From positions 1 to 64,000 of the forward strand of contig CAJTBF010000009.1 in the NCBI GenBank assembly GCA_910574195.1: a stretch of DNA of 64,000 nucleotides. The letters run 5' to 3'. Positions within the stretch are counted from its first letter, which is position 1. Every line of letters begins with the position of its first letter. Of the stretch, positions 1-64,000 are shown one piece after another. Both the position numbers and the translations under genes were made by a program. The stretch is from Lachnospiraceae bacterium. GTDB lineage: Bacteria; Bacillota; Clostridia; Lachnospirales; Lachnospiraceae. The notes under the pieces were generated by a model. It did not search any database. It saw nothing but the letters and a program-made list of their open reading frames with translations, and was not told the origin of the DNA.

Positions 1-22
1 GCTCCTTGATAAATTCATCCAT
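1..22 (-). CDS. possible 5' end of a leftward gene (partial)
   Basis: On the minus strand an ATG at 22-20 opens a reading frame that runs off the left edge (MDEFIKE...). A GGGAG-type ribosome site lies 8 nt upstream and a TATAAT-like -10 hexamer at 65-60. Only seven codons are visible, so the product cannot be named. An in-frame ATG at 55-53 is an alternative start but has no ribosome site. Confidence 0.3.
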
Positions 23-127
23 GGTATCAACTCCCGCAAACGCTTTAAAATTCATGCTTATTATACTATGTTTTACCATTTGATAAAAGCTTTATTTCAA
101 CTAACTTCGGAAAGATCCATTATTTAC

Positions 128-181
128 TTGACTTTCAAATCTTACTGCTGTAATATTTAAAATAAATCTTACTAGTGTAAG
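128..181 (+). promoter_or_regulatory. sigma-A promoter with two BlaI-type operators, upstream of the PBP gene
   Basis: TTGACT (128-133) and TAATAT (151-156) are separated by exactly 17 nt. A dyad CTTAC-TGCT-GTAAT (141-154) overlaps the spacer and the -10 box. A second dyad, CTTAC-TAGT-GTAAG, sits just downstream at 168-181. The same arm sequences occur in the divergent region next to blaI (10191-10304). BlaI/MecI repressors are known to bind short dyads in their target promoters, so repression by the BlaI encoded at 9784-10170 is the natural inference. Confidence 0.8.
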
Positions 182-225
182 AATTAGAAACAGTGGAGAA
201 AAAAAGTGGATAAATGGAGGTTCAT

Positions 226-2334
226 GTGAAAAGGAAAAGTAAGCGTAGGAGAAGAAAAAATAAAATCTTATGGGTACTTATGATATGTATGGGAATTAGT
301 GCAATAACCTTATGTGCAACTAAATTCATTGGAATAAGAAAAGACAGGACAACACCGGAAGAAGTGTTGCTGAAATATATGGGATACATTCAGGAACAGA
401 ACTATATAGCTATGTATCAGTTGATTGATGTGGAAGCCTCCGGGCAAATTAGCGAAGAAGATTTTGTAAAGCGCAATTCAGCCATTTATGAGGGGATTGA
501 AGTACAAAATATGGCTGTTACGATTCTTTCCTGCGACATGGAAAAAAATGTAGTGCGGTACCAGACAGACTTTGATACTGTGGCTGGAGAGATTAGCTTT
601 GAGAATGAAGCGTATTTTCTAAAAACCGAAGATACATACAAACTGGCATGGATGGATGCTCTGATTTATCCGGAGTTATTGGAAACGGATAAAGTGCGGG
701 TGTCCGTTACGCAGGCAAAGAGGGGAGAAATATTAGACAGGAATGGGCGTGTCCTTGCAGGGAAAGGCACAGCGTCTTCTGTGGGGATTGTGTCGGGGAA
801 ATTAGAAAATCAGGATGATTCTTTAAAACAGATAGCAGATCTGCTGGGTATGAAGCCGGAAGAAATAGAGAAGAAATTATCAGCAAAATGGGTAAAGGAT
901 GATTCCTTTGTCCCGGTCAAAAAGTTGCGGAAAGTGGAAGAAATAGAATTGATGTCATTAGAGCCGGATGAAGAAGCGCTAAAAGAGTATGAAAGACAAC
1001 AACGGCTGCTGGAGATACCGGGGGTTATGATTTCTGATACGGAAGTAAGGTCTTATCCTTTGAAAGATGCGGCGGCACATCTGGTTGGTTATGTTCAGAA
1101 TGTGACAGCAGAAGATTTGGAAAATCATGTGGGAGAAGGTTATACGGCAAGCAGTGTAATTGGGAGAAGTGGAGCAGAGGGATTGTTTGAGAAAGAATTA
1201 AAGGGGCAGAATGGGTGTCGTATTTATATTGTGGATTCGGATGGGAACGAAAAAGAGGAACTTGCTTGCCGAATAGTAGAAAATGGGAAAGACATAAAAC
1301 TGACAATAGATTCTGAACTCCAAAAGGCTTTATATGAACAATTTCAGAGCGATAAAAGCTGTTCGGTAGCGATGAATCCGTACACAGGGGAAGTGCTGGC
1401 ATTGGTAAGCACACCCTCTTATGATAACAACGATTTTATCATGGGATTGTCCAGCGAAAAATGGGCGGCATTGAATGAGGATGAAAACAAACCAATGTAT
1501 AACCGTTTCCGGCAGGTATGGTGTCCGGGTTCTACCTTTAAACCGATTACTGCGGCAATCGGTTTAGAGTCCGGAGCGGTTGATCCCAATGAAGATTATG
1601 GAAATGTAGGATTAAGCTGGCAGAAAGACGCTTCATGGGGTTCGTATCATGTGACAACTCTCCACGCTTATAATCCGGTTGTTTTGGAAAACGCTATCAT
1701 TTATTCCGATAATATTTACTTTGCAAAGGCAGCATTGAAAATTGGTGCAGCGGAAATGAAAGATTCTCTGCTGCGTTTAGGCTTTCAGGAAGAATTGCCA
1801 TTTGAAATTGTAATGGCTAAGTCGCAATATTCTAATACGGAAAATATTGAAACGGAAATACAACTGGCAGATAGCGGATACGGACAAGGACAGATTTTAA
1901 TCAATCCATTGCACATGGCTTGTATTTATACGGCTTTTTGCAATGAAGGAAATGTAATAAAGCCGCATCTGCTATATAGTCAGGAAACGAAAACCGAATA
2001 TTGGATTCCCAATGCCTTTTCAGTGAATCATACAAACATGGTATTAGAAGGGTTGAAAAAAGTAGTGAATGATTCTCATGGAACGGGATATGCGGCACAC
2101 AGGGAAGATATTCTGCTGGCAGGGAAAACCGGGACAGCAGAAATCAAGGTATCCAAAGAGGACACTTCCGGTACGGAACTGGGATGGTTTGCCATTTTTA
2201 CGGCAGAAAGAACAGAGGAAAACCCGATTTTGATTATAAGCATGGTTGAAGATGTAAAAGGGAGAGGAGGAAGCGGTTATGTTGTTGGAAAAGACAAACA
2301 GGTTTTGGAAAGCTGGCTTAATCGAAAAGAATAA
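226..2334 (+). CDS. MecA-like class B penicillin-binding protein (transpeptidase)
   Basis: This is a membrane-anchored D,D-transpeptidase that cross-links peptidoglycan. In order it shows a basic N-terminus, a TM segment (~res 15-35), an NTF2-like MecA_N domain (~45-155), a PBP dimerisation domain (~165-340) and a transpeptidase domain. The active-site motifs are all present: STFK (S436), SDN (S494) and KTG (K634). The MecA_N domain is characteristic of low-affinity PBP2a-type proteins. I start it at GTG 226, which has GGAGG at 216-220 at ideal spacing; ATG 214 is in frame but lies on that ribosome site. The gene overlaps the next one by 56 nt and heads an operon of envelope genes. Its promoter carries BlaI-type operators. 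Beta-lactam tolerance is inferred from family and regulation, not shown. Confidence 0.9.
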   Translation: MKRKSKRRRRKNKILWVLMICMGISAITLCATKFIGIRKDRTTPEEVLLKYMGYIQEQNYIAMYQLIDVEASGQISEEDFVKRNSAIYEGIEVQNMAVTILSCDMEKNVVRYQTDFDTVAGEISFENEAYFLKTEDTYKLAWMDALIYPELLETDKVRVSVTQAKRGEILDRNGRVLAGKGTASSVGIVSGKLENQDDSLKQIADLLGMKPEEIEKKLSAKWVKDDSFVPVKKLRKVEEIELMSLEPDEEALKEYERQQRLLEIPGVMISDTEVRSYPLKDAAAHLVGYVQNVTAEDLENHVGEGYTASSVIGRSGAEGLFEKELKGQNGCRIYIVDSDGNEKEELACRIVENGKDIKLTIDSELQKALYEQFQSDKSCSVAMNPYTGEVLALVSTPSYDNNDFIMGLSSEKWAALNEDENKPMYNRFRQVWCPGSTFKPITAAIGLESGAVDPNEDYGNVGLSWQKDASWGSYHVTTLHAYNPVVLENAIIYSDNIYFAKAALKIGAAEMKDSLLRLGFQEELPFEIVMAKSQYSNTENIETEIQLADSGYGQGQILINPLHMACIYTAFCNEGNVIKPHLLYSQETKTEYWIPNAFSVNHTNMVLEGLKKVVNDSHGTGYAAHREDILLAGKTGTAEIKVSKEDTSGTELGWFAIFTAERTEENPILIISMVEDVKGRGGSGYVVGKDKQVLESWLNRKE

Positions 2335-3553
2335 AAAAGCTCTTTTATTTGTAATGATAATACTGATATTGCCGATCATGACAGGGTGCAGCGATGAAAC
2401 ACCGGAGGTATCAGATATAGAGATAACGCAGCAAGACAGAGAAGTATATTCTTTCGATAATAATGATTCTGTCAGTACAGAGTGTATAGCGGAGATTCTC
2501 AGTGATATTTATGAGGAAGCAGTAGATACAAATACATTGGGAAGTCTGGATATGATGCGGTGCATGGTTGCCAGACTGGGTGAAAATGGTTATGTGGCTG
2601 TTGATAGTGGGAATCAGATTGATATGGTGCAGGCAGAGCAGGCTTTAGATTTTTGTAAAGCAGTAGATGAAAAAGAGATGGACGAATTGACAATTATAGT
2701 GGTTATGGAGATGGGGATTCGTAAATTTGATTTGAAAACAGAGGGCGGTAATGTAAATATTGTCAGGGGATATTATCAATATGACCAGAATGGCAGTCTG
2801 CAGAACAGAAGTACAGTAAGCTACCCGGCGGACTTCTGGCAGTATACGGAGGAAGGTTATTTAATCTTTGAGGGGAGCTATTTTTCAGATGAAAGTTATA
2901 TATTGACATTAAGCGACACACCAGAACATACGATGCTTCGGATTTTGCCTTTGGATGAAAAGTGCAGGGAATATAACCGAAAGTATATCCTGCCAGTTGG
3001 TTATGAACAAAACAACCTGTTTCTCTGTAATTGGAGCGAGGACGATTTTGGGGATTTGGACTTTTACGATTTATTTGACAGGTTCTATCCAATGACGCAC
3101 AGCCAGCCAGTGCCTTACATGGCGGATGAAAATTTAGGAGTTGGAGCTGTTTACCAAATACAGGAAGAGCTATTTGAAAATGTGATTGGGGCATATTTCA
3201 ATATGGATCGTGAAACGCTCCGTTCTAAAACAACATATCTTTCAGAGCTTGCAGCCTATGAATATAGACCACGAGGATTTTACGAGGTGGAATATCCGGA
3301 TATTGCATATCCGGAAGTAGTGAGTTATACGGAAAACGAGGATGGAACAGTTACGCTTTATATCAATGCAGTATATCCCAATGGAAATATGTCTAAGGAG
3401 TTTGCACACATAACCGTAATCCGTCCATTAAGTGAGGAAAGTTTTCAGTATGTATCGAATGAGATAACCTTGCCGGAAGGAGACCATGATATTTGGTGGC
3501 ATTCCAATCGGTTGACGGAGGAAGAATGGAAAGAGGTTTATGGAGGGACTTGA
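2279..3553 (+). CDS. lipoprotein, paralogue 1 of 3 (function unknown)
   Basis: Starts at ATG 2279 inside the PBP gene's end, with GGAGG 8 nt upstream, so translation is probably coupled. The N-terminus is a lipoprotein signal with lipobox PIMTGC. The mature ~390-residue part is acidic and has no motif I recognise. It shares a conserved segment (R-I-L-P-L-x-x-x-x-R, then a hydrophobic stretch, then NW) and a C-terminal ENEDGTVTLYINAV block with the genes at 3557 and 5578, so the three are paralogues. Placement behind a beta-lactam-regulated PBP suggests a cell-envelope role. I recall similar proteins carrying a DUF label (possibly DUF6070) but cannot confirm it. Confidence 0.75.
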   Translation: MLLEKTNRFWKAGLIEKNKKALLFVMIILILPIMTGCSDETPEVSDIEITQQDREVYSFDNNDSVSTECIAEILSDIYEEAVDTNTLGSLDMMRCMVARLGENGYVAVDSGNQIDMVQAEQALDFCKAVDEKEMDELTIIVVMEMGIRKFDLKTEGGNVNIVRGYYQYDQNGSLQNRSTVSYPADFWQYTEEGYLIFEGSYFSDESYILTLSDTPEHTMLRILPLDEKCREYNRKYILPVGYEQNNLFLCNWSEDDFGDLDFYDLFDRFYPMTHSQPVPYMADENLGVGAVYQIQEELFENVIGAYFNMDRETLRSKTTYLSELAAYEYRPRGFYEVEYPDIAYPEVVSYTENEDGTVTLYINAVYPNGNMSKEFAHITVIRPLSEESFQYVSNEITLPEGDHDIWWHSNRLTEEEWKEVYGGT

Positions 3554-3556
3554 ATA

Positions 3557-4831
3557 GTGGAAGATGTAAAATGGCTTTTAAAAAGGTATGGTTCTCTTAT
3601 TGCGCTAATGGCAGTCATTGTTATAATAGGCAGTATTGCTTTGGGGAAAAGAGATACGGAAAGGAACGCAGAGGAAGTGTGGGAACCTCCGGTTGTAATC
3701 GAAAGTACAGAAGCTGTAAAAGAAGATGAGCCAATAGAATGTTTTGTGGAAGAATCCCCAAATCCTGCCGAAACTCCCATAGGAGAGAAATCGGAACCAG
3801 TCAGTATCTTGACAGCAGAAGAAGAACAGAATTTGCAGGATGAGGCAATGTCGGCAGCGGAGCAGTGCATGGAGCTTTATAAGGAGATTAAAATTACATA
3901 TCCTGAAACGGAGTATTCCCACACCCGGAGTTTTTCTGAAAAGCAGAGAAAAGATGTGGTAAAGCGGTTGGGCGAACAGGGGTTTGTAAGTGTTTCTGAT
4001 GATATGAACATGGAAAACTATCAGAAAATGGAGGATTTTTATTCTGCTTATATTTCCGGCAGCGATGCGATGGTTACAGTGTTTGACGTATACACAGAGG
4101 GGAATATAGGTGCGTTGACATTTATTCATAGAGATGGGAAAATACAGTCCTTTTATGTGTCGGTAGGCTGGCGGGAAGGTGGCATACCGGAAATAAAAGG
4201 TTTTGGGAGCAATGATCTGGAGGAGATAAGGCTGACAGAGAAAGGGTATTTTATTTATACAAATACCGAAACAATCGCACATGGAAATCTGCGGGAGTAT
4301 TACAGGGTAAAGCCATTATCGGATGAATGCAGGGAGCTGACAAGAAAGTACATATATGGACTTAGCTTTGTGAATTATAATATGCTTGTAACAAACTGGG
4401 ATGCCGACAATGTGGAGAAAATTTTAATGCCCCGTATGTTTGAGGATATATACCGGGTATACACAAATGAGCCTTTCAGGGCAGAAGGAGGTCTGATTCC
4501 TGCGGAGATTTATGAGCGTGTTATGACCACATGTTTTCCGGTATCCGTAGAACAGGTGAGGGAATATTGCGGTTATCATGCAGATGCGGGTGGTTATGAA
4601 TATGAAATGATATTTGCAAGACAGTTTCCGCCTTTTGGGGAAGTGGTAGATTACAAACAGAATGAAGATGGGACAATCACCCTTTATGTAGATGGAGTCT
4701 GGATTGATTACAATTCGGACTATGCGTTCACAAATCAGATTGTAGTCCAGCCATTCCCGGATGGGACATTCCGGTATCTGTCTAATACGATTGAACAAAA
4801 GGAACTGGAACTGCCACAAATAGGAAAATGA
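3557..4831 (+). CDS. membrane-anchored exported protein, paralogue 2 of 3
   Basis: Starts at GTG 3557, three bases after the previous stop. It has a single N-terminal TM helix (~res 12-28) with no lipobox cysteine, so it is anchored by the helix rather than by lipid. A low-complexity acidic linker (~30-95) follows, then the conserved paralogue domain with RVKPLSDECRELTRKYI, a TNWDAD segment and a C-terminal NEDGTITLYVDGVW block. It has the same length (424 aa) as the gene at 2279. The function is unknown; membership of the PBP operon points to the envelope. Confidence 0.75.
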   Translation: MEDVKWLLKRYGSLIALMAVIVIIGSIALGKRDTERNAEEVWEPPVVIESTEAVKEDEPIECFVEESPNPAETPIGEKSEPVSILTAEEEQNLQDEAMSAAEQCMELYKEIKITYPETEYSHTRSFSEKQRKDVVKRLGEQGFVSVSDDMNMENYQKMEDFYSAYISGSDAMVTVFDVYTEGNIGALTFIHRDGKIQSFYVSVGWREGGIPEIKGFGSNDLEEIRLTEKGYFIYTNTETIAHGNLREYYRVKPLSDECRELTRKYIYGLSFVNYNMLVTNWDADNVEKILMPRMFEDIYRVYTNEPFRAEGGLIPAEIYERVMTTCFPVSVEQVREYCGYHADAGGYEYEMIFARQFPPFGEVVDYKQNEDGTITLYVDGVWIDYNSDYAFTNQIVVQPFPDGTFRYLSNTIEQKELELPQIGK

Positions 4832-4846
4832 AGGAGGGACATTGGA

Positions 4847-5536
4847 ATGTGGAAGAAGAAATTTATTTTACTGGTTCATATGCTGCTATGTGTTACTCTG
4901 CTTGGAGCCTGCGGAAAGGAAGAGGAAAGTCAGTATATCGTACCAGAATGGGAAGATGCTTATAAGGAGATTGTCCGTAATATGGAAAGTTATTTAGCAG
5001 ATCCGTATGTTCTCCGTCAAGAACTTAAACAGGTAAACAGTGATTCTTGTATCGGCTATATCGGGATACACGATTTTGATGATGATAGTGTTCCTGAATT
5101 GATCATAGGGGATGATATATCAATAGGGATATTTATCTATGAGGACGGCATGGCAAAAAAGATTGCAGATTTGTATGAACCGGAGGTTTGGGGCTGTATT
5201 AACGGAGTGCATTACAGGGAAAACACGATTATCCTTGTAAATAACGGTTCGGATGGGAGCTGCTATGTCTGTCTTTCATACCACGATGGAGAATATGTAA
5301 TGGGGGTTTTTGACGAATATAATCTGGATACAGCGACTGTCAATGGAAAAGAGGTTACAGAGGAAGAATTTAAAATGCGGTTTGATTTAGTGGGATTGTC
5401 AAGGGATAGTTCCATTCCCCGCAGCAGGATGAAAAAAGAGGATGGAATCGTCACAGCTCTTGTAATAGATGCAATCCGGCAAGAAGATGAATATATCCTG
5501 ATTGAAGACTTGGATTTTGGCACAATAGAGTGGTGA
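4847..5536 (+). CDS. small lipoprotein with a Ca-binding/VCBS-like repeat
   Basis: ATG 4847 follows AGGAGGG at good spacing. The signal sequence ends in lipobox LLGAC. Around residues 80-90 is a DFDDDSVPELIIG motif of the kind seen in FG-GAP/VCBS and EF-hand-like loops, which often bind calcium in exported proteins. The rest (229 aa in all) matches no family I recognise and is not a paralogue of its neighbours. It is the fourth gene of the PBP operon. Confidence 0.7.
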   Translation: MWKKKFILLVHMLLCVTLLGACGKEEESQYIVPEWEDAYKEIVRNMESYLADPYVLRQELKQVNSDSCIGYIGIHDFDDDSVPELIIGDDISIGIFIYEDGMAKKIADLYEPEVWGCINGVHYRENTIILVNNGSDGSCYVCLSYHDGEYVMGVFDEYNLDTATVNGKEVTEEEFKMRFDLVGLSRDSSIPRSRMKKEDGIVTALVIDAIRQEDEYILIEDLDFGTIEW

Positions 5537-5577
5537 TGCATTGGGTGCACATAAGGGCAAAGATTTGAGGTGCGATT

Positions 5578-6834
5578 ATGAAGAAAAAGAGGATATTGCC
5601 GATTATCATGCTGATGTGCATCGTTTTGCTATGCGCCTGTAATCATAACAGGAAAAGTATGAAAAACGAGTATGCTGAACAAGTCGGAGAAAAGGAATAT
5701 GCTGAAAATACAGACAGGGATGCAGACACAGACAGGCAGATAGAAAAAGGCTATGATCTTCCAATAGATGCAAGGCAAAGAGCAGAAGCGGAAGAAGATT
5801 GCAAGGAAATGATGGGGCTTATATTGGAGCTATATAAAAATGCAGATAAAGGCTGTGCGTCCAATGTTGTCATTGCAGATGAAGTCATAGATCAGATGGT
5901 GGAAAAGTTGAAAGTTACCGGATGCCCGGTCACAATAACGGAAATATATTCTAACATGGAAAACTACACGAAACTGGAAGATTTTTTAAATGCTGCCGCA
6001 GCAGGCAGAGGAGGTTCGGCAGTTGTTTATGAGATACATTCAGACGGCGGTATCGGGAGATATAAATACTCTTATGATGGAAAGGATATGTACGTTTTAT
6101 CTGCAAAAGCTGCATGGAATGATGATAAGCCTGTGATAACCTATATTTCCTATACCCGTATGAAAGAATGGAGATTTACGGATAAAGGATATTTCTGCTA
6201 TGAGTTATGCGTACCGGAATATCCGGAAGTTACTGAAATAGTAGATGGGAGCTGTATGGTCAGGGTAAAGCCCATTACAGAAGAAAACAGGGAAATGTCA
6301 AAAAAATGTGTGCTTGGATTAGCCTATCAGGGAAACAATCTTTTATGTTCTGACTGGGATGCAGACCATATGGAATATTTAGATTATAATGGGATGTATG
6401 AATATTTATATGCAATGAAATATCAGGAGCAGTTTCCTTCAGAGGATTATCCGGATGGGATACCAAAAGACGAGTTTGAACGCCTGATTATGGAATACCT
6501 TCCGGTAACAGAGGAAGAAATACAAGATTATGCGGCATTTGACAAAGAAAAACAGACTTATGCATGGGTAAGGCTTGGCTGCTTCAATTATGCCCCTACT
6601 TATTTTGGAACTTCATTTCCAGAGGTTACGGATATCAGGGAAAACGAAGACGGGACAGTTACTTTAACTGTGGATGCGGTATGCAGCATGATTTTATGTG
6701 ATGATGCGGTGATAACGCATGAGCTTACAGTGCGGTTTTCAGAAGATGGCGGCTTTCAGTATTTGGAAAACAAAATTCTGGATGATGGGATTTCAAATAT
6801 ACCGGATTATCAATACAGGATTGTCAGAGAGTGA
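5578..6834 (+). CDS. lipoprotein, paralogue 3 of 3
   Basis: The signal peptide ends in lipobox LLCAC. An acidic, polar linker (res ~25-70) leads into the same conserved domain as the genes at 2279 and 3557, including MVRVKPITEENREMSKK, a CSDWDADHMEYL segment and NEDGTVTLTVDAV near the C-terminus. Three tandem paralogues in one operon suggest duplication within the unit. No catalytic motif is visible. It lies 41 nt after the preceding gene with GAGGTG upstream of ATG. Confidence 0.75.
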   Translation: MKKKRILPIIMLMCIVLLCACNHNRKSMKNEYAEQVGEKEYAENTDRDADTDRQIEKGYDLPIDARQRAEAEEDCKEMMGLILELYKNADKGCASNVVIADEVIDQMVEKLKVTGCPVTITEIYSNMENYTKLEDFLNAAAAGRGGSAVVYEIHSDGGIGRYKYSYDGKDMYVLSAKAAWNDDKPVITYISYTRMKEWRFTDKGYFCYELCVPEYPEVTEIVDGSCMVRVKPITEENREMSKKCVLGLAYQGNNLLCSDWDADHMEYLDYNGMYEYLYAMKYQEQFPSEDYPDGIPKDEFERLIMEYLPVTEEEIQDYAAFDKEKQTYAWVRLGCFNYAPTYFGTSFPEVTDIRENEDGTVTLTVDAVCSMILCDDAVITHELTVRFSEDGGFQYLENKILDDGISNIPDYQYRIVRE

Positions 6835-6878
6835 TTATGGGTATCGCTTAACGTTGAAAGAAGAAGGGATATGGAGCA

Positions 6879-7451
6879 ATGAAAATAATAAAAACAATAA
6901 TAAAATTTGTATTAGGCTTTGTGGCTGCTATTTTTATCATAATCGCTGTGTTTTGGGGGAGCCTTGCCTATGTGTCAAATTACAAAATAACAGAGGCGGA
7001 CACATCTGTTTCACCGGATGGAACTTATGAACTGGTTTTGCAGGCTGTCGGGGAAGCTGAGTGGCCGTTTGGATCGGCTTCCGGCAGGCTGGTTCTTTAT
7101 GAGGGCAAAAGCAGAATATCCAAAGCAGATTTTGAGTTGCGGGATGATGGCAAAAGCATACGCAGCAGTATATGAGAGGTCACATGGCATGAGGATTCTG
7201 TGGAAGTTATTTTGTCAGGAGATGAACAGTTCGATGAACAGATTATTCTATACTTTGATGGGAGAAAAGAGGCAAAACAGTTAACGGATAGGGAAGAACG
7301 TGCAGAAGTGGGGGATGAGGATGAAATTCAAGAAATAAATCCGCAGACAATTTATGCAGGTGAATCAGAAAGTCAGGAAGATATGGAACTGGATGAGAAT
7401 GATGCAGATTCGGATGATGATAGTGATTCAATAGAATATATAAATATATGA
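6879..7451 (+). pseudogene. small membrane-anchored protein interrupted by an in-frame TGA
   Basis: ATG 6879 (GGAG 6 nt upstream) opens a frame with one TM helix (~res 8-27) and an exported domain containing SVSPDGTYELVLQAVGE. A TGA at 7173-7175 stops it after 98 aa. The same frame then stays open to 7451 with coherent sequence (EVTWHEDSVEVILSGDEQ...) and an acidic tail. The downstream part looks like the natural continuation of the domain, so I read this as one gene with a single nonsense codon (from TGG or CGA, perhaps). Readthrough or sequencing error are alternatives. It resembles DUF5412-like small exported proteins, with low certainty. Confidence 0.6.
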
Positions 7452-7882
7452 TACCAGAGCAATCGTTTGATGTTACGTTAGATGACTGGGGAGAAGTTAC
7501 CTTTGTATCTTGTAAGCCGACTTATGATGTCGAGCATGAGTATGCTTCATTTTATCTGCTTAGGGATGAACAGATATTATATAGATTTCCTTATCGTTAT
7601 GAAGAGAATACAATGGGGCATGAGGGTTCTTTTGCCAGTGTTGGCGCAGTTGCTTTTCGGGATATCAATGATGATGGGAAAAGCGACATAATTGTCATAG
7701 TATATTATTATTCTGGAGCAGGACCGACAGGTATGGTTCCCCGTCCGGATATCAGAATATTTATAGCTGAGGAAAATGAATTTTATCTTGCAGAAGATAT
7801 GGCAGCAGATATTGAACAGCATATATTGGCAAAAGATATGACTATTGAAACTATATGTAATTATCTAAAAGACAATAACTGA
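7448..7882 (+). CDS. conserved protein of unknown function (possibly a C-terminal gene fragment)
   Basis: ATG 7448 overlaps the previous stop as ATGA, with no clear GGAGG, so translation would depend on coupling. The 144 aa contain DDWGEVTFVSCKP, an FRDINDDGKSDIIVIVYYY segment (VCBS/FG-GAP-like, Asp-rich) and a C-terminal helix. There is no signal peptide, although similar Asp-rich domains are usually exported. It may therefore be the C-terminal half of a once longer secreted protein whose N-terminal part decayed. It is the last gene before a strong terminator. Confidence 0.5.
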   Translation: MIPEQSFDVTLDDWGEVTFVSCKPTYDVEHEYASFYLLRDEQILYRFPYRYEENTMGHEGSFASVGAVAFRDINDDGKSDIIVIVYYYSGAGPTGMVPRPDIRIFIAEENEFYLAEDMAADIEQHILAKDMTIETICNYLKDNN

Positions 7883-7898
7883 ATTATGGGCGAAATAA

Positions 7899-7948
7899 TG
7901 CCCCTTTTTAAGTAACTGCATTTTACATGGGCTGCTTAAAAGGGGGCA
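7899..7948. terminator. bidirectional terminator between the PBP operon and blaR1
   Basis: A 14-bp stem (TGCCCCTTTTTAAG at 7899-7912 with CTTAAAAGGGGGCA at 7935-7948, one G-T wobble) has a 22-nt loop and T-rich flanks on both strands. It separates two convergent transcription units. Confidence 0.75.
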
Positions 7949-7982
7949 CTATTTTATTCAATGAGATTTCGCAAATCAGATT

Positions 7983-9782
7983 TTACTCTTTCCATATACC
8001 CATATGGGACAGGATGGAGAGAGAGATTTCCGATGCTTTACTGCCCGTGGCATTTTCTGCGGCTTGGATGTTGGTGGCAAAAAAGTATGTGTTGCCAGTG
8101 GTTTCAATATAGCCTACAAACCAGCCATTTACATCTTGACCGTCTACACGTCCGGTTCCGGTTTTTCCGTAAAAGTTTTTGCTTTCCGATGAAAAAAGGC
8201 AGATAGAATTTTTTACGGCATTTATATTTTCCGGGGCAAAATCAAATTGATTGTTGTGCAGGGCAGTTAAAAGTTCCACCTGTTCTACCGGAGAGATTTT
8301 TAGCGTCCCTTGCATCCAGTAGGAGGAAAGATTTGCATTTACAATCTCATTCCCATATCCGATTTTTCGGATATAATCTTGAATGGCAGCACCACCGATC
8401 TGTTTATCTATTTCCTCGAAATACCAGTTGACGGAGGACTGCATGGCAGAGAATAAGTCCTGATTTCCATTCCATGCTTCAAATGGGTGATTTGTTCCGT
8501 CCCATGCCATGAAAGAATCATCTGGCGCAATCACACCTTCTTCCAGTCCAAACAGCGCATCATAAATTTTGTAAGTAGAATTTGGGGCTGTCCTTAAAGT
8601 GGCTTGCTCTATGTCATAGACATTCCATGTATCGCCGTTTAGATCATAGAGTACAAAGCTGCCCTCATATCCACTGAACCAGGCAGACAGGTCAATCGTG
8701 GAAACTTTGTCGGAGGGAATATTCCACTGATACCGGCTCTGTTCTGCGGCATAGGTAGAGAGCATTGGGGCTAACCCGAAAAGAATAACGCTAATCGTGA
8801 CAAAAGCAGTAAATCCCTTTAACTTTCTGAAAACAGAAGGCTTTTTATAAGAGGAGATATTAGCAATTCTTTGTTGCATCTGCTTCATGCTTCCGCTGAT
8901 TCCGGCAGCAAAGGGGAAAGGCGTAAGTGAAACTTTCTCCGCAAAATTGATAAGAGTATTCCCGTAATCTTCATAATCGCACTCATCAAGTAATTTCAGG
9001 ACGGATGTATCACAGGCAACCTCCCGTTCATTCCGCATTTCTTTCAGTGCATACCAGACACAGGGGTTACACCAGTAGAGAACGCCAAAAAAATTCATAA
9101 GATAACTTGCCAGTGCGTCTTTGTGCCTGTAATGTTGTAATTCATGCAACAGCATATAACGCATATCCGTAGCATTAAAATCCGATATGAGGTGGATGGG
9201 AAGATAAATGCGGGGGTTAAATAATCCCACAATGACAGGGGATTTCAGGAAGGCGGTGCTGTAAACGGGAATCTTTCTTTTTATTTTCATTTCCCTTAAA
9301 CAGTTATGATATAAAATACGGACAGCCTTGTTCTGCAGGGGAAGCGCAGACTTTTTCATGGCGTTTAACCGGGATATTGATTTTATCACTAATAAAATCA
9401 TAGCCAAAATGCCAACCAACCATATACCACACAAAATCAGTCCAATAATGGAGGGTGTTTCCCTACTGACAGACAGTGCAAAATCATTCATCTGATTTAC
9501 AGCGCCAGACGTATTTGGATTTAGGACACTTTCTGTAATCGTCTCCTTGTTTGATGACACCGCATTTTTCCATATGCCAAATAATGTGAAAATTTGTGTA
9601 AAAGAAGCCGGACGAAAGGGGACAAACGGGACTGCAAGAATCCCAAGCAGCAAAAACCATAAATTGAACTGCATCCGGCTAGTCAAATAATTTTTAAATG
9701 CCCGTTTTACGATAATAAGAAAACCTATGATGATACAAATAAAAATATTACATAGGAAAAAGCGTATTCCAAAATTTGCCAT
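7983..9782 (-). CDS. blaR1: BlaR1/MecR1-type beta-lactam sensor and M56 metalloprotease
   Basis: An integral membrane receptor of 599 aa. The N-terminal part has several TM helices and an M56 zinc-protease domain with HELQH (213-217). The C-terminal exported part is a class D beta-lactamase-like sensor with STYK (S402), SVN and KTGTGR (K540). In this family, acylation of the sensor by a beta-lactam activates the protease, which leads to loss of the BlaI repressor. I start at ATG 9782, with GGGGGAAA just upstream. The frame extends further up but inside blaI. It follows blaI directly on the same strand, as in staphylococcal and clostridial bla/mec loci. Confidence 0.92.
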   Translation of the reverse strand: MANFGIRFFLCNIFICIIIGFLIIVKRAFKNYLTSRMQFNLWFLLLGILAVPFVPFRPASFTQIFTLFGIWKNAVSSNKETITESVLNPNTSGAVNQMNDFALSVSRETPSIIGLILCGIWLVGILAMILLVIKSISRLNAMKKSALPLQNKAVRILYHNCLREMKIKRKIPVYSTAFLKSPVIVGLFNPRIYLPIHLISDFNATDMRYMLLHELQHYRHKDALASYLMNFFGVLYWCNPCVWYALKEMRNEREVACDTSVLKLLDECDYEDYGNTLINFAEKVSLTPFPFAAGISGSMKQMQQRIANISSYKKPSVFRKLKGFTAFVTISVILFGLAPMLSTYAAEQSRYQWNIPSDKVSTIDLSAWFSGYEGSFVLYDLNGDTWNVYDIEQATLRTAPNSTYKIYDALFGLEEGVIAPDDSFMAWDGTNHPFEAWNGNQDLFSAMQSSVNWYFEEIDKQIGGAAIQDYIRKIGYGNEIVNANLSSYWMQGTLKISPVEQVELLTALHNNQFDFAPENINAVKNSICLFSSESKNFYGKTGTGRVDGQDVNGWFVGYIETTGNTYFFATNIQAAENATGSKASEISLSILSHMGIWKE

Positions 9783-9783
9783 G

Positions 9784-10170
9784 TTATTTCCCCCTGTCTT
9801 TTGAACCCTTTGCGAGAAGGGAACGGAGCGTGTCAATTTCTGATTCGGAGAGTTTGTCATCTTCGATATAGGCAGAAAGCATTGCTGTAATATCTCCGTC
9901 ATAATAGCGTTCAAGAAAAGAGTGGCTTTCCTGACCGATATATTCTTTTTCTTCTATCAAAGGCGTGTAAACGAATACCCTGCTCTGTTTTTCATAGGAA
10001 AGCGCTCCTTTGGTCACAAGCCGCTTTATCAAGGTCTGTATTGTCTTAGGACTCCATTTTGTAGTTTGTGTTAATTTTTCGGTAATTTCATTGGTACTGA
10101 TCGGTGCGTGTTTCCATATGATTTTCATTACTTCAAATTCAGCTTCTGAAATTTGCGGCAATGTTTTCAT
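9784..10170 (-). CDS. blaI: BlaI/MecI/CopY-family repressor
   Basis: A winged-helix repressor of 128 aa. The N-terminal DNA-binding domain (EFEVMKIIWKHAPISTNEIT, and TIQTLIKRLVTKGAL) is typical of Penicillinase_R proteins, followed by a C-terminal dimerisation helix. GGAGG lies before ATG 10170. The gene is transcribed from a consensus promoter that carries a BlaI-type dyad, so it should repress itself. The BlaR1 gene starts immediately downstream. The same dyad occurs before the PBP gene at 226 and the regulator at 10347. Confidence 0.92.
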   Translation of the reverse strand: MKTLPQISEAEFEVMKIIWKHAPISTNEITEKLTQTTKWSPKTIQTLIKRLVTKGALSYEKQSRVFVYTPLIEEKEYIGQESHSFLERYYDGDITAMLSAYIEDDKLSESEIDTLRSLLAKGSKDRGK

Positions 10171-10190
10171 CTGTAATCCCCTCCTTAAAT

Positions 10191-10237
10191 CTTACGATTG
10201 TAATATACATTATAATGTGAAAATGAGTAAATGTCAA
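10191..10237 (-). promoter_or_regulatory. blaI-blaR1 promoter with operator
   Basis: On the minus strand TTGACA (10237-10232) and TATAAT (10214-10209) are a perfect consensus with 17-nt spacing. The dyad CTTAC-GATT-GTAAT (10191-10204) lies just downstream of the -10 box over the start site, the expected position for autorepression. Confidence 0.85.
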
Positions 10238-10255
10238 TTTTTCGATAAATTTCTC

Positions 10256-10304
10256 TTGACTTTAAATCCCACAAGTGTAATAATTAAAATATTACAAAAG
10301 TAAG
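10256..10304 (+). promoter_or_regulatory. promoter of the winged-helix regulator with two BlaI-type dyads
   Basis: TTGACT (10256-10261) is followed after 16-17 nt by TAATAAT (10278-10284). Dyads CCCAC-AAGT-GTAAT (10268-10281) and ATTAC-AAAA-GTAAG (10291-10304) occupy the same relative positions as the two dyads before the PBP gene. The layout (TTGACT, dyad 1 over the -10 box, dyad 2 downstream) matches that promoter closely, which implies co-regulation. Confidence 0.75.
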
Positions 10305-10346
10305 AAATTGAAGGAAATGGGTTGTAGTGAAATGTGAGGATATAGA

Positions 10347-10781
10347 ATGGGTAAAGTAATGATATTAACTTTTTCGGAGGATGAGGAAGATGTTTGCCAG
10401 AGAATGTTGCAGATTATAAGTGAAAGCCCTCGTTTTGAAGGCTGTAATGTGCTTCAAGTGGAAAAATACCTTAATTTTGGAGGAATGAAACTGAACTTGG
10501 CAGAGAAGAACGTAATCATACATGACGCAGAGATTATGCTTACCAATAGAGAGTTTGCAATATTGTATTTATTGGCAAAGAGTCCCGGCAGGATATTCAG
10601 CAAAGAGCAGATTTATGATATTGTCTGGCAGGAGCCATATTCTGGCGATTACAATATTGTCATGAGCCATATCCGCCATATAAGGGAGAAAATAGAGGAC
10701 AATCCGGGCAAGCCGCTTTACATACAGACCGTATGGGGCATTGGCTATCGGTTCAACAAAAATTTAAGCAGCAGTCTGTGA
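10347..10781 (+). CDS. OmpR/PhoB-type winged-helix protein lacking a receiver domain
   Basis: 144 aa. The C-terminal ~95 residues are a Trans_reg_C winged helix (LTNREFAILYLLAKSPGRIF, HIRHIREKIEDNP, VWGIGYRF). Response regulators of this class carry a ~115-aa phosphoacceptor domain in front; here only ~45 residues precede it and no DxxK-type receiver is visible. It therefore cannot be controlled by phosphorylation in the usual way. It is divergent from blaI and shares BlaI-type operators, so control by induction is likely. Its targets are unknown; the PBP operon or the mobile element are candidates. Confidence 0.8.
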   Translation: MGKVMILTFSEDEEDVCQRMLQIISESPRFEGCNVLQVEKYLNFGGMKLNLAEKNVIIHDAEIMLTNREFAILYLLAKSPGRIFSKEQIYDIVWQEPYSGDYNIVMSHIRHIREKIEDNPGKPLYIQTVWGIGYRFNKNLSSSL

Positions 10782-10808
10782 TGTGAAAACAGATTGCTGC
10801 TTATTTTT
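10766..10808 (+). terminator. intrinsic terminator overlapping the stop of the winged-helix gene
   Basis: A 13-bp stem (10766-10778 with 10790-10802, one wobble) is followed by TATTTTTTG. It begins inside the last codons of the upstream gene and also covers the 3' end of the convergent Xre gene. Confidence 0.75.
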
Positions 10809-11001
10809 TGTCCTGTACGCCTAAGAGGTATTCGCAGGATACATGGAAGAACTCTGCCAGAGCCACCACTTCATAATCCGGGACGAATCTTGTCCCTTTT
10901 TCAATCCGTAAAACGGTCAGGTCGCTAAACTCATATCCGGCAAGCTGGAGCTGCTCGGCAAGGGCTTTCTGTGACAGCTTCCTTTCCGTTCGCAGTTCCA
11001 T
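10801..11001 (-). CDS. small Xre-family DNA-binding protein
   Basis: 66 aa, mostly one HTH_3 domain (LSQKALAEQLQLAGYEFSDL and VLRIEKGTRFVPDYEVVALA). The frame is open upstream of ATG 11001 to a stop near 11060 and encodes a plausible extension (KENNSKNLIGQRV), but contains no ATG, GTG or TTG. Either the protein starts at 11001 with a weak AAAGGG site, or it uses a rare ATT start, or the 5' end is damaged. It is probably a regulator of the mobile element. Confidence 0.65.
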   Translation of the reverse strand: MELRTERKLSQKALAEQLQLAGYEFSDLTVLRIEKGTRFVPDYEVVALAEFFHVSCEYLLGVQDKK

Positions 11002-11073
11002 AACCCTTTGACCGATTAGGTTTTTGGAGTTGTTTTCCTTATTCCAATAGATTTTAATATCCTACCACCAACT

Positions 11074-11143
11074 TTCTAAAGATGAAGTCCCCTACCATTG
11101 ATTTTACGAAATATTGTTGATAATATACTTCTAAAGATGAAGT
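11074..11143. repeat. 15-bp direct repeat pair
   Basis: TTCTAAAGATGAAGT occurs at 11074-11088 and again at 11129-11143, 55 bp apart. A CCTACCA heptamer also recurs (11061, 11091). These lie in the intergenic stretch upstream of the gene at 11238, between Xre genes, so they may be repressor sites or a deletion scar. Confidence 0.55.
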
Positions 11144-11237
11144 GCAGAGAGATTATCTTGTGAAAAGAAAGTTAGGGATTGATAATACTGCCTGTAAAAT
11201 GCAATATTATTTTTAGCAGAGAAAGGTGGAAACAAAC

Positions 11238-11573
11238 ATGAATGAAGTTTTTGAAACATTGGCAGGCGTCTTTGAGGAACTGCGCAGCGAATCAGAGGAC
11301 AGGGAGTATTCCGTCCAGACAGAGGAATCAAAAGCAGCCAGCCGGGAACTGAAAAAGAAGCAGAAGGCATTTGAAGCATATCTTTCCAAGCTGTCAAAGG
11401 AGGACAGGGAGTTTTTAGAGGACTATATGGATGCGGTGGATCATGCCCATTACAAGGAGGAACAGCGGGCATATTATCAGGGATTTGTGGACAGCGTACA
11501 GGTTTTTGACGGACTTGGCATTATAAAAAAGCGTATCCGTATAAAAGAGTTTCTTCAAAAATTCAGCAAATAG
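11238..11573 (+). CDS. small helical protein of unknown function from mobile elements
   Basis: 111 aa from ATG 11238 with AAAGGTGG upstream; an in-frame GTG at 11226 lies on that site. The sequence is charged and predicted all-helical (ESKAASRELKKKQKAFEAYL) with no known motif. I have the impression that similar short proteins are common next to Xre and sigma genes in Lachnospiraceae conjugative elements. No function can be assigned. Confidence 0.65.
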   Translation: MNEVFETLAGVFEELRSESEDREYSVQTEESKAASRELKKKQKAFEAYLSKLSKEDREFLEDYMDAVDHAHYKEEQRAYYQGFVDSVQVFDGLGIIKKRIRIKEFLQKFSK

Positions 11574-11673
11574 ACAAAGAGGTGGCTGGCAGGACAGAAG
11601 GCGAGCCATCTTTTTTGCATGGTTCAGAAAAATCCAGAAATACTCACGAAAAAATTCAGATGTTGGGGATATT

Positions 11674-12021
11674 CTATTCTTTGGGATGTTTGTATGTCCG
11701 AAGATAGGCTTCCACAATAGCAAGGATTGTCGTAATCTGTTCCTCCGTACATTGTGACAGATAGACTAACAGACGCTTGTAGTCAAGATTGTCTGCCGGG
11801 GCATCTGGATAGAAAAACGGATCGGCGGAAATATGTAAGGCTCGTATGAGCTGCCCTAGCTTTTCAATGCTTGGCACATTTCCATGATTTTCGATTTCCT
11901 TGATATAGCGGGAGGAAACGCCGGATTTTTCAGCCAGTTCTTCATAGGTCAGCTTCTGGTCTGTTCTAGCCTTCTTCAGACGGAATCCCATTTCCTTGTC
12001 AATTTTCTTTTTTCTTGCCAT
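11674..12021 (-). CDS. Xre-family transcriptional regulator
   Basis: 115 aa. The N-terminal HTH_3 domain (LKKARTDQKLTYEELAEKSG, SSRYIKEIENHGNVPSIEKL) is followed by a C-terminal helical part typical of mobile-element repressors. A GGAGGTGC-type site precedes ATG 12021. It is divergent from the sigma-factor module, so it may repress recombination or transfer genes. The region 12022-12120 upstream would hold its promoter. Confidence 0.8.
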   Translation of the reverse strand: MARKKKIDKEMGFRLKKARTDQKLTYEELAEKSGVSSRYIKEIENHGNVPSIEKLGQLIRALHISADPFFYPDAPADNLDYKRLLVYLSQCTEEQITTILAIVEAYLRTYKHPKE

Positions 12022-12378
12022 ATATGCACCTCCATGTATAGTGTATATTGCACATTTCGCTTTGAAAATGCACTAATATATCACTTTATCAGAGGGGCAT
12101 AATACACACATAAGAATAAAAAGACTTTGGATATTGCATATAAAAAAACGCAGTATCCAGAGGTTTTTTGCGTGGCTTTTATCCTTTGGGTACGTTAGGG
12201 GAATTTATGTGTTCTAAACGGTCTGAGGGATATTTTTTTGACTTTATGAACCTGTCCGGCTTCTGGCGTGGAAAGGCTCTTTTATAAGGTGTTTTACAGG
12301 CAGTAAGACAGGATACACCCTGACAAGTGAATTATGCGCTCCCGTAGCATGTGGAAAAAACAGAATAACAGATATGAA

Positions 12379-12417
12379 TAACGTCCAGCGGGCATTTTGC
12401 CTGTCCGGGCGTTTTTT
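12379..12417 (+). terminator. terminator/attenuator hairpin upstream of the sigma-like gene
   Basis: A two-part hairpin (outer AACG..CC with GG.CGTT, inner GGGCA with TGCC) is followed by GTTTTTTAT. It lies in the 527-bp gene-free region 12022-12548, upstream of the gene at 12549 and in its direction. It could act as a leader attenuator, as known for Tn916-type elements, or end an unseen short transcript. I see nothing else firm in that gap. Confidence 0.55.
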
Positions 12418-12548
12418 ATATATTAAAAATTTTCGTAAGAAAAATTTTGTCCACCCGAACATTCGCCATGCCCCGTTGGGGAGATATAGGCGGAAGGGGA
12501 AAGGCTCATGCCTTTGTCACGTCACAACGGGGGAGGAGGTGAACTCGT

Positions 12549-12989
12549 ATGAAGAAACCTTCTTTCCACGATGAAATGACAATCCGGCATCAGTTTGACC
12601 GTCTGTGTCAAATGTCGCTCAAAGGTGAAGCCGCCAGCTATTACAGATATATAGAATACCGCAGGCGGCATGAAGCCATGTTCTCTGAACTGTCTGAAAA
12701 GGAGTTGAACCGGTTGTTTGTTATGGATGAGTATGGAGTGGAAAACAGTCATTTCACAGTGTATGGATATGACATTGAGGTGAAAGATGCCCTGATTGCG
12801 GAAGCATTACAGGCTCTCTCAGAACGGAAGCGGAATGTGATACTGCTTTCTTATTTTCTGGAGATGAGTGATGCGGACATCGCAAGGGAGATGAACCTTG
12901 TCCGCAGCACAGTCCATGAACACCGGACACGCTCGCTTGAGATTTTAAAGAAGATTATGGAGGGAAAAGCGGATGAAAAAGAGATGTAA
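12549..12989 (+). CDS. RNA polymerase sigma-70-like factor of conjugative elements (Tn916 orf7-like)
   Basis: 146 aa with a C-terminal sigma region 4 (LSERKRNVILLSYFLEMSDA, DIAREMNLVRSTVHEHRTRS). The N-terminal half is helical with no clear region 2. The length and the following HTH_16-like gene match the orf7-orf8 pair of Tn916/Tn1549-type conjugative transposons, which regulate element gene expression. GGAGGAGGTG precedes ATG. The stop overlaps the likely ATG (12973) of the next gene. Confidence 0.85.
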   Translation: MKKPSFHDEMTIRHQFDRLCQMSLKGEAASYYRYIEYRRRHEAMFSELSEKELNRLFVMDEYGVENSHFTVYGYDIEVKDALIAEALQALSERKRNVILLSYFLEMSDADIAREMNLVRSTVHEHRTRSLEILKKIMEGKADEKEM

Positions 12990-13222
12990 GAGCAGAGAAG
13001 AAAAAAAATTTGTTGCCTTTCCATATCATTAAGGCAGCATCAGAGGGTGACGTAATGGCAATCAATACAGTGTTAAAGCATTATGAAGGATACATAATTT
13101 CCCTGTCCACCCGGAAGATGTATGACGAGAGTGGGCGGCTTCATTTCTGTATTGATGAAACGCTTCGCCGGAGATTGGAAACCAAGCTGATTACAAAGAT
13201 ACTGGCGTTTGAAGCGGTATAA
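12973..13222 (+). pseudogene. orf8-like helix-turn-helix protein, frameshifted at an A8 run
   Basis: The usual start would be ATG 12973, with GGAGGG upstream and overlap with the sigma gene. It reads MKKRCKSREEKKFVAFPYH and stops. The other frame from ~12998 to 13222 gives NLLPFHIIKAASEGDVMAIN... and a full HTH_16-type domain ending TKILAFEAV. Removing one A from the eight at 13001-13008 joins them as ...REEKNLLPFHIIKAA..., the form expected of the family. Either the gene is broken, or slippage on A8 makes the full protein, or a TTG at 13010/13013 starts a shorter one. Confidence 0.65.
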
Positions 13223-13246
13223 AGGGCGGTAAATTACCCTTTTCCA

Positions 13247-13587
13247 TAGCTGACAGATTTACAGCGGTGTACCTTGAAAATTGAATATACAATAACCTCA
13301 CAGGACGTGAGAAACTGTGGAGCTACGCAGCAGATACGCTAGGACTGTCTGTTCCGGTAAGGAATTGAAAGTGAAGAAGCATCTGATGATGTTGAAGCAA
13401 AGGCACGAGCGAAAAAATATCAGTGTTGGAGTAGAAAACTTCCTGTATAGGAAGCGGGGATTCTATTGGCGAAGAAGCAGTTTCGTGATAATGATACTTC
13501 TGGCGGAAGCCAGTCACATAGAGAAGATGATGGTGCAAGTCCAATGTGGGAAGGTTTCCCGCCTGCTACCTGTGAGGATATTTTTTA
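13247..13587 (+). ncRNA. candidate structured RNA region of unknown class
   Basis: From the end of the orf8-like gene to 13737 no convincing gene is present. A short hairpin (GGTAAATTACC, 13229-13241) followed by CTTTT lies at its start. Around 13520-13575 is GGTGCAAGTCC, enclosed by CACAT/ATGTG, then GGGAAGG, CCCGCC and CCTGT. This order resembles the conserved core of cobalamin riboswitches (GGTGxAAxTCC ... CCCGCxACTGT) but lacks exact boxes. An unknown leader RNA or intron remnant is equally possible. The downstream genes are a small protein and the recombinases. Confidence 0.35.
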
Positions 13588-13642
13588 GTATGCCTATCAA
13601 TAAAAGTTTATCTGACAGGTGGATTTTTATTGGCAGGCATAC
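13588..13642. repeat. 18-bp inverted repeat
   Basis: GTATGCCTATCAATAAAA (13588-13605) pairs with TTTTATTGGCAGGCATAC (13625-13642) with one mismatch and one G-T pair around a 19-nt loop. The outer ends are GC-rich and there is no T-run, so it is not a simple terminator. It could be an RNA element, a recombinase binding site or a small palindromic insertion. Confidence 0.7.
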
Positions 13643-13737
13643 CATGAAAAATGATGAGTAAGCGGGACATGGATACATATAGGACAAGCAGATGTAAATA
13701 TAATGGAATGTGGAGAATTGAAAGAGGTGTATGCACA

Positions 13738-13989
13738 TTGAGTATAGAAGAAATGAAGAATGTAGATGTTAGGATGGTGAAAAGAGAAGAACTTACGGAT
13801 ATAAGGGAAGTAGAGGTAAATAAAAGGAAAAGTCAGGAAGGGCAGATAAAGGACTACCTTGAACAGATTAAAAACCCTTATTGCTACCGATATGGGGAAT
13901 ATATCGTCAAGATAGGATTTGAAGATACAACGGTCACGCTTACAGATCGGCTGCAGGAACTGATTTTAAAAACTGCCAGTGCCATATGA
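13738..13989 (+). CDS. small protein preceding serine recombinases (DUF6870-like?)
   Basis: 83 aa from TTG 13738, with AGAGGTG 8 nt upstream. The frame extends further up but without a ribosome site. The protein reads SIEEMKNVDVRMVKREELTD and later IKNPYCYRYGEYIVKIGF. Small proteins with this N-terminal pattern are, as I recall, common just before serine recombinases in Lachnospiraceae elements. No catalytic residues are seen; a recombination-directionality or regulatory role is only a guess. Confidence 0.6.
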   Translation: MSIEEMKNVDVRMVKREELTDIREVEVNKRKSQEGQIKDYLEQIKNPYCYRYGEYIVKIGFEDTTVTLTDRLQELILKTASAI

Positions 13990-14112
13990 AATTGCGTGTT
14001 TCTCCATTGGACAAAAGCAGGAATTTGTGCTAGACTATATTCAGGACTAAATTCATATGTGGAACCCTGATTTTATGGTTATGTCAGCACTATAAAATTA
14101 GGAGGAAGCAGT

Positions 14113-15783
14113 ATGGATAAAAACATTTCATACATATCTTACATGGCTGCTGTGTACCTGCGTCTGTCAAAAGAAGATGAAGATTTGCAGGAGATAAAGG
14201 ATAAGAAAGAAAGCAACAGCATCGCCAATCAAAAGGCATTGATATTAAAAACATTAGAATCTATGCCAGATGTTACCCTTTATGACATATATATAGATGA
14301 CGGATTTACAGGACTCAACTTTGAGCGTCCAAATTTTCAGCGTATGTGCGAAGATATTTATAATGGCAGAGTGAACATGGTCATTGTAAAGGATTTGTCA
14401 AGGTTGGGGCGTGATTATATTGATTCGGGGCGATATGTGAAAAAAATATTCCCGTCCTATCATGTCAGGTTTGTATCTGTACTGGATCATTTTGATAGTC
14501 TGACAGCAACACAAAGCGATGTGAACCTGTTAATTCCTGTTAAAAATTTTGTAAATGACAATTACAGCCGGGACATATCCGGCAAAGTGAGAAGTCATCA
14601 GGAGGTTATGCGTGAAAATGGGCTGTATGTTGGTTCTCATGTTGCATATGGCTATAAAAAGCTGGAAACTGACAGGAATAGAATTATACCGGATGAATAT
14701 GCCGCAGACATTGTTCGTAAGATTTTTGACTGGAAACTGAAAGGATTGAGTTCAGCATCAATAGCAGATAAACTCAATGGACTTGGCGTGGCAGCTCCTT
14801 CCGAGTACAAAAGACAGCTTGGAGGAAATTATAAAAGCGGCTTTCAAAAAAACAGGAAAGCAAAATGGTCGGCGGTGGCAATCAACCGCATATTGAGAAA
14901 TAAAATTTATATCGGGGTACTTGAACAGGGCAAACGTGAAAAAGTTAATTATAAATTGAATAAGGTTGTTGAAAAGCCTGAAACCGAATGGGCGGTAAAG
15001 GAAAATACGCATGAAGCGATTATTAGTAAGGCAGACTTTGAGAATGTTGCAAAACTCCTTAACCTCGATACTCGTAAATCACCGGAGGAAGAAACTCTGT
15101 TCATGCTTTCAGGTTTGATGTTCTGTGGGGAATGTGGAAGAAGCATGGTAAGACGCTGTAACCGATATAAGGATAAACAGAGCGTTTACTATATATGCGC
15201 TACCTATAATAAAGGAAAAGGGTGTAGCCGACACAGCATCGCTCAGTCAGTAATAGAAGATATTCTTCTGGATACAATTAAAAGGCATATTGAACACGTT
15301 GCCAGATTGGAGGAGCTTTTAAACACTATCAGAGATAGGGAAGTTAATTATGATGATATAGTGGCAAATGACCGGGAGATTCTCGCAAAGTATAAAGAAC
15401 TGGATCAGTGTAAAAAGGTGGAAATGTCTTTGCACAGAGATCTTGCTGCAGGAATTATTTCTATCAAGGAATATAAACAGTTTAAAAATAATTTTGCCCA
15501 CAAGTCCGCAGAAATAGAGGAAACTATTAGAAAATTACAGCAGGAAATAGAAACGGTTTTTGAGGAAGGACTGTTTGCGGATGAATGGATTGACACATTT
15601 ACAAAAACAGGAAATATTACTTCATTAGATAGAAGTATCGTGCTGTCATTGGTGGAAAAGATTACAGTCTATGAAGAAAACAGGATTGAAATTACTTTTA
15701 AGTATCAGGATGAATACGAAACCTTGTGCAGAATTATTGAAACACTTCCAGCATCTTTGAAGGAGGTGGGCAGCAATGGCTAG
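14113..15783 (+). CDS. large serine recombinase 1
   Basis: 556 aa. The N-terminal resolvase domain has catalytic Ser19 in YLRLSKED and the conserved VIVKDLSRLGRDY. A Recombinase domain (~170-290) follows, then a zinc ribbon (CGEC...YYICATYNKGKGC, ~340-380), a coiled coil and a C-terminal beta segment. This is the full architecture of site-specific integrases such as TnpX. GGAGGAAGCAG precedes ATG. It overlaps the next recombinase gene by 8 nt, so the three genes form one operon. It is expected to integrate and excise the element together with, or in competition with, the other two. Confidence 0.93.
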   Translation: MDKNISYISYMAAVYLRLSKEDEDLQEIKDKKESNSIANQKALILKTLESMPDVTLYDIYIDDGFTGLNFERPNFQRMCEDIYNGRVNMVIVKDLSRLGRDYIDSGRYVKKIFPSYHVRFVSVLDHFDSLTATQSDVNLLIPVKNFVNDNYSRDISGKVRSHQEVMRENGLYVGSHVAYGYKKLETDRNRIIPDEYAADIVRKIFDWKLKGLSSASIADKLNGLGVAAPSEYKRQLGGNYKSGFQKNRKAKWSAVAINRILRNKIYIGVLEQGKREKVNYKLNKVVEKPETEWAVKENTHEAIISKADFENVAKLLNLDTRKSPEEETLFMLSGLMFCGECGRSMVRRCNRYKDKQSVYYICATYNKGKGCSRHSIAQSVIEDILLDTIKRHIEHVARLEELLNTIRDREVNYDDIVANDREILAKYKELDQCKKVEMSLHRDLAAGIISIKEYKQFKNNFAHKSAEIEETIRKLQQEIETVFEEGLFADEWIDTFTKTGNITSLDRSIVLSLVEKITVYEENRIEITFKYQDEYETLCRIIETLPASLKEVGSNG

Positions 15784-17458
15784 GACAGCGGACAGATACT
15801 TAAAGAAAAATGTTAAAACAAAGGCAGCACCTAAAATATATGATGTTGGAAATTATTTAAGACTATCAGTAGACAGTGATTATACTGGAAGCGATTCTTT
15901 ACAAAATCAAAGAAAGCTGGCACAGGAATATGTAAGGGGATGCCCTGATCTGAATATAGTAAGAGAATATGTTGATGATGGAAAAACAGGTACAGATTTT
16001 TCACGTCCGGCATTTACCAGAATGATAGCCGATTTAAAAGCTGGAATTATCAACTGTGTTCTTGTAAAGGACTTATCCCGGTTTGGAAGGGAATACATCG
16101 AAGCCGGGAATTATATTGAAAAGGTATTTCCTTTTTTGGGGGTTCGCTTCATATCCATTGTTGACAGGTATGACAGTGCTGATGCGAATTGCAGTAGGGA
16201 GTTGTTGCTCATATCGCTTAAAAATCTTATGCATGAGATGTATGCAAAGGATATTTCTAAAAAAGTAGGAAGCACATTCCGGATGAAGCAGGAAAAAGGG
16301 ATGTTCTACCGCAGTGCTACGATTCCTTATGGATATAAGATGAATGAAAGTGGTACGAATTATATCATCTGTGAGCAGACAGCTCCGATTGTACGAGAGA
16401 TATTTAAACAGTGTAGCAAGGGGATTTCTAATTATGCAATAAGCCGGTGGTTATATGATAATCACGTTTATACGCCACAGCAATATGCTTGGACAGGCAA
16501 CGTATATAGGAAGCCGGAAGAAGAATTGAAAATATGGCATTGCTCTACAATTAAACGGATTCTGGAAAATCCTGTCTATATCGGCAGGGTTATAAGACAT
16601 AAATCCGAGCAGAGCTTCTTTGTGGGAAAAAAGGCAAGTCCAGTACCGGAACAGGAGCAGATTATTATTGAAAACAACCATGAACCGATTATTGAGAAGT
16701 CGATGTTTGAGATTGTTCAGAAGATACTAAGTCAGACAAAAGATAAAAAAACCGAGTCTGCCTGTGAACGCCAAACTGTTGTATTTGAGAGGAATGTATT
16801 TCAAGGGAAGCTGTTTTGTGGCTCTTGTAAAGCAAATATGGTCAGGGTAGGCGCTTATCGCTCTGTTAATGGGGTAAAGGAGCAATACAAGGTTTTTAAA
16901 TGCAGTACCCATAGAAATCATTGTGATTTGTGCGATACAAGGTGGATTGCAGAGGACTTGTTGTGCGATATTCTGTATGCTACGATACGCAAACATTTGA
17001 GTTTGATAAAAGGGATAAAAAAACAGATAGAAAAAGATATTCGGTATTCCTTTGAAGAAAACCTGAAACAGACAGAATGGAAAAGACAAAAGATTGTGAG
17101 TACAAAGAACCTGTTGGAGCAGGAGTATATGCAGAAATATTCAGATTATGCGGAAGGAAGTATCTCACAGGCGGCATTTCTGCAATATAAAAGTACTTAT
17201 CATGAGAAAATGGAACTATGTCGGAAACAGGAGGATGTTTGTACTAAAGAGGTAAAAGGGATAAAGAAGTGTCAGGCGGCTTTGCAAAAACTATTGTCGG
17301 ACTGGCTTTGCTTTCAGAATACAAGGAAATTGACGGAAACAATGGTAGAAATCTGTGTTGACAGAATGGAGCTTTTTACTGATAACCGGGTGGAAATAAA
17401 GTTAAGGTATCAGGATTGCTTTGAACTTCTTGAAAACTGGATGCGGAAGGAGGTGTAA
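15776..17458 (+). CDS. large serine recombinase 2
   Basis: 560 aa. After ~20 extra basic residues the resolvase domain carries Ser31 in YLRLSVDSD and VLVKDLSRFGREY. The Recombinase domain, a zinc ribbon (CGSC ... FKCSTHRNHC) and a long coiled coil follow. The start lies inside the end of recombinase 1 behind GGAGGTGGGC. The protein is clearly divergent from both neighbours, which argues against a recent tandem duplication and for division of labour, as with CcrA/CcrB. Confidence 0.93.
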   Translation: MARTADRYLKKNVKTKAAPKIYDVGNYLRLSVDSDYTGSDSLQNQRKLAQEYVRGCPDLNIVREYVDDGKTGTDFSRPAFTRMIADLKAGIINCVLVKDLSRFGREYIEAGNYIEKVFPFLGVRFISIVDRYDSADANCSRELLLISLKNLMHEMYAKDISKKVGSTFRMKQEKGMFYRSATIPYGYKMNESGTNYIICEQTAPIVREIFKQCSKGISNYAISRWLYDNHVYTPQQYAWTGNVYRKPEEELKIWHCSTIKRILENPVYIGRVIRHKSEQSFFVGKKASPVPEQEQIIIENNHEPIIEKSMFEIVQKILSQTKDKKTESACERQTVVFERNVFQGKLFCGSCKANMVRVGAYRSVNGVKEQYKVFKCSTHRNHCDLCDTRWIAEDLLCDILYATIRKHLSLIKGIKKQIEKDIRYSFEENLKQTEWKRQKIVSTKNLLEQEYMQKYSDYAEGSISQAAFLQYKSTYHEKMELCRKQEDVCTKEVKGIKKCQAALQKLLSDWLCFQNTRKLTETMVEICVDRMELFTDNRVEIKLRYQDCFELLENWMRKEV

Positions 17459-17462
17459 GTTT

Positions 17463-19109
17463 ATGATTATGGCATTGTATTTAAGGTTGTCAAAGGAAGA
17501 TGGCGATATGATTGATGAAAGCAACAGTATTACAAATCAAAGGTTTATCCTCCGCAAGTTCGTGGAGGAAAGACCGGAATTTGATAGTTATGAGATTAAG
17601 GAGTACATAGACGATGGATTCAGCGGGAAGAACTTTGAAAGACCGGGGATTCAGGAACTGTTGGAGGATGTCAGATCGGGCAAGGTGTTCGGTATTATCG
17701 TGAAAGATTTTTCACGTTTTGGAAGAAACCATATTGAGGTTGGAAATTACATTGAAAAGATATTTCCATTACTGGATGTTCGCTTTATTGCGGTCAACAA
17801 TAGCTTTGACAGTAAAGACTACTTAGGCACGACACCAGATATGGATGTGGCATTTGAAAATCTGATGTATGATTATTTCAGTGAGGAAAATTCCGTTAAA
17901 ATCAAGAATGACTTAATGGGAAGGCGAATGAGAGGAAAGTATTTAGCTACTTTTGCGGTATTTGGCTACAAAAAATCTCCAGATGACCATAATCATATTG
18001 TGATAGACGAAACCGCTGCAGCCATTGTACGCATGATTTTTGAAAAGTATGCGGAGTGTGGGGTAAAGGCAAAGGTGGCAAGATACTTAAATCAACAAGG
18101 GATTCCGACACCGCAAGTCTATGCAATGAAAAGCGGCAGCACTTATCAATGGAAGTATCAGGAAGAAAAAAAGCTGTGGAATGGCTCTATTATAGGAAGA
18201 ATTTTGAAAAATGAGCTATATATAGGGAACAACGTATTTCATAAAAAAGAAACTGTCGAGGTTGGATCGAGAAAAACAAAGTGTTTGCCTAAAGATGAGT
18301 GGAAGGTATGCGAAGGCACACATGAACCAATCATATCGAAGGAATTATTTGAATTGGTGAACAGCAAGGACTTTGGGAATACAGGCATTGTGAAACCGAT
18401 AGGACAAGGCAATGGGGAGGGAATAGATAAAAAAGTATATTGTGAGGGGGAAAAGCGGAAAAGGGGAAGTGCGGATTCCCCCATTAAGGGATTAGTAAAA
18501 TGTGGCGGTTGCAGACACAATATGCAACGTAGGAGTCGATTAAATGTTTCCTACTATTGCAGATACTACTATGAAGCCAAGCAAGTTGAATGTTGCCGGG
18601 AAAATGTTAGGGAAACGGAGCTTATAGAAATTGTATTGTCTGCAATCAGACATCAGGCAAGATTAGCAGGTGAAACGGAAAAACTGCGGGATTTATATAA
18701 TATGCAGCATCAGGAACGTGTTAGGGAAAATCTGGAGCAAGAAAAGATGCTTCAGGAACAGATACAGAAACTTACAGATAGCAATTTTTCACTATATGAA
18801 AGCTATACAAGAGGTGAAATTGATGCCAATGAGTTTATGAGGAAAAAAGAAGATAACAATAAACAGATCGAAAGATACAAAACCAAACTTCAAGTCTGCC
18901 ATACAAAAGAAACGCCAGTGCCGGACGAAAGCATGAGTTTGTTAAAGCTGTTAGAGGGAAAAGAAAACCTTACAGAGCTTACAAAAGAACTTGTCAGACA
19001 GCTTATAGATGCTATCTATGTATATAATGATCGCCGCATTGAAATAGTTTTTAAGTTTCAGGACAAAAATGCCTGTCCCGATAGAAAAGATATAGAAGCT
19101 ATGTTATGA
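17463..19109 (+). CDS. large serine recombinase 3
   Basis: 548 aa from ATG 17463, with GGAGG just before the stop of recombinase 2. The resolvase domain has Ser10 in YLRLSKEDGD and IIVKDFSRFGRNH. The Recombinase domain, a zinc ribbon (CGGC ... YYCRYYYEAKQVECC) and a coiled coil are all present. All three recombinases look intact. Triplets of this kind have been seen in Firmicutes mobile elements; how they divide the work is not clear to me. Confidence 0.93.
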   Translation: MIMALYLRLSKEDGDMIDESNSITNQRFILRKFVEERPEFDSYEIKEYIDDGFSGKNFERPGIQELLEDVRSGKVFGIIVKDFSRFGRNHIEVGNYIEKIFPLLDVRFIAVNNSFDSKDYLGTTPDMDVAFENLMYDYFSEENSVKIKNDLMGRRMRGKYLATFAVFGYKKSPDDHNHIVIDETAAAIVRMIFEKYAECGVKAKVARYLNQQGIPTPQVYAMKSGSTYQWKYQEEKKLWNGSIIGRILKNELYIGNNVFHKKETVEVGSRKTKCLPKDEWKVCEGTHEPIISKELFELVNSKDFGNTGIVKPIGQGNGEGIDKKVYCEGEKRKRGSADSPIKGLVKCGGCRHNMQRRSRLNVSYYCRYYYEAKQVECCRENVRETELIEIVLSAIRHQARLAGETEKLRDLYNMQHQERVRENLEQEKMLQEQIQKLTDSNFSLYESYTRGEIDANEFMRKKEDNNKQIERYKTKLQVCHTKETPVPDESMSLLKLLEGKENLTELTKELVRQLIDAIYVYNDRRIEIVFKFQDKNACPDRKDIEAML

Positions 19110-19184
19110 TGAACAGAGGAAAACGAGAATATTTTCCCGGTTGCCAATAATAGCAATCGGGAAATTGATTTTGGAGGGAATACT

Positions 19185-19658
19185 TTGAGTGAAAGCGAAT
19201 TGATTGGGAAGGTACATTCAGCAGTTTATCACCAATGCCAACAGCGGGGATATGCAGCTCCTGTTGACGTGCTTATTGATGTGGGGGTGTTGCCAAAGCA
19301 GAAATATGAGGATTGGCGTTATGGGAAAGTTCCATATTTAGAACAGGTCTGTACTTGTAATCTCAAAAAACTTTCTTTTATTATGAGCCAGATTCGGAAG
19401 TATGCAGCGAAATCAAATTTGAAACCGTCTTTTTGCTATTATAAGCAATGGGGAACAAAAAAGAAAGGCGGACAGGGAAGAAAGCCTGTAATCCCCCTTC
19501 GGTTTAGTAAAAGCGGCAAAGAAGATATTGAAAGGGCATATGCTACGCACTTTGTAGATGTGAAGCAGATAGAACAGCTCAAGCAGAACAAAAAGGCAAG
19601 TCAGGATAGGGAGGAGTCACCAAAGGACAAGTTGAGCCGGGAAAGGGAAGATTTGTAA
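19185..19658 (+). CDS. recombinase-linked protein of unknown function
   Basis: 157 aa from TTG 19185 with GGAGGG 6 nt upstream. The protein is basic and soluble. It includes LIDVGVLPKQKYEDWRYGKV and a C-terminal charged tail with CYYKQWGTKKKGGQGRKPV. It follows the recombinase triplet closely and is the last gene before the element end, so a role in recombination is plausible. I do not recognise a family. Confidence 0.65.
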   Translation: MSESELIGKVHSAVYHQCQQRGYAAPVDVLIDVGVLPKQKYEDWRYGKVPYLEQVCTCNLKKLSFIMSQIRKYAAKSNLKPSFCYYKQWGTKKKGGQGRKPVIPLRFSKSGKEDIERAYATHFVDVKQIEQLKQNKKASQDREESPKDKLSREREDL

Positions 19659-19712
19659 ACTGGAAGCATAAATATAGGGAAAAATGACAGAAAACGACAC
19701 AAAATCCCCTGT

Positions 19713-19754
19713 TTCAAAAATTTTTTCAAAAAGTTCGTGTCATTAACTTGACAC
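19713..19754. other. right end of element A (attachment-type sequence, copy 1)
   Basis: A T- and A-rich stretch leads to the inverted repeat GTGTCA-TTAACT-TGACAC (19737-19754), directly followed by spmA coding sequence. The identical sequence precedes the third spmA fragment (26197-26238). A related end (TTAG-CTTGACACAA) precedes the second fragment at 21942-21955. A dyad at an element/chromosome border is typical of serine-recombinase attachment sites. Confidence 0.65.
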
Positions 19755-20047
19755 AAGGGGGGCTGAAGGCCATGGAAGAATTGGAGAAGTTGGAAGAGGA
19801 CAGAAGAAACGGACGTCTCCCAGGGCCGGTGAGAAAACGGGGGATTGCCAGTAATGAGATGTGTACATTTCTGATATTGAATATTTCTTCTTTGCAGTTG
19901 ATCCCAATGAATATTATTGCCTACCGGAGCCAGTACGGGAGCGTGAATCCGGCGGGAATCGTAGGGGCAGGGATTGCGGCGACGGCGGTGAGTACATTGG
20001 TGGCGGTGGTGTATTGCAAGGTGATGGATAGGAAGCGGGGAACGTAG
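19755..20047 (+). pseudogene. spmA: spmA 3' half, copy 1 (spore maturation protein A, interrupted)
   Basis: The frame encodes GGLKAMEELEKLEED, then ASNEMCTFLILNISSLQLIP and IIAYRSQYGSVNP, which match the C-terminal half of SpmA, a membrane protein needed for spore core dehydration. The N-terminal half is missing here; sequence before ~19755 is element DNA. Bases up to 19935 are identical to the third copy. From 19936 on the sequence is a clearly different allele (AGIVGAGIAATAVSTLVAVV, ending MDRKRGT). The open frame persists, so decay is recent, or the gene may be restored by excision. Confidence 0.85.
19922..19935. repeat. 14-bp attachment repeat, copy 1
   Basis: TACCGGAGCCAGTA in spmA marks the exact point where copies 1 and 3 diverge. 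The same 14 bp is the left limit of copy 2 (21959-21972) and is present once, uninterrupted, in copy 3 (26406-26419). Confidence 0.8.
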
Positions 20048-20120
20048 AATTCCCTGCTTTCTTTAAAAAATTCCCCTTTATAGGAAATCAGTATAATTAC
20101 AAAAATATCGGAAATAATAG

Positions 20121-20149
20121 TTGAAATAACACAAAAAAGTATATATAAT
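20121..20149 (+). promoter_or_regulatory. promoter of the ATPase/Toprim pair
   Basis: TTGAAA (20121-20126) and TATAAT (20144-20149) are separated by 17 nt, about 45 bp before the ATPase start. The cassette therefore carries its own promoter. Confidence 0.7.
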
Positions 20150-20192
20150 AACATAATAAAAACGTAAATAACGTGGAAAAAAGGTGGAGGAC

Positions 20193-21350
20193 ATGAAAAT
20201 CTTAAAACTATCCATAAAAGGTTTACAAAATTTAAAAAATACTTTAGATGTGGACTTCGTTGCACAACAAAGAGTAGACAATGATGCCAGAGAACAAATG
20301 TTCAATGTGTTTTCTAATGTTTATACAAGTCCAACATTATCTTTTATTGGGATTAATGCATCTGGTAAGACAACAATCCTAAAATTGATTTCTTTTGCTA
20401 TAGGATTATTAAATAATGAACCTATTAATAGTATTTCCTCTAAAAAATTTTTGGACGACTTAGATAGTAAACAAAATATGATTTTTACTGCTTATTTTTA
20501 TCATAATGGCATTGTATATAAATTGGAAACAATAGTAGGAAGAAAAAGAAATGCTATTGATGGCAATACAAAATTTGTAATTATAGATGAAACATTATGG
20601 GAAAAAGAAATTCATAAGATAAAAACGAAAAAAAGACTTTATGATTTTAATGATGCCCAAGTAAAAATCCGAAGAAATAAAAATGAACAGTATCTAATAG
20701 AAGATGTTAGTATTATAGTTGCTTTAAATAAAGAACAAGACACGAATTTTTCCTTATATGATATGTCAGATTTCACAGATCATAATATGTTGAATTTTTT
20801 AGGCCAGTATCCGAAAGAAATATTAACTTTTTTAGATCCTAGCATCGAAACCCTTAGCTGTGAACCAACTGAAAAAAAAGTTGATATCAGATTGAAATTT
20901 TATGAAAAAGAAGAGCTAACGTTAAATAGTCCGTTAGCACTTAACAGATATCTTTCTTCAGGTACAATAAAAGGTCTGAGTGTATTTATGGGGGCAGTAT
21001 TTTCATTTTTGGAAGGGGGATATTTGATTGTAGATGAATTAGAAAATCATTTTAACAAAGAAATTGTTTCAACATTAATACGATTTTTCATGGATAAAAA
21101 AGTCAATAAAAAAGGGGCAACTCTGATTTTTTCAACTCATTATTCAGAATTGCTAGATGAATTTGAAAGGAACGACAGTATTTATATTACAAAAAACAAA
21201 GATGGGATTACTGCCGAAAAACTTTCTGGTATTTTGAAAAGAAATGATATTAAAAAAAGTGAGATATACGATAGTGATTTTCTTGAGGGAACCGTACCTG
21301 CTTATGAATCTTATATTGCTCTGAAAAAAGCGCTAATATCATTAAGATAG
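20193..21350 (+). CDS. AAA/ABC-type ATPase of a two-gene defence pair (RloA/AbiL/PARIS-like)
   Basis: 385 aa from ATG 20193 with AAGGTGGAGG upstream. Walker A is GINASGKTTILK (~res 51-62). The signature-like segment is RYLSSGTIKGL, Walker B is YLIVDELENHF and the switch His is in FSTHYSEL. This is the OLD/RloA/AriA-type layout, with a large insert between Walker A and the signature. The next gene, 11 nt downstream, encodes a Toprim/RloB-like protein. Such pairs act in abortive phage defence. AT content is higher than in flanking DNA, which fits transfer. Confidence 0.8.
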   Translation: MKILKLSIKGLQNLKNTLDVDFVAQQRVDNDAREQMFNVFSNVYTSPTLSFIGINASGKTTILKLISFAIGLLNNEPINSISSKKFLDDLDSKQNMIFTAYFYHNGIVYKLETIVGRKRNAIDGNTKFVIIDETLWEKEIHKIKTKKRLYDFNDAQVKIRRNKNEQYLIEDVSIIVALNKEQDTNFSLYDMSDFTDHNMLNFLGQYPKEILTFLDPSIETLSCEPTEKKVDIRLKFYEKEELTLNSPLALNRYLSSGTIKGLSVFMGAVFSFLEGGYLIVDELENHFNKEIVSTLIRFFMDKKVNKKGATLIFSTHYSELLDEFERNDSIYITKNKDGITAEKLSGILKRNDIKKSEIYDSDFLEGTVPAYESYIALKKALISLR

Positions 21351-21361
21351 GAGGCTTTAAA

Positions 21362-21880
21362 ATGGCAAAATATTTAGCATGTATATGCGAAGGCGGTGCC
21401 GAACACGCGATATTAGATTTATTACTGGACAACCATAGCTTAGTTTTTGAGAGAGAAGATCTAATTGAAGAAGAAGTGTTAAAATGCCGACGAGGAAGAG
21501 ATTTTGAAGAAAAGTACCTAAAGAAAGGCTTTTCCGAAAAAATAACAGTTTATCGAATTTTAGATTCAAGAAATGAAAATTTTAAGCTACGCAAAGCATA
21601 TGAAAAGAAGGTAGATGTTATAAATGTAGTTACAGCTCCTGAAATTGAAATGCTTATAATATGTAATGAAGACAGATACAAAGATTTTAAAAATTCAGGA
21701 GAGAAACCAAGTACATATTGTAAGCGTGCTTTGAAATATAGCAAAGTAAAAAGTTATGATTTTATTTATGAATATTTTTCTGATATAAATATCTTAATAA
21801 ATGCGTTGCATGAATATAGACGGATATCAAAAATTCGTAGAAAAGAAATGACCTTATGGGATCTATTAAAACAAAAATAA
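21362..21880 (+). CDS. Toprim/RloB-like putative nuclease effector
   Basis: 172 aa. The N-terminus YLACICEGGAEHAILDLLL resembles the first Toprim motif (EG..E) of RloB and AbiL-type proteins. A later TAPEIEMLIIC segment resembles the RloB P-x-x-E-x-L-I/W block. The classical DxD motif is not obvious (RILDSRN is the closest), so nuclease activity is inference. Its position behind the ATPase in a private cassette supports a toxin/effector role held in check or activated by the ATPase, as in PARIS (AriA-AriB). Confidence 0.65.
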   Translation: MAKYLACICEGGAEHAILDLLLDNHSLVFEREDLIEEEVLKCRRGRDFEEKYLKKGFSEKITVYRILDSRNENFKLRKAYEKKVDVINVVTAPEIEMLIICNEDRYKDFKNSGEKPSTYCKRALKYSKVKSYDFIYEYFSDINILINALHEYRRISKIRRKEMTLWDLLKQK

Positions 21881-21958
21881 TAAATTTTTCAACCTACTCA
21901 TCTACTGGTTAAAAAATATGTAACCATCAAATTTTTTAGTCTTAGCTTGACACAACCG

Positions 21959-21972
21959 TACCGGAGCCAGTA
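21959..21972. repeat. 14-bp attachment repeat, copy 2
   Basis: Identical to 19922-19935 and 26406-26419; forms the right border of the 2.0-kb cassette. Confidence 0.8.
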
Positions 21973-22084
21973 TGGGAGTGTGAATCCAACGGCAATCGTG
22001 GGACCAGGAATTGTGGCAACGGCGGTGAGTACGTTGGTGGCGATTGTTTTTTGTAAAGCGGTGGGAGGAAAGCGGAGGATATAA
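21959..22084 (+). pseudogene. spmA: spmA 3' end, copy 2 (fragment)
   Basis: Starts abruptly at TACCGGAGCCAGTA, preceded by element-end sequence CTTGACACAA. Bases 21959-22077 are identical to 26406-26524, then diverge at the last codons (CGG AGG ATA TAA). An inverted repeat (22068-22098) overlaps the stop but lacks a T-run. This is the original spmA 3' end displaced by the cassette to its left. Confidence 0.8.
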
Positions 22085-22139
22085 CATCTTCCGCTTTCGT
22101 GGTATTCAAGAAGAGACGAAAAAGAGTTTTGAAAGTATA

Positions 22140-22168
22140 TTGAGAGAAACTGTTTTTTAGGGTATACT
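22140..22168 (+). promoter_or_regulatory. promoter of the EVE/DUF262/ATPase/HNH operon
   Basis: TTGAGA (22140-22145) and TATACT (22163-22168) are spaced by 17 nt, about 90 bp before the first gene. The four genes downstream are closely packed with no terminator seen between them. Confidence 0.65.
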
Positions 22169-22258
22169 AAATAATTAAGATGTAAAGCTAACAGATATCC
22201 GGTTTGGCTGTTTAAAATGTACATATTTCTTTATCGCGTAGGCAGGAGGAATAAAAGA

Positions 22259-23229
22259 ATGTCTGTCCATGTTTTTTCAGTTAATGAGGAAAATTATAAA
22301 ATTTGTATTCAACATGGTCTGGTTGGATTGCCCGAGCCAAAGGAAACCCGAAATCAGAATAATACTTTTGATGGATTGCTTTCTAGGTTAACTGCAGTTC
22401 GAGAAGATGACTATATTTTGATGTATGTGATTGGAACAAAGGAATTACGGGGATTGTGGCAGGCAGATGGAAAACCTTTTTACGACAATACTCCGATTTG
22501 GACAGACAGAACGTATCCATTCCGATGCAAAATAAAATATGCATCATATAATTTCGAACATGCCTTAAAATTGATGATATAAATGATTTGAGAAATACAG
22601 GAAAACTTTGGACTTGGGCACTACAACGTACCAGTGGAACAAATGCAATGTTCTCTATTTCTAATAATGAATTTGAAACTTTACTGGATGAGTATATAAA
22701 AATTAATCCTTTTACAATGCGTAAGGGAATCATTAGAGAACCGTATCCTTTTCGTGAATATAATTTGCTTGATTACATCCATATTGAAAAAGGGAATCCT
22801 CAATATGAATATTCCATAATGACTCTTTTAAATTATGCATTTGCAAACGGATTCTATACGGATATTTTTGGAAATTATACAGATTATCTAAGCTATGTTC
22901 CTACTAATTTAGGCAGAGAAATAGATATTCTATTAATGTTTGGAAACTTACGGAATTCACAAATCGCATCATACGATATTATTGAAGTAAAGCGTGCTGA
23001 ATTTGATTCAAAGGCTTTGGTTCAATTAATTGATTATGAGTCGTGGTTTTTGCAGAAGAAAGTTTCAGGAGATTTAAATATGATTCGCACTACGGCTATT
23101 GCCCGGAATTTTTCTGATGATGTGATTAATTATGTGAAAAATCGTAAATTTTTTGAGAATAAGCCTATTAAATTGTTAACCTATCATTATTCGCAAAATA
23201 AATTGCTGTCCTTACAACAAATATTATAA
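22259..23229 (+). pseudogene. EVE-domain/PD-(D/E)XK nuclease protein, frameshifted
   Basis: ATG 22259 has AGGAGG upstream. The first ~105 residues look like an EVE/PUA-type modified-base reader (DYILMYVIGTKELRGLWQAD, then TYPFRCKIKY). The frame stops at 22582. The -1 frame carries on directly (KIDDINDLRNTGKLWTWALQ) to 23229, and contains a nuclease-like GREIDILLMF ... YDIIEVKRAEF, the D...ExK pattern. One missing base in the A4 run at 22567-22570 explains the break. Intact, it would be ~323 aa and a plausible modification-dependent nuclease. Slippage on the A-run or a sequencing error are alternatives. Confidence 0.7.
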
Positions 23230-23261
23230 TATAATTCAAAAAATCTGAGGAGGAAACGATA

Positions 23262-24395
23262 TTGAGCATGATAAGCGATTTAAAAGGAATCAGTATTCAA
23301 CAATATAAGACAGATGTTGGATTTCGTACACTGGTAGAAGGTGTAAACGAAAATTTGTATATTATACCTAAATATCAGAGAAAATATCGTTGGAGTAAGG
23401 AACAGGTTATTTCGTTAGTTGAATCATTGATTCGTGGTTTACCGATTCCGCCAATTTATACTTGCAGGAACAGGGAGAATCAATTGGAAATCCTGGATGG
23501 ACAACAGCGTGTTCTGAGTTTGTTTTTTTATTATATAGGTTATTATTTAGACAGAAGAAAAAGCAATTCTGTAGATTTTTCAGAAATCCAGGTGCATAAT
23601 ATTCCTTTTAAAGAAGCCTTGACAAGCCAACTGGCATTAGAAGAACTTCATATTCAACTAAAAAATGAAGATGAAAAAGTTTTTAATGTAGATTATGCTT
23701 CTCTTCCTATGGAAATGAAAAGACGCATAGACTATACGTCAATTACTGTTATAGAAATAAAAATTGATGACGAAAAACAACGTACAAAAATATTAAGAAA
23801 AATTTTTGAAAATTTAAATGCTAAAGGTTCTCTTTTAATGCAGCAGGAATTGAGAAATGGAATATATGTATGTGATTTTTATACTATGCTGCAAGAATAT
23901 AACAGGCATAATGATAAATGGCGAAAAATATGGGGGAAAGAGGATGCTGCAGAACGCGACATGGAAACTCTTTTGCGGTTTTGTGCATTGAAAAAGTATG
24001 TTAGAATCGAGCAAAAGGATTCAATAAATTTTAATTTTATCATAGAAAACTATCATAGTTCCTATACAAAATTGTTAGATAAGTTTTCAGAAGAGTCCAT
24101 GAAATTTGACAAAAAACAAATTAAAGAATATAGAAATAGTTTGAGTTACTTTTTTGATTTATTTAAAGTAAATGTAACACAGTCATCAAAGGTGGCCTTA
24201 TTGGAGAGTTTTTATATTGTTTATGAGAAATTGGGGGTTCACAAACCAGTTACATCTGTAATATATAATAAAATATTACATGATCCAAGATATATATCCC
24301 ATGCGCGGCAGGGAACAGTTAAAATGAGAAGCATGAATGAAAGGTGGAAAACAGTGTATGAAATTTGGTCTGGAGATGATAAATCATATCATTGA
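23262..24395 (+). CDS. DUF262 (GmrS/ParB-fold) protein
   Basis: 377 aa from TTG 23262 with AGGAGG 8 nt upstream; ATG 23268 is an alternative. The N-terminal DUF262 core has IPKYQRKYRWSKEQV, RGLPIPPIYTC and the hallmark LDGQQRVLSL. This fold is found in GmrSD-type modified-DNA nucleases and SspE. The C-terminal part is helical, and I see no DUF1524 HNH motif, so nuclease activity may be supplied by the HNH gene two positions down. It overlaps the ATPase gene. Confidence 0.85.
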   Translation: MSMISDLKGISIQQYKTDVGFRTLVEGVNENLYIIPKYQRKYRWSKEQVISLVESLIRGLPIPPIYTCRNRENQLEILDGQQRVLSLFFYYIGYYLDRRKSNSVDFSEIQVHNIPFKEALTSQLALEELHIQLKNEDEKVFNVDYASLPMEMKRRIDYTSITVIEIKIDDEKQRTKILRKIFENLNAKGSLLMQQELRNGIYVCDFYTMLQEYNRHNDKWRKIWGKEDAAERDMETLLRFCALKKYVRIEQKDSINFNFIIENYHSSYTKLLDKFSEESMKFDKKQIKEYRNSLSYFFDLFKVNVTQSSKVALLESFYIVYEKLGVHKPVTSVIYNKILHDPRYISHARQGTVKMRSMNERWKTVYEIWSGDDKSYH

Positions 24396-25305
24396 CAAAA
24401 TATACAACGAAGAATTGCCTTATACAGACAGCATTATCATAGGAGAGAACTCTGGCGGAAAAACATTATTACTAAAACTATTTATAGAGAAGACAAAGAA
24501 TGATAGGGCTGTATATTTTATTGATGCGGTTAACCGTGGATTTGATGTAAAGAAAGTTTCCCCAATAGATAAAAGTCCAAAGTATAAAAAAACTATTTTA
24601 GATACAAGATTACAAGATATGAATTTTAATTTAGTTGATTCTTTTAATTGTTTTGGAACTTTAACAGAAAGGGTAGAAATAATTTATCAATTATATGAAA
24701 AAGAAGTTCAAAATTTATTTTTTGAATTAACAAACGACAGGTTTAAAATAGACTATGATGCTTCATTAGGAGAAGTAGATTTCGGAAACGGAAAGGGGCA
24801 CTTATCAAGCGGTTATCAGGCAATAATACGCATATTACTTGAATTACTCTATTATCAGGATATGGAAATTAAAGTGAACGCATTGCAATATGCATGGGTT
24901 GTAATAGATGAATTGGACGAATACTTATCTCCCAGATATTCTGCTGCAATTTTGAAATTTTTGAAGAAAACATTTCCATGGGCAAGATGGGTTGTGACAA
25001 CACATTCTTGCGATTTAGTAGCATCCACAAACGATTCTAATCTGATAATTTTAGATAATGGCAGTTATGAAGTTGCGGATAGTAATGACTATCCATCTAT
25101 TTCAGAGGTGCAGATCATTTTTGATCGAGTATTCGGAAATTATGAGATTTTCGGATCAGAGACAGAAAATACTTTAAGAAGATTGCTGAATAATAAGATT
25201 AATGGCGCATGGGGAGAAAAAGATGAAGAATGTCTTGAACAGATAGAAAGCGGGAAATTGACTGCTTCACAGCAAATAATTGTACATCAAATACGAGAAT
25301 GGTGA
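24358..25305 (+). CDS. PtuA-like/SMC-type ABC ATPase
   Basis: 315 aa from ATG 24358 with GGTGG upstream; an in-frame ATG at 24337 is further inside the DUF262 gene. It has Walker A GENSGGKTLLLK (~res 28-39), signature LSSGYQAI, Walker B WVVIDELDEYL and switch VTTHSCDLV. The insert between Walker A and the signature is short, as in compact defence ATPases. The HNH gene follows after 7 nt, the order seen in Septu (ptuA-ptuB) systems. Confidence 0.8.
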   Translation: MKFGLEMINHIIDKIYNEELPYTDSIIIGENSGGKTLLLKLFIEKTKNDRAVYFIDAVNRGFDVKKVSPIDKSPKYKKTILDTRLQDMNFNLVDSFNCFGTLTERVEIIYQLYEKEVQNLFFELTNDRFKIDYDASLGEVDFGNGKGHLSSGYQAIIRILLELLYYQDMEIKVNALQYAWVVIDELDEYLSPRYSAAILKFLKKTFPWARWVVTTHSCDLVASTNDSNLIILDNGSYEVADSNDYPSISEVQIIFDRVFGNYEIFGSETENTLRRLLNNKINGAWGEKDEECLEQIESGKLTASQQIIVHQIREW

Positions 25306-25312
25306 GTGTTAA

Positions 25313-26104
25313 ATGGAAGATTTTTTGTTACTTGAGATGCCCGTATTTCAGCCACATTATAAAAAATGGAAAAAATATGGTTATACAAATCCAATAGAAA
25401 AAAACAATTTAAAGGACACCTTAGAAGAAAGTACAGGTGGATATTGCATGTATTGTTATACACGGGTTCGTGTAGATGAAAAACTATATGCTAATTTGGA
25501 ACATGCAATTGAAAAAAGTAATTCAGACAAATTGATTGAATGTGTGCCTAATATAGGGCTGTCTTGTCCGGTTTGTAATCAGACATTTAAACGTATTGGT
25601 GAAAAAAAGAGAAAAATACCTAAAAACGATATCATTCAATATGAGGAATCCAGTAAATGTTCAACTGACTGCCGTAAACAATGTACCGTTCCTTGTAAAG
25701 CATTAAGGAGTTTACAAAAAAAATACAGCAGCCTTATTGATGCAGAAATTGTGTTGCAGCCTATGGGTATTCAGGGCAAGGATTCAAATGAAAAACTAAT
25801 TTTGCAATATAATGTTATGAACATGGAATTTGAACCCGCCAAAGATTCACATACATATTCTGACAGTGAACTTCGATTTATAGAAGCACATATAAAAAAA
25901 TTTCGATTAAACGATCCTCAATACCGTACTCGGCAATTATTTGATTTTGTAAAAAATGTTATAGATAATAATGGAAATCTTCCAAAATACGAGTACAATA
26001 ATTTAATCGTAAAGTTATTTTGTGAGAAGCTAGCGAACAAATCATCAGAAGAAATATTTAAGATTTGTAAAAATATCTTTATTATTACATTTGTTAAAAT
26101 GTAG
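25313..26104 (+). CDS. PtuB-like HNH endonuclease with an extra cysteine cluster
   Basis: 263 aa. The HNH/zinc core is C45-MY-C48, the LEH64 histidine, then N80 and SC85-PV-C88-N89, the pattern of retron/Septu PtuB nucleases. Unusually, a cluster C116-x3-C120-x3-C124-x3-C128 follows; this could bind zinc or an Fe-S cluster. The C-terminal half is helical. It is the last gene of the operon. In Septu the HNH protein is the effector controlled by the ATPase; that role here is inferred. Confidence 0.78.
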   Translation: MEDFLLLEMPVFQPHYKKWKKYGYTNPIEKNNLKDTLEESTGGYCMYCYTRVRVDEKLYANLEHAIEKSNSDKLIECVPNIGLSCPVCNQTFKRIGEKKRKIPKNDIIQYEESSKCSTDCRKQCTVPCKALRSLQKKYSSLIDAEIVLQPMGIQGKDSNEKLILQYNVMNMEFEPAKDSHTYSDSELRFIEAHIKKFRLNDPQYRTRQLFDFVKNVIDNNGNLPKYEYNNLIVKLFCEKLANKSSEEIFKICKNIFIITFVKM

Positions 26105-26196
26105 AGAGTTATTTCGCAAGGATGATCAACTATAAATTGTCCTTATATTTAAAGATGAACTGGAAAGTTTTCTTAAATCGGCAAACAATACCACGA

Positions 26197-26524
26197 TTCA
26201 AAAATTTTTTCAAAAAGTTCGTGTCATTAACTTGACACAAGGGGGGCTGAAGGCCATGGAAGAATTGGAGAAGTTGGAAGAGGACAGAAGAAACGGACGT
26301 CTCCCAGGGCCGGTGAGAAAACGGGGGATTGCCAGTAATGAGATGTGTACATTTCTGATATTGAATATTTCTTCTTTGCAGTTGATCCCAATGAATATTA
26401 TTGCCTACCGGAGCCAGTATGGGAGTGTGAATCCAACGGCAATCGTGGGACCAGGAATTGTGGCAACGGCGGTGAGTACGTTGGTGGCGATTGTTTTTTG
26501 TAAAGCGGTGGGAGGAAAGCGGAG
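26197..26524. repeat. 328-bp direct repeat (intact copy)
   Basis: Identical by eye to 19713-19935 joined to 21973-22077. It includes the element end with the GTGTCA/TGACAC dyad (26221-26238) and nearly all of the spmA 3' half. Confidence 0.8.
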
Positions 26525-26531
26525 AGTATAA
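26239..26531 (+). pseudogene. spmA: spmA 3' half, copy 3
   Basis: Encodes the same SpmA C-terminal half as copy 1 up to YRSQYG, then TAIVGPGIVATAVSTLVAIV and a TAA at 26529-26531. It lacks the N-terminal half. Because it adjoins the core-like genes to the right, this is probably the original chromosomal end of spmA. Confidence 0.85.
26406..26419. repeat. 14-bp attachment repeat, copy 3 (unoccupied site)
   Basis: TACCGGAGCCAGTA uninterrupted inside spmA copy 3; the empty-site equivalent of the cassette borders at 19922 and 21959. Confidence 0.75.
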
Positions 26532-26683
26532 TACGGGCAACGAATTACATTTTAGAAAAAATGAAAGAATAGAATCCCAAACTTTTGTCTGACAGATTTC
26601 GACATGTTTTGACGGGAATGGACAGGGAAAAGAAAGGAGGATTCTGAAGGAAAAGAATCAGGCAAAATACATTGAAGTTGAAC

Positions 26684-26712
26684 GAAAAAAGCCCTTAAAA
26701 CGGGGCTTTTTC
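26684..26712 (+). terminator. intrinsic terminator after spmA
   Basis: GAAAAAAGCCC pairs with GGGGCTTTTTC around a short AT-rich loop, with a following T-run. It lies in the 352-bp gap 26532-26883, which also holds a TATAAT (26807-26812) that may be the -10 box of the next gene. Confidence 0.75.
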
Positions 26713-26883
26713 TTATATTAAGAATGAAGGTGAGGCAAAGTGGGAAGAAAGCCGGAGTGTAGAAAAATGTAGAACGTTTTTTGAAGCATTTTTGTGAAAG
26801 CTGCGCTATAATGTGCTCAAGACACGAGAATGGCATGTTCCGGACGGCCAGGGGGTGTTAAAAAAATAGAGGAGGACTTCGTG

Positions 26884-27984
26884 ATGTTTAAGGAAGTAGT
26901 GACAGGCACCAACATCATATTTTATCTGATGATGGCTGTTGGCCTCATCGGGGTGCTGGCAAAGGTGATGAACCAAGTTACTCTTTACAGTCTGGTAAAG
27001 GCAGCAGGAAATATGCAGAAGAGTACACACAAATTGATAAAGCTCGTACGTGCAAAATATGAACATGCGCTGATGCTACATGACAAAGTAGAGAATGCAG
27101 AAGCATTTGTGGAGAAGTACATATATGAATACCGGGGGATTTTGTTCCGGATTCATACCTGGAGGCAATTGGAGATACAATCCATATGGTTTGCCGGAAT
27201 TTTGGCCATATTCGGAGCAGCGGGCTGGTATATGGATCGTGGATTTTGTGAAGAAATCTATTATTATATTGGAGTGGGAGCAGCAGAGATGGTATTGCTG
27301 TTCGTAATCAGCCAGTTATCGGACGAACAGTATAAGATAGAAGCTACAAAGAATTATATGGTGGATTATCTGGAAAATATCTGTGCACAGCGTCGGCGAA
27401 AAGTAAGGCAGTCCGAACGGGATCCGATCAATGTCATTCGCCCGGAGACAGGATCCACCGGGCGTACAAAGGGACGAGATCCAATAGTCGGAAGTAAGAC
27501 GGCAGTTACCGGGAGCAGGGGGACTGCAAGAGCCTTTGGAAATGAGACAGAAACCAGAAGAAAGAAGGAAACATCAGAGATTCCGGAATTATCCATTTGT
27601 ATTGAAGGAGAACCGCGCGGAGTAGAGGCAGAGGAAGAAAGTATACGGGCGGAGACAGTGGAAGAACGCGGCAGGATTGTATCCATATCAAATGGGTATG
27701 AGGGTGGTCCAGGTATTTTACAAAATGAAACAGATTTGTCTGGGGAAGGAGAACCGGAACCAGAGGCAGGAGCAGAAGAAGACCTGGATTTAAAATATCA
27801 GGATCTGGAAGAGATGGAACTGGATTTGGAAACCGGAGAAGATTTGGAAGAATCCATGGAGACAGATACGGTAAAACCGATGTTCCACCGGGCAGGAAAA
27901 GAAAGAGCCGATCCCGAAGAAAAAGAAGAGTCCGTAATGAAGGAGGAAGTAATCCGGCAAATATTGGAAGAATTTCTGGCATAG
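26884..27984 (+). CDS. membrane protein with an acidic C-terminal tail (function unknown)
   Basis: 366 aa from ATG 26884 with GGAGG 8 nt upstream. There is an N-terminal TM helix (~10-30), a long helix with LIKLVRAKYEHALML, and two further TM segments (~100-120 and ~130-150). A ~200-residue polar, Glu-rich cytoplasmic tail ends in a short helix (VIRQILEEFLA). No enzymatic motif is visible. It sits alone before pgi. The disordered acidic tail suggests a scaffold or division-related role, but that is only a guess. Confidence 0.75.
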   Translation: MFKEVVTGTNIIFYLMMAVGLIGVLAKVMNQVTLYSLVKAAGNMQKSTHKLIKLVRAKYEHALMLHDKVENAEAFVEKYIYEYRGILFRIHTWRQLEIQSIWFAGILAIFGAAGWYMDRGFCEEIYYYIGVGAAEMVLLFVISQLSDEQYKIEATKNYMVDYLENICAQRRRKVRQSERDPINVIRPETGSTGRTKGRDPIVGSKTAVTGSRGTARAFGNETETRRKKETSEIPELSICIEGEPRGVEAEEESIRAETVEERGRIVSISNGYEGGPGILQNETDLSGEGEPEPEAGAEEDLDLKYQDLEEMELDLETGEDLEESMETDTVKPMFHRAGKERADPEEKEESVMKEEVIRQILEEFLA

Positions 27985-28084
27985 AAATGAGGGTTGATCT
28001 TGAATAAGAAAAATAGATTTGGTAAAATAACATAGAAGGGGTACAAAATATCAGGAATACACAAACAGAGAGGAAGGGATAAGA

Positions 28085-29434
28085 ATGGCAAACAAAGTGA
28101 CATTTGATTATTCAAAGGCAACGGGTTTTATTCAGGAACATGAAGTGGAATATATGAGTGAGCTTGTGGCACAGGCGAAGGACAAGCTTGTGAAAAAGAG
28201 CGGTGCTGGGAACGATTTCCTGGGATGGATTGATCTTCCGGTAGATTACGATAAAGAAGAGTTTGCACGTATTCAGAAGGCGGCAGAGAAGATTCGTGAG
28301 GATTCGGAAGTTCTGCTGGTGATCGGAATCGGCGGTTCTTATCTGGGCGCGAGAGCGGCAATTGAATTTTTGGGGCATTCTTTTGCGAATATTGTTTCAA
28401 AAGAAACAAGAAAATCTCCGGAGATCTATTTTGTAGGAAACAGTATCAGCAGTACTTATATTCATGATCTGATGGACGTTGTGGGAGACAGAGATTTCTC
28501 CATCAATATGATATCCAAGTCGGGAACAACGACAGAGCCGGCGATCGCCTTCCGTGTATTTAAAGAGATTTTAGAGAAAAAGTATGGAAAAGAAGAAGCT
28601 GCAAAGAGAATTTATGCTACAACAGACAAAGCAAGAGGAGCCCTGAAGAATCTTGCCACGGAAGAAGGGTATGAGTCCTTTGTCGTACCGGATGATGTCG
28701 GCGGTCGTTTCTCCGTCCTGACTGCAGTAGGTCTGCTTCCGATTGCGGTAAGCGGAATCGACATCACCGAATTGATGGAAGGTGCCCAGGCAGGAAGAAA
28801 AGCTGCTTTGGAAAATGATTTTGCCCAGAATGATGCATTGCAGTATGCGGCAGTTCGCAACCTCCTCCTTAGAAAAGGAAAAACCGTCGAAATTTTGGCG
28901 AACTATGAGCCGAGTCTGCATTATGTATCGGAATGGTGGAAGCAGTTATACGGGGAAAGCGAAGGGAAAGATCAGAAAGGGATTTTCCCGGCATCCGTAG
29001 ATTTGACGACGGATCTGCATTCTATGGGACAGTTCATTCAGGATGGAAACCGGATTTTGTTCGAGACCGTACTGAATGTGGAAGAATCCAGATCGGAGAT
29101 CGTAATGAATGAGGAACCGGTAGACCTGGACGGGTTGAACTATCTGGCAGGAAAGACGGTTGATTTTATAAATAAGAGTGCGATGAATGGAACTATTCTC
29201 GCACATACAGATGGCAATGTGCCGAATCTGATGGTAAAGATTCCGAAGCAGAATGCATATTATCTGGGACAGTTATTCTATTTCTTTGAGTTTGCCTGCG
29301 GTATAAGCGGATACTTACTCGGCGTGAATCCGTTTAACCAGCCAGGCGTGGAGAGTTACAAGAAAAATATGTTCGCGCTGCTTGGAAAACCAGGATATGA
29401 GGAAGAAAGAGAAGCATTATTAAAAAGATTGTAG
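28085..29434 (+). CDS. pgi: glucose-6-phosphate isomerase
   Basis: 449 aa, the short Firmicutes type. It interconverts glucose-6-phosphate and fructose-6-phosphate in glycolysis and gluconeogenesis. It shows [34 protein letters not shown] and [16 protein letters not shown], and the C-terminal [20 protein letters not shown] with the catalytic Lys region. The start ATG follows a GGGATAAG site. It is monocistronic, with its own terminator at 29492. Confidence 0.97.
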
Positions 29435-29491
29435 GAAGTTCTGATAAATGTAGAAAAAGGCTACTGATTTTCAGATAGTCAATGAAAAAGG

Positions 29492-29527
29492 GACCGTCAA
29501 TGCTGAAAAAGTGTTGGCGGTCTTTTT
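29492..29527 (+). terminator. intrinsic terminator after pgi
   Basis: GACCG-T-CAA pairs with TTG-G-CGGTC around a 17-nt loop, then TTTTTG. Confidence 0.8.
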
Positions 29528-29598
29528 GTATCAAAATACTTGCCTGAACAGAAAAAGTATAGTACGATAGAAAGGATTACAAAGGAGTGAGAAAACAG

Positions 29599-30246
29599 AT
29601 GCAGTATTTGATTATATTGGGCGTATTGGTTGTCATTGCGTTGATTCTGATTGTCATTATCATTGTTGCACTGATGAAAGGGAAGCAGCAGGGAAGCGAA
29701 GAAGAATATGCGGAAGATTATGACGAGGAATATGAGGACGAGCCTGGCAGGGAAGAGCCGCCGCGTCGCAGACGCAGAACGCAGGAGCCTGATGGAGAAG
29801 GTCTGGAAGGTACAGAAGAGTCAGAACAATCGGAAGCAGGGGGACTGTCTGACAGACAGAATGAGGATGGAGGGGAGAGGCGTTCTCCCAGATCAAAACC
29901 AAAGAAAAAACAGTGGAAGTTGGTGTTGGAGAATGAGGCGAGCTGGCAGAAGCATTCTTATGTTTTTTATGATAATGTAGGGATCGGCAGAAGCCGCAGT
30001 AATTCCGTATTTGAAAAATATCTGTCTGTCCCGGATGATCCAAGAGTATCGAAAGTACATTGCGCGATTATTCAGAATGAAGGCAAATTATATCTCAAAG
30101 ATCTGGGCGCACGCAACGGTACTTATTTGAATGGAAAACGGATTTCCCAGCCGGTGTTAATTCAGCGGGATGACGTCATCAGTCTGGGCGAGACCAAGAT
30201 TGAAGTAAAAAGTATTATGAAAGAGAAACAGGAGACGGAAGAGTAA
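29599..30246 (+). CDS. membrane-anchored FHA-domain protein
   Basis: 215 aa from ATG 29599 (GGAG upstream; an in-frame GTG at 29587 overlaps that site). An N-terminal TM helix (~res 5-26) is followed by an acidic/basic low-complexity linker (~30-115) and a C-terminal FHA domain with [19 protein letters not shown] and [17 protein letters not shown] domains bind phosphothreonine, so it likely reads Ser/Thr kinase signals at the membrane. It is 17 nt upstream of the hydratase gene and probably co-transcribed. Confidence 0.88.
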
Positions 30247-30263
30247 GAATAGGAGGAGTTCCA

Positions 30264-32531
30264 GTGATAAAATTATACGAAAAAGGGGTGTACCTGTTGA
30301 ATGGTGCACAGATTGTAGAGGATGCAGAAGGGGTAGAGGCGCCGCTTTCCAAAGAAGAGGCGGCAAAAAATACGATGGCATATGGTATTCTGTGCGCGCA
30401 TAATACATCGGGAAATATGAAGAATCTCCAGATCCGGTTTGATAAACTGACTTCCCATGATATTACATTTGTCGGAATCATCCAGACGGCCCGGGCTTCG
30501 GGACTGGAGAAGTTTCCCATTCCCTATGTACTGACGAACTGTCACAATTCTCTATGTGCAGTAGGTGGGACGATCAATGAGGATGACCATATGTTTGGAT
30601 TGACCTGTGCGAAAAAATACGGTGGAATGTATGTTCCTCCTCATCAGGCAGTGATTCATCAGTTTGCAAGAGAGATGCTCTCAGGCGGTGGAAAGATGAT
30701 TCTTGGTTCCGACAGTCATACCCGGTATGGTGCATTGGGGACGATGGCCATGGGAGAAGGCGGACCGGAACTGGTGAAGCAGCTTCTGAATAAAACCTAT
30801 GATATCCGGATGCCGGGGGTAGTCGGTATCTACCTGGACGGAGAGCCGATGAAGGGAGTCGGCCCGCAGGATGTGGCGCTGGCGATTATTGGTGCAACCT
30901 TTGGAAACGGATATGTAAATAATAAGGTGATGGAATTTGTCGGACCCGGTGTGGAAAAGTTAAGTGCAGATTTCCGGATTGGAATTGATGTCATGACAAC
31001 GGAAACCACCTGTCTGTCCTCCATCTGGAAGACAGATGAAAAGATCCGGGAATTTTATGAGATTCATGGAAGAAGCGAGGATTATAAGGAATTAAATCCG
31101 GGCGCATGTACGTATTATGACGGTATGGTATATGTCAATTTGAGTGAGATCAAACCTATGATTGCCATGCCATTCCATCCGAGTAATGTGTATTCTATTG
31201 AAGAGTTGAATGCAAATTTGAAGGATATTCTTCATGATGTGGAACAGAAAGCTCTGGTTAGTCTGGATGGTGCGGTAGAATATTCTCTTCAGGATAAAGT
31301 GATTGACGGAAAATTATATGTGGAACAGGGAATCATTGCAGGTTGTGCAGGCGGTGGATTTGAAAATATCTGTGCGGCGGCGGATATCATTCGGGGAAAG
31401 AACATCGGTTCCGGTGAATTTACGTTCAGTGTGTATCCGGCAAGTACCCCGATTTATATGGAACTGGTGAAGAATGGGGCTGTGGCGGATCTGATGGCAG
31501 CAGGAACCATTGTGAAGACAGCTTTTTGCGGACCCTGTTTTGGGGCAGGAGATACGCCGGCCAACAATGCATTGTCAATTCGTCATTCTACCCGGAACTT
31601 CCCGAACAGAGAAGGATCGAAGCTGCAAAGCGGGCAGATCTCTTCCGTGGCATTGATGGATGCACGTTCCATTGCGGCAACGGCTGCGAACAAAGGATTT
31701 TTGACTCCGGCAACGGCAATGGATGTGGAATATAAAGGACAGAAGTATCATTTTGATGCGGAGATCTATGCGAATCGTGTTTTTGACAGTAAAGGAAAAG
31801 CGGATCCATCCGTGGAGATCAAGTTTGGTCCGAATATCAAAGACTGGCCGGCTATGTCTGCATTGCCGGAGAATTTGATTCTTAAAGTGGTGTCAGAGAT
31901 TCATGATCCGGTGACTACAACGGATGAATTGATTCCGTCCGGGGAGACTTCTTCTTATCGTTCCAATCCGCTTGGGTTGGCAGAGTTTGCGTTGTCAAGA
32001 AAAGATCCGGCCTATGTAGGGCGGGCAAAGGAAGTGCAGAAGGCTCAGAAAGCCATTGAGGAAGGAACCTGTCCTCTGGATGTATTGGAAGAATTGAAGC
32101 CGGTGATGAAAACCATCCAGAAAGAATATCCCCAGGTTGGAAAAGGGAATATCGGCGTAGGAAGTACAATTTTTGCCGTGAAACCCGGAGACGGTTCCGC
32201 CCGGGAACAGGCGGCATCCTGTCAGAAAGTACTGGGCGGATGGGCCAACATTGCCAATGAATACGCGACAAAGCGGTATCGTTCCAATCTGATCAACTGG
32301 GGGATGCTTCCGTTTTTGACAGATGCGGATCATAAAAAGCTGCCATTTAAAAATGGGGACTATTTGTTTGTACCGCAGATCAGGAAAGTAATCGAGGAGA
32401 AGAAAAATTTTGTGAGAGCATATGTTGTCGGAGAAGAATTAAACGAAATGGAATTAAAATTGGGAGAGATGACAGATGCGGAGAGAGAGATTATCCTGAA
32501 AGGCTGTCTGATTAATTATTACAGAGGATAA
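30264..32531 (+). CDS. aconitase-family hydratase
   Basis: 755 aa from GTG 30264 with GGAGGAG upstream. It belongs to the aconitase/IPM isomerase superfamily. It has [20 protein letters not shown], an Fe-S Cys segment ([15 protein letters not shown]) and a C-terminal swivel domain with [14 protein letters not shown] and [17 protein letters not shown]. The Cys pattern differs from classical AcnA/AcnB, so this is the clostridial 'hydratase' type. With the citrate synthase at 44390 it could form the citrate-to-2-oxoglutarate arm used for glutamate synthesis; the exact substrate is inferred. Confidence 0.85.
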
Positions 32532-32543
32532 AAAGAAAACGGC

Positions 32544-32622
32544 TTGTAACAGTTCAGCCTCTGGCCTCACTGTTACAACAGCTTTCCGGCAGTGCTTTTT
32601 TTGCATGCCGGGAAGCTGTTTT
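32544..32622 (+). terminator. double hairpin after the hydratase: palindromic element plus terminator
   Basis: First hairpin: TTGTAACAGT (32544-32553) with ACTGTTACAA (32569-32578) and an inner GCC/GGC pair. Second: a long stem (~32578-32594 with ~32603-32618) around TTTTTT, followed by TTTTTG, the real terminator. The first hairpin recurs nearly unchanged at 44259-44289. Confidence 0.8.
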
Positions 32623-32700
32623 TGTATCCCTGTCAGGGTGTTTTGTATCTGATATGTTCCGCACAAACAGATGTTTCGTGTCCGATAAAGGTTATTCCCG

Positions 32701-33720
32701 TCAGGGGATGTCCCGTCGAGTATTCCATTTCAGAGAAATTAGTACAATAAGCAAGCTAAGAATCAGAAGGAAATAAAAGTTAATCCCCCGGCTGACCAAC
32801 ATAGATGGGAGAAGAAGTGCCTGTGGAAAGACGGAAGAAAAAACGGTCTGATACATAAGTTCTGTGATCCCCTGCGCGCCGGGCAAAGGAAGCATATCTA
32901 CTGCGATATAGACGGTAGCCTGTAAGCACATAACAGAGAGTGCGCTATGAGCCTGCAGGTGAAATCCCAGGTAGACAATATAGGTCAGTAAAAAAACGCT
33001 GATTCTTTGTACAAATGTCATTAGGATTACCATAGCCAGTTTCTTTTTATGGGCAGTGAGCCAGACGACAGCCTGCTGATAACCGGTGATAAAGGAGGTT
33101 ATTTTTTCTTCCCTTTTTGCAGAGGGTTTCCAGATGTTTATCCGAATCAGGAAAGATTGGAAAAGCAGAGCGGTTTTCCATATCACTCTGGGAAACCACA
33201 TGACCAGGATGAGAAGAATCACCAGAAATGTGTTTAGAAAAAGTCCCAAAAGATATAAAGGGAAATATCCTTTCAGATAAGTTCTTAAAAAAGAATATCC
33301 AAATAGAAGAATCCCGATTCCAATGATCACCAGTACAAATTTATATATCAGCGCTACGGTCATCAATACAACCGTACTGTTGGATGCTTTATTTCCGTCT
33401 TTTTGCAGATAATATAACTGCATAGGCTGTCCTCCGGTAGCCGAGGGTGTAATACCGGAATAGAAGAAACCGATAAAGGAATATCGGATGCATCGAAAGA
33501 GACTGCTTTTTCCATGCATGGCGTGCAGCAGATACCAGATCATAAATCCTTCAGCGCTTACGAAAAAAAGAGCCAGGGAGAGGGAGGCAGCGAGCGCCGG
33601 CAGAGAGAGAAGGGATAAAGCTTCCAGAATCTCTGGAAGATTTTGTTTTTGAAAAAGTGCATAAAAAGTCAGCAGCATAAGAAGGAGGAAAAAGGAAATC
33701 TGCAGAAATAACTTTTTCAT
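32701..33720 (-). CDS. UPF0104/LPG-synthase-TM family flippase-like membrane protein
   Basis: 339 aa with about eight TM helices. The family motif is around FIGFFYSGITPSATGGQPMQ, and the C-terminal LPLPGAQGITELMYQ is also typical. It corresponds to the membrane half of MprF-type lysyl-phosphatidylglycerol synthases without the catalytic domain. These proteins are thought to move lipids or lipid-linked glycans. Its stop region and the upstream NlpC-like gene overlap by 4 nt (ATGA), so it is in an operon with that gene and the glycosyltransferase. Confidence 0.87.
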   Translation of the reverse strand: MKKLFLQISFFLLLMLLTFYALFQKQNLPEILEALSLLSLPALAASLSLALFFVSAEGFMIWYLLHAMHGKSSLFRCIRYSFIGFFYSGITPSATGGQPMQLYYLQKDGNKASNSTVVLMTVALIYKFVLVIIGIGILLFGYSFLRTYLKGYFPLYLLGLFLNTFLVILLILVMWFPRVIWKTALLFQSFLIRINIWKPSAKREEKITSFITGYQQAVVWLTAHKKKLAMVILMTFVQRISVFLLTYIVYLGFHLQAHSALSVMCLQATVYIAVDMLPLPGAQGITELMYQTVFSSVFPQALLLPSMLVSRGINFYFLLILSLLIVLISLKWNTRRDIP

Positions 33721-34322
33721 AAAACTCTCTCCCAGGTTGGTGTATGTAGTCCGGGTAAGTTCCAGACAGAGACATTTTCCGGTTCTTCCTGTGGATTTTG
33801 CGCAAGAAACTCAGCCAGTGTCCCTTCGAAGATTTTTCGCTTTTTCGGATATTCGTAAAAGTCTTTTGGCGTGACCAGAGAAAAATGTTTTTCCCATTTG
33901 CAGATACCGGCCTCCTCCAGTATTTTTGCAAGATAGGAAGAACAGGTGTAGTGATTTCTCTGATAAAAAGGACGATTCCACAGGATAAACGGAAGTCCCA
34001 GAATGGCATAATGATAATGAAAACGATGGTTCATAGCTTCCCGGAGCGTATGTTCCAGAATCGCTTTTTGTTCAGCGGAACAATCCATACGGCAGATCAG
34101 ATAATCTGCATCGGGAAAAGCTTTCACTATTTTTTTCTTTTTTTCTCTGGTAAAACCTGCAATCAGTGGGACGGCAGGATGTCTTCGGCCGATACTGTAA
34201 GTTTCTTCCAGTGCGGGATCCAGGGATAACGCTACATGAATATATTTTTGTTTTAGGACATGCCGGATGATGGTTGCGAAAATTCCGGGGGTATCTACGA
34301 ATGCGATGTATATTTGTGCCAT
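33717..34322 (-). CDS. YiiX/permuted NlpC-P60-like cysteine hydrolase
   Basis: 201 aa, cytosolic by sequence. It shows the permuted papain-like order: an early His in KYIHVALSLD and a later Cys in HYTCSSYLAKILEEAGI, plus NHRFHYHYAILGLPFILW. YiiX/NlpC-type enzymes cleave peptides, amides or lipid-linked bonds; the substrate here is unknown. It lies between a glycosyltransferase and a flippase-like gene, which suggests a lipid or glycan context. Confidence 0.7.
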   Translation of the reverse strand: MAQIYIAFVDTPGIFATIIRHVLKQKYIHVALSLDPALEETYSIGRRHPAVPLIAGFTREKKKKIVKAFPDADYLICRMDCSAEQKAILEHTLREAMNHRFHYHYAILGLPFILWNRPFYQRNHYTCSSYLAKILEEAGICKWEKHFSLVTPKDFYEYPKKRKIFEGTLAEFLAQNPQEEPENVSVWNLPGLHTPTWERVL

Positions 34323-34348
34323 AGTTGTTTTACTCCGATGTATAGAAT

Positions 34349-35407
34349 TTACTGAAAACGGTAAATTTTCCGGGCTAACCGGTAACCGCCGATGGTTAAT
34401 TTCCCGCCCAGCTGTCCGGGAAGATAGGTCAGGCCGCTTAAAGTAGAGCAGCGAAGCCGATAATACAGTGGCCGGTCATAGTCCCGGATCTGCTTCCACA
34501 TGGTTTCCCGTTTCTTTTGCGCTTCTACGGTTGCGATCAGTAAAAGATGGATGGAGGAAATGGACAGCATAATCGAAATATTCCGAACCATATATTCGGC
34601 AAGTCGCGGATAAATCTGTTTTACTTCTTTTAAATCTACGGCTTCTGCCACAAGCTGGGTAACCCGGATTTGCTGATCGATCCGTTTCATCAGAACTTTT
34701 TCATTGACAGACTGGTCTTCTCTGCCGATATAGTAATGATATAAGTCAAGATCCATATAATAAATGTGTCTGACGTAGGGAAGCGGCTGATAGGCGAACA
34801 GGTTGTCCACATAAAAAGTATGTTCCGGCAGATGCACCTTTGACTGCCGAAGAATTTCTGTGCGGAATATCAGCGCATGCATTACAAGATACTGGGAAGG
34901 GTGGAATCTTCCGATCTGATTCCAATTGCAGAGAACATCTTTCGGAAAAACATTCTGATATCGAATCGTGTGTGCAATTCCTTCGTCAAAGTGGTCGTAA
35001 ATATAGTTGCAGACAATCAGGTCCGGAACAGAAAACGGGGAAGGAACAGGCGCCTGTTTTTCTGTGAGAACCGGTCTGCAGAATGCTTTGATCTGTGAGA
35101 GAAGTGTCAGACAAGCTTCCGAATCCAGCCAGTCGTCAGAATCTACCACTTTGAAGAACAGTCCCGATGCCAGTTCGATCCCTTTATTCACACCGGAACC
35201 ATGCCCGCCGTTTTCTTTATGTATTACTTTTATCATATCAGGATAAGCAGCGGCATATTGATCTGCAATTTCTGCGGTACGGTCTGTGGAACCGTCGTCA
35301 ATTAGAATGATCTCCACATCCGGGCCGCCGACAAGCAAAGAGTTGATACAGCGTTTCATATAATCCTGTGAGTTATAACAGGGAACGGTAAATGTAAGGT
35401 ATTTCAT
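34349..35407 (-). CDS. family 2 glycosyltransferase
   Basis: 352 aa from ATG 35407 with AAAGGA upstream; an in-frame ATG at 35428 lacks a site. The GT-A fold is clear: FTVPCYNSQDYMKRCINSLL, VEIILIDDGSTDRTAEIADQ, and the DxD-like KVVDSDDWLD. The C-terminal part is helical without TM segments. It transfers a sugar to an unknown acceptor, probably a lipid or cell-wall glycan. It is the first gene of a three-gene minus-strand operon. Confidence 0.9.
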   Translation of the reverse strand: MKYLTFTVPCYNSQDYMKRCINSLLVGGPDVEIILIDDGSTDRTAEIADQYAAAYPDMIKVIHKENGGHGSGVNKGIELASGLFFKVVDSDDWLDSEACLTLLSQIKAFCRPVLTEKQAPVPSPFSVPDLIVCNYIYDHFDEGIAHTIRYQNVFPKDVLCNWNQIGRFHPSQYLVMHALIFRTEILRQSKVHLPEHTFYVDNLFAYQPLPYVRHIYYMDLDLYHYYIGREDQSVNEKVLMKRIDQQIRVTQLVAEAVDLKEVKQIYPRLAEYMVRNISIMLSISSIHLLLIATVEAQKKRETMWKQIRDYDRPLYYRLRCSTLSGLTYLPGQLGGKLTIGGYRLARKIYRFQ

Positions 35408-35468
35408 GATTCTCAATCCTTTCTCCAAGTGTATATCCCGGTTCGGGCATGATTCTATCTTAAGACAG

Positions 35469-35502
35469 GATTCTTAAGAACATACAAAGGAGATTCTTAA
35501 GA
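35469..35502. promoter_or_regulatory. two TCTTAAGAATC boxes upstream of the glycosyltransferase
   Basis: GATTCTTAAGA occurs at 35469-35479 and 35492-35502 (23-bp spacing). The minus-strand core TTAAGAAT is shared with the boxes at 52399 and 52765. Direct repeats of this size fit an OmpR-type response regulator. Confidence 0.45.
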
Positions 35503-35607
35503 TATGGAAAAGGACTTTCTAAAGATAAAATAAAGGAAAAGAAATGAAAAATATTTTGAAAATTTATGCAACAATCGACAGGTATTTTTACTCTTATAGA
35601 CAGAATA

Positions 35608-35637
35608 CTGTTACGGAATGCACTTGTGCCGTAGCAG
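35608..35637 (+). repeat. hairpin upstream of the ECF sigma gene
   Basis: CTGTTACGG (35608-35616) pairs with CCGTAGCAG (35629-35637) with one G-T pair, and inner CAC/GTG. It sits in the 241-bp divergent intergenic region, about 30 bp before the sigma gene's start codon, and could affect its translation. Confidence 0.55.
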
Positions 35638-35669
35638 TAGCAGCATAGGAATGGAAGGAGGGGGTATGT

Positions 35670-36188
35670 ATGAGTACACAGCCGCAGGATTTCGAATTAG
35701 TATTGGTAAAAAAAGCGCGTCGTGGAGATATAAAGGCATTTTCAGAATTATATGCCCGCATTTATAAAGATCTGTACAGATTTGCACTCTATACAATGAA
35801 ACATCCACAGGATGCGGAAGATGTGGTAAGTGAAACGGTGATCGCTGCATATGAGAATTTGCCAAAGTTAAAAAAAGAAGGATCGTTTCGAAATTGGATG
35901 TTCACGATTTTGGCAAATCAGTGTCGGAAAAAATGGAAAACAGGATATCAGACGGAAGAGCTTTCGGAGGATTCTGCTGTTACGGAACCAGATCATGTAG
36001 AGAAATATGACGTTCACAGGGCATGGATGTTGTTGGATGCGCTGGATCGTATTATTGTGAACTGCTCTGTTTTGGAGGGATACCCCAGTGAGGAAATCGG
36101 CAGAATGCTGGAGATGAACCCGGCAACGGTTCGATCAAGAAAAGCCCGAGCATTGGAAAAACTGCGGCAGATATTAGTGTGCGGCTGA
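35670..36188 (+). CDS. ECF-type RNA polymerase sigma factor
   Basis: 172 aa. Region 2 has HPQDAEDVVSETVIAAYENL; region 4 has LDRIIVNCSVLEGYPSEEIG and MNPATVRSRKARALEKLRQI. GGAGGGGG precedes ATG. Region 4 departs somewhat from the usual 'YSYEEIA' form. The next gene starts 30 nt downstream and encodes a membrane protein with a cytoplasmic N-terminus, the typical place for an anti-sigma factor. It likely answers envelope stress. Confidence 0.9.
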   Translation: MSTQPQDFELVLVKKARRGDIKAFSELYARIYKDLYRFALYTMKHPQDAEDVVSETVIAAYENLPKLKKEGSFRNWMFTILANQCRKKWKTGYQTEELSEDSAVTEPDHVEKYDVHRAWMLLDALDRIIVNCSVLEGYPSEEIGRMLEMNPATVRSRKARALEKLRQILVCG

Positions 36189-36218
36189 ATAATTACCACA
36201 GGAAAGGGGATAGCAGGC

Positions 36219-38279
36219 ATGGATGAGAAAGAGTTGAAGAAGATGATAGAAAAACAAACGGAAGAAATGTCTGTTCCGAAGTCATTGGAACCGGCACAGA
36301 TTGAAAAGATGCTGCAGGAAAAGGGAAAAAGGAAACAAAAAAGCGCCTATGGGAAAATTGCTGTTTTGGCTGCCTGCGGGGTTCTGGTGATTGGCCTCGC
36401 ATCAGTGGGAGGGATGTTTGGAGGAATTTTTGGTAATTCTGATAATACTCTTACGGAAACCAGTATGGATCGTGCACAAAGCACAGCAGCAGAGAGCGCG
36501 GAAGAAGCCGGGAGAGATGTCGATTCGTCCGCCGGCGGAGGAAAAGGGGAATTGGAAGTAAAGCCGATCCGGGCAGCAAAAGATTATGATGAAATTTATG
36601 ATTACCTGGAAGCGGTGTATGAAAAAAAACAGGAACAGGAGATTATCTATGAGTCCTCGGAAAGAAAGAGTATGTTATCGGATGGAGTAGATACCGGGGC
36701 GGCAATGGAAGAAAGCGCCGTTGCGATGGATGCGGATATGGCGGCTCCTGCCGAAAGTGGCTCCGGATCATATTCAGATACCAATGTCCGGGAGGAAGGC
36801 ATTGGGGAGGCGGATATTGTAAAAACAGACGGAAAGAATCTTTACATTGTGAATAACCGGAAAATACAGATTGTGGGAATCGAAGAAGAAGAGATGGACC
36901 CTTTGGGGACGATCCGATTGGGAGAAGAAACTTCGATTTCGGAAATTTATGTGAAGGATGACCGGCTGGTTGTACTGTATACGTATTCTGATTTTATAGA
37001 TCAGGCCGATGTGGATCAGGGAGAGTATGGCGGTTATTACAGGGATTTTACAGTTGCAGAAACCTTTGATGTGAGTAAACCGCAAAAACCAAAATCTATG
37101 GGGAAGATTTCTCAGAGTGGAAGCTATCATACAATGCGTGCAGCAGGAGATTATATCTATCTGTTCAGCGATTTTTATGTAGATCTTTATAGTGCAAAAC
37201 CAGCCATGAAGCGCTACATTCCGGAAGTACAGGGAGAACGGATTGCCAGCAGTGATATTTTAATGCCCTGGGGAACAGAAGGAAATAAGTATACGGTGGT
37301 GTCTGCATTTTCTATGAAAGATCCGGGAAAAAAGACGGACAGTAAAGCAATTTTTGGAAACGCAGGAATGTGTTATGTCAGCGGCAGCAATATTTATGTC
37401 AGCGAGGAAAAGTGGGAATCGGGACAGACGGAGCAAACCAGTATCCGAAAAGTTTCTTATCAGGACGGAAAGCTGGAAGCGGTAGGGCAGGTTCTGGTGG
37501 ACGGAACGCTGCATGATTCTTTTTGTATCGATGAGTATGAAGGCAATCTGCGTCTGGTTGTTACAGTGCGGGCAGTGGAACAAGTAAGGGAACCGGGAAT
37601 TCTCCCCTTAGCCGACCGGGAAGAAGAAACACAAACGGACAGTAATTCTCTGTATATACTGGATGAAAACTTAAAAGAACTGGCAAGGATCGAAGGATTG
37701 GCGCCGGATGAACGGATTTATTCTGCACGGCTTATGGGGGATGCGGGCTACTTTGTAACTTATCGGGAAATGGATCCCTTGTTTTCTGTGGATTTATCGG
37801 ATCCGAAAAATCCCGAGATCATTGGAAAACTAAAGATTCCGGGGTTTTCAGAGTATCTTCACCCCTATGGGGAAGGACTGCTTTTGGGGATTGGTATGGA
37901 AGTCGATGAAACAGGAACTACAACCCAGGGAGTAAAACTGTCCATGTTTGATATTTCCGATCCGGCAAACGTGGAGGAAGTGCAGAAGTACGTACTGGAA
38001 AATACGTATTCTACGGATGTAGCTTATAATTATAAAGCGGCGTTTGTAGATCCGGGAAAGAATCTGATCGGATTTGCTGCGTATGGAGATGAGATGAAAT
38101 ATTATATTTTCTCATATGAAGAGGATGGATTTATGGTTCATCTTGAGCGGGATCTGACAGGATTTTCGTCAGATGTGAGGATATTGTATTCTGATGACAG
38201 ATTGTATCTTGTATCGGGAAATACGGTGGAATCTTATGATATGAAGTCCTTTGAGAAAATAGACGATATTGTATTATAG
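36219..38279 (+). CDS. membrane-anchored beta-propeller protein (putative anti-sigma/sensor)
   Basis: 686 aa. The cytoplasmic N-terminus (~50 aa) is short and helical. It is followed by a TM helix (IAVLAACGVLVIGLASVGGM, ~res 46-65), a low-complexity Ser/Glu linker and a large exported Beta_propel domain starting at NVREEGIGEADIVKTDGKNL. That domain is found in secreted proteins of Firmicutes and archaea. Coupling to the ECF sigma gene suggests that the N-terminus binds the sigma factor while the propeller senses outside conditions. That role is inference. Confidence 0.82.
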   Translation: MDEKELKKMIEKQTEEMSVPKSLEPAQIEKMLQEKGKRKQKSAYGKIAVLAACGVLVIGLASVGGMFGGIFGNSDNTLTETSMDRAQSTAAESAEEAGRDVDSSAGGGKGELEVKPIRAAKDYDEIYDYLEAVYEKKQEQEIIYESSERKSMLSDGVDTGAAMEESAVAMDADMAAPAESGSGSYSDTNVREEGIGEADIVKTDGKNLYIVNNRKIQIVGIEEEEMDPLGTIRLGEETSISEIYVKDDRLVVLYTYSDFIDQADVDQGEYGGYYRDFTVAETFDVSKPQKPKSMGKISQSGSYHTMRAAGDYIYLFSDFYVDLYSAKPAMKRYIPEVQGERIASSDILMPWGTEGNKYTVVSAFSMKDPGKKTDSKAIFGNAGMCYVSGSNIYVSEEKWESGQTEQTSIRKVSYQDGKLEAVGQVLVDGTLHDSFCIDEYEGNLRLVVTVRAVEQVREPGILPLADREEETQTDSNSLYILDENLKELARIEGLAPDERIYSARLMGDAGYFVTYREMDPLFSVDLSDPKNPEIIGKLKIPGFSEYLHPYGEGLLLGIGMEVDETGTTTQGVKLSMFDISDPANVEEVQKYVLENTYSTDVAYNYKAAFVDPGKNLIGFAAYGDEMKYYIFSYEEDGFMVHLERDLTGFSSDVRILYSDDRLYLVSGNTVESYDMKSFEKIDDIVL

Positions 38280-38433
38280 ACAAAGAGGAAAGCTCTGTTT
38301 TACAGGGTGGAAAAACGAAAAGGCCTGTGCTATAATGCGTTCATGTAAGAAAAAGGAACAATCTGGAAGAATTCCATTCCTGCGGGGGGGGGAGGAAGAA
38401 ACTGCCGGAACGGAATCAGGATGGGAGAGCAGG

Positions 38434-39210
38434 ATGATATTTGACACACATGCACATTATGATGATATACAATTTGATCCCGATCGGGAAGAACTTCTTG
38501 CTCAAATGAGAGCGGAAGGAGTCGGTACGATTGTCAATGCCAGTGCGACGGTTGCTTCCTGGGAGAAAATACGGGAGCTTACCCGCCGTTATCCGTTTTT
38601 GTATGGAATGATCGGAGTGCATCCGGATGAGGTAGGGGATTTGGATGAAGAAACATTTTCCCGGATGGAACGTCTGCTGCTTGAGGAAGAAAAAATAGTA
38701 GCGGTCGGGGAAATTGGTCTGGATTATTACTGGGATAAAGAAAGTCATGTCATACAGAAACAGTGGTTTATCCGTCAATTAGAACTGGCGAAGAGAACAA
38801 ATTATCCGGTGAATATTCATAGCCGGGAAGCGGCCGCGGATACTATGGACATTCTGAGAAAGTATGGCCGGGGAATGAAAGCGATTATACATTGCTACTC
38901 CTATTCCCGTGAAATGGCGGAGGAATATGTGAGAATGGGATATCTGATCGGAGTCGGCGGCGTGGCAACATTTAAAAACGCGAGAAAGTTGAAAGAAGTG
39001 ATACAGGCAGTTCCGCTTTCTCATATTGTACTGGAGACGGATTGCCCGTATCTGGCGCCGGAACCGTATCGCGGGAAAAGAAATTCTTCTCTGTATCTGT
39101 CATATGTTGCGCAGGCGATTGCGGAACTGAAAGGGATTTCACCGGAAGAGGTGATAAAAGTAACGGAAGAGAATGCGATGGCGTTCTATGCCATCCGGCG
39201 GAGGGGATGA
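38434..39210 (+). CDS. tatD: TatD-family metal-dependent DNase
   Basis: 258 aa from ATG 38434 with GGGAG upstream. The frame is open from 38269 but that part is non-homologous. TIM-barrel metal ligands are visible: FDTHAHYDD, the Glu in VGEIGLDYYW, NIHSREA, IIHCYSY and LETDCPYLAP. TatD enzymes are 3'-5' exonucleases/deoxyribonucleases. Gene order tatD-rsmA is common in Firmicutes, which supports this assignment. Confidence 0.93.
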   Translation: MIFDTHAHYDDIQFDPDREELLAQMRAEGVGTIVNASATVASWEKIRELTRRYPFLYGMIGVHPDEVGDLDEETFSRMERLLLEEEKIVAVGEIGLDYYWDKESHVIQKQWFIRQLELAKRTNYPVNIHSREAAADTMDILRKYGRGMKAIIHCYSYSREMAEEYVRMGYLIGVGGVATFKNARKLKEVIQAVPLSHIVLETDCPYLAPEPYRGKRNSSLYLSYVAQAIAELKGISPEEVIKVTEENAMAFYAIRRRG

Positions 39211-39299
39211 CAGAGAAAAATTTTCCAATATCAAATCCGAAATAGAAAAGTTTTCTGGTATTGGATTTTGTATATATATGATTGAAACGGAGGAAGAAG

Positions 39300-40193
39300 A
39301 TGAAAGAGCCAATACTTGGCAATCCGCAGAATACCATTCGAATCCTGCAGAAGTATCAATTTACATTTCAAAAGAAATATGGGCAGAATTTTCTGATTGA
39401 TACACATGTGTTGGATAAAATTATCCGGTCAGCGGAAATCGGGAAAGAGGATATGGTACTTGAAATCGGTCCGGGAATCGGAACGATGACACAATATCTT
39501 GCCTGTTCTGCCAGAAAAGTGGTGGCGGTTGAGATTGACGCGGAATTAATACCAATTCTGGAGGATACTTTACAGGAGTACGACAATGTGCGGATTATAC
39601 AGGCAGATATTTTAAAAGTAGATCTTGTAAAATTGGTAGAAGAAGAAAATGAAGGACGTCCCATAAAGGTGGTGGCAAATCTTCCTTATTACATTACGAC
39701 ACCGATTATTATGGGACTTTTTGAGAATCATGTACCGGTGAAAAGTATCACCGTCATGGTGCAGAAAGAAGTGGCCGATCGGATGCAGACAGGACCGGGG
39801 ACAAAGGATTACGGCGCCTTGTCTTTGGCGGTACAGTATTATGCAAAGCCTTATCTTGTGGCGAATGTACCGCCCAATTGTTTCATGCCCCGGCCGAAAG
39901 TCGGTTCCGCAGTGATTCGGCTGGAACGCCATGAGAGTTTACCGGTTTCGGTGAAGGAAGAAAAACTGCTTTTTCAGATTATCCGGGCATCCTTCAATCA
40001 ACGGCGGAAAACACTGGCCAATGGATTGAAGAATGCGGCGGAATTAAACTTCTCAAAAGAGGAGATTGAAACAGCCATTGCAAAGCTTGGAAAACCGGCC
40101 GGAGTAAGAGGAGAGACCTTGTCGCTGGAAGAATTTGCCCGCCTGAGCGATTTCCTATGGGAAAGTGACAAGGCATCCGGGAAAAATGAATAA
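39300..40193 (+). CDS. rsmA: 16S rRNA (A1518/A1519) dimethyltransferase
   Basis: 297 aa from ATG 39300 with GGAGG upstream. It dimethylates two adenosines in the 3' end of 16S rRNA during ribosome biogenesis. It shows KKYGQNFLIDTHVL, SAM motif LEIGPGIGTMTQYL, the catalytic motif NLPYYITTPI, and the C-terminal FNQRRKTLANGLK. The length is normal for RsmA/KsgA and much longer than Erm methylases, and the tatD context fits RsmA. Confidence 0.96.
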   Translation: MKEPILGNPQNTIRILQKYQFTFQKKYGQNFLIDTHVLDKIIRSAEIGKEDMVLEIGPGIGTMTQYLACSARKVVAVEIDAELIPILEDTLQEYDNVRIIQADILKVDLVKLVEEENEGRPIKVVANLPYYITTPIIMGLFENHVPVKSITVMVQKEVADRMQTGPGTKDYGALSLAVQYYAKPYLVANVPPNCFMPRPKVGSAVIRLERHESLPVSVKEEKLLFQIIRASFNQRRKTLANGLKNAAELNFSKEEIETAIAKLGKPAGVRGETLSLEEFARLSDFLWESDKASGKNE

Positions 40194-40207
40194 AAATATT
40201 TCGTCGG

Positions 40208-41521
40208 TTATTCCAGCGTTGCATCCTGCAATTTATCAAAGGCGGCCATACATTCATCTACAGAAGCACCGTTTAACAGTTCCCGTACGATCAGACAGGT
40301 GTTTCCCCATTGTTCCACTTTCATGCCGGCATTAGACCCCAGGACATAGATACCTTCCTCAATTCTGTCATTCAGTGGTTTCAGAGCCGGGACACATTCT
40401 ACGGATACATTTTTAGAAGGGGAAATAACCCGATTGTTTTCGGAATACACCTGCAGGGCCTTGTCGGAGACTATGATATCCAGAACACGGGCAGCGTCTT
40501 CGGCATGTTCCGCTTCTGCGCCAACGCCGAAACCGGTCATTGGCATTACGGGCATCTGTCCTCGATGGCTGGGGAAACCAATAACCTGCATTTCAAAATC
40601 TGTTTTTCCATAGGCAGTTTCTGTATTTGCAGCTCCCCAGTAAGCCATGACAATCGGAGTCTTCCCTGCAAGGAAGTCCTCTCCTTCCGTTTCGATTGCT
40701 TCCCCGGTACGGGCTTTCTCTACATCAATGTACCCCAGATCAATCAGTTTCTGAAGGAACTCGAAACCGGGCCGCATATAGTCACTGTATCTGGTCTCCC
40801 CACTGTTGAGTGCCGCGATCTCTGCCTCTATATTTCCATCGTTATACAGATCTGCGTAAGCCTGGGCAAAGACAAAGTTCTCCAGCCACCAGCGGTTAGC
40901 GCCGACGGGCGTTTGAATTCCATTTTCCTTGAATATACGGCAGCATTCCAGGAATTCTTCCGGTGTTTCCGGTAATTTGAGGCGGTATAGATCGAACATT
41001 TCTTTATTGATGAACAGACCATAGGCAACGACTTCCTGGGGAATTGCCACCAGCTTTCCGTCCACCGTGTTGGCTGTCCGGATGATCTCCCGCAGATTTT
41101 TTGCGCTGTCCAGTCCGGAAAGATCCATCAGTTTTCCTTCCGCTCCCAGTGCTAAAAGGGTATCCGGGTTAAGCAGGTACAGATCATCCATATTATTGCG
41201 CGCTCGCTCCAGAGTAACGTCATCGTACGTTTTATCCTGATAGTTTTCTGCGGTATAAGTCGTGTAGGCTATGGTGATTCCCAATTCTTCCTCTGCCATT
41301 GCAATCGTTAGATCTGAGGCGCTTCTTGCAGTATTTTTGGCATCCGGATCTGTCTTTTCCATGGGACTGAACAGATTAATTACCGGTTTGTTGTCTTCTT
41401 CCTGAGGGATTAGATTGGTGCCTTCTTCTTTGCTCTGGCAAGAAGTCATCAATAAAAGAAGGAATCCTGACAGGCAGAGCGGCATCCATTTTTGCAGTAT
41501 CCTTTTTTTATATCTTTTCAT
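40208..41521 (-). CDS. extracellular solute-binding lipoprotein (family 1-like)
   Basis: 437 aa. A lipoprotein signal with lipobox LMTSC is followed by a periplasmic-binding fold of the sugar-binding (SBP_bac_1) type, e.g. GLFINKEMFDLYRLKLPETP and AYWGAANTETAYG. No ABC permease genes are adjacent. Instead, its ATG overlaps the stop of a hybrid histidine kinase (ATGA), so it is likely a co-sensor for that kinase rather than a transporter part. Confidence 0.85.
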   Translation of the reverse strand: MKRYKKRILQKWMPLCLSGFLLLLMTSCQSKEEGTNLIPQEEDNKPVINLFSPMEKTDPDAKNTARSASDLTIAMAEEELGITIAYTTYTAENYQDKTYDDVTLERARNNMDDLYLLNPDTLLALGAEGKLMDLSGLDSAKNLREIIRTANTVDGKLVAIPQEVVAYGLFINKEMFDLYRLKLPETPEEFLECCRIFKENGIQTPVGANRWWLENFVFAQAYADLYNDGNIEAEIAALNSGETRYSDYMRPGFEFLQKLIDLGYIDVEKARTGEAIETEGEDFLAGKTPIVMAYWGAANTETAYGKTDFEMQVIGFPSHRGQMPVMPMTGFGVGAEAEHAEDAARVLDIIVSDKALQVYSENNRVISPSKNVSVECVPALKPLNDRIEEGIYVLGSNAGMKVEQWGNTCLIVRELLNGASVDECMAAFDKLQDATLE

Positions 41522-44097
41522 GACTCTTCCTTTCTATTGGCGTATTGTTTGATTACTTTCTTTAAGAGTTCCATGTCCAAAGGTTTTGCTATATGGGCGT
41601 TCATACCGGCATCCAGGGCCGCTTTTTCATCTTCGGCAAAGGCGTTTGCAGTCATGGCAATAATGGGGATCCGTTTTGCGTCATCCCGTGCCAGGGAGCG
41701 GATCGTTCTGGTGGCGTCATGTCCGTTCATGACCGGCATCTGGACGTCCATCAGGATGGCATCAAACTCGTCCTCTGCAGCTTGCTGAAAGCGTTCCACT
41801 GCCAGAAGGCCGTTTTCGACAATCTCACAGGAAGCTCCTTCCATCTCCAAAACTTCGGCCAGGATTTCTGCATTAATCTCGTTATCCTCTGCAGCAAGAA
41901 ATTTCAGGCCTTCCAGATTGCCGGTGTTTTCTGCTTCGATAGGAGTCTGTTTTATTGTATCTGCCCACATTTCAGTAATCTTTTCCTGGAATGTAGAAAC
42001 AAAAAACGGTTTTAGAAGGATCCCGACATGATCAGTCGGAAGGATTTCATCGATACCTTCTGCGTCGTGCTCCGCCAGAAATAAAATACGTGCAGAGTCC
42101 GGGAGCGCTTTACGTAAGGATTTGGCAGTTTGTATACCGTCCGTATCCGGCAGTTCCCAGTCCAGCAGAACAATCTGGTAATCTTTATTGTTCCGTATCC
42201 GGGATATGGCGCCCTCGATATCAGTTACCATATCCAGGTGAACTACGGTATCTTCCATAAGAGTTCGTATATTGTCGCAACTTTCCTGATTCTTACTTAC
42301 TGTCAGAATTTGAGAAATGCCTTTCTTTTTCCAGAATCTTTGATCGGTCTGTTCTTCCGGAATACGGAGTTCCAGATCTACCCGGAAGAGAGTCCCCTGG
42401 TCTACTTCGCTGAAGACTTCAATAGTTCCGCCCATAAGTTCTACGATGCTCTTGGTAATGGCCATGCCAAGTCCTGTTCCCTGAACTTTATTTGTAGTGC
42501 TGTTTTCCGCTCTGGTAAAAGCATCGAAAATGGTTTCCAGATATGTGGGCGTCATACCATAGCCGTCGTCTTCCACTTCAATCCGGATATGCTCATACTG
42601 GTTGGAACGCTGTTTGAGACCGATAATGCGAAACCAGATATGTCCCCCTTCCGGCGTATATTTGACGGCGTTGGAGAGGAGATTGATCAGGATCTGGTTG
42701 ATTCGTGTCTCATCTCCAATCAGGTATTCGTGTCGGATACCGGTTACTTCCGGGTGGAATTCCTGTCCCTTTGCTTTGGCCATAGGCTGGATAATAGTGT
42801 CCACAGATAAGATCACATCGTTTAGTGTAAATTTTTCAAGGCTCAGTACGACTTTTCCACTTTCAATTTTGGAGACGTCTAAAATATCGTTGATCAGACT
42901 GAGAAGATGCTGACCGGAGGATGTAATCTTTTTGGTATATTCCCGTACTTTAGCCGGGTTTTCTGCATCTCTGGCAAGGAGGGCTGAAAATCCAAGTACC
43001 GCGTTCATGGGAGTACGAATGTCGTGAGACATATTGGAAAGAAATGTTGTCTTGGATTCATTGGCAATCTGTGCCGCCTGTAACGCTTCCGACAATTGCT
43101 GATTGTGGATTTTTCGTTCCAGCTCCTGCTCTTTCCGGAGTTTCCCCTGTTGTCGCTGGTTGAGGTAGTATAAAAGGATACACAGGAAGAAAGCCGCCAG
43201 CATGGAGATCACAACGAGGATGATGTTTTGATTGACAGTCTGCCCTTCCTGCTGAATGGCCTCCACAGGCACATAGCCTACCAGGAAAATAGTTCCGCCA
43301 TTCACAGACCACATATAGTTCAGAGCATTTACCTTTCGAATATCGTGATAAAATAAAATATCGTTTCCGTTTTTCAGACATTTCTTTACTTCTGCTCTGG
43401 TGTTTGTATTTCGGATATTGTTGGCGCGGTAAAAATCATCCAGATTTAGATGTCCTGCGTCCCGTTGCCCCATTCCTTTGGGTTTTAGAACGAATCGTTC
43501 GCTCCCGGCATCCATAATATATAAAGATGCCTGCCTGTTATAGAATCCGTCCGGAAGAGAACGGTCAATGGCATCATAGATATATTCGATGTAAAGTGTT
43601 CCGATCTCCTGCCCATCCCGTATGACAGGACACTTGATGGTATAAGACCAGGTTCCCATGTAATTCACATAAGACTGGGAAACCGGCAGATCCATAATGG
43701 TTCCTCCGGCGGAAAAATCCAATTCTTCTCCGGTAAACGACTCCCCGGTATTGGAAATTCCCTCTGATTTTCCGGACAGAATCAGAGACATTTTTGACAT
43801 GGTCTGATTTTTCTCATAAGTGCGGATATAGTTTTCGGGATCGTCGGTATGTGCAATTTCCTGTGCAATCAGCAGTTGGAATTCCGCTTCGTTTCGCAGG
43901 ATTGCTTCAATGGTGCTTTGGATCAGGTCCAGACTTTCACTCAGGTTCTGAATGGCGGAGGAAGACATCTCTTCGGAAATTTTCCGGGCGACGGAGGATA
44001 TGATCATTCCCCAAATACAAAAAATCAGTACAATCGAAAAAAGCAGAGTTATTCCTTTTCGGTTTTTCCATTTATTTCGTGTTGCATTCATAGGCAA
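41518..44097 (-). CDS. hybrid histidine kinase with two receiver domains
   Basis: 859 aa. It has an N-terminal TM (~16-38), an extracytoplasmic dCache-like sensor (~40-275), a second TM (~285-310), HisKA with the phospho-His in SNMSHDIRTPMNAV, HATPase_c (ILINLLSNAVKYTPEGG, GTGLGMAIT), then two receivers. REC1 keeps LLDWELPDTDG; REC2 has AAEDNEIN and ILMDVQMPVMNG. No output domain or adjacent response regulator is present. The downstream solute-binding lipoprotein probably supplies ligand information. Confidence 0.92.
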   Translation of the reverse strand: MPMNATRNKWKNRKGITLLFSIVLIFCIWGMIISSVARKISEEMSSSAIQNLSESLDLIQSTIEAILRNEAEFQLLIAQEIAHTDDPENYIRTYEKNQTMSKMSLILSGKSEGISNTGESFTGEELDFSAGGTIMDLPVSQSYVNYMGTWSYTIKCPVIRDGQEIGTLYIEYIYDAIDRSLPDGFYNRQASLYIMDAGSERFVLKPKGMGQRDAGHLNLDDFYRANNIRNTNTRAEVKKCLKNGNDILFYHDIRKVNALNYMWSVNGGTIFLVGYVPVEAIQQEGQTVNQNIILVVISMLAAFFLCILLYYLNQRQQGKLRKEQELERKIHNQQLSEALQAAQIANESKTTFLSNMSHDIRTPMNAVLGFSALLARDAENPAKVREYTKKITSSGQHLLSLINDILDVSKIESGKVVLSLEKFTLNDVILSVDTIIQPMAKAKGQEFHPEVTGIRHEYLIGDETRINQILINLLSNAVKYTPEGGHIWFRIIGLKQRSNQYEHIRIEVEDDGYGMTPTYLETIFDAFTRAENSTTNKVQGTGLGMAITKSIVELMGGTIEVFSEVDQGTLFRVDLELRIPEEQTDQRFWKKKGISQILTVSKNQESCDNIRTLMEDTVVHLDMVTDIEGAISRIRNNKDYQIVLLDWELPDTDGIQTAKSLRKALPDSARILFLAEHDAEGIDEILPTDHVGILLKPFFVSTFQEKITEMWADTIKQTPIEAENTGNLEGLKFLAAEDNEINAEILAEVLEMEGASCEIVENGLLAVERFQQAAEDEFDAILMDVQMPVMNGHDATRTIRSLARDDAKRIPIIAMTANAFAEDEKAALDAGMNAHIAKPLDMELLKKVIKQYANRKEES

Positions 44098-44258
44098 TCT
44101 CCATTCCGGCGTTTTGGACGACGGTACTTAGAATCTCTTAAGAGAGAACCCTATGGTGTATTCATAAAGGCTCCGTTCAGACTTATAGTATAGTTCTATA
44201 TTATACAATTTTCTTTATTTAGGTGTCAAGATGTCAGAGATTGATACGTGGCATGATT

Positions 44259-44289
44259 GTAACAGTTCAGCCTACGGCTTTACTGTTAC
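44259..44289. repeat. palindromic element, second copy
   Basis: GTAACAGT-TCA-GCC-TAC-GGC-TTT-ACTGTTAC matches the hairpin at 32546-32576 in both arms and the inner GCC/GGC. Here it lies 100 bp upstream of citrate synthase in the gap 44098-44389 and has no T-run. Confidence 0.7.
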
Positions 44290-44389
44290 TTGTTCATAAA
44301 TATTTTATAGACATTTCATTGTATATGTGGGGAATTTTTAGTATAATAGAAAAGTATATTCAAATAAGAGAAGAAGGAGGAGAGGGTTC

Positions 44390-45760
44390 ATGCAAAGAGA
44401 TATAGATAGCATTTTTTTCGAAAATAGTCCGAAGATTCAGGCGCTTGCCCGTAAGTGTGAAGAGAATAATGCAATCGACAGAGAACTTTACACAAAATAT
44501 GAGGTAAAGCGTGGACTGCGTGACGTAAACGGAAAGGGTGTGCTGGCAGGACTGACAAATATTTCGGATGTCTGTGCGAAAAAGATGGTGAACGGAGAAG
44601 AGGTTCCCTGTGCAGGACGCCTCTACTACCGTGGTTATGATATAAAGGATCTGGTAAAAGGGTTTCTGGATGCAAAACATCCGGGATTTGAAGAGACAGC
44701 ATATCTGTTGCTGTTTGGAGAGCTGCCAACCAGGCAGGAATTGAAAGAATTTCAGATTTTATTGGCAGAGCGTCGGATGCTGCCGCCGAATTTTGTACGG
44801 GATGTGATTATGAAGGCGCCGAGCCGGGATATGATGAATAGTATATCACGCTGTATTCTGAATTTATATTCTTATGATCCGAAAGCGGATGATACAAGTA
44901 TTGAGAATGTGCTGCGTCAGTGCCTGAATTTGATCAGTCAGTTTCCAATGTTGATGGTTTATGGATACCATGCATATAATTACCGCCGGGGGGAAGACTT
45001 ATATATTTATGCGCCGGATCCCAATCTTTCCGCAGCAGAGAATATTCTGGTGATGTTGAGAGAGAATAGGAAGTATACGAAGCTGGAGGCCAAGATCCTG
45101 GATATGGCGCTGGTACTTCATATGGATCACGGCGGTGGGAATAACTCTACATTTACAACCCATGTGGTGACATCGTCGGGAACAGATACATATTCCACCA
45201 TGGCGGCGGCAATGGCTTCTCTGAAAGGGCCGAAACACGGCGGTGCGAATATTAAAGTAACACAGATGTTCGACGATATGAAGAAGACACTGACAGATTG
45301 GGAAGATGAAACGCAGATCCGGAAATACCTGGAGGATTTGCTGGATAAAAAAGCATTTGACAGAAAAGGGCTCATCTATGGAATGGGACATGCTATTTAT
45401 TCTGTTTCTGATCCCCGTGCAGATATCTTTAAGCGGTTCGTAAAACAACTTGCCAGGGAAAAGGGGCATGAAGAAGAATATGCTCTTTATGAAAAGGTGG
45501 AGCATATGGCGCCGGAGATCATCGGAGAAAAGCGCCGGATGTACAAGGGTGTGAATGCAAATGTAGATTTTTACAGTGGACTTGTATATAGTATGCTGGA
45601 TCTGCCGCCCGCATTGTATACCCCGATTTTTGCAACGGCACGTATTGTAGGATGGAGTGCGCATCGTCTGGAAGAGCTGAAGAATGTGGATAAGATTATT
45701 CGGCCAGCGTACAGGCCGCTGGCTCCATATCGTGATTATGTAAAACTGGATGACAGATAA
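44390..45760 (+). CDS. citrate synthase
   Basis: 456 aa. It condenses acetyl-CoA with oxaloacetate. It shows LYYRGYDIKDLVKGF, ALVLHMDHGGGNNSTFTTHV with the active-site His, KGPKHGGANIKV, MGHAIYSVSDPRAD and the C-terminal RIVGWSAHRLEEL. GGAGG precedes ATG. The N-terminal ~40-residue extension is typical of the clostridial form. With the hydratase at 30264 it could supply 2-oxoglutarate for biosynthesis. A large hairpin follows the stop. Confidence 0.95.
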   Translation: MQRDIDSIFFENSPKIQALARKCEENNAIDRELYTKYEVKRGLRDVNGKGVLAGLTNISDVCAKKMVNGEEVPCAGRLYYRGYDIKDLVKGFLDAKHPGFEETAYLLLFGELPTRQELKEFQILLAERRMLPPNFVRDVIMKAPSRDMMNSISRCILNLYSYDPKADDTSIENVLRQCLNLISQFPMLMVYGYHAYNYRRGEDLYIYAPDPNLSAAENILVMLRENRKYTKLEAKILDMALVLHMDHGGGNNSTFTTHVVTSSGTDTYSTMAAAMASLKGPKHGGANIKVTQMFDDMKKTLTDWEDETQIRKYLEDLLDKKAFDRKGLIYGMGHAIYSVSDPRADIFKRFVKQLAREKGHEEEYALYEKVEHMAPEIIGEKRRMYKGVNANVDFYSGLVYSMLDLPPALYTPIFATARIVGWSAHRLEELKNVDKIIRPAYRPLAPYRDYVKLDDR

Positions 45761-45764
45761 CCCG

Positions 45765-45800
45765 TTACGATTCGCCGACTGGAGGGTGAACTGTAACGAT
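45765..45800 (+). terminator. hairpin after citrate synthase
   Basis: CGTTAC pairs with GTAACG and inner TTCGCC with GGTGAA (one G-T). A T-rich tract (CGCTTTTA) follows. The arms echo the GTAAC/GTTAC core of the elements at 32544 and 44259. Confidence 0.6.
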
Positions 45801-45901
45801 CGCTTTTACTGAAAGAAAGTAGACCGGTTGAAAATGTAAATGTAAAAATCGGAAGCAGGGAAAACCGGTGACAATTTTTTCGTATAGAGGAATGCTGGGA
45901 A

Positions 45902-46828
45902 ATGAAAAAAGAATTTTACTTCCCATCGAAAGATGGAAATACAGAAATTCATACAGTAGAGTGGGAGCCGGAAGGAGAAGTAAAAGCAGTTCTTCAATTG
46001 TGTCACGGTATGGTAGAGTATATTGAGCGCTATGAGGAACTGGCGGAGTATCTGTGCAGATGTGGTTTTTACGTTGTTGGAAATGATCACTTAGGTCACG
46101 GAAAATCTGTGCAGAGTAAGGCGGAATATGGTTTTTTCCATGAGAGGTACGGAAACGCATGTATTTTATCGGATATGCATACATTGCGTCAGCGTAGTAT
46201 GAAAAAGTATCCGGATGTTCCATATTTTATGCTGGGGCATAGTATGGGAAGTATTATGCTGCGTCAGTATATTCAAATGTACGGCAACGGACTTTCCGGT
46301 GCAATCCTGCTTGGGGTTGTACAGGAGCAGCCTCGGATTTTGCTTTGTGTTCTAAGGCGGATGTGTGTATTTACTGCGATGTTGAGAGGTTGGCATTACC
46401 GCAGTAAGATGATCGATAAATTGGTGACAGGATCTTTTAACAAGAAGTTCAAACCGGCGCGTACCCGTGCAGATTGGGTGACCAGCGATCATGAAAAATT
46501 GGAGAAATATGTACAAGATCCGCTTTGTTCTTTTATATTTACGGTAAATGCGTATTATCATATGCTGGGTGGAATGCAGAGAATGCAAAAAAAGGAAAAT
46601 GTATTTATGATCCCAAAAACGTTGCCGATTTTGTTTGCCGCCGGGATGGAAGATCCGGTAGGTGGATTTGGCAAAGGTGTGCGAAGGGTATATGAAAAGT
46701 ATAAAGCGGTCGGTATTCGCGATGTTACGTTGCGATTATATACAGGGGACCGGCATGAATTACTCAATGAGACAGACAGAGAACAAGTGCAAAAAGACCT
46801 GTATCAATGGATGGAAAGCAGGATGTAA
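45902..46828 (+). CDS. alpha/beta hydrolase, lysophospholipase-like
   Basis: 308 aa. It belongs to the Hydrolase_4 (monoacylglycerol lipase/lysophospholipase) family. It has an oxyanion segment LCHGMVEYIERY, HLGHGKS, the nucleophile elbow GHSMGSIML (Ser), an acid residue near GMEDPVGG and the C-terminal His in YTGDRHELLNE. No signal peptide is present, so it is cytosolic. It stands alone between citrate synthase and a convergent sortase. Confidence 0.9.
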   Translation: MKKEFYFPSKDGNTEIHTVEWEPEGEVKAVLQLCHGMVEYIERYEELAEYLCRCGFYVVGNDHLGHGKSVQSKAEYGFFHERYGNACILSDMHTLRQRSMKKYPDVPYFMLGHSMGSIMLRQYIQMYGNGLSGAILLGVVQEQPRILLCVLRRMCVFTAMLRGWHYRSKMIDKLVTGSFNKKFKPARTRADWVTSDHEKLEKYVQDPLCSFIFTVNAYYHMLGGMQRMQKKENVFMIPKTLPILFAAGMEDPVGGFGKGVRRVYEKYKAVGIRDVTLRLYTGDRHELLNETDREQVQKDLYQWMESRM

Positions 46829-46835
46829 TTTCAAT

Positions 46836-46874
46836 AAAAAGGCACAATAGTTAATTGACTTATTGTGCCTTTTT
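46836..46874. terminator. bidirectional terminator
   Basis: AAAAAGGCACAATA pairs with TATTGTGCCTTTTT around an 11-nt loop; poly-A and poly-T flanks serve both the hydrolase and the convergent sortase gene. Confidence 0.9.
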
Positions 46875-46881
46875 CTATGTC

Positions 46882-47697
46882 TTAATATTCGGTTTTTTTG
46901 TCATCGGCCAGTTTTGCGACGATGATCCGACGATGATCCGGCCGATCCCCGATACAGGTGGAAAGGACAATCAGTTTATCCTCTTCCTGAATAATGGCGC
47001 CTTCTGCAAACTGATTCTGGGGTTCTGGAATCGCAACGATCTGATTCATAAATTCCGGAACCGAAGCCGGATTTTTTATATCCAAAATCTCCGGAATATA
47101 GCTGTCATCAAATACCACTTCAGCGATGATTTCATATCGAAGTTGGCGATCCGGCAAATAGATGTAAATTTCTCTGTGAGTATCGAAAAAGGCCCTGTCT
47201 ATGTAATTTTTTAACTCCCCAAAATAGGAACCATCCAACATATCGTGTCCGTAAATGATCGTAATGGGGTCCAGGAAGTCTTTTGCATTTATCATTTGTG
47301 TAAAAATGGAACCAGGTAACCCGGCAACCTTTTCGAAGGTTACGTTCAAGTAATAGTTTTCTTCCTGTATGGAGCTTTGCATAACGGGATAATATACTTG
47401 TGTACCGGGAATTTCAATGAATGCATATGCGTCGGTATTGATTGCCCACAAAGCCTGAAAATCAATTTTCTGCGGTACGGTTTCTTCCGGTTCTTCCAGA
47501 GATACGGGCTCCGCAGGAGTTACTTTTTCGTTTTTTATATCTCTTGAAGTATCTTCCGTACGATTTTGCTGTGTTTTCCAGGCTTGGTAGATTGTGAATA
47601 TATTAATACCAAATAAAAGAACCAGAAGCGTGATTATAATTCCGATCAGCAGCCGATTTTGTTTTTTTCTTTGCCGTGTTTGTTTTCTTTTTGTCAT
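46882..47697 (-). CDS. srtB: class B sortase
   Basis: 271 aa. One N-terminal TM helix (~20-40) follows a basic stretch. The sortase fold has the catalytic His in IIYGHDMLDGSYF, Cys in IVLSTCIGD and Arg in RRIIVAKL. Class B sortases anchor specific surface proteins to the cell wall, usually with NPQTN-like signals. No obvious substrate gene is adjacent, so its target lies elsewhere. Confidence 0.92.
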   Translation of the reverse strand: MTKRKQTRQRKKQNRLLIGIIITLLVLLFGINIFTIYQAWKTQQNRTEDTSRDIKNEKVTPAEPVSLEEPEETVPQKIDFQALWAINTDAYAFIEIPGTQVYYPVMQSSIQEENYYLNVTFEKVAGLPGSIFTQMINAKDFLDPITIIYGHDMLDGSYFGELKNYIDRAFFDTHREIYIYLPDRQLRYEIIAEVVFDDSYIPEILDIKNPASVPEFMNQIVAIPEPQNQFAEGAIIQEEDKLIVLSTCIGDRPDHRRIIVAKLADDKKTEY

Positions 47698-47983
47698 TTT
47701 CTCTTCCTTTTATCAGATATAAAGAAATCATCTCTCAGGCGGGATACTTATTTATACTATCATAAAAAGGGGAGAAAAAACAGAGGGATTTTACAGGTGT
47801 TTTTATGGAAATCTTTATGATTATAAGATATAATGATGTAAAATAATGGCGGGTACGTGATGGGACATTCAGAATCCAATCAGTATCCCTATTCTGATAT
47901 CAGGTATTGGTGCTCCTGAGACGAACCGACATGAGTTACAGGATGTCCGAAGGGGAATAAATTTATAGAAGGTTGCGGATGGA

Positions 47984-50974
47984 ATGAACAGGAATAAAAA
48001 GAGACAGTTGGTAAAAAAGATATGGAACAATATGATAATACTTGTGATGTTTGTTTTGGTAGTGGTACTTTGTACAAATGTCCTGCGCAGAGTTCTGATG
48101 GAGAATGCCAATAAAACGGGGCTTACTCTTGTGGAGAACTGTTCTTCTGCGGAAGAAAGTAACATGCGTACCTGCGAAGCCATTCTGAAGATCAGTGTGA
48201 ATTATATTGAAGAGCGGGAAAGGGATCAGGTTTCGATTGAAGAACTCAGAAAAGGGCTCTATCCGTTTATGAATGGTCTGACCACTTTGTACGGCTCCGA
48301 CAGTGTGCAGATTTATGGCAAGGTGATGGGCGGTACGGAGATGGTATCGAATAACCCTGAGATTGAAGCCATGTCGGATTACGATGTAAGCGTGACAGAC
48401 TATTACCAGGGAGCAATGGAGGCGGAGGGGGAAATCTATGTCTCTTCTGCCTATACAGATGTTGTAACAGGTCTGCCGGTGGTCACTATGTGTAAAGCGA
48501 TTCCGTCTACCGGGAGTTTTTTGGCAATTGATATGATGTTTTCCAGCTTTGAATTGGATAATAAAAATCTGACGCTTCCACAGGAGGCTTCTTATTATCT
48601 GATCGGAAGAGAAGGAACACTGCTTTATTACAAATCTCCTTTGCAGCATCAGTATGAAGAATATCAGAAACTGGTGAATGATTACATGGAAAATATGGAG
48701 GATGAGGGACATACGAAGGAGAGCCATATCCTGGAAAGTATTACATCTGTGGACGGAGTAGTTCGCAATGTGTATTGTCGTCATATGGAGAATGGACTGA
48801 CGGCAATTCTTACGATTCCGGAGGAAGCAATCTTTTCCGGAGTGAATACGTTTCATTCTATAAGTTTCATACTGATTCTGCTGGGAATTGTCTTGATTGT
48901 TTTCCAGATTGTCCGCGAGTATCAGAATGAAAAGCGGAACCAGAGACTTGTAGAAGAGCGGGATTCTATTGCGAAACGGAAACAGATCTACCAGAATGCG
49001 ATGAATGGCACTGTACGGGCATACCGGGCGATTTATTATATAGATGTGAAAACAGGCAGGTATGAGATGGTATACCCCAATTATGATAAAAATGTGGAAT
49101 CCGGTAATTATGATGCCAGGTTTGTATCCAGTCGTCTTGAGTCGGGAACCATTGCGGAAGAACATAGAGAACAGTTCCAGACATTTTTTGAGTTGTCCCA
49201 TATATTGGAACAGCTCGAAACAGAGGAACATCTGGAACTTCAGTATAAAAGAACAGGGGAGCAGGGAGAGTATGAGTGGTGTTCTGCTGTAATTACTGCG
49301 GCAGAGACAGAGGACGGGAAGATTTCAGCAGTGGCTTTGACTGTCCGCAGTATTGATGAAATGATTCATAAAGAAGAAGAACAGAAAGAAATGCTGATGC
49401 TGGCAGCAGAACGTGCGGAATCCGCAAATCTTGCAAAAAGCGATTTTCTTTCCAGGATGAGCCATGACATTCGTACACCAATGAACGCTATTTTGGGTAT
49501 GACTGCAGTTGCTGAAATGCATATTGATGAAAAGGATCGTGTCCTGGATGCTCTTGGAAAAATTACGGTTTCCAGCAAACATCTTCTTGGACTGATCAAT
49601 GAGGTTCTGGATATGAGCCGGATTGAAAGCGGTAAAGTCAGTTTGACGGAAAATGCATTTAGCCTGTCAGACACAATGGACAGTCTGCTGACGGTATTCC
49701 ATGCCCAAATGAAAATAAAGAATCTGGAACTGCACATGGAGATTGAAAGGCTGGAGCATGAAGAGGTGATTGGGGACGAACAGCGATTGCAGCAGATTTT
49801 TATGAATATTATGGGAAATGCAATTAAGTTTACACCGGAAGGCGGAAAGATAAGTATTCATATTGAAGAGAAGAATTCTCATATTGCCGGCAGTGGATAC
49901 TATCAATTTACCTTTGAGGACACGGGAATCGGGATGGAAGAAAAGTATATTCATACCATTTTTGAACCGTTTTCCCGCGCTGCGGATTCCCGTGTGGGTA
50001 AGATTGAGGGAACCGGCCTTGGTATGACCATTGCCGTCAACATTGCCCGTATGATGAATGGGGATATTCAGGTAGAGAGTACATTGGGAAAAGGTTCCAG
50101 GTTTATTGTAACTGTTTATTTGAAGTTAAATGATGTAACACAGGCAGATATTGATGCATTTGCAGCGCTGCCGGTACTTGTCGTTGACGATGAAGAGACA
50201 GCCTGCGAGAGTGCCTGTGAGATGTTGAAAAGTCTGCATATGGAGGCAGAATATGTATTGGACGGAGACACGGCGGTAAAGCGCGTTACAGAGGCCGGCG
50301 CAGAAGGCAAAGATTTTGCGGTAGTGATTCTTGATTGGAAAATGCCGGAGAAGGATGGACTGGAAACAGCCAAAGAGATCCGGCGCACAGTGGGAAAAGA
50401 GATTCCGATTGTTATTTTGTCTGCATATGACTGGCCGGATATTGAGACAGAGGCGATGAATGTCGGGGTGAATGCGTTTATTGAGAAGCCGTTATTCAAA
50501 TCCAGGTTGATTAAAGTGTTGAAAGATGTTCTCGGACTACATGAAGGGGAGAAGCCGGTGACGGCACTTGAGAGTTTTCAGCAGCAGGATTTTTCGGGAA
50601 GGAGGGTTTTGCTTGTTGAGGACAATGAATTGAATATCGAAGTGGCAGCGGAACTTTTGGATATTGTAGGCATTCAGGTAGAGCAGGCGCTGAACGGGCA
50701 GATTGCGACGGAATGTGTGTTAGAAAAGGATCCCGGTTATTATGATTTGATTTTTATGGATATTCAGATGCCGGTAATGAACGGATATGAAGCGGCAGCG
50801 GCAATTCGTTCTTCCGGCAGAGAAGATCTGAAGAATATTCCGATTATTGCAATGACAGCGGATGCCTTTGCGAATGATATCCGGAAAGCAGAAGAAGTAG
50901 GGATGAACGGCCATATTTCCAAGCCGGTGGATATTGAAAAGCTGGAAGAAACGCTGCACAGATGGATCCGATAG
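47984..50974 (+). CDS. hybrid histidine kinase with two receiver domains
   Basis: 996 aa. It has an N-terminal TM (~15-32), an extracytoplasmic Cache-type sensor (~35-290), a second TM (~293-315), a PAS-like region (~330-460), HisKA with SRMSHDIRTPMNAI, HATPase_c (FMNIMGNAIKFTPEGG, GTGLGMTIA), REC1 (LVVDDEE, LDWKMPEKDG) and REC2 (LVEDNEL, FMDIQMPVMNG). Both receivers keep their Asp. No response regulator is adjacent. The architecture is close to the kinase at 41518, but that one has no PAS-like part. Confidence 0.92.
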   Translation: MNRNKKRQLVKKIWNNMIILVMFVLVVVLCTNVLRRVLMENANKTGLTLVENCSSAEESNMRTCEAILKISVNYIEERERDQVSIEELRKGLYPFMNGLTTLYGSDSVQIYGKVMGGTEMVSNNPEIEAMSDYDVSVTDYYQGAMEAEGEIYVSSAYTDVVTGLPVVTMCKAIPSTGSFLAIDMMFSSFELDNKNLTLPQEASYYLIGREGTLLYYKSPLQHQYEEYQKLVNDYMENMEDEGHTKESHILESITSVDGVVRNVYCRHMENGLTAILTIPEEAIFSGVNTFHSISFILILLGIVLIVFQIVREYQNEKRNQRLVEERDSIAKRKQIYQNAMNGTVRAYRAIYYIDVKTGRYEMVYPNYDKNVESGNYDARFVSSRLESGTIAEEHREQFQTFFELSHILEQLETEEHLELQYKRTGEQGEYEWCSAVITAAETEDGKISAVALTVRSIDEMIHKEEEQKEMLMLAAERAESANLAKSDFLSRMSHDIRTPMNAILGMTAVAEMHIDEKDRVLDALGKITVSSKHLLGLINEVLDMSRIESGKVSLTENAFSLSDTMDSLLTVFHAQMKIKNLELHMEIERLEHEEVIGDEQRLQQIFMNIMGNAIKFTPEGGKISIHIEEKNSHIAGSGYYQFTFEDTGIGMEEKYIHTIFEPFSRAADSRVGKIEGTGLGMTIAVNIARMMNGDIQVESTLGKGSRFIVTVYLKLNDVTQADIDAFAALPVLVVDDEETACESACEMLKSLHMEAEYVLDGDTAVKRVTEAGAEGKDFAVVILDWKMPEKDGLETAKEIRRTVGKEIPIVILSAYDWPDIETEAMNVGVNAFIEKPLFKSRLIKVLKDVLGLHEGEKPVTALESFQQQDFSGRRVLLVEDNELNIEVAAELLDIVGIQVEQALNGQIATECVLEKDPGYYDLIFMDIQMPVMNGYEAAAAIRSSGREDLKNIPIIAMTADAFANDIRKAEEVGMNGHISKPVDIEKLEETLHRWIR

Positions 50975-50996
50975 TGGCGGAAAGGAGAAAAAAGAG

Positions 50997-51176
50997 ATGG
51001 AATTAAAATCCTGTAAATATATCGTAAAGTGTATTGATGGTGATTATGCCATGTTACAGAATCTGGAGGATCCGGAGCAAGAATTGAAACAAGTAGCGCG
51101 TGCAATTCTGCCCCCTGAAATTGGGGAAGGAACAAAGCTTCTGTATGAATTTCTGCAGTATTCGATTGTGGAATGA
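50997..51176 (+). CDS. small DUF3006-like protein
   Basis: 59 aa from ATG 50997 with AAAGGAG upstream, 22 nt after the kinase stop. It reads YIVKCIDGDYAMLQNL and ends ILPPEIGEGTKLLYEFLQYS, which fits the DUF3006 pattern (short beta-rich protein with a central 'LP..I..G..L'). No function is known. It may be co-transcribed with the kinase. Confidence 0.6.
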   Translation: MELKSCKYIVKCIDGDYAMLQNLEDPEQELKQVARAILPPEIGEGTKLLYEFLQYSIVE

Positions 51177-51191
51177 ATATGAGGGCGTTTT

Positions 51192-51261
51192 CCCAGGCAG
51201 AGCCTGGGGGATTGTGAGTTTTTTACCTGCAGGACATCCTGTGAGGGACGCCCTGTAGGTA
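51192..51261 (+). terminator. hairpin cluster after the kinase operon
   Basis: CCCAGGC-AGA-GCCTGGG (51192-51208) is followed by a T6 tract, then TACCTGCAGG (51224-51233) pairs with CCTGTAGGTA (51252-51261) with one G-T. The first part may terminate the upstream operon; the second has no T-run. Confidence 0.5.
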
Positions 51262-51309
51262 TCATATGTGGGAGAACTGTCGGTAATGTTTTGTATTTCC
51301 CCGCTTGTT

Positions 51310-52290
51310 TTAGGAAACCCGAATGGTTGTGCCGGCATAGATCAGATTCGGATTTGAAATGTTATTCAAAGCCGCCAGTGCCTGCGTGGTGGTTCCAAAT
51401 TTTGCGGCAATTCCGCTAAGTGTGTCACCGGGCTGAATTTTGTAATAGCGAATATTGGAGGGAGCATCTTCCGGTATTCGGATTGTCTGTCCGGCATAGA
51501 TCAAATTTGGATTGGAAATTTGATTGAGTGCGGCAAGTGTCTGGTAAGAAGTGCCGTATCGCTGTGCAATTTCACTTAAGGTGTCGCCGGGCTGGATTAC
51601 ATAGGTAATATAGTTCTGAACCGGTGGTTTTGGATCCGGAGTCGGTTTCGGCGGGGTGCCGTTCAGATGATTCAATCCGGCCTGGCGGATGACAGTGGGG
51701 TAATCTACGAAACCAGTATCCAGGTCTACATTTCCGGAGATTCCCGGAATACTTCCCTGACTGGTAAACTGCCACATGCCGCAGTTGGTTCCGTCAAATT
51801 GACTGTTATAATAAGCATACCAGAAAGCATACCTCTCTGAAAAATCTGCCGGGAAGTAAGTACGCTGGAAATTTCGGTTGGTATAAAACATTGCAAAATA
51901 TCCGCGTTCTTCAATGCGGCGACAGAATGCACGGACGATTTCTGTGGCAAGTGCCGGGGTAATCGTTACTCCGTTGCTTGCGGCATAATCCACGGATGCC
52001 TGTTCTATATCATAGCAGATGGGGTATTCCATTCGATAGGGAGCAATGGTATTCAGACAACCATCGGCTTCCATCACTGCGATTTCCGGACTGGTGGCAT
52101 AACAAAACCAGTATGCACCGACAGGCAGCCCGATCCGGTTACATTCGGAAGCATTTCGTTTAAATTGTTGATCTATGCTGCTAAAGCCATATCCTGCGCG
52201 CAGCATGGCAAATTGATATCCTGCACTTTTTACCTGATTCCAGTTTACGATCCCCTGGAATTCGCTTACATCAAGTCCACGTGTACTCAT
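51310..52290 (-). CDS. GH25 lysozyme with two LysM domains
   Basis: 326 aa. The N-terminal GH25 domain begins [18 protein letters not shown] with catalytic acids in YPICYDIEQ; it cleaves the MurNAc-GlcNAc bond. Two C-terminal LysM repeats (each PGDTLS.IA...G.., [15 protein letters not shown]) bind peptidoglycan. No classical signal peptide is present, as in several clostridial or phage-derived GH25 enzymes, so export may be holin-like or non-classical. A response-regulator-like box lies upstream at 52399. Confidence 0.92.
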
Positions 52291-52398
52291 AGAAAACTCC
52301 TTTTACAAGAGTATTTTTCTCTTTATTATATGAGGATTTCAGAAAAAAGTGCAATGATGTAGTGAATGTTTATATGTGGCGTTCTGTATTGTGGTGAC

Positions 52399-52413
52399 TT
52401 AAGAATTTCCTAA
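52399..52413. promoter_or_regulatory. TTAAGAATTTCCTAA box, copy 1
   Basis: A 15-bp sequence repeated exactly at 52765-52779. It lies ~110 bp upstream of the lysozyme gene (minus strand) and ~65 bp before a TATAAT on the plus strand (52467-52472). It is probably an operator for the response regulator at 52845. Confidence 0.5.
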
Positions 52414-52478
52414 TATTTTTTCCGTTTCTTTAAGAGATAGAACATATTTTTGACACATTTGCACATTATAATAAACGC

Positions 52479-52630
52479 CAGATAGTTGATAAAACAACTA
52501 TCTCCCCCTCATAAAGTTAAGACATCCCGAGGGGCAGCCCCCCGGGATGTCGCACTTTACTCTCATTCCTTTTAGATAACTATAACAACAACGAAAACCC
52601 GTCGGCCAAAGGCCGGCGGGTTTTCGTGTG
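52479..52630 (+). ncRNA. candidate small RNA with three hairpins
   Basis: In the 554-bp gap between divergent genes, TATAAT (52467-52472) is followed by three strong hairpins: GATAGTTG/CAACTATC (52481-52502), GACATCCCG/CGGGATGTC with an inner GGGG/CCCC (52521-52551), and a 16-bp stem (52592-52607 with 52611-52626). No upstream gene in either direction needs a terminator here, so an independent transcript is likely. No good -35 box is present at the right distance, which would fit activator dependence. Confidence 0.4.
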
Positions 52631-52764
52631 TCTGAGAATGGGACTGTGGGGCTATCAGGAAATAGACAATCTTTTTTAATGCATAAAATCAGAAGAAAAT
52701 AAAAGGATGGCGACATGCCGAGAGACAGAGATCCGGAAAAGGATGGTTAAAAATGACAGGGATT

Positions 52765-52779
52765 TTAAGAATTTCCTAA
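52765..52779. promoter_or_regulatory. TTAAGAATTTCCTAA box, copy 2
   Basis: Identical to 52399-52413, ~40 bp before a TATACT -10 hexamer (52820-52825) of the response-regulator gene. This suggests autoregulation. Confidence 0.55.
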
Positions 52780-52844
52780 GAAATTCCCCAATCCTCCTTA
52801 AAGTTTTTCCATTATCATGTATACTATAAGTGAGGTGATGAAAA

Positions 52845-53540
52845 ATGTATCAGATTTTAGTATGTGACGATGACAAAGAGATCGTGGAAGCAATCGAAAT
52901 ATATTTGACGCAGGAGGGATATCACATTCTCAAGGCATATGATGGAGAGCAGGCATTAAAAATCCTGGAATCACAGGAAGTGCATTTATTGGTTCTGGAT
53001 GTGATGATGCCGAAACTGGATGGGATCCGGGCCACATTAAAAATCCGGGAAAAGTATAGTATTCCGATTATTATTTTATCGGCAAAATCAGAAGACGTAG
53101 ATAAAATTCTGGGACTGAATGTGGGAGCAGATGATTATGTAACAAAACCTTTTAATCCGTTGGAACTGGTTGCCCGTGTGAAGTCTCAGCTTCGGAGATA
53201 TACCAAGCTGGGAGGAACCGTGCAGGAAAATACGGATATTGTATATGAGACCGGCGGGTTAAGGATGAACGACGATTTAAAAGAAGTAACAGTGGACGGA
53301 GAACCGGTGAAACTAACGCCGATAGAGTATAATATTCTGCGTCTGCTGATGAAAAATCAGGGAAGAGTTTTTTCGATTGACCAGATTTATGAATTGATCT
53401 GGAATGAGGAAGCCATCGGGGCAGATAATACGGTGGCCGTGCATATCCGTCATATTCGGGAAAAGATTGAGATTAATCCCAAGAATCCTATGTATTTGAA
53501 AGTAGTGTGGGGTGTTGGGTATAAGATAGAAAAAATTTGA
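52845..53540 (+). CDS. OmpR/PhoB-type response regulator
   Basis: 231 aa. The receiver has the acidic pocket (CDDDKE), phospho-acceptor Asp in LLVLDVMMPKLDG, Thr/Ser in IILSAKSED and Lys in VTKPFNP. The winged helix has LTPIEYNILRLLMKNQGRVF and VHIRHIREKIEINP. GAGGTG precedes ATG. The cognate kinase starts 18 nt downstream. Confidence 0.95.
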   Translation: MYQILVCDDDKEIVEAIEIYLTQEGYHILKAYDGEQALKILESQEVHLLVLDVMMPKLDGIRATLKIREKYSIPIIILSAKSEDVDKILGLNVGADDYVTKPFNPLELVARVKSQLRRYTKLGGTVQENTDIVYETGGLRMNDDLKEVTVDGEPVKLTPIEYNILRLLMKNQGRVFSIDQIYELIWNEEAIGADNTVAVHIRHIREKIEINPKNPMYLKVVWGVGYKIEKI

Positions 53541-53558
53541 TGGAAGAGAGGAGCAGGT

Positions 53559-56150
53559 ATGAGGAATTGGCATCGATCAATTATTGCGAAAGTCATGCTG
53601 ATTATAACGGCAATTGCAACATCGGCTGTGGCTGCCTTAAGTTTCGTATTGCTGATGGGATTTTCAAGTACATTATCTATGTCGATGAATGACTTATTTC
53701 AGGAAGTAAAAGCATTTGAGGACACGGATGGATTTGAAAATCTACTGTATTCGGCAACGATGGACGTTCTGAATGGAGTCCAGATTAAAGAACAGTTGGA
53801 AACGGATGGGAAATATAACCCGGATCAACTGGTGGATGTGATGGAATACTATGATTCTCAGACGATTACAGGGAAGAATGAATCCGGGCTGGCGTATACG
53901 GTGGAAGAACTTGGCACATGGTCCCAGAAGGACGGGAACAGGGAATTGGAGGAGATTGTAGTCTGTAAGAAAACAGACAATACGTATCATTATTATTATA
54001 TGAATGAGTTTGAGGCGCTTCTGGAGAACGGAAGTCTGAAACTGGAGATGGATGACGAAAGCTACCGGCAATTGATAAAGGAACTGGAAATGGGATACTA
54101 TACCTCATATTCCAACGGTAGTTTTACCTTGCAGGATGAAAACGGGCAGACGGTATATAAAACCTGCTGGACTTTTGACGGAGACCGATTTGGAGAATCT
54201 TATGCACCGGATGGAGCAGCGAATCTTCTGGAGGTTGCAAATGAGTTTCCCGAGCTAAACGGACATCTTTCTGAAATGTATGGAGCGCTGCGTAGGGCAA
54301 TTTCTGATTTTGAGCAGAAGAGAACAGTATATCAGGCCGGTTTTGATAATTGGACGGAGGGAAACACAAATTTTACTTATTTGTTTGTGGATGAAGATGC
54401 AAAACGAGTATATACCAACAACAGTCATTTTCAGGATTATAAAGAGGTGGAAAAGAATATCCAGACGCTGGCTGAGAGCGGGAAGTATGTACTTGTATAT
54501 CCAAAATTGAAAGATTTTCAAAGCAACATAGATACATCGGCAGGGTTGTGGAAGGAAAATGTGGAAAGTTTTCATACGCTGGGGGACCATTATCTGGCAA
54601 TGGCAGCGGTAGATACGGCTTATCCGATTCAGGATATCTTTCAGAGTATGGCAAAGAATTATAACCGGCAGATTCCTCATATCAAATGGAGTGGAATCTC
54701 TCTGGTTCTGTCGATTCCGCTGCTTCTGATATCCATTGTCTGGCTGACGCTCATTGCAGGGCGCAGTGCAGGCGATGAAAAAGGAACACTTCGGCTGAAT
54801 CTGTTTGACTATTGGAAAACGGAAGCGGCGGCGGTGCTTGTAATAGGCATCTGGATTTTGCTGACGGCATTTATCATCAATAGCTGGCATGGAATCGGAT
54901 ATACGGTGGATTATACCGGCAACGAAACATCCTGGTATCCGAATTATCATGAGAGATTATATTATGCATTTGACGTGATGCCGGAAGATGTGTTTGTGAT
55001 TCTCTTTTATACAATAGCGACAATGGTCCTTTTCCTGATAGGATACCTGAGTTTGGTACGCAGGATCAAAGGCGGGACACTTTGGAAAAACAGTTTGCTT
55101 CGGATGCTTTGGCATGCTTTGAGAAAAGTGGGAGGTTTTATAAAACAATTCTGGCGAAACCGCGGAGTGACGGTAAAGGCCATTGCCCTGTTTGCCGTAT
55201 TCGCGCTGGTCCACTGGCTGGCAATCATTTCGGGCGGGCATCCTTTGTTCTGGGTATTGGCGCTTGTAATAGAACTTGTGGCAGCATACGGAATTATAAG
55301 AAGCGCTATGGAGAAAGAACGGCTGAAAAAAGGAATTGAAGAGATTGCTTCCGGCAGTGTCGGTTATCAAATTCCGTTGTCTGAACTGAAAGGGGATTAT
55401 TACGAGATGGCGGAGAAGATTAATAATATTGGAAACGGACTGCAGTATGCGGTGGAAAAGAGTGTCAAAAGTGAACGTTTGAAGACAGATTTGATTACCA
55501 ATGTTTCCCATGATATCAAGACGCCGCTGACTTCTATCATTAATTATGTGGATCTTTTAAAAAGGGAAAATTTCGAGGATCCAAAGGTGCAGGGATATCT
55601 GGAAATTCTGGATGCAAAGTCGCAGCGTTTGAAAACCCTGACGGAAGATGTAGTGGAGGCGTCCAAAGTAAGCAGTGGCAATATCACACTGGAATGTATG
55701 GATGTGAATCTGGTGGAGATGCTGAATCAGACAATCGGAGAATTTTCCGAAAAGATGGATGCAAAGCAGCTGAGGGTGGTTGCTACGCTTCCGGAAGAAC
55801 CGGCGACGGTACATGTGGACGGACGGCGTGTATGGAGGATTCTGGAAAATATTTTTAATAATGCGGCCAAGTATGCTATGCCGGGAACAAGGGTATATGC
55901 GGATTTAAAAGTGGAAAAAGAAAGCGTTTTGTTTTCTTTAAAAAATGTTTCGGAACAGCCGTTGAATTTTTCCTCAGATGAGTTGACAGAACGTTTTATC
56001 CGTGGAGATGTCTCACGAAATACGGAGGGGAGCGGATTGGGATTGTCTATTGCAAAAAGCCTGACCGAGATGCAGAAAGGAACGTTTGAATTGTATCTGG
56101 ACGGGGATTTGTTTAAGGTAACAATCTGTTTTCCGAGAGTGATCGTATGA
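53559..56150 (+). CDS. sensor histidine kinase with multi-TM sensor
   Basis: 863 aa. It has an N-terminal TM (~10-32), a large extracytoplasmic part (~35-385), five further TM segments between ~390 and ~590, then a HAMP-like linker, HisKA with NVSHDIKTPLTSIIN, and HATPase_c (ENIFNNAAKYAMPGT, GSGLGLSIAKSL). The kinase type matches that of membrane-stress and antibiotic-sensing clostridial systems. It pairs with the regulator just upstream. The signal is unknown. Confidence 0.93.
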   Translation: MRNWHRSIIAKVMLIITAIATSAVAALSFVLLMGFSSTLSMSMNDLFQEVKAFEDTDGFENLLYSATMDVLNGVQIKEQLETDGKYNPDQLVDVMEYYDSQTITGKNESGLAYTVEELGTWSQKDGNRELEEIVVCKKTDNTYHYYYMNEFEALLENGSLKLEMDDESYRQLIKELEMGYYTSYSNGSFTLQDENGQTVYKTCWTFDGDRFGESYAPDGAANLLEVANEFPELNGHLSEMYGALRRAISDFEQKRTVYQAGFDNWTEGNTNFTYLFVDEDAKRVYTNNSHFQDYKEVEKNIQTLAESGKYVLVYPKLKDFQSNIDTSAGLWKENVESFHTLGDHYLAMAAVDTAYPIQDIFQSMAKNYNRQIPHIKWSGISLVLSIPLLLISIVWLTLIAGRSAGDEKGTLRLNLFDYWKTEAAAVLVIGIWILLTAFIINSWHGIGYTVDYTGNETSWYPNYHERLYYAFDVMPEDVFVILFYTIATMVLFLIGYLSLVRRIKGGTLWKNSLLRMLWHALRKVGGFIKQFWRNRGVTVKAIALFAVFALVHWLAIISGGHPLFWVLALVIELVAAYGIIRSAMEKERLKKGIEEIASGSVGYQIPLSELKGDYYEMAEKINNIGNGLQYAVEKSVKSERLKTDLITNVSHDIKTPLTSIINYVDLLKRENFEDPKVQGYLEILDAKSQRLKTLTEDVVEASKVSSGNITLECMDVNLVEMLNQTIGEFSEKMDAKQLRVVATLPEEPATVHVDGRRVWRILENIFNNAAKYAMPGTRVYADLKVEKESVLFSLKNVSEQPLNFSSDELTERFIRGDVSRNTEGSGLGLSIAKSLTEMQKGTFELYLDGDLFKVTICFPRVIV

Positions 56151-56280
56151 TCTTTTCCAGGCATGGCGCTGCCTGGCGACGGAGGATAAGAAATAGAATT
56201 GTTACGAAAAAGTTGCAAGATTTTAAAATTTGTTTTACAATAAGGGAGGTGATATACTTTTTGGATGCAGGAGGAAATCC

Positions 56281-57459
56281 ATGCAGGAAATACAGAAGTT
56301 ATGGAAAGAAACATTAAATGAGAGTTTTGTACAGGCGGTTTTGAGTAATCCACGGACGAAGGAAGGAATCCTGAAGATAAAGGTACGTCCGGTGGAGAGG
56401 AAAGGCCGCCTGTTGTTTCAGTGTGAGTCTTTTACGAAAACGCAGGCATTTCATGAGAATCTGGACGCAGCGGGTGCAGCACTCCGTCTGGAGAAAGAGA
56501 TGGAAAATTTCCGTCAGCTTCAGATGTCGGTGAGAGGGATGGAGATCACGGTTTTGGTCAGTAAAAAGGGAAAGATTACCATTCGAAAGCATCGGCAGGA
56601 AGGACAGGTACAGGAGATTAATCGTTCCCATAACCGGAGTAAAAAATATATTTTAAAGGAGGGTGTCCCGGTCCCCTTTCTTCAGGATCTGGGCGTAATG
56701 ACGGCGGATGGCCGGGTGGTTCGGACGAAATTTGATAAATTCCGCCAGATCAACCGTTTCCTTGAATTTATGGAAGATGTTTTACCACGGCTTGAGAAAG
56801 GACGGGAAATCACGATTCTGGATTTTGGATGTGGGAAGTCCTATCTGACATTTGCTATGTATTATTATCTGCATGAATTGAAACAATACGACATCCGTAT
56901 GATCGGGCTGGATTTGAAAGAAGATGTGATTGCACATTGCAGCACGCTGGCAGAGAAATATGGATATGAAAAACTGCAGTTTCTCACAGGAGACATTGCA
57001 GCATATGAAGGCGTGAGTGCGGTGGATATGGTGGTGACGCTTCATGCCTGCGATACGGCGACAGATTATGCCCTGGCAAAGGCAATCGGATGGAATGCAA
57101 AAGTAATTTTGTCAGTTCCTTGTTGTCAACATGAACTGAATACGCAAATAAGAAACGATATTCTTTCTCCTATTACAGAATACGGTCTTTTAAAAGAGCG
57201 ATTTGCAGCATTGGTTACAGACGGACTTCGGGCAAAATATCTGGAATATGCCGGATATGACACGCAGGTTCTGGAATTTATTGATATGGAGCATACGCCC
57301 AAGAATATTTTGTTACGTGGAATTCGCAGGGAGGATAAAAGCGGGCGAGAAAAGGACGGAAAAAAAGAGCAGATGCAAAAGCAGATCCGATCTTGTGAGG
57401 CATTCCTGGGAGTAATGCCGACTTTAGGGGATTTACTGAAAAAAATCGAAGAAAGCTGA
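56281..57459 (+). CDS. Methyltransf_32-family SAM-dependent methyltransferase
   Basis: 392 aa from ATG 56281 with GGAGG 6 nt upstream. The N-terminal ~150 residues form a family-specific domain. The Rossmann part has ILDFGCGKSYLTFAMYYYL, a later VVTLHACDTATDYALA and LSVPCCQHELN, which define PF13679-type enzymes. Their substrates are poorly known; RNA is a candidate. It follows the two-component pair but has its own upstream region. Confidence 0.85.
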   Translation: MQEIQKLWKETLNESFVQAVLSNPRTKEGILKIKVRPVERKGRLLFQCESFTKTQAFHENLDAAGAALRLEKEMENFRQLQMSVRGMEITVLVSKKGKITIRKHRQEGQVQEINRSHNRSKKYILKEGVPVPFLQDLGVMTADGRVVRTKFDKFRQINRFLEFMEDVLPRLEKGREITILDFGCGKSYLTFAMYYYLHELKQYDIRMIGLDLKEDVIAHCSTLAEKYGYEKLQFLTGDIAAYEGVSAVDMVVTLHACDTATDYALAKAIGWNAKVILSVPCCQHELNTQIRNDILSPITEYGLLKERFAALVTDGLRAKYLEYAGYDTQVLEFIDMEHTPKNILLRGIRREDKSGREKDGKKEQMQKQIRSCEAFLGVMPTLGDLLKKIEES

Positions 57460-57486
57460 TGGCCGCAGAAGATAAGGGGAAGATGA

Positions 57487-60036
57487 ATGAAGAAAAAGAA
57501 ATGGGCAAAAGCGGGAATTCTGGCCGCCGTATTTTTGGCGGCGCTTGTGGTGAGCAGTCTTGCTACAAACAGAGGAACGGATGATTTGACAGTTGGAATG
57601 GGAGATCCCATGCTGCCACGGGTGGCATTTTCCGTGGAAGGACGGAGAGTGAATGCGCTGGCCGGTTATGTGGACGAGATGGATATTACGGCAATGCGGG
57701 ATACAATTACCCCGCTTTCTGCGGATGGAACGTTGGAAATGTATCTGGAAGCAGGCGGACAGGAGATTACGGGAATCCATTATGAGGTATATTCCCTGAA
57801 TGGAGAAGAAACGTATTTGCAGGATACAGTAGGGAAGTTTTCCGGGGATACGGTGATGTTACAACTGAGTCAGGCATTGCCGGAAGAGGTACCGGAAGCT
57901 GTTCTGCGGCTGACTTTGCAGACAGGCGGCAGTGAAAAAAGGGAAATTTTTTATTATACGAGGATTGAACGGCAGGATGGTCTGGAAATAAAAAATTGTA
58001 TGGATTTTGCCAATGATTTTCATGAAAAAACATTTCAGAAAACAGGCGGAGATGAACTGAAGGCAATTCTGGAGTCGGATGAGACTGCCGACAACACGAC
58101 GCTGCAGAAGGTAAATATCCATTCGAATCTGTATCATATCCGGTGGGGAGAAATGTCACCGGAAATATCTACGGATGTGGAATGGAGTATCAAAGAGAGT
58201 AACAGTGTCTATACGTCGCTGCTTGCCAAGTATCAGGTGACTCAAATCGGAGATCAGGAAGAAGTAGAAACTTATAATATCCGGGAGTTTTTCCGGGTGA
58301 GATGCAGCGACGGCAACATGTATCTTCTGAATTATAACCGTACCATGAATCAGGTATTTAACGGAAATAAAAAAGTGATAGATAAAGACGGAATCCTTTT
58401 GGGGATTGCGGATCCCAATACGGTGTTTGAGACAAATAAAAAAGGGACCATCGTGTCATTTGTACAGGAGAGGGATTTGTGGACCTATAACCGGAATACA
58501 AACGAGCTCTCTCTGGTATTTAGTTTTGCTAATATGGAAGGACATGATGTGCGTAGCAGAAATGATGAACATGAGATCCGGATCATCAGCATGGAAGACA
58601 ATGGGAGCACAACCTTTGCGGTTTACGGGTATATGAACCGGGGAGAGCACGAGGGGCGTGTCGGTGTCAACGTATATTATTTTGACATTGAAAATAATGC
58701 GGTGGAAGAAAAGGCATTTATCCCCAGTACAAAAGCTTTTGCAATTGCAGAAGACGAACTTGGTAAGATGGTATATTTTAATCAGAGTCAGCAATTACTG
58801 TATGTATTGGCGGGAGGTGTACTATATCAGGTAGATCTGGAAAAGAATAAAGAGGAAGTTCTGGCGGAGGACCTGGAGGAAGGCCAGTATGTGGTTTCGG
58901 ACGACGGACATTTGATGGCATACCAGAGCAAAGGAACATTGAATTCTGCGCCGGAAGTGATTGTTCTCAATCTTGCAAACGGAGACTCTTATACGGTAGC
59001 GGCAGCACAGGGAAGAGGCGGTGTCAGTGAGGAGAGCGAAGAAGGGCAGCAATCCCAGGAGACGGGAACGGAAGCTACGGGAAATGAAGGAGACGGACAG
59101 AATATAGATCCTCAGGGAATGGCGGTACGTCCGCTGGGATTTGTGTTTGATGACTTTGTCTGTGGATATGTACGTGCGTCCGATAAAGGGACGAACGTGG
59201 CCGGTGAAGAAATTTATCCGATGTATATGTTGGAGATTCGGGATACCTCCAATAAGATCATGAAAACCTATTCCCAGGCCGGCGTTTACCTTTCGGATGT
59301 ATTGGTGGAGGAAAATCTGGTTACATTGAACCGCCTGTCAAGAAACGAGGGTGTTTATACCGGGATTGAACAGGATTACATTACGAACAATGAAGAACGG
59401 AAAGAAGAAAATGCAATGGCGGAGGCCTATACGACCACGTTAAAAGAAAAGCAGATGCGTATTACGCTTTCCAAAGGAGTGAAAGAACTTTCCCCTGAAA
59501 TTTTGCGTCCGAAAAAGGTTATGATAGACAAGCCGATTACGATTTCCTTTGATGACAAAGTAAAGACGGATAAATACTATGTTTATGGAGAAGGCAGGCT
59601 GGAAGCGATTTATGACAGAGCGGCTTATGCAATTCAGCGGGCAGAGCAGCTTCCGGGGGTTGTGATTTCTTCGGAACAGTCCTATGTATGGGAAAAAGGG
59701 AATCGGGATCTGACCTATTATACGGAAACGGCGCCGTTTAAAAAGGGGGAGGATCAGTCTTCTGTGGAAGCCTGCGCCAAATATATGGAACAGTTTGATG
59801 CGAAACGGATTGACCTGACGGGGTGTTCTCTGGATCAGGTGCTATATATTATTAATAAGGGCCGGCCGGTAATTGCAATGACAAGTTCCGGTCACGCCAT
59901 CCTGCTGACGGGGTACAGTCCGGAGGATGTGACCTATGTGGATCCGGAGAGCGGGGAGGAACGAACCGTGAGTATGGAAGATATGAACGCGATTGTCACA
60001 GGAGGCGGAAATACTTTTATTGGATATCTGTCGTAG
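57487..60036 (+). CDS. large exported protein with a C39-peptidase-like C-terminus
   Basis: 849 aa. It has an N-terminal TM/signal anchor (~res 6-26), a long extracytoplasmic part rich in beta segments (propeller-like: ...YVVSDDGHLMAYQSKG...), a Glu/Gln-rich linker (~515-540) and a C-terminal ~100 aa with LDQVLYIINKGRPVIAMTSS, GHAILLTGY and a YVDPESGEE stretch. That tail looks like the His/Asp half of a papain-like C39 fold. I see no clear catalytic Cys at the expected place before it, so it may be inactive. Cell-envelope role inferred. Confidence 0.75.
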   Translation: MKKKKWAKAGILAAVFLAALVVSSLATNRGTDDLTVGMGDPMLPRVAFSVEGRRVNALAGYVDEMDITAMRDTITPLSADGTLEMYLEAGGQEITGIHYEVYSLNGEETYLQDTVGKFSGDTVMLQLSQALPEEVPEAVLRLTLQTGGSEKREIFYYTRIERQDGLEIKNCMDFANDFHEKTFQKTGGDELKAILESDETADNTTLQKVNIHSNLYHIRWGEMSPEISTDVEWSIKESNSVYTSLLAKYQVTQIGDQEEVETYNIREFFRVRCSDGNMYLLNYNRTMNQVFNGNKKVIDKDGILLGIADPNTVFETNKKGTIVSFVQERDLWTYNRNTNELSLVFSFANMEGHDVRSRNDEHEIRIISMEDNGSTTFAVYGYMNRGEHEGRVGVNVYYFDIENNAVEEKAFIPSTKAFAIAEDELGKMVYFNQSQQLLYVLAGGVLYQVDLEKNKEEVLAEDLEEGQYVVSDDGHLMAYQSKGTLNSAPEVIVLNLANGDSYTVAAAQGRGGVSEESEEGQQSQETGTEATGNEGDGQNIDPQGMAVRPLGFVFDDFVCGYVRASDKGTNVAGEEIYPMYMLEIRDTSNKIMKTYSQAGVYLSDVLVEENLVTLNRLSRNEGVYTGIEQDYITNNEERKEENAMAEAYTTTLKEKQMRITLSKGVKELSPEILRPKKVMIDKPITISFDDKVKTDKYYVYGEGRLEAIYDRAAYAIQRAEQLPGVVISSEQSYVWEKGNRDLTYYTETAPFKKGEDQSSVEACAKYMEQFDAKRIDLTGCSLDQVLYIINKGRPVIAMTSSGHAILLTGYSPEDVTYVDPESGEERTVSMEDMNAIVTGGGNTFIGYLS

Positions 60037-60119
60037 TGTAGCTATCCGGATATGCCGTAATTCATTTCCCCGCGGGGTGGGCGGATGGGTATACCTTATC
60101 GTGAAAAAAGGATAAAAAA

Positions 60120-60172
60120 TGCCTCACAGGAACAGGTGGTTATGGAAAACCAGTTCCTGTGAGGTGTTTTTA
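60120..60172. terminator. bidirectional terminator
   Basis: CCTCACAGGAAC (60122-60133) pairs with GTTCCTGTGAGG (60153-60164), with an inner GGT/ACC. It is flanked by A- and T-rich tracts and lies between the convergent genes at 57487 and 60177. Confidence 0.9.
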
Positions 60173-60176
60173 CTTT

Positions 60177-60734
60177 TTATGAATTTATGTTTGAAGGCTG
60201 GAAAAGAATGCCTTTATATCTGTGCAATGCGGTGTAGAGAATCATACCAAGTACGCCGCAGGAGACCACCTCTCCAATACCTACCGTCAGCATCAGAAAC
60301 GGAATCGGAAGCGGAACCTGATATCCATAACGCAGCACAAACGGAACAATCAGGGCGTTTGCAGCAATCGGAGGCAATGGCGCCAGGAACCGGTTATGAT
60401 TCCGCAGCAGATAAGTAAATACAGCTCCGAGCAGGGTAGCAAGGCTTCCGAAAAGAATATCCGGAAGAATGCATCCGCCAAGAAGATTGCTGAGCAGGCA
60501 CCCGATGAATAATCCTGGAATCGCTGCCGGTGTGAAGGCCGGGAGGATGGTAAGCGCTTCGGAAAGCCGGACCTGTACCTCACCGTAGCTAAACGGTGCA
60601 AACAGTAACGTGACGACCACATAGACTGCGGCGATCATAGCTGCCTGTGCAAGAAACGGCACACGAAAAATCTGCCGTGTATTCCTGGAAGCGGACGTTG
60701 TGGATGATACATTTGGTGTTTGTTTTTCTTTCAT
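60177..60734 (-). CDS. queT: QueT-family queuosine-precursor transporter (ECF S component)
   Basis: 185 aa with about five TM helices. Family features are APFSYGEVQVRLSEALTILP and GLFIGCLLSNLLGG, typical of QueT proteins that take up preQ1/queuosine precursors with an ECF module. The first ~25 residues are a polar tail. A candidate preQ1 riboswitch overlaps its leader. The ECF energising genes are not in the window. Confidence 0.9.
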   Translation of the reverse strand: MKEKQTPNVSSTTSASRNTRQIFRVPFLAQAAMIAAVYVVVTLLFAPFSYGEVQVRLSEALTILPAFTPAAIPGLFIGCLLSNLLGGCILPDILFGSLATLLGAVFTYLLRNHNRFLAPLPPIAANALIVPFVLRYGYQVPLPIPFLMLTVGIGEVVSCGVLGMILYTALHRYKGILFQPSNINS

Positions 60735-60745
60735 AATTTTTGTTC

Positions 60746-60787
60746 TCCTTTAGTTTTGTTTTACGTGTGGAAGGTCTCGAACACACG
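60746..60787 (-). promoter_or_regulatory. candidate preQ1-I riboswitch in the queT leader
   Basis: On the minus strand a 6-bp stem CGTGTG/CACACG closes a 12-nt loop (TTCGAGACCTTC). It is followed by the A-rich tail TAAAACAAAACTAAAGG, which runs into the ribosome site. Small stem, C-containing loop and A-rich tail ending in a CTAA-like segment are the layout of preQ1-I aptamers. The loop does not match the best-known consensus exactly. Confidence 0.55.
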
Positions 60788-60855
60788 ATGTATTTTAGGC
60801 TGAACACACACTGTTTGCAGATCTTTTCCAGATTGCTTTGATACTGGAATGATAC

Positions 60856-61240
60856 TTAAAAATTGATGCGGTCCAAAATGTCGGCCACTTCACGTTGCTT
60901 ATTTGGATATAAATGCCCGTATGTCCCGAGGGTTATTTTAATATCCTCATGTCCTGGCCTTTCTGCTATAACCAGCGGAGGAACTCTCTGTTTGACCAGC
61001 AGGGCAACATGTGAGTGGCGGAGGCCATGGATACGTATTTTTTTCAATCCTTCCCTCCCGGAATACTTTTTCATGGGATACAAAAAATTTTTTAAGATCT
61101 CAAACAGGCGCGTCTGTCCGTTACAATCATATAACTTTTCCATGTAATTAGCAAGTTCTTTACATAAAAAATCGGGAAGGAATATTTTACGGATTCCTTT
61201 TTCTGTTTTTGATGGTGTGATAATATTCGAAATGCCTAAA
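60856..61240 (-). pseudogene. remnant of a tyrosine recombinase (phage/ICE integrase)
   Basis: The visible part is the C-terminal catalytic half: KTEKGIRKIFLPDFL, then HGLRHSHVALLVKQRVPP (the HxLR box), a degenerate RPGHEDI and the Tyr in TLGTYGHLYP. The N-terminal DNA-binding half is absent. The frame upstream of ~61240 (to 61341) is non-homologous. It is a decayed integrase between queT and adenine deaminase, marking an old insertion. Confidence 0.7.
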
Positions 61241-61431
61241 ATTTGATTTCGGGAGTAAGGCCGATCCGGCGAATTTGATTGTGAAACAAGTGGAGATGAG
61301 GTATAATGTAGAAGCAAGAAAGGTACCGGAGTATAAAGCATTTTTAGAAAAGATAAAGAATATCGCCGTATAAGTAAGTTAAGACCGGCGGGAATAAAAG
61401 ATCAGAAAAAAAGATGAAAAAGGAGGCTGCT

Positions 61432-63129
61432 ATGAACAAAAGTATGATCCGGGCTGCGAAGGGAGAGATCTCTGCAGATCTGGTACTCAAAAACGGCAAG
61501 GTGATGAATGTCTTTACCGAGGAAATCCTCGACGGAGATGTGGCAATTGTAGGCGGACGGATTGCAGGTGTGGGAAGCTATGTGGGAAAAAGGGAGATCG
61601 ACTGTACCGGAAAATACATTGTTCCGGGTTTGATTGATGCCCATGTCCACATCGAATCTTCTATGGTTTCTCCCTTAGAGTTTGCAAAGTATATTATAAG
61701 AAAAGGGACTACCGCGATTGTGGCGGATCCCCATGAGATTGTGAATGTCAGTGGAAAGGACGGGATGGCTTACATACTGGACGCTTCGGAACATGTGCCT
61801 GTGGACGTATATGCCATGGTTCCGTCTTCTGTGCCTGCCACAGACATTGACACCAATGGAGCGGGAAAATTTCTGGCAAAGGATATGGCAGAGTACAAGT
61901 CTCACCCCAGAGTGCTGGGCCTGGGGGAAATGATGCGGTTTGTGGATGTGTTGAATGGACATGAGGAGACATTGGAAAAGCTGGAGGCATTCTCCGACAG
62001 AGTTTTGGATGGCCATGCACCGGGGATTTCCCGTAAGGAGGTGCAGGCGTACCGGGCGGCAGGAATTATGGATGATCATGAATGTTCTACCGGGGAGGAA
62101 GCTCTGGAGAAACTCCGCGCGGGATTCCATATTTTGGTGCGGGAAGGAAGTGGAGCAAGAAACCTGGAAAAGTTGCTGAGCGGTCTTCTAAAAGCAGGCG
62201 TTTCCCTGGACTGTTGCATGTTTTGTACAGACGACAAGCACCTGGAGGATATTGAACAGGAAGGGCATATCAACTACTGCGTGCGTAAGGCCATTGCGCT
62301 GGGAGTTCCGGAAATCAAGGCCTATAAGATGGCGTCCTACCATGCGGCGCAGTTTTATCAGATGAAGAATGTAGGAGCGGTCGGTGCGGGTTATCAGGCG
62401 GACTTGCTGGTTCTGGATGATTTAAAAGAGGCCAATCCGTCCATGGTCATTAAGAACGGAAACATCGTAGAGGAAACCTGGCTGTCCTCTTTTACCTATG
62501 AACTGAAAAACACGTCGCTGCTGCATACGGTGAAGATCAGGCAACTACAGGAAGAAGATCTGTTTCTGGCGAAAAAGGAGAAAAACCATATTCTGGAGCT
62601 TGTGCCCAACGAACTGCTTACAAAGCACAGAGAGGGAACAGTGCCGGGCTGTGGGGACGCTTTTATTCCGGATCGGGAATACGCAAAACTGGTGGTCGTG
62701 GAGCGGCATGGCAAAAACGGAAAAGTAGGGGTATGTCCGATAAAAGGATACGGTATTCATGGGGGCGCTGTCGCGACAACTATTTCCCACGATTCCCACA
62801 ATATTATTGCCGTCGGGGATAATGACGCGGACATTTTGTGCGCCGTAAAGGAACTGGGGCGGATACAGGGTGGATATGTCATTGCCTCAAAGGGTGCCGT
62901 TGTGGATACATTGCCGCTCTCTATTTCCGGACTGATGAGTACGGACAAAGCGGAGCATGTGCAGAAAAAGACAGGAGAGATGGTAAAGACAGCGAGGAAG
63001 ATGGGAGTGCCCCAGGGAGTAGATCCGTTTATCACTCTTTCCTTTATGGCTCTGACTGTGATTCCGGAACTGCGGCTCACGGAATCCGGCATTTTCGATG
63101 TGATGACGATGCAGTTTGTGGAAGAATAG
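61432..63129 (+). CDS. ade: adenine deaminase
   Basis: 565 aa from ATG 61432 with AAAGGAGG upstream; an in-frame ATG at 61414 lacks a site. It converts adenine to hypoxanthine and ammonia. The metal-binding amidohydrolase core shows GLIDAHVHIESSMVSP, VADPHEIVNVSG, GHAPGISRKEV and the C-terminal SHDSHNIIAVGDNDAD and GVDPFITLSFMAL of the Ade family. The length is normal. A purine-salvage role is clear; no purine riboswitch was seen in front. Confidence 0.96.
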   Translation: MNKSMIRAAKGEISADLVLKNGKVMNVFTEEILDGDVAIVGGRIAGVGSYVGKREIDCTGKYIVPGLIDAHVHIESSMVSPLEFAKYIIRKGTTAIVADPHEIVNVSGKDGMAYILDASEHVPVDVYAMVPSSVPATDIDTNGAGKFLAKDMAEYKSHPRVLGLGEMMRFVDVLNGHEETLEKLEAFSDRVLDGHAPGISRKEVQAYRAAGIMDDHECSTGEEALEKLRAGFHILVREGSGARNLEKLLSGLLKAGVSLDCCMFCTDDKHLEDIEQEGHINYCVRKAIALGVPEIKAYKMASYHAAQFYQMKNVGAVGAGYQADLLVLDDLKEANPSMVIKNGNIVEETWLSSFTYELKNTSLLHTVKIRQLQEEDLFLAKKEKNHILELVPNELLTKHREGTVPGCGDAFIPDREYAKLVVVERHGKNGKVGVCPIKGYGIHGGAVATTISHDSHNIIAVGDNDADILCAVKELGRIQGGYVIASKGAVVDTLPLSISGLMSTDKAEHVQKKTGEMVKTARKMGVPQGVDPFITLSFMALTVIPELRLTESGIFDVMTMQFVEE

Positions 63130-63186
63130 AAGTTACGAATATATACAGAGTGTGTGAGAGTAAGAGCGGTAACAAAAGGGAGCGCA

Positions 63187-63768
63187 ATGGCAGAGAAGAA
63201 AGAATGCAGAGGATATCAGTTTATAAAAAATCATATTGTGGTTTTACTGGCGGTGTGTTTCGTGTTTTTCCTTGCAGTGTATTTCATAAACGTCATATTT
63301 ATACAGAATGAAGAGACTGTGGTTTCGGTTCTTGTTCTGGAATTCATGGAGGATTCTTTCCGATTGGAGCAGCAGGTCAGGGAGACGGTGCAGGCAGAAG
63401 AGGACCAGAAGGTGGAAATCCGTACGATTGCTTCTCAGGTGGAGGCCAATAAGGTGATCGTGCTGACATGGATCCGGGCGCAGACGGTAGATGTAATCAT
63501 TGGAGAAGAGGAGCAGATTGCGGAGTATGCTCAGGCAGGCTATTTAAAGGAATTGGAAAAAGGGCAGTCTGATGATTTCCTGTGTGCCCGGGCAGAATAT
63601 GACAGCGAGGGAAATATAATCGGTACAGGGGAAGAGGAATGCTTTGGAAAATACACGGCGGATATTCCAGGGACGGAATTTCAAAAGCCGGTGGCCGGTC
63701 TGGCTGAAAATGCTCCCCATAGAGAGAATGCACTTCTCTTACTGCAATCCCTGCGGGAAACAAGTTAG
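63187..63768 (+). CDS. membrane-anchored protein of unknown function
   Basis: 193 aa from ATG 63187 with AAGGGAG upstream. One N-terminal TM helix (IVVLLAVCFVFFLAVYFI, ~res 16-33) is followed by an extracytoplasmic acidic domain of ~155 aa. It contains VEIRTIASQVEANKVIVLTW and VDVIIGEEEQIAEYAQAGYL, reminiscent of one lobe of a solute-binding protein. It is in the gap between ade and a LacI-type regulator. No family recognised. Confidence 0.7.
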   Translation: MAEKKECRGYQFIKNHIVVLLAVCFVFFLAVYFINVIFIQNEETVVSVLVLEFMEDSFRLEQQVRETVQAEEDQKVEIRTIASQVEANKVIVLTWIRAQTVDVIIGEEEQIAEYAQAGYLKELEKGQSDDFLCARAEYDSEGNIIGTGEEECFGKYTADIPGTEFQKPVAGLAENAPHRENALLLLQSLRETS

Positions 63769-63808
63769 CTGAATGGGTATAGAAACATAGAATGATCGGA
63801 GTGATGAA

Positions 63809-64000
63809 TTGAAAGCGACAATCAGGGATATTGCAGAGCGGGTGGGTGTTTCTTCTACAAGTGTTTCTTTGGTGCTGAATCAGAAGGAATGCAGGATTTC
63901 GGAAGAGACAAGACAGAAGATTTTTGAAACTGCCAGGGAATTGGGCTATGTCAGAAAAAAGGACAGGGTAAAAAGCAGAAGCCGGTATGGGGAGCATGTG
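63809..64000 (+). CDS. LacI-family transcriptional regulator (partial, 5' end)
   Basis: TTG 63809 has GGAG 8 nt upstream. The visible 64 codons give KATIRDIAERVGVSSTSVSL, VLNQKECRISEETRQKIF and ELGYVRKKDR, a complete LacI-type DNA-binding head with hinge start. The ligand-binding domain lies beyond the window. It probably controls a sugar-uptake locus to the right. Confidence 0.88.
   Translation, partial: MKATIRDIAERVGVSSTSVSLVLNQKECRISEETRQKIFETARELGYVRKKDRVKSRSRYGEHV

Follow-up and report, generated by a model that had tools for sequence, protein, structure and literature searches.

Is the compact gene run at 22259–26104 of this 64,000-nucleotide stretch of Lachnospiraceae DNA (the window) a single four-gene defence system, or a known system standing behind a separate gene? 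The initial annotation had combined an EVE/PD-(D/E)XK protein, a DUF262 protein, a PtuA-like ATPase and a PtuB-like HNH protein into one composite unit that it did not recognise as a described system. The run lies on the plus strand, and occurs once in the genome; its features, and the block that precedes it, are given below with their supporting evidence.

22140..22168, plus strand: promoter-like block (TTGAGA, 17, TATACT), alignable across six loci with minor differences.
22217 or 22259..22582, plus strand: EVE-like half of a disrupted gene (open reading frame, NCBIfam PRK00809, PDB UPF0310).
22588..23229, plus strand: second half of that gene, PD-(D/E)XK-like and in a different frame (open reading frame, motif found by eye, NucS_C in relatives).
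23262..24395, plus strand: NsnA, a DUF262/GmrSD_N protein of 377 amino acids (PADLOC, Pfam, alignment, PDB profile search).
24337..25305, plus strand: NsnB, a PtuA-like ATPase of 322 amino acids, in which the conserved Met 8 may be the start (PADLOC, Pfam, alignment).
25313..26104, plus strand: NsnC, a PtuB-like HNH protein of 263 amino acids (PADLOC, NCBIfam, alignment).

The compact plus-strand arrangement was confirmed, but the proposed EVE/PD-(D/E)XK protein at its head proved to be two open reading frames in different frames. The DUF262 gene overlaps the ATPase gene, as had been noted, by 59 bases (24337–24395), and such overlaps recur in relatives. Promoter-like matches were found at chance level (23, against 23.2 expected in shuffles); support for the promoter-like block comes from its alignment across the six loci and not from the promoter scan.

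The three intact genes were found to match the PADLOC models NsnA, NsnB and NsnC, which removes the claim that their combination is undescribed. NsnA matched at 1.7e-43 (profile positions 43–379 of 385), and NsnC at 2.5e-73 over residues 1–262 (profile positions 1–254 of 255), where the best PtuB model reached 1.3e-9. The NsnB match was partial (1e-9, profile positions 213–284 of 345), and PtuA models outscored it for the window ATPase, at 1.3e-18. PADLOC placement in a known subtype is thereby clear for NsnA and NsnC and weak for NsnB. In Pfam, the DUF262 protein matched GmrSD_N (5.4e-27), the ATPase matched AAA_21 (1.6e-6) and the HNH protein matched HNH weakly, below the cut-off (0.051). 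The original domain assignments hold overall, with weak support for the EVE and nuclease parts and an HNH match under the Pfam threshold. We take the Nsn genes (NsnABC) to be Menshen; a literature search on the gene names found no paper that equates the two. In a review, Menshen is listed among the DUF262 systems, resistance is said to require the DUF262 gene, and the system is tied to a predicted OLD nuclease/TOPRIM component (PMC10952713). Pfam and NCBIfam scans of the three triplet proteins found no OLD or TOPRIM domain.

Of the 20 loci, counting the window, alignment A1 covered 14, A2 covered 13 and A3 covered 15. The DGQQR motif of NsnA was invariant (14/14), as were the Walker-type residues G36, G41 and K42 and the pair D191-E192 of NsnB (13/13), and C45, C48, E63-H64, N80, C85, C88 and N89 of NsnC (15/15). 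Among the proteins scanned, which were those picked for alignment out of the 20 loci, all 13 NsnB proteins matched both the PtuA models and NsnB, and all 15 NsnC proteins matched the NsnC model. Searched against the PDB, the NsnB profile found PtuA and retron ATPase chains (best 1.5e-14), and residues 25–67 of the NsnA profile found 7p9k, named as a DUF262 protein and presumably BrxU, at 1.9e-6. The NsnC profile had no match in the PDB, and its structure model was unusable (pLDDT 51.3, with residues 5–101 below 50).

A whole or partial triplet was found at 19 loci beyond the window, 11 of them from one genome-contig scan and 8 from whole-genome searches. Many of the relatives come from metagenome assemblies. 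All three open reading frames are intact at 11 loci (L006, L007, L009, L011, L012, L014, L035, L036, L037, L042 and L045); five look damaged (L008, L013, L015, L038 and L044), some of which also stop at a contig end, and the remaining three, L005 (which retains B and C alone), L010 and L043, are truncated by the start of their contig. A weak NsnC match over residues 24–93 (G821/L027) was left out of the counts, and G976/L039, which is the contig of L015, was counted once. Positive genomes numbered 3 of 291 in the class and 9 of 348 in the family (the own genome in each; two of these left out). The PADLOC NsnC model was matched in only one of 398 genomes of the phylum, the own genome, and in none of 14 controls, which makes this a rare family within the genomes sampled. 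Searches of plasmids and phages for NsnC found none. Pairwise dN/dS against L006, L007 and L009 was 0.05–0.23 in eight comparisons. Neighbouring genes, identified by eye, vary among the loci (fba, glmS, fhs, uvrC); L014 lies next to a type I restriction gene, and the divergent triplet of L045, which matches NsnA, NsnB and NsnC, has BrxL and SspA/DndA as neighbours.

The gene content, the conserved residues and the operon order are direct observations, and the way in which the proteins would work together is drawn by analogy with Septu: NsnA would sense, NsnB would gate and NsnC would cut. As a DUF262 NTPase similar in type to GmrS and BrxU, NsnA would serve as the sensor. NsnB, the PtuA-like ATPase, would keep NsnC inactive and free it once NsnA or nucleotide turnover signals infection, upon which NsnC, the PtuB-like HNH nuclease, would cleave nucleic acid, either DNA or tRNA, and halt phage growth. 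The presence of a DUF262 partner makes us favour DNA slightly as the substrate, with tRNA nearly as likely. Cleavage of host tRNA by NsnC of the same Menshen system, leading to growth arrest or abortive infection, falls only a little short of an even chance. Published work reports that Septu EcB88 cleaves tRNA-Tyr in its variable loop and that PtuAB of retron-Eco7 depletes tRNA-Tyr (PMC13096335, PMC11555353), but also that another Septu acts on nicked DNA and that tRNA is probably not the target of retron-Eco4 (PMC11555353); DUF262 proteins elsewhere are described in the review as acting with DNA cleavage or nicking (PMC10952713).

The triplet might instead form a family of its own that stands closer to Septu, a PtuA/PtuB-like pair to which a DUF262 sensor is joined, and would then be separate from Menshen. 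The better PtuA scores of the ATPase speak for this, as does the Menshen OLD/TOPRIM component named in the review (PMC10952713), which was not found in the triplet. We consider it unlikely, given that the NsnC match far exceeds that of the best PtuB model, that NsnA matches strongly, that even the divergent L045 triplet matches all three Nsn models and that NCBIfam PtuA and PtuB scores lie far below their cut-offs.

The first gene behaves differently from the triplet. Its EVE-like half matched NCBIfam PRK00809 at 2.6e-5, scoring 23.9 bits where the cut-off is 139, and PDB UPF0310 chains weakly (E values of 0.034 and 0.074), and the Pfam scan returned no match. The nuclease half had no match in Pfam, NCBIfam, PADLOC or the PDB; a REIDIL..IIEVKR motif was spotted by eye, NucS_C matched two distant relatives under the Pfam cut-off (0.0035 and 0.012), and a single-sequence structure model was unusable (pLDDT 36.4). 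Together the halves span about 320 amino acids, and the frame change is the only break.

We surveyed this gene at the 16 of 19 other loci with upstream DNA, excluding L005, L010 and L043, which start inside the operon. Searches with both halves found an intact copy at none of the 16, remnants at two (L006 and L013) and nothing at 14, although a highly divergent copy might escape a search of this sensitivity. In the window and in L006, L007, L008, L013 and L015, the DNA upstream of NsnA aligns through the promoter-like block and the NsnA start. Across these six loci the EVE gene is broken by a frame change in the window, reduced by large deletions in L006 and L013, and lacking altogether from L007, L008 and L015. 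NsnA–C are intact in three of the six (the window, L006 and L007); in the other three (L008, L013 and L015) they are damaged. The stretch of the EVE gene common to the window and L006 has a dN/dS of 0.234 over 67 codons, with 32 more codons without a silent change, and this low value implies that the decay is recent or that one copy contains an assembly error.

The nuclease half was present in 2 of 398 genomes of the phylum and 3 of 348 of the family (own genome included in each), and was not found in plasmids or in viral contigs, the latter searched by patterns only; a weak match (G1004/L019) was left out of the locus counts. Two of its distant relatives, L040 and L041, are open, of 388 and 377 amino acids and 49–50% identical to each other. 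Both adjoin DNA methyltransferase-like genes (by eye), L041 also a MutH-domain restriction enzyme, and no Nsn genes were found in the stretches of 6.6 and 12 kb examined there. The EVE half had no match in either, so their N-terminal domains cannot be called EVE. EVE-PD(D/E)XK proteins were predicted in 2020 to act on their own as type IV restriction enzymes (Bell 2020, PMC7641849). Since the gene is broken or missing in relatives and such proteins had earlier been predicted as type IV enzymes, the most fitting reading is a restriction-type gene of its own, situated between the promoter and NsnA and apparently undergoing loss; in its present state it would add nothing. Programmed frameshifting was considered but not favoured, since the gene has been deleted in relatives.

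That the EVE-PD(D/E)XK protein acts as a functional fourth component guiding the DUF262, ATPase and HNH proteins to modified phage DNA, its frame change being an assembly error, is very improbable: the nearly continuous halves and a position in which the gene would be co-transcribed with NsnA speak for it, but the upstream DNA of relatives, in which the gene is absent or decayed at all 16 loci and deleted or missing at five that retain the NsnA start region, and the distant nuclease-half relatives without Menshen in the surrounding DNA examined, led us to reject the composite system of the initial annotation.

The locus is therefore probably an spmA-integrated cassette carrying a Menshen (NsnABC) antiphage operon, with an EVE-PD(D/E)XK-like gene that is broken and separate from the operon standing ahead of it. 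This reading draws on the Nsn matches, the invariant residues, the PDB matches of the NsnA and NsnB profiles, the low dN/dS in the eight comparisons, the review's statement on the DUF262 gene, the loss of the EVE gene in relatives and the earlier prediction of EVE-PD(D/E)XK proteins as stand-alone enzymes; weighing against it are the damage to the Menshen genes too in L008, L013 and L015, the partial NsnB match, the absent OLD/TOPRIM domain and the low dN/dS of the EVE gene.

The mobile slot claimed for the unit was supported, as repeated 3′ parts of spmA, a spore-maturation gene, flank it on both sides. The features of this region are as follows.

14113..19109, plus strand: three large serine recombinase genes, 14113–15783, 15776–17458 and 17421–19109 (Pfam, NCBIfam).
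19678..20047, plus strand: first spmA 3′ copy (residues 113–208; copy 19751–20038), at the right end of the recombinase-bearing element.
20184..21880, plus strand: neighbouring cassette with an AbiLi/AriA-like ATPase (20184–21350) and a partner of 172 amino acids (21362–21880) (PADLOC, Pfam).
21959..22084, plus strand: left border, an spmA 3′ tail (SpmA residues 170–210; copy 21959–22081) after a TTGACACAA joint.
26162..26531, plus strand: right border, a TTGACACAA end joined to an spmA 3′ part (SpmA residues 113–210; copy 26235–26528).

The 3′ part of spmA is thus present in three copies in the window, and TTGACACAA precedes the spmA sequence at the joints. Joints near codon 115 were found twice in the window and in L005, L006 and L007; the middle joint of the window lies near codon 167. 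The 5′ half of spmA is on contig C30, where near codon 115 it passes into DNA with a ParA-like gene (by eye). spmA was matched in 3 of 6 genomes queried. A genome of the same genus has the gene whole, and its DNA agrees with C30 as far as about codon 115 and from there on with the first copy in the window. In L006, L007 and L008 a whole spmA stands immediately upstream of Menshen. The three serine recombinase genes lie to the left of the first spmA 3′ copy, and two defence cassettes, the AbiLi-like pair, whose ATPase had no match in the PDB, and Menshen, lie between the repeated spmA 3′ ends. Both are free of recombinase genes and bracketed by att-like repeats, and the recombinases belong to the neighbouring element.

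From the spmA halves and copies, the whole spmA of the same-genus genome, the recombinases and the TTGACACAA joints, spmA is split by an ICE-like element, behind which Menshen and the AbiLi-like pair are stacked as cassettes. C30 and the left part of the window would then be the two ends of one element. More tentatively, and with the balance somewhat against it, spmA could be a repeated landing site for recombinase-free defence cassettes, each carrying its own spmA 3′ part behind a TTGACACAA end (at codon ~115 or ~167). The neighbouring ICE-like element would supply the three serine recombinases that stack and mobilise them, Menshen and the AbiLi/AriA-like pair would be interchangeable, and excision of the element might be coupled to sporulation because it splits a sporulation gene. 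A single literature query did not find spmA as an integrative or serine-recombinase site, which weakly suggests that the site has not been described before.

The gene set looks like a useful example rather than a novel defence system, and its analysis prevents a known system that has a decayed gene beside it from being catalogued as a novel system of four genes. Related triplets with a strongly PtuA-like ATPase bear on the relationship between Menshen and Septu. The spmA slot, in which defence cassettes may have come to lie one behind another, is of more interest than the pairing of the first gene with the triplet.

Like Menshen, the window carries a DUF262 protein, an ATPase and NsnC in one operon that matches the PADLOC Nsn models, but its ATPase is closer to the PtuA models than to the NsnB model, and its scans lack the OLD/TOPRIM domain that the review names for Menshen. 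It shares with Septu and the PtuAB of retron I-A the pair of an ABC-type ATPase and an HNH protein, but has an additional DUF262 gene, and its PtuB likeness lies mainly in the HNH region. Septu proper was rejected, as the NCBIfam scores are far under the cut-offs (PtuA 37.1 bits against 500, PtuB 23.4 against 150, for models of retron Ec78 proteins). As in GmrSD, BrxU and SspE, NsnA has a GmrSD_N (DUF262) domain with the DGQQR motif; by Pfam, however, it has no DUF1524, on which ground GmrSD was rejected, and the nuclease is a separate HNH protein. The first gene resembles, in its putative order of an EVE-like and then a PD-(D/E)XK-like part, the predicted type IV enzymes (PMC7641849). It differs from them in being frame-disrupted rather than one open reading frame, and both of its domain calls are weak. 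The spmA-slot cassettes are CIME-like: their cargo lies without a recombinase between att-like repeats, beside a recombinase-bearing element, but the target here is spmA, and their movement is putative.

Both defence cassettes in the window, the AbiLi/AriA-like pair and the NsnABC cassette (DUF262 protein, PtuA-like ATPase and PtuB-like HNH protein), are flanked by repeated 3' parts of the spore-maturation gene spmA, and the first of these copies is adjoined by three large serine recombinase genes in a row. The 5' half of spmA is located on a different contig, where near codon 115 it gives way to element DNA.

Window 14113-19109, large serine recombinase genes (three, one after another)
Window 19678-20047, spmA 3' part, copy 1
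Window 20184-21880, AbiLi-like ATPase, then a 172 aa protein
Window 21959-22084, spmA 3' part, copy 2
Window 26162-26531, spmA 3' part, copy 3
L032 (other contig) 1501-1842, spmA 5' half

The stretch left of the recombinases encodes two DUF6070 proteins (2279-3553 and 5578-6834).

Complete NsnABC sets elsewhere include those of two loci, L045 and L014. At L045 (413-9878) the triplet is divergent, with BrxL and SspA/DndA genes on one side and a TOTE-primase/helicase gene on the other; at L014 (2562-8795) it directly follows a type I restriction HsdR gene.

In the AbiLi-like pair, the 172 aa protein had no match in the PADLOC scan, and the ATPase matched PADLOC AbiLi (6e-33) and AriA (1.7e-13).
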